Origin: a bacterium
Lineage (GTDB): Bacteria > JAMOTN01
Direction: 5' to 3'
NCBI GenBank assembly: GCA_027062325.1
Contig: JAMOTN010000011.1
Location: 1-12,300, forward strand
DNA length: 12,300 bases
Part shown: positions 1 to 12,300 of the stretch, piece by piece
How the letters are laid out: the number at the start of each line of letters is the position of its first letter
Position numbering within the stretch: the first letter of the stretch is position 1
Translations under genes and position numbers: made by a program
The notes under the pieces: model-generated
Database searches by the model: none
What the model was told of the DNA's origin: nothing
What the model saw: the letters and a program-made list of their open reading frames with translations, nothing else

Positions 1-2
1 GA

Positions 3-485
3 TTCAGATACAAGTTGGCAGAAGCTGTGTCGCGCATAGCACCTTATAAGAATGCTATAGGGGATAAGAGACGAGAAGATCAGTCTCATTGGAAGGAGTT
101 TAAAGCGCTAAGGGAAAAGACTGAAAAAGCTTTTGAAAACAACTTTAATACTCCGGAAGTGATAGCTTCTATCAATGAGATATTAAAGCTTGCAATGAGA
201 GTACTTGACTCTGATGGTAGGCCGGAAGATATTGACGCTTTCCTAGCATCGGTGTTTTGGTACGTAAAAGAAGTGAATGATATAGTAGAGATCATCCCAA
301 CGGAAGCCTTTGGCGGTAGGGAAGTTTTAACTGAAGAGCTTGTAAATTTGCTTGTTGATGTTAGAAATAAACTTAGGAAAAACAAACACTACGATGTTGC
401 GGATTTTATAAGAGACGGACTGGCAAAGTTGGGAATTGCCTTGGAGGATGCGCCAAGTGGGACTAGATGGTATTTTAAAGTTTAA
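3..485 (+). CDS. cysS: Cysteinyl-tRNA synthetase, C-terminal part (5' truncated by window edge)
   Basis: Charges tRNA-Cys with cysteine in the cytoplasm (class I aminoacyl-tRNA synthetase). Only the last 160 residues are inside the window. The catalytic domain with the HIGH and KMSKS signatures and the zinc site lies to the left and cannot be checked. The visible part fits the DALR-type anticodon-binding helical domain of CysRS: an FNTPEVIA segment where the family has (D)FNTP.A, then RNKLRKNKHYDVADFIRD (family R..AR..K....AD.IRD), then the ending LGIALEDAPSGTRW (family LGI.LEDT..GT.W). The reading frame is open to the left edge, so the TTG at position 15 is not the true start. The 3' end overlaps mrnC, as in the cysS-mrnC-rlmB cluster of Firmicutes. 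Identity is secure from the C-terminal signature and the neighbours. Confidence 0.93.
   Translation, partial: FRYKLAEAVSRIAPYKNAIGDKRREDQSHWKEFKALREKTEKAFENNFNTPEVIASINEILKLAMRVLDSDGRPEDIDAFLASVFWYVKEVNDIVEIIPTEAFGGREVLTEELVNLLVDVRNKLRKNKHYDVADFIRDGLAKLGIALEDAPSGTRWYFKV
443..447 (+). promoter_or_regulatory. Ribosome binding site GGAGG that selects the mrnC start
   Basis: GGAGG lies inside the end of cysS and is 9 nt upstream of GTG 457. It directly abuts ATG 448 with no spacing, so that ATG is an unlikely start. It sits downstream of the in-frame TTG 436, so it cannot serve that codon either. This is the reason for placing the mrnC start at 457. Confidence 0.6.
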
Positions 486-864
486 GCATTTTGCTTTAAA
501 AAGTGATAATCAGGATTTTAAGGTTATGGCATGGATTGGAGATGCTGTTTGGAATTTAATGATTAAGGAGTATCTTTATAACTGCCGTTGTAAAATGAGT
601 TTATTTAAAATGGATGAGTACGCTAAAATTATGACTTCTGCTGAATTTCAAAAAAAATTGTTTGATTTAGTGGAACAGATTACAGGCGGAGTTTTAAAAA
701 AGGTCAGAAACAATTGGAAGAGGCGGTATAAGTTTGATAAAGAAGCCAGTGCTTTTGAAGTGTTGGTGGCGTATCTTTACTTTGAAGGAGCAACAGGAGA
801 ACTTGCATTTTTACTGAGGGAGGCTGTAAAACTTGCGGATTTGGGGAATAAATGCAGGACTTGA
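457..864 (+). CDS. mrnC: Mini-ribonuclease III
   Basis: Family role: a dimeric, magnesium-dependent RNase III catalytic domain without the double-stranded RNA-binding domain. In Bacillus subtilis it matures the ends of 23S rRNA. The sequence shows AWIGDAVW near the N-terminus (residues 25-32), matching the family's [AY]-[YW]-IGDA-[VI] motif with the catalytic aspartate (D29). A second family block, SAFEVLVAYLYFEG, lies near the C-terminus and carries the other conserved acidic residue. The length of 135 aa is normal for the family. GTG 457 was chosen because of the GGAGG at 443-447; upstream in-frame codons TTG 436 and ATG 448 would add up to seven residues. It overlaps cysS by 29 nt and rlmB by 32 nt, suggesting translational coupling. 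Processing and methylation of the same 23S rRNA are thus encoded side by side. Confidence 0.9.
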   Translation: MGLDGILKFKHFALKSDNQDFKVMAWIGDAVWNLMIKEYLYNCRCKMSLFKMDEYAKIMTSAEFQKKLFDLVEQITGGVLKKVRNNWKRRYKFDKEASAFEVLVAYLYFEGATGELAFLLREAVKLADLGNKCRT

Positions 865-1555
865 AATTTTAAAAGTTAAGTCTGAGAGGATTAAGTGGAT
901 TGCGTTATTGGATGATAATGGTAGGAGAGGGGAAATTTATAAATTAGCCTTGGAAAAAGGGATACCTGTTCAGTTTCGTAGCAAAAGGGAGTTGTGGCAA
1001 CTTGCCCTTGAGCATGATGAACATCAGGGGGTTGTTGCAGACTGTCCGCGCTTGATAGATTATGTAAATTGGAAAGAGTTTGTAGAGGATGATTTTGTGG
1101 TTTTTCCCTACAAAATACAGGATCCGCACAATCTTGGAGCAATTGTTAGAACAGCTGTGTTTATGGGAGTTTTGAATTTTCTCTTGGTGAAGAAAGGAGG
1201 ACTTAGTACGATTACAGGGGCTGTAGTTAAGGCTTCAAGTGGTGCTGCTGCTTATGCTAGATTTTGTAACTGGGCGAGTCCTCACATCGTTAAAAATTTG
1301 AAAGAAGAGGGTTTTAAAGTAGTAGCTTTTGATTTGGCAGGAGATGTGGATCTGGAGGAGTTTGTATGGCCTGATAAAACTCTTTTGATTTTGGGAAGTG
1401 AAGGAAGTGGATTTAAGTCTTCAAAATTTGGTAGGAATTTGATTGATCATATGGTTAAAATAAGAGGAAATTTTGAGTCTTTGAATGTTTCCAATACATT
1501 TGCTATTGCAATGTGGGATAGAAGGTTAAAAGTATCCAAGGGGGGGTATAAGTGA
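833..1555 (+). CDS. rlmB: 23S rRNA (guanosine-2'-O)-methyltransferase, RlmB/TrmH (SPOUT) family
   Basis: SAM-dependent 2'-O-ribose methylation of RNA; the RlmB branch acts on 23S rRNA. The 240-aa protein has an N-terminal substrate-binding domain (about residues 1-75), opening with WGINAGLEIL where the family has GIN.V.EAL. The SPOUT knot follows: motif 1 QDPHNLGAIVRTA (96-108) with conserved Asn100 and Arg106, motif 2 LILGSEGSGF (185-194), and motif 3 with ESLNVS (215-220). The TTG start is supported by GAGGGAGG at 815-822 about 10 nt upstream, and starting there keeps the family's N-terminal motif. It overlaps mrnC by 32 nt. The segment before ESLNVS reads RGNF rather than the usual IPM-type residues, a small deviation. 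The exact target nucleotide cannot be told from sequence; a tRNA or other rRNA target remains possible. Confidence 0.88.
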   Translation: MRIWGINAGLEILKVKSERIKWIALLDDNGRRGEIYKLALEKGIPVQFRSKRELWQLALEHDEHQGVVADCPRLIDYVNWKEFVEDDFVVFPYKIQDPHNLGAIVRTAVFMGVLNFLLVKKGGLSTITGAVVKASSGAAAYARFCNWASPHIVKNLKEEGFKVVAFDLAGDVDLEEFVWPDKTLLILGSEGSGFKSSKFGRNLIDHMVKIRGNFESLNVSNTFAIAMWDRRLKVSKGGYK

Positions 1556-1884
1556 TGAGGAGAATTCAAAGTTATTTCAGAAAGAAAGGCGGTGTGGGGA
1601 TATTCATAGTCTTTGTTGTAATACTTGTAGGTATATTTGTTGGCTTTGCTTTTCTAGGAGGATATGAGATGAAGTGTAAAAGACAACTCACCGCTGATAA
1701 GGCACTTACTGGAGATAGTTTGAGGGACTTTTCTGGTTTTTCTGTAAAAAAGGAGAAGGAGGTTGTAGCTAAACTTCAGGATAGATGTCCTTTGATAAAG
1801 AAGAAGTATGTATATATATGGCCAGAGCCTGAGTATGTATGTCCTTATCATGGAATAGCAGCGGTTTCAATTGCTGGAGAATAG
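1555..1884 (+). CDS. Small single-pass membrane protein of unknown function with pilin-like CP...CPYHG tail
   Basis: A 109-aa protein not recognised as a named family. After a basic N-terminus (MRRIQSYFRKKGG) comes one strongly hydrophobic segment (about residues 14-36), then a soluble lysine-rich region, predicted outside the cytoplasm by the positive-inside rule. It has three cysteines (C41, C78, C96). The last third reads CPLIKKKYVYIWP then YVCPYHG, which resembles in spacing the C-terminal CP..G.Y.Y...V.C..HG ending of many type IV pilins and pseudopilins. No prepilin peptidase site (G followed by F-T-x-x-E) is visible at the N-terminus, so this is a resemblance only. ATG 1555 is 8 nt after a G-rich ribosome binding site (1538-1546) and overlaps the rlmB stop by 1 nt; GTG 1552 would add one residue. 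deoB follows after 14 nt. Confidence 0.7.
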   Translation: MRRIQSYFRKKGGVGIFIVFVVILVGIFVGFAFLGGYEMKCKRQLTADKALTGDSLRDFSGFSVKKEKEVVAKLQDRCPLIKKKYVYIWPEPEYVCPYHGIAAVSIAGE

Positions 1885-1898
1885 GGGGGGAGATTAGC

Positions 1899-3077
1899 AT
1901 GAGGGTTATAGGCATAGTTTTAGACAGTGTTGGCATAGGGTGGCTTCCAGATGCTGTTCGTTATGGAGATGGTGGAGCAGATACTTTAAATCACGTGATA
2001 AAGTATGCAAAGTACCCTGTGAAGCTTGAAAATATGCGCCGACTTGGAATTGGAAATATAGAGGGAGTTTGGGCCTTGGATGCAGTGGCTCATCCAAAGG
2101 GAAGCTTTGCACGGCTTTTAGAACTTTCTGCAGGAAAGGATACTACGACTGGGCACTGGGAACTTATGGGATTGAAGTTGGACAGACCATTTCCAACGTA
2201 TCCAGATGGATTCCCGCCGGAGATAATTGATGAATTCAAGAAGAGAATAGGAAGAGACATATTAGGAAATAAACCTGCAAGTGGTACGGAGATTATAAAA
2301 GAACTTGGAGAGGAGCACATAAGGACAGGTTATCCAATAGTGTACACTTCAGCGGACAGCGTTTTTCAAATAGCAGCGCATGAAGAGGTTGTACCGCTTG
2401 AAGAGCTCTATAAGTGGTGCGAGATAGCTCGTGAAATACTTCAGGGTGATCATGCAGTTGCACGCGTTATAGCGCGTCCATTCAGAGGAGATAATCCATC
2501 TAATTTCTGGAGAACTCCTAATAGACGTGATTTTTCATTACCTCCAACAGGACCTGTTGCAATGGACTACATGGAAGGAAAGGTGAGAAGAGTTGCTGTT
2601 GGTAAAATTTGGGATATATATGCTCATAAAGGATTTGATGAACATTACAAAACAAAGAGCAATGCTCATGGAATGGAAGTACTCATAGATTTAGTAAAAC
2701 ACCGCAAAGAAGATAATGAATTTATATTTGTAAACCTTGTTGACTTTGACATGAAGTATGGACACCGTAATAACGTTGAAGGGTATGCAAAAGCGCTTGA
2801 AGAGTTTGATAGGTATTTGGGACAACTTTTAGACTTGCTTGGAGAAGATGATGTTTTGTTTTTGACTGCTGATCACGGTTGTGATCCGACATTTCCTGGT
2901 ACAGATCATACACGGGAGAGTGTCTTTTGGTTAGTTTATGGTATTTCTGTCAGGCAAGGGGTGGATTTGGGAGTTTTGCCCTCTTTTGGAGTTGTTGGAG
3001 CAACCGTATTGCAGATTTTCGGCTTAGAGGGAGAACTTTGTGCAGAAGGTGTGTGGGATCTTATAAGAGAGGTGTAG
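1899..3077 (+). CDS. deoB: Phosphopentomutase
   Basis: Interconverts (deoxy)ribose 1-phosphate and 5-phosphate in nucleoside salvage, in the cytoplasm (alkaline phosphatase superfamily, Mn-dependent). The protein is 392 aa, the family's usual size. It opens with MRVIGIVLDSVGIG, carries GKDTTTGHWELMG with the phospho-accepting threonine at T82, then DFDMKYGHRNN (D284, H289), TADHG (D325, H326) and TDHTRE (H337). These match the metal ligands described for the Bacillus cereus enzyme (D13, T85, D286, H291, D327, H328, H339). ATG 1899 follows an AGGGGGGGA ribosome site by 7-8 nt and gives the family N-terminus. The frame stays open upstream to 1839, but that stretch overlaps the preceding gene and is not conserved. 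The HEAT-repeat gene starts 4 nt downstream. All catalytic residues are present, so it should be active. Confidence 0.96.
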   Translation: MRVIGIVLDSVGIGWLPDAVRYGDGGADTLNHVIKYAKYPVKLENMRRLGIGNIEGVWALDAVAHPKGSFARLLELSAGKDTTTGHWELMGLKLDRPFPTYPDGFPPEIIDEFKKRIGRDILGNKPASGTEIIKELGEEHIRTGYPIVYTSADSVFQIAAHEEVVPLEELYKWCEIAREILQGDHAVARVIARPFRGDNPSNFWRTPNRRDFSLPPTGPVAMDYMEGKVRRVAVGKIWDIYAHKGFDEHYKTKSNAHGMEVLIDLVKHRKEDNEFIFVNLVDFDMKYGHRNNVEGYAKALEEFDRYLGQLLDLLGEDDVLFLTADHGCDPTFPGTDHTRESVFWLVYGISVRQGVDLGVLPSFGVVGATVLQIFGLEGELCAEGVWDLIREV

Positions 3078-3081
3078 TGTA

Positions 3082-5172
3082 GTGCAACTTTCTCTAGAAG
3101 CTTTAGTAAGGCGACTAAAAACTCCTGGAGCGACGCTACTGGATAGGAAGGAAGCAGTTCGTGGAATGGGGCTTGTTCAGAATAAGGATGCCATTCCGCA
3201 CTTAATGGAGGCTTTGCAAGAGGAGGAGTTGAAGGTTGAGGCAATTGAAGCGCTTGGAAAATATACTCGTGTTTCTGATGAGGCGTTTGATGCTGTGGTT
3301 TCTGAGTATTACACTGCTAAAGATCGTCAGGTTAAGGCAGCTATAATTCGTGTATTATCGGAATATGTTCCGATGCATAAGACCAAAGTTTTTGAAAAGC
3401 TTATAATAATGGAAGATGATCTTGAATTTAAGAAACAGCTGTACAATTTGAGCTTTAAATACTGTGACGAGAATACTTTACGTAAAATTTCAATGTCGAT
3501 TTTAGATTCGGGCGATACGGAGATGAAGCTGAGCGCTATAAAGTTTCTATCTCGTTTCAATCTCCCTGAGATTATAGAAAAGATGTTTGATTTGACTGCG
3601 AGTGATGATTCAGAAGTAGCAAGTTATGCTTTGAGGATTTTAGAAGATGAATTTGGAGATGAGATACTCAATAAATTTATAGATAGGATAAGAAGTGCGA
3701 ATCCTGATAAAAAAGTAAAGTTGGTGTATGTACTTGGTAATTTGACCACTCCCAAAGTGGTTGCAGTTTTAGCTAAAGTGTTGATAAGTACAAAAAATTT
3801 AAAACTTAGGATGGCAGCGTTGCAAGCTTTGAAAAAAGTTGCAAATAAGAGTATAGAAAAGTTGCTTTATAAAATGTTTGATGTTTTAACAGATGAGGAA
3901 AAAGCTGTAGTTGTTGAGATAGCTTCTGTTTTAAAGAGTAAACTTTTGAAAGAAAAAGTAATCTCTTTTGCAGAGAGCGTTATGGGGGTAGATGTTGATA
4001 TAGCAAAGAGTATTGCAGAAGCAGGTTTTTTTAGCCAAAGTGATGTTAAAAGATATCTTCAAAGTGACAAACCTACGGTGAGATTTGCTGCAATACTTTC
4101 TTTGCCAAGTGCAGAATTTGATACTAGTGAGATAGAAAGTTTCATAGGAGAGCTTTTAGAGAAGGCTAAGTTGACGGCTGTAGAGAGGAAAGAGCTTTAC
4201 TTTATAATAGGGAATTTTGGAATGAGAAATCTTTCGCATCTTTTAAGAAAACCGCTTGAGGCAGGAAGTGATGATGAAAAGATAGCTGCAATGATATCGA
4301 TTTCAAGACTTGGATTGGAAGATATGAGGGAGATGGTTGAAAGAGAACTCAGGGAAAATGAAAATGAGAAAGTTCGTGCTACAGCAGTAAATACTTTGGC
4401 TGCAATTGGAAATGAAAATTCTGCCATGCTTTTGTTGAAAAGTTTGGAGGATGATGATGCCCGAGTTAGAGCAAATGCTGTTGAAGCTCTTGAGGAGCTT
4501 TTTAAAAAGGGTTACCTTTCTGAAAAAGTTCTTGTTGATAATCTCATAAAGATGCTTCACGACTCAAATAATCGTGTTAAGGCAAATGCTGCAATGGTTT
4601 TGTGGCGAGTTGGTGGAGTTGGCATATTGCGCGTTTTGGAAGATATGCTACTTACTTCTGAACACATGTGGCATAGAGCAAGTGCTGCTTTTGCTTTGGG
4701 AGAGACAAAGAGTATTTTAGCAATAGGTATATTGGAGAAGGCAGCTAAAGATCCGGATTCTCCAGTTAGGAGAAATGTTGCTAAGGCGTTGGGAAAGATT
4801 AAAGATCCAGCATGTATTGAAGTGTTGAAGATTTTGAAAGATGATCCTGCTTTGGATGTTTTGGTTGAGGTTGCAAATGCACTTGGAAATATTGGAGGTG
4901 TCCAGGCTTTTAATTTGCTAGTTCACCTTGCTTCCCATCCTGATGATAGGGTTTCTAGTGCAGCTATTGAAAATGCTGTTAAGGTGGCGAGTAAAGATTT
5001 TGTGGCCCCCGAAGTTATAAGGGATTTGTTCAATAGGTTGCCATTACTTGCTTTAAAACTTGTCGGAAAGTTCAAAGATAGAAGTTTTGTTGCCACTGTT
5101 AAAAAGTTTGAAAAGAGTGAGAATGCGCTTTTGGCATCTGTTGCTTCAGAAGTTTTGAAGGAACTAACCTGA
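3082..5172 (+). CDS. Large HEAT-repeat protein, function unknown
   Basis: A 696-aa, all-helical protein made almost wholly of HEAT / PBS-lyase-like repeats. Clear units include AIPHLMEALQEEELKVEAIE near residues 37-56, a DDDARVRANAVEALEELF unit near 456, DPDSPVRRNVAKALGKI near 557 and DPALDVLVEVANALGNIGG near 588. The recurring D-x-x-VR-x-x-A-x-x-ALG pattern is the hallmark. No signal peptide, membrane segment or enzymatic domain is visible, so it is probably a cytoplasmic scaffold for protein-protein contacts. GTG 3082 is preceded by GAGAGGTG at about 7 nt. It sits 4 nt after deoB and 29 nt before a TPR protein, a second helical-repeat scaffold. Partners and role are unknown. Repeats are degenerate in the middle (about residues 100-430) and better preserved toward the C-terminus. 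Confidence 0.85.
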   Translation: MQLSLEALVRRLKTPGATLLDRKEAVRGMGLVQNKDAIPHLMEALQEEELKVEAIEALGKYTRVSDEAFDAVVSEYYTAKDRQVKAAIIRVLSEYVPMHKTKVFEKLIIMEDDLEFKKQLYNLSFKYCDENTLRKISMSILDSGDTEMKLSAIKFLSRFNLPEIIEKMFDLTASDDSEVASYALRILEDEFGDEILNKFIDRIRSANPDKKVKLVYVLGNLTTPKVVAVLAKVLISTKNLKLRMAALQALKKVANKSIEKLLYKMFDVLTDEEKAVVVEIASVLKSKLLKEKVISFAESVMGVDVDIAKSIAEAGFFSQSDVKRYLQSDKPTVRFAAILSLPSAEFDTSEIESFIGELLEKAKLTAVERKELYFIIGNFGMRNLSHLLRKPLEAGSDDEKIAAMISISRLGLEDMREMVERELRENENEKVRATAVNTLAAIGNENSAMLLLKSLEDDDARVRANAVEALEELFKKGYLSEKVLVDNLIKMLHDSNNRVKANAAMVLWRVGGVGILRVLEDMLLTSEHMWHRASAAFALGETKSILAIGILEKAAKDPDSPVRRNVAKALGKIKDPACIEVLKILKDDPALDVLVEVANALGNIGGVQAFNLLVHLASHPDDRVSSAAIENAVKVASKDFVAPEVIRDLFNRLPLLALKLVGKFKDRSFVATVKKFEKSENALLASVASEVLKELT

Positions 5173-5187
5173 TTATTTAGTGTTTAT

Positions 5188-5193
5188 AAGGAG
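5188..5193 (+). promoter_or_regulatory. Ribosome binding site AAGGAG that selects the TPR-gene start
   Basis: AAGGAG lies 8 nt before GTG 5202. The upstream in-frame GTG 5193 overlaps the site itself, so the start is placed at 5202. Confidence 0.6.
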
Positions 5194-5201
5194 TGGGTAA
5201 A

Positions 5202-5732
5202 GTGATTGGTTTTTTGAAAGAGAGGAGTAAAAAGTTTGAATTTTTTGAGTTTATTAATAAGATGGCATGGGAGAAGGCTATTCAGTTGGCTGAGGAGAAT
5301 TCAGAGATTCTGAAAGATGAGGATGTTAGATTTAATTATGCTTGGGCTTTAGTAGAAATAGGGGAATTTTCGCAGGCTAAAAGAATCCTTGAAGAGATGA
5401 AAGAAGAGATGGATTACTCACCAGTTTATTGGATATTGTTAGCAAGGATATATTTAGAGGAAGAAAATGAGGCAGGATTTTGGGAGTCGGTGTCAAACGC
5501 TGAAAGGATTGATCCAACGCATCCTGTTTTGAGGTTTTTAATTGGTAAATATTATGCAAGACACGGCCAAATAGAGAGAGCTGCTGCCGAGTTTGAGTTT
5601 TTCACAAGTGAGTATGCAGGGTATAAAGATGCTTTAGTTTTGGCAGTTCTTGAATCTGTGATGAGAGACTTTGAGTATTTGAGAAATTTTATAGATGAGG
5701 TAAAGAATCGAGATAAAGTGAATGCGGAATAG
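5202..5732 (+). CDS. TPR-repeat protein, function unknown
   Basis: A 176-aa soluble helical protein with about three tetratricopeptide repeats. They run about residues 42-70 (FNYAWALVEIGEFSQAKRIL), 74-105 (YWILLARIYLEEENEAGFWE then ending DP) and 108-139 (FLIGKYYARHGQIERAAAEF), with the alternating small and large hydrophobic spacing of TPRs. No signal peptide or transmembrane segment is seen, so it is probably cytoplasmic. TPRs bind partner proteins; the adjacent HEAT protein is an obvious candidate by position, but that is inference. GTG 5202 was preferred over GTG 5193 on ribosome-site spacing. It is the last gene of the tight upstream operon; the next gene begins 76 nt later. Confidence 0.8.
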   Translation: MIGFLKERSKKFEFFEFINKMAWEKAIQLAEENSEILKDEDVRFNYAWALVEIGEFSQAKRILEEMKEEMDYSPVYWILLARIYLEEENEAGFWESVSNAERIDPTHPVLRFLIGKYYARHGQIERAAAEFEFFTSEYAGYKDALVLAVLESVMRDFEYLRNFIDEVKNRDKVNAE

Positions 5733-5765
5733 AGTGAAAGAATAAAAGGTATATTAGGAGATTGT

Positions 5766-5786
5766 ATGTATAACTGTAATCTTTAA
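5766..5786 (+). other. Possible six-codon leader ORF upstream of the LuxE-like gene
   Basis: ATG 5766 encodes MYNCNL and stops with TAA at 5784-5786. It has its own AGGAG (5756-5760) 5 nt upstream, as good a ribosome site as that of the following gene. It ends 22 nt before ATG 5809. It could be a translated leader coupling or regulating the LuxE-like gene, or simply chance; six codons carry little statistical weight. Confidence 0.2.
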
Positions 5787-5808
5787 GTTTCCAAAATGAG
5801 GTGTTCCC

Positions 5809-6888
5809 ATGATGAAAAAAAAGATGCAGAGCTTAGATGTTATAGAGAAAGAAGTTGCTAGTTTTTTCAAAAGGCTAAAACCATATCCGAGATTTTACAC
5901 GGAATCTGATGAAGAGTTAGTGAAGTTGAGTTTAAATCTTTTGAATATTCTAAAATTAGAGTTTGGACTTGCTAATTACTTTGATACATTTATTACTCCT
6001 GATGGATTGCCGTTTGTGTTTGTAACTTCTTTGAAATGGTATATGCCACATCGCGAATACTATCTGCGTTTAACTTCTTCTGGAACAAGCGGTCAAAAGA
6101 CTGAAAACTATTGGAATAGGGAGAGCTTATATAGAATTGACTTTGTTGTGAGAAAAACTGCTGAAGAGTTAGGAATGGTTTCTAGTACTCCAACTGTATA
6201 TTTTATATTTGGATATGATCCCAAAGAGGTTGGAGATTTGGGCACAGCTTGGAGCGATGAAAATTTAAAGCAATTGGCTCCTGAGCTTGAGAGCTTCTAT
6301 TTGATAAGGAATGATAAGCTTTGCTGGGATGAGTTCATATCGGAATTTTACCGAGTTGTAGCTGATGGAGTTCCGGTGAGGCTTATAGGATTTCCTGCGT
6401 TACTTTGGGAGTTTTTAGTGCGTATTGAGTCAGTTAGTTTGAATCCGGAAAGTTTAATTTTAACGGGTGGGGGTTGGAAGAAAAGAGAGAGTGAGGCGGT
6501 CACGGAATTTGAATTTGTGGAGAAATGTAAAGAAAAGCTTGGGGTTGAGAGAGTTAGAATTAGGGATGTTTACGGTTTTACCGAGCATGGGCTTCCGTAC
6601 TTCACGTGTGAATATGGTAATCACCATTTGCACGGATACTCTAAGATTTTTGTAAGAGATCTCCAAACTTTAAAAGTTCTTGATTATGGACAGCCTGGCC
6701 TCATGCACGTTGTATCCCCTTACAACACGACTACTCCAACCCAAAGTGTTTTGAACAATGATCTAGTTGCAGTATATCCAAATTGTCCATGTGGGCGCGG
6801 CGACTACTTCAAAATATTCGGGAGAGCTGGAAAAGTTAAACTGAAAATGTGTGCTCTCAAGGTTGATGAACTTTTGGAGAAGAACTAA
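5809..6888 (+). CDS. LuxE-like acyl-protein synthetase (adenylate-forming)
   Basis: Family role: activates a carboxylic (fatty) acid with ATP to acyl-AMP, then holds the acyl group on a cysteine and passes it to a LuxC reductase. The 359-aa protein has the ATP-binding loop TSSGTSGQKT (89-98), the LuxE signature ILTGGGWKKRE (217-227), VYGFTEHG (254-261) at the acid/adenylate site, and a C-terminal CPCGRGDYFKIFGRAGK (326-342). Near the end, KMCALKVDELL places Cys348 where LuxE proteins carry their acyl-accepting cysteine close to the C-terminus. The full length matches the family (about 360-380 aa). ATG 5809 (or 5812) follows GAGGTG at 5-8 nt. The LuxC fusion protein is the next gene, 106 nt downstream, which supports a joint acid-to-aldehyde reaction. 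No luxA or luxB is present, so light production is not implied. Substrate chain length is unknown. Confidence 0.85.
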   Translation: MMKKKMQSLDVIEKEVASFFKRLKPYPRFYTESDEELVKLSLNLLNILKLEFGLANYFDTFITPDGLPFVFVTSLKWYMPHREYYLRLTSSGTSGQKTENYWNRESLYRIDFVVRKTAEELGMVSSTPTVYFIFGYDPKEVGDLGTAWSDENLKQLAPELESFYLIRNDKLCWDEFISEFYRVVADGVPVRLIGFPALLWEFLVRIESVSLNPESLILTGGGWKKRESEAVTEFEFVEKCKEKLGVERVRIRDVYGFTEHGLPYFTCEYGNHHLHGYSKIFVRDLQTLKVLDYGQPGLMHVVSPYNTTTPTQSVLNNDLVAVYPNCPCGRGDYFKIFGRAGKVKLKMCALKVDELLEKN

Positions 6889-6930
6889 ATTTTGTGGTTA
6901 GTGAAGTGTTCAAATATTCAAGAGAGGTTA

Positions 6931-7044
6931 ATGCATAAGAGGCAAAAGCTGCAAGGGTATTGGGAAATGTGCGAGAAATACCGGAGGGATAATTATGAAA
7001 ACAAACTTTCACTGGATATGGGGCAGGATCAAGGAACAGTTTGA
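6931..7044 (+). other. Weak candidate small ORF overlapping the start of the LuxC fusion gene
   Basis: ATG 6931 opens a 37-codon frame (starting MHKRQKLQGYWEM) that overlaps the next gene by 50 nt in another frame. GAGAGG lies upstream but only 3 nt away, which is short. It could be a coupling leader, but there is no homology I recognise. Most likely it is non-coding; it is recorded because it fills the gap between the LuxE-like and LuxC genes. Confidence 0.15.
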
Positions 7045-9436
7045 GTGGGACGAGTTGCTTTTAAGGAAAGATTGGATAGTTTCATATCCGCGGGCAAGAT
7101 TGCTTGATGAGATAAAAATAACATTTTCGCTTTTCAAAAGCAAAGTGGAAGGAAACATTGAATTTTGGAAGAAAGTTACTTCTTTTAGTGCTCCTATGAT
7201 AAATGTGGCACTTGATGAATTTGAAAGATGGCTTCAAGCGTTAGAGGAGGATTTGGCAGTTTTGAATTGTGAGTTCGAAAATTATTTATGGAAGCCTGCT
7301 GGATTGCTATTGCATGTTGGTGCGGGAAATGTGTTTATTGGTGCTTTAATGAGTTTAGTTCAGGGTCTGATCGTGGGGAACACCAACATAGTGAAGACGG
7401 CGAGTACGGATCCCCACACTTGCTTTGAATTTATTCGCCTTGCAGCTTCTCAAGGATTTGAATTTTCACGTTATGTGACGGTTTTGAGAGTATCGCGCGA
7501 TCATCCAGTTCTTGAGTATTTAAAAAAGAATGTTGATTGCATCGCGGTATATGGTTCGGAAAATGCCATAAATTGGTGGAAAGATGGAACGTTGGCAAAA
7601 GTCAGGGATTATGGACCAAAATATGGCTTGGCAATAGTTGAGGAGAGTGTGGATTTAAAAGAAGCTGCCAGAAAGATTGCGTTAGATGTTAAGATGTGGG
7701 ATCAGGCCTCGTGCTCAAGTATCCATACCTGCTTTTTTATTGGGAGTAGAAAAAAGCGTGAAGAGTTTGCTAAATTGCTTCTTGAGGCTATGCTTGAGTT
7801 TGAGAAGCGTTTTAATGTTTCTCAACAAGATGATGAATTTGTTGAGGTTTGGAGGGCGAGAAGTGATTGGGTATGGCAGGAATTTGGCAATGCTTATTTT
7901 TATAATGGTGCGTTTCCAACGGTTTTAACAAGTAATGATTGTGTATTTTTCAAGACTCAAATTTTAAATGGAGTAGTGTGTATAGCTGCTTTTAATGAGA
8001 GAAAGTTTAGCGAGATTTTAAAAAGTAATACTCATTACTTGCAGACAGTTGTGCTTGCTGTTTCTGATGAAAATAAAGTGAGGTGGCAGGATAAGATAGC
8101 AGGTTTTGGATTGCGTATAAAAGAAGCTGGAACTTCTTGGATGATAGAAAATGCTTCTCCACACGATGGGGCATTTACATTACATGAGTTTTCAAAGGCG
8201 GTTGAAGTGCCTGAAGTTTTGCTATTTGCTGTGGATAAGTCAGATGATAGATGGCGCAATAAGTGGATGTTGGATAAACTTAACGAGCTTTTGTGGCGGG
8301 TGAAGGAAAATCCGTGGGTCAGGAATAGGTTAAAGAGTGTGAAGCTTCCTCTTCGCAGTTTAGATGAATTTAAAGAAATTGAAGTGGCTTCTCCAGAGTT
8401 GTTTACGAAGGATTACTCAGATTATGTTAGAGAGGTTGCTCCAAAGTTTTCTAAAAACGGTTCGTTTTATCTGTTCTCCTCTGGAGGAACTACCTCACTT
8501 CCCAAAAAATTCTACTGGACACCTGAGGAATTTGAATATTCAACTTACTTTTTTGCCGAGGGTTTTTTGAGAGCGGGTTTTAATCCGGATCGTGATAGAA
8601 TTGTTGCGAATCTCATGATGCCGGGGGGGTTATGGACAGCATTTTTAGCAGTTAATAGAGCTTTAGAAAAGCTTGGATGTCAAATTTTACCGATAGGAAG
8701 TGCTTTACCAAAGGAAGAGGTTGTCAAATTTTTAAAAGTTTACAAGCCTACGACAATATTTGCGACTCCTACAATGACAGAGCAACTTGTTGATGATTTG
8801 CCGCTTTCTGTGAGGAGAGTATTCTTTGCAGGGGAGAAGATGCCGTCCAATCTTTTGGAAAAATTAAGGGCACGCGGGGTATTTGTAGCAAGTTTTGGGT
8901 ATGCAGCTGTTGATGTTGGGCCAATTGGATTTCAGAACGGAGATATTGATGAATTTAGCGTGTTTTCAGGTTACATTTATGCGGAAGTTGCAGAGGATGG
9001 ACAGCTTGTGGTTACAAACTTGAACAGAGTTTTGCAGCCGGTTGTAAGATACAAAGTTGGTGATGTGGTAGAGATACTGGATCCGGGCGAAAAGTGGAGT
9101 AGTTTACGTTTTCGATTGAAGGGAAGAAGTGGTTTTATAAAAATTGCAGGATCCCTTTATCCATTTTACTACTTTGATGAGGCTGTAAGAAAAGCAGGAG
9201 GTGATGATTGGCAGGTAATTGTGGAAAAAAGTGAAGACAAGTATCTTGTAAAAGTTACGAGCGATGCGGATGAAAGTTTGGTTAGAAAAAATTTGTTAGA
9301 GTTGAGTTTTGATTTAAAGACAGATATAAGTTCTGGATTAGTTGATTTGATCGTTGTAAGGAGGAGTAAATCCAGTTTTGTTAAGGATTCTAGAACTGGA
9401 AAGGTGAAAAGAGTTATTTATAAAAATATAGAGTGA
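6995..9436 (+). CDS. Fusion: LuxC-type acyl-CoA/acyl-thioester reductase + PaaK/LuxE-like adenylate-forming domain
   Basis: An 813-aa two-domain protein. Residues 1 to about 410 are a LuxC-type reductase of the aldehyde dehydrogenase fold: WKPAGLLLHVGAGNVFIGAL (99-118) and GNTNIVKTASTDP (128-140) for nucleotide and substrate binding, and KMWDQASCSS with the presumed acyl-accepting nucleophile Cys240. Residues about 430-813 are an adenylate-forming (ANL) domain: ATP loop FSSGGTTSLPKK (494-505), IFATPTMTEQL (588-598), FGYAAVDVG (634-642), VRYKVGDVVEI (684-694), LKGRSGFIKIAGSLYP (708-723), and a tail DSRTGKVKR (798-806) with Lys803 where ANL enzymes carry the catalytic lysine. LuxC alone is about 480 aa, so this is a true fusion with no internal frameshift. 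ATG 6995 has GGAGGG 6 nt upstream. With the LuxE-like neighbour it should reduce activated carboxylic acids to aldehydes with NAD(P)H; the substrate is unknown. Confidence 0.85.
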   Translation: MKTNFHWIWGRIKEQFEWDELLLRKDWIVSYPRARLLDEIKITFSLFKSKVEGNIEFWKKVTSFSAPMINVALDEFERWLQALEEDLAVLNCEFENYLWKPAGLLLHVGAGNVFIGALMSLVQGLIVGNTNIVKTASTDPHTCFEFIRLAASQGFEFSRYVTVLRVSRDHPVLEYLKKNVDCIAVYGSENAINWWKDGTLAKVRDYGPKYGLAIVEESVDLKEAARKIALDVKMWDQASCSSIHTCFFIGSRKKREEFAKLLLEAMLEFEKRFNVSQQDDEFVEVWRARSDWVWQEFGNAYFYNGAFPTVLTSNDCVFFKTQILNGVVCIAAFNERKFSEILKSNTHYLQTVVLAVSDENKVRWQDKIAGFGLRIKEAGTSWMIENASPHDGAFTLHEFSKAVEVPEVLLFAVDKSDDRWRNKWMLDKLNELLWRVKENPWVRNRLKSVKLPLRSLDEFKEIEVASPELFTKDYSDYVREVAPKFSKNGSFYLFSSGGTTSLPKKFYWTPEEFEYSTYFFAEGFLRAGFNPDRDRIVANLMMPGGLWTAFLAVNRALEKLGCQILPIGSALPKEEVVKFLKVYKPTTIFATPTMTEQLVDDLPLSVRRVFFAGEKMPSNLLEKLRARGVFVASFGYAAVDVGPIGFQNGDIDEFSVFSGYIYAEVAEDGQLVVTNLNRVLQPVVRYKVGDVVEILDPGEKWSSLRFRLKGRSGFIKIAGSLYPFYYFDEAVRKAGGDDWQVIVEKSEDKYLVKVTSDADESLVRKNLLELSFDLKTDISSGLVDLIVVRRSKSSFVKDSRTGKVKRVIYKNIE

Positions 9437-9456
9437 ATAAAGTTTTTGATTAAAAA

Positions 9457-9475
9457 TTGAGCAAGTTTTGAGCAA
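9457..9475 (+). repeat. Direct repeat TTGAGCAA x2, 11-bp period
   Basis: TTGAGCAA occurs at 9457-9464 and again at 9468-9475, exactly one helical turn apart. It lies just after the LuxC fusion stop and about 30 bp upstream of the candidate -35 box at 9505. This geometry suits an activator binding as a direct-repeat dimer, but the regulator is unknown and short AT-rich repeats can arise by chance. Confidence 0.35.
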
Positions 9476-9504
9476 AGATATTGTGCGTTAGTACGGTTAA
9501 TCTC

Positions 9505-9534
9505 TTGCCTTATGTCTTGTTTGGTTTTTATTAT
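9505..9534 (+). promoter_or_regulatory. Candidate sigma-70-type promoter for the FAD oxidoreductase gene
   Basis: TTGCCT (9505-9510) and TATTAT (9529-9534) are separated by 18 bp, close to the TTGACA / TATAAT consensus. Transcription would start near 9541, leaving a leader of roughly 58 nt before ATG 9599. This is the longest intergenic gap of the window (162 nt), consistent with a new transcription unit starting here. Confidence 0.5.
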
Positions 9535-9569
9535 GAAAAAAATCTTTAGTTTTAGTAAAAGAACAACTA

Positions 9570-9581
9570 ATTATGCATAAT
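9570..9581. promoter_or_regulatory. Perfect 12-bp palindrome ATTATGCATAAT in the 5' leader
   Basis: The 12-bp sequence equals its own reverse complement. It lies downstream of the predicted transcription start and just upstream of the ribosome site (AAGGAGGGA, 9585-9593), a position suited to a repressor operator. It does not match a site I can assign with confidence (it is not a clear Rex, Fur or FNR box). Confidence 0.35.
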
Positions 9582-9598
9582 GTTAAGGAGGGATTTTT

Positions 9599-10957
9599 AT
9601 GAAAAAGGTAGTTGTTATTGGTGGCGGACCTGCTGGTATAAGGTTTTCACGTCAAATTAAGGTTGCTTTGAAAGATAAGGTTGACGTTACCATGTTTATG
9701 CCAGAAAAAAACAGTGCGATATATTGTGCAATTCCCTATGCAATTGAAGGTTTGATTGAGCCTGAGAAAGTGGCAAAGTCTGATAGCTTAGTTACGGAAG
9801 TTGGAGTTAATCTGCATCACAAAAAGGTGACAAGTGTAGACTTTGGAAACAGGAAAGTTTACGATGATGAGGGGAAGGCTTATGAATACGATGAGCTCTT
9901 TATAGCAACAGGTAGTATTAATTTTGTGCCACCTATAGAAGGAGTAGATTTAGCAAATGTTATGACGGTGAAGTTTATAGAAGATATGGAAAAGATTTTG
10001 GAACGCATAGAGAATGGGGCTAAGAAGGCAGTGGTTGTTGGAGCGGGAGCTATTGGTAATGAGCTTGCAACTGCATTTGTAAGAAGAGGACTTGAAACTT
10101 ACCTTGTTGAGATGAAGGACAGAGTTTTGCCGAACATGGTTGATTCTGATTTTGCAGATGATTTGAATGAGGAACATATTAAGAATGGTGTTAAGCTTTT
10201 ATTGGAAGCTAAATTGGAAAGATTAGAGGGGAATAAGTGGGCAGAGAAGGTTTACATAAGGCTTAAAGATGGCTCAGAAAAAGTTATAGAGCTTTCAGAA
10301 GTTGACTTTGTTGTATTTGCAGTTGGAGTAAGGGCAAACGTAGAACTCTTTAAAGATTCTCCACTTATGATAGGAAGAGATGGAATAATTGTTGATTCAA
10401 GGATGAGAACCAATTTACCTGGAGTATGGGCAGCAGGAGATGTGTGCCAATATTACTCTTTAATAGATGGAGCACCTTTGGGAGGAAAACTTGCAACTAA
10501 TGCTGTTCCGATGGCAAAAGTTGCTGCATTTAACTTCCTTGGAGTTCATGAGATAACTTACAAAGGTTTCTTAAATGCAGCAGCTAGCGTTGTTTATGAG
10601 ACACGTGTTGCAGCAGTTGGATTTACTGAAGAAGTTGCTAAGATGAGAGGATATGATCCAGTGAGTGCAGTTGGGGAGGGACACACCAAGTTTCCAATTA
10701 TGCCTGGAGTTCAAAAGGTAAAAGTAAAGCTTATTGCAGATAGGAATACCAAGCGCATAATTGGAGCTCAGTTTAAAGGACCTTATGCGATTGCAGAGTG
10801 GAATAACACTATGAGTGTATTTATACAAAACAAAGGAACAATATATGATGTATTTGACTTTAACTATACGGCTCAGCCACATCAGTCTGATTTTCCCGGA
10901 GTGGGTTGGCTTTCAGATACAGCAGCTCAGCTTATAAAGAAATTGCGCGCTAAGTAG
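9599..10957 (+). CDS. FAD-dependent pyridine nucleotide-disulfide oxidoreductase, CoA-disulfide reductase / NADH oxidase family
   Basis: A cytoplasmic flavoenzyme that transfers electrons from NAD(P)H to a disulfide, persulfide or oxygen. The 452-aa protein has an N-terminal FAD motif VVVIGGGPAGIRFS (4-17), the single redox cysteine Cys43 in SAIYCAIPYAIEG, a second Rossmann motif VVVGAGAIGNELA (about 145-157) for NAD(P)H, the FAD-contacting WAAGDVCQYY (277-286) and a C-terminal dimerisation domain. Cys43 in SxxxCxxPY is the hallmark of the CoA-disulfide reductase / NADH oxidase / NADH peroxidase group, rather than the paired CxxxxC of dihydrolipoamide dehydrogenase. The tail FNYTAQPHQSDFPG departs from the PPYSP-like ending common in CoA-disulfide reductases, so the exact substrate stays open. 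ATG 9599 follows AAGGAGGGA by about 5 nt. It has its own predicted promoter and is followed by an intrinsic terminator, so it looks monocistronic. A role in oxygen or sulfur stress is likely but not shown. Confidence 0.87.
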   Translation: MKKVVVIGGGPAGIRFSRQIKVALKDKVDVTMFMPEKNSAIYCAIPYAIEGLIEPEKVAKSDSLVTEVGVNLHHKKVTSVDFGNRKVYDDEGKAYEYDELFIATGSINFVPPIEGVDLANVMTVKFIEDMEKILERIENGAKKAVVVGAGAIGNELATAFVRRGLETYLVEMKDRVLPNMVDSDFADDLNEEHIKNGVKLLLEAKLERLEGNKWAEKVYIRLKDGSEKVIELSEVDFVVFAVGVRANVELFKDSPLMIGRDGIIVDSRMRTNLPGVWAAGDVCQYYSLIDGAPLGGKLATNAVPMAKVAAFNFLGVHEITYKGFLNAAASVVYETRVAAVGFTEEVAKMRGYDPVSAVGEGHTKFPIMPGVQKVKVKLIADRNTKRIIGAQFKGPYAIAEWNNTMSVFIQNKGTIYDVFDFNYTAQPHQSDFPGVGWLSDTAAQLIKKLRAK

Positions 10958-11012
10958 AAATGGTTAGTGTGGTTGAGAGGTAGGAGTGTATGAGTCAGGT
11001 TGATGATGGTGA

Positions 11013-11041
11013 GGGGGCGGCGAGTAAAGAGCCGCCCTTTT
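11013..11041 (+). terminator. Rho-independent terminator after the FAD oxidoreductase gene
   Basis: GGGCGGC (11015-11021) pairs perfectly with GCCGCCC (11031-11037) around a 9-nt loop, followed by TTTT. Two more G-U pairs can extend the stem outward into the T run. It stands out sharply as the only GC-rich block in an AT-rich gap, 55 nt after the stop codon at 10957. Confidence 0.85.
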
Positions 11042-11069
11042 GTATAGTAGCTTTAATTTATCTATATGC

Positions 11070-11077
11070 GGAGGGGG
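11070..11077 (+). promoter_or_regulatory. Ribosome binding site that selects the TolC-like start
   Basis: GGAGGGGG at 11070-11077 is 9 nt before ATG 11087 but touches ATG 11078 directly. This favours ATG 11087, which also gives the better signal peptide. Confidence 0.6.
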
Positions 11078-11086
11078 ATGGAGAAT

Positions 11087-12300
11087 ATGAGAAAATGGAT
11101 TCTCATGATAATTGGATGGGTGTGGGTACTTGAAACATTTTCAGCTAGTTCAGTAGAGGAAAAGTTGATGCAGTTGAAGCGGGTTAAAGCTATGTTGCAT
11201 GCTAATTTGACACATAAAGAAAGGATTATCTTGGAAAAGATAAGGGGATCGGATGAGGTAAAAGTAAGAGATTCTTCTGAGGTGCGGAAGAGTTGTAGTA
11301 AAAATGACTCATTTAATAAGTCTGAAAAAAATCTTTCTATCCATAAGAAAGAAACTTTAAATGTTTCAAATTTTAAAAATTTATTAAATGAACTTTACGC
11401 TTCCAATCTTTTAATCCAAGCTTCAAAAAGATGGGTGAAAGCAGGAAAGTATGTAGCAGAAAAAGCACGAGCTTTAGAGTATCCGTTTATAAATTTTGAA
11501 ATTCAATGGCAGCGCACTGATATAGTTCCACAAACTATGGGATTTAAGATGATGCAGGGAAATACTCCGCAGTCTATTTCGCAAATGCCAATGATGTTTA
11601 AGAAAAGCCCCTATTCAGATTTATCCTCTGCGATTGGTGTGTGGTTTTTAATTACCCAGTTTGGTAGAAAACATTACATGAAGATGATGGGACAGCATGA
11701 GTATGAGGCTAGGAAATATGATGCTCAGGATATTAAAGCACAAGCTATTTTGAAACTTGTGGAAGCCTACTTGGGAGCACTTCTTGCTAAAAAATATATA
11801 GGACTTTCTGAAAAGTATTTGAAAAATGCGAGAGAACATGAAAGAATTGCTGAGAATGCTTATAAACAAGGAATGGTTGTAAAATCTGATGTACTGCGTG
11901 CAAAAGTGTATGTGGCGACGGCAAAAGAGAAGTTGAATTTTTCGCGTAACAGTTTGAGAACGGTGTGTTATGCCATTTCAATGCTTCTTAACAAGAATGA
12001 TGAGGGAGTGTGTTTTGTTATAAAGAAAAATCTCAGAGAGCTTAAATCTGCGAAGCTAGAAGACGTGTTTAAGTATTTCAAATTGAAGTATGAAAGTTTA
12101 GATGTTTCAAATAATCCCTCTTTAGTTGCTTTAAAAATGCGCCTTAATGCTTTGAAAAATCAATATAAAGAGATCAAATCTCGCAAAAGACCTCAGATTT
12201 ACTTTGCAGGACAGCAGAGATGGGATGATTACGATTCGTTGGACGGAGAGGATTCTTGGTACGTTTCAATAGGGGCAAAATTTGATCTTTTTAAAGGTGG
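11087..12300 (+). CDS. TolC-family outer-membrane efflux channel protein (3' truncated by window edge)
   Basis: An outer-membrane component of tripartite efflux pumps or type I secretion systems. It forms a trimeric barrel with a periplasmic helical tunnel. 404 residues are visible and the frame is open at the right edge. A signal peptide is clear: MRKWILMIIGWVWVLETFSA with likely cleavage near Ser19-Ser22. Residues about 22-90 are a lysine- and serine-rich stretch before the first core helix, longer than usual. The core shows long amphipathic helices, the typical ENAYKQGMVVKSDVLRAKVY segment (256-275; family E..Y..G.....D.L.A), and KRPQIYFAGQQRWDDY where the second repeat enters its beta strands. 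Start ATG 11087 was chosen on ribosome-site spacing. It lies 46 nt after an intrinsic terminator, so it begins a new unit; pump partners are probably downstream. A signal-peptide-bearing TolC homologue implies an outer membrane in this organism. Confidence 0.82.
   Translation, partial: MRKWILMIIGWVWVLETFSASSVEEKLMQLKRVKAMLHANLTHKERIILEKIRGSDEVKVRDSSEVRKSCSKNDSFNKSEKNLSIHKKETLNVSNFKNLLNELYASNLLIQASKRWVKAGKYVAEKARALEYPFINFEIQWQRTDIVPQTMGFKMMQGNTPQSISQMPMMFKKSPYSDLSSAIGVWFLITQFGRKHYMKMMGQHEYEARKYDAQDIKAQAILKLVEAYLGALLAKKYIGLSEKYLKNAREHERIAENAYKQGMVVKSDVLRAKVYVATAKEKLNFSRNSLRTVCYAISMLLNKNDEGVCFVIKKNLRELKSAKLEDVFKYFKLKYESLDVSNNPSLVALKMRLNALKNQYKEIKSRKRPQIYFAGQQRWDDYDSLDGEDSWYVSIGAKFDLFKG

Follow-up and report, generated by a model that had tools for sequence, protein, structure and literature searches.

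The stretch of DNA analysed here (the window) spans a complete contig of 12,300 bases, belonging to a genome that holds one LuxC and one LuxE. Positions 6995-9436 form a single open frame of 813 codons, whose ATG is preceded by a Shine-Dalgarno-like GGAGGG (6983..6988), and the encoded protein of 813 amino acids (6995..9436) is identified as a LuxC::ANL fusion by its open frame, by Pfam, by fold matches to both halves, and by full-length relatives in many phyla. This gene and the LuxE gene upstream of it, along with the features of each described below, lie on the forward (+) strand. LuxC and AMP-binding are the only Pfam families scoring above cut-off in the fusion protein, which is divergent (25-28% identity).

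The N-terminal half is a LuxC-type reductase. Its Pfam domain covers residues 99-401 (7289..8197; PF05893, E 2.5e-41, 142.3 bits against a curated cut-off of 21), and residues 1-405 of an AlphaFold model match LuxC of the LuxC-LuxE complex (7xc6_A; Z 36.4, rmsd 3.0, 393 aligned). Within this ALDH fold the reductase nucleophile, Cys240 (codon 7712..7714), lines up with the cysteine of DQQAC in 7xc6 LuxC. Against the equivalog model for bioluminescence LuxC, NF052251, the protein reaches 81.1 bits, the cut-off being 750.

The C-terminal half (residues 407-813, 8213..9433) is a PaaK-type adenylate-forming (ANL) domain, with a PF00501 AMP-binding match at residues 473-629 (37.1 bits against a cut-off of 29.9, E 2.1e-9) and a modelled structure resembling that of PaaK1 (2y27; Z 32.0). 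It displays an A3 (ATP) loop, FSSGGTTSLPKK (residues 494-505, 8474..8509), a YKVGD motif (residues 686-690, 9050..9064), and an A10-type catalytic lysine, Lys803 (codon 9401..9403), thereby combining the AMP-binding profile, A3 loop, YxxGD motif, A10 lysine, and two-domain fold that characterize PaaK-type members of the ANL superfamily. The best family scores obtained with this half are those of CoA ligases, yet they fall far under the respective equivalog cut-offs (36.9 bits against 646.3 for TIGR02155, the phenylacetate-CoA ligase PaaK equivalog), and PaaK-like amide/ester synthetases score in the same range. Missing from the ANL domain of the window are four cysteines present in most relatives, which occur as Q-C..C and C-C-G and are probably metal-binding.

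Alignment of 63 fusions reveals that C240, Q237, H390, G497, G498, E614, D640, D690, R711, and K803 are invariant in all of them (63/63), ruling out degenerate active sites; both halves of the window fusion carry complete sets of predicted catalytic residues. A frameshift artefact or chimera is likewise ruled out, because many phyla hold the same full-length fusion, and LuxC::ANL is a genuine, recurrent joining of a reductase to an adenylate-forming domain. A preliminary description of this DNA had proposed an uninterrupted 813-residue frame, a LuxC-type reductase with Cys240 as nucleophile, and an ANL domain with an ATP loop, YKVGD, and Lys803, each of which is upheld here, and had named a sequencing frameshift and degenerate active sites as grounds on which it might fail, neither of which is seen. 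The AlphaFold model of the fusion as a whole has a mean pLDDT of 81.6 and a pTM of 0.55, the latter too low for the geometry between the active sites of the two domains to be read.

What the preliminary description overlooked is the wide spread of the fusion and the presence of an intact LuxE directly upstream. Separated from the fusion by 106 bp, this gene (5809..6888) encodes a LuxE acyl-protein synthetase of 359 amino acids that aligns with LuxE of 7xc6 (E 4.5e-10); the domain search that assigns PF05893 and PF00501 to the fusion assigns PF04443 to this gene (E 1.1e-28, 100.7 bits against a cut-off of 24.9). The adenylation residues of the window LuxE are invariant in comparison with three orthologues, and its Cys348 (codon 6850..6852) aligns with the C-terminal cysteine of 7xc6_E, equivalent to Cys364 of Photobacterium LuxE, the acyl acceptor of the P. 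phosphoreum protein (PMC8301110). Such a C-terminal acyl cysteine is found in all 69 LuxE rows listed, some of which repeat one locus.

Directly upstream of LuxE, positions 3082-5732 of the window encode a 696-amino acid HEAT-repeat protein and a 179-amino acid TPR protein, and in two other genomes, G089 and G382, LuxE is likewise preceded by a gene resembling a repeat protein. Approximately 160 bp after the fusion lies a gene for a CoA-disulfide reductase/NADH-oxidase-like flavoprotein (9599-10957), which shows no sign of membership in the module.

Distribution and gene company of the fusion

When species genomes were scanned with a four-sequence alignment as query, 65 loci were recovered, 64 of which encode the LuxC::ANL fusion. 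This count, which the preliminary description had called for, places the fusion in at least ten named phyla, with Elusimicrobiota predominant, although the phylum counts do not amount to an unbiased census because the scan patterns were derived from the query alignment. Single cases occur in Campylobacterota, Thermodesulfobacteriota, Pseudomonadota (Marichromatium gracile), Myxococcota, Chloroflexota, and Armatimonadota, as well as in Cyanobacteriota, Bdellovibrionota, Walliibacteriota, Fidelibacterota (L072, in which the frame is broken), and Riflebacteria. Across a spread of 386 genomes, a strong LuxC is present in 31 and the full fusion in 6; a seventh fusion genome (G405) has a version that ends early within its ANL part, close to the edge of a contig.

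Fusions are also found in linear Streptomyces replicons and in two Salmonella enterica plasmids, where public annotation names them merely 'acyl-CoA reductase' or 'AMP-binding protein'. On the IncF-type Salmonella plasmid CP053580.1 (L198:4197-9074), and also on CP054717.1, genes for LuxE, an 802-amino acid LuxC::ANL protein, and a PaaK-like ligase are consecutive; their annotations go no further than acyl-protein synthase, AMP-binding protein, and phenylacetate-CoA ligase. E. coli genomes gave no match to the DNA of the Salmonella plasmid, nor did phages give a full-length match to its fusion protein. A search of open-licence full texts found no description of the LuxC::ANL fusion, although subscription journals may contain earlier ones, and the architecture is apparently uncharacterised.

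The most constant companion of the fusion is LuxE, which accompanies 63 of the 64 fusions and lies within 150 bp in 54 of these 63; on an Armatimonadota contig (L066), LuxE, LuxC, and ANL are joined in one chain of 1314 residues. The sole fusion with neither LuxE nor GNAT nearby is L081, and a search of its draft genome (G408) yielded no LuxE match; this genome is an incomplete bin or else offers a natural test of whether the fusion can act as a one-chain enzyme. A GNAT acyltransferase gene is the third partner, present in 58 of the 64 fusion loci, and a fold search with it mostly retrieved generic GNAT proteins, aligned to the N-terminal half. Among the 386 genomes, strong GNAT matches (E <=1e-60) are confined to six of the seven fusion genomes, all but that of the window, plus G089 and G382, a co-occurrence in which only G212, G089, and G382 are independent, because five of these genomes had contributed sequences to the query.

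In the genome to which the window belongs, the corresponding protein is a HATPase-GNAT of 490 amino acids, unlinked to the fusion and encoded on another contig (C55; L186:7966-9438), that matches the GNAT model weakly (E 4e-18). Its HATPase part is RsbW-like, and the same HATPase-GNAT joining heads the Desulfurella-type operons (L169:11767-13203), in which STAS and RsbW-like genes lie close by. Loci of the Desulfurella type comprise HATPase-GNAT, MFS, a further pair of adenylating-type genes (one of them with no Pfam match), LuxE, and the fusion; those of Streptomyces comprise PaaK, MFS, GNAT, LuxE, and the fusion.

The components also occur unfused. In G089 and G382, LuxC and LuxE are separate and far apart, with GNAT elsewhere, and an ANL relative was located in G089. 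Phylogenetic trees place the LuxC and ANL sequences of fusions apart from most solo ones, a pattern compatible with one fusion event followed by a later split in G089 and G382, a history left unsure by long branches, above all that of the window. The window ANL groups with that of a cyanobacterial locus, L063 (support 91), which also contains a HATPase-GNAT piece. In Streptomyces europaeiscabiei (NZ_CP109155.1, L200:559-9017), unfused LuxE and LuxC stand beside DUF692 (MNIO), MBL-fold, and YcaO genes; this neighbourhood resembles a RiPP cluster, and the LuxE and LuxC may reduce a peptide carboxylate.

Comparison with known acid-activating and acid-reducing systems

The closest parallel is the Lux fatty acid reductase (LuxC-LuxE, 7xc6), which has in common with the window the adjoining LuxC and LuxE homologues, the nucleophile cysteine, the C-terminal LuxE cysteine, and the LuxC fold. 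It differs in that the window LuxC bears an additional PaaK-type ANL domain and scores far under the bioluminescence equivalog cut-offs, by which a role in bioluminescence is ruled out; no luciferase genes are found within the window.

Carboxylic acid reductases (CARs) similarly unite adenylating and reducing domains on one chain, with a carrier between the A domain and a short-chain-type reductase. By Pfam this arrangement is absent from the fusion, which is distinguished from CAR by its missing carrier domain, its reductase of ALDH fold rather than short-chain type, its reversed domain order, and its separate LuxE; no carrier protein gene was seen elsewhere in the window. The preliminary description was therefore correct, as judged from Pfam domains and fold matches, in describing a carrier-free reductase-then-activator order unlike the known CAR architecture. 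PaaK-like ligases (PaaK1, BT_0428, NatL2, AjiA1, ClxA) share their fold and adenylation motifs with the C-terminal half, whereas the window ANL lies under all equivalog cut-offs and is fused to LuxC.

RfbN of Vibrio cholerae, of the 3-deoxy-L-glycero-tetronate pathway, is a LuxE-LuxC fusion working with a separate ligase. A LuxE domain in the protein is noted in PMC4772473; in the window, by contrast, LuxE has a gene of its own, the activator fused to LuxC is PaaK-type and C-terminal, and there are no O-antigen genes. A further chain is seen in genome G196 (L148:1-2439), where one LuxC carries an N-terminal stretch with a LuxE-like or adenylate-forming-like motif, in the order reverse to that of the window; the Pfam match of this N-terminal part is weak, and reverse-order activator-reductase chains may exist. 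The window is thus not alone in joining LuxC to either a LuxE-like domain or an adenylate-forming one (RfbN LuxE domain, PMC4772473; G196 LuxC). Finally, flagellin glycosylation islands of Aeromonas (PMC7874193) and of Enterobacteriaceae (PMC4875605) bring together an AMP-dependent synthetase/ligase, LuxE, and LuxC, in their case listed as individual genes alongside acyl carrier proteins and glycosyltransferases, whereas LuxC and ANL form one chain in the window.

Proposed mechanism and competing explanations

In Lux chemistry, LuxE adenylates the acid and the acyl group passes to the LuxE cysteine and then to the LuxC cysteine, where it is reduced with NADPH (PMC8301110). By analogy, LuxE of the window (5809-6888) would adenylate a carboxylic acid and take the acyl group onto Cys348, from which it would pass to Cys240 of LuxC and be reduced to the aldehyde with NAD(P)H; LuxE is taken as the loader of Cys240 because all residues for this chemistry are present. 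Since the fused ANL domain keeps a catalytic set of its own, it must do something different or act in parallel to LuxE, and it may independently adenylate an acid, be it another building block or the other carboxyl of the product. The acid so activated would become a thioester or amide together with the partner GNAT acyltransferase, whose constancy as a partner is the reason for preferring this role, and the overall product may be a small metabolite, possibly exported. The extra ANLs and the MFS gene in the operons of Desulfurella-type and Streptomyces loci support the same reading. On balance, therefore, we lean toward the fusion serving as the reducing component of an enzyme in which LuxE and LuxC together convert acid to aldehyde, with an extra ANL domain acting with GNAT on a second acid or on the product, and we regard it as a variant of the LuxE-LuxC acid reductase and not as a new kind of enzyme. 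Against this preferred reading, the fusion of ANL to LuxC, and not to GNAT, favours a hand-off of substrate between ANL and LuxC; further points against it are the LuxE-less L081, the unlinked, HATPase-type GNAT of this genome, and the divergence of the window protein, including its missing ANL cysteines.

A hand-off of this sort is central to the one-chain carboxylic acid reductase of the preliminary description, in which ANL adenylates the acid, the acyl group reaches Cys240 directly or by way of CoA to be reduced by LuxC, leaving LuxE to handle another substrate or boost loading. The joined, catalytically complete domains on which that proposal was built stand, with the ANL active site intact in 63/63 fusions and one fusion genome holding no LuxE that could be found. 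What has been weakened is the notion that ANL supplies LuxC instead of LuxE: a LuxE with its acyl cysteine, needless on this account, stands beside 63 of the 64 fusions and shares the chain in L066, and a model of such low pTM cannot place the two active sites relative to one another. Given how rarely LuxE is missing, we do not favour ANL as a simple stand-in for it, and the domain probably does not replace LuxE. A one-chain carboxylic acid reductase is possible, but we hold it to be unlikely, and less likely than a LuxE-loaded LuxC with a separate role for ANL.

It is distinctly doubtful that the ANL domain supplies LuxC as an acyl-CoA ligase, with LuxE scavenging free acid such that both feed one substrate. 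The PaaK-type fold, the best family scores, and the acyl-CoA reductase annotation carried by LuxC proteins would agree with such an arrangement; two activators per substrate would be wasteful, however, the GNAT partner would be left unexplained, and the scores that point to CoA ligases are far below equivalog level and matched by those of amide/ester synthetases. An equally slender likelihood attaches to a combined scheme in which LuxC::ANL reduces acids by itself, ANL loading Cys240 directly, carrier-free, while LuxE loads a different acid; a single complex would then yield a pair of aldehydes, or one aldehyde plus an amide, for a widely spread metabolite made with GNAT. That ANL has a chiefly structural or regulatory part, keeping the LuxE-LuxC complex together while its own catalysis is dispensable, is highly improbable, since its catalytic residues are invariant across very divergent fusions, even if G089 and G382 retain the parts unfused and so indicate that fusion is not required for their retention.

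The conserved module of GNAT, LuxE, and LuxC::ANL, sometimes with an exporter and more ligases, extends across many phyla and includes Streptomyces and Salmonella plasmids, and a search of open-licence full texts found no described product for it. Enzymes that convert free carboxylic acids to aldehydes are wanted for chemistry, and carrier-free ones would be simple to use; the module looks like an uncharacterised pathway from carboxylic acid to aldehyde.
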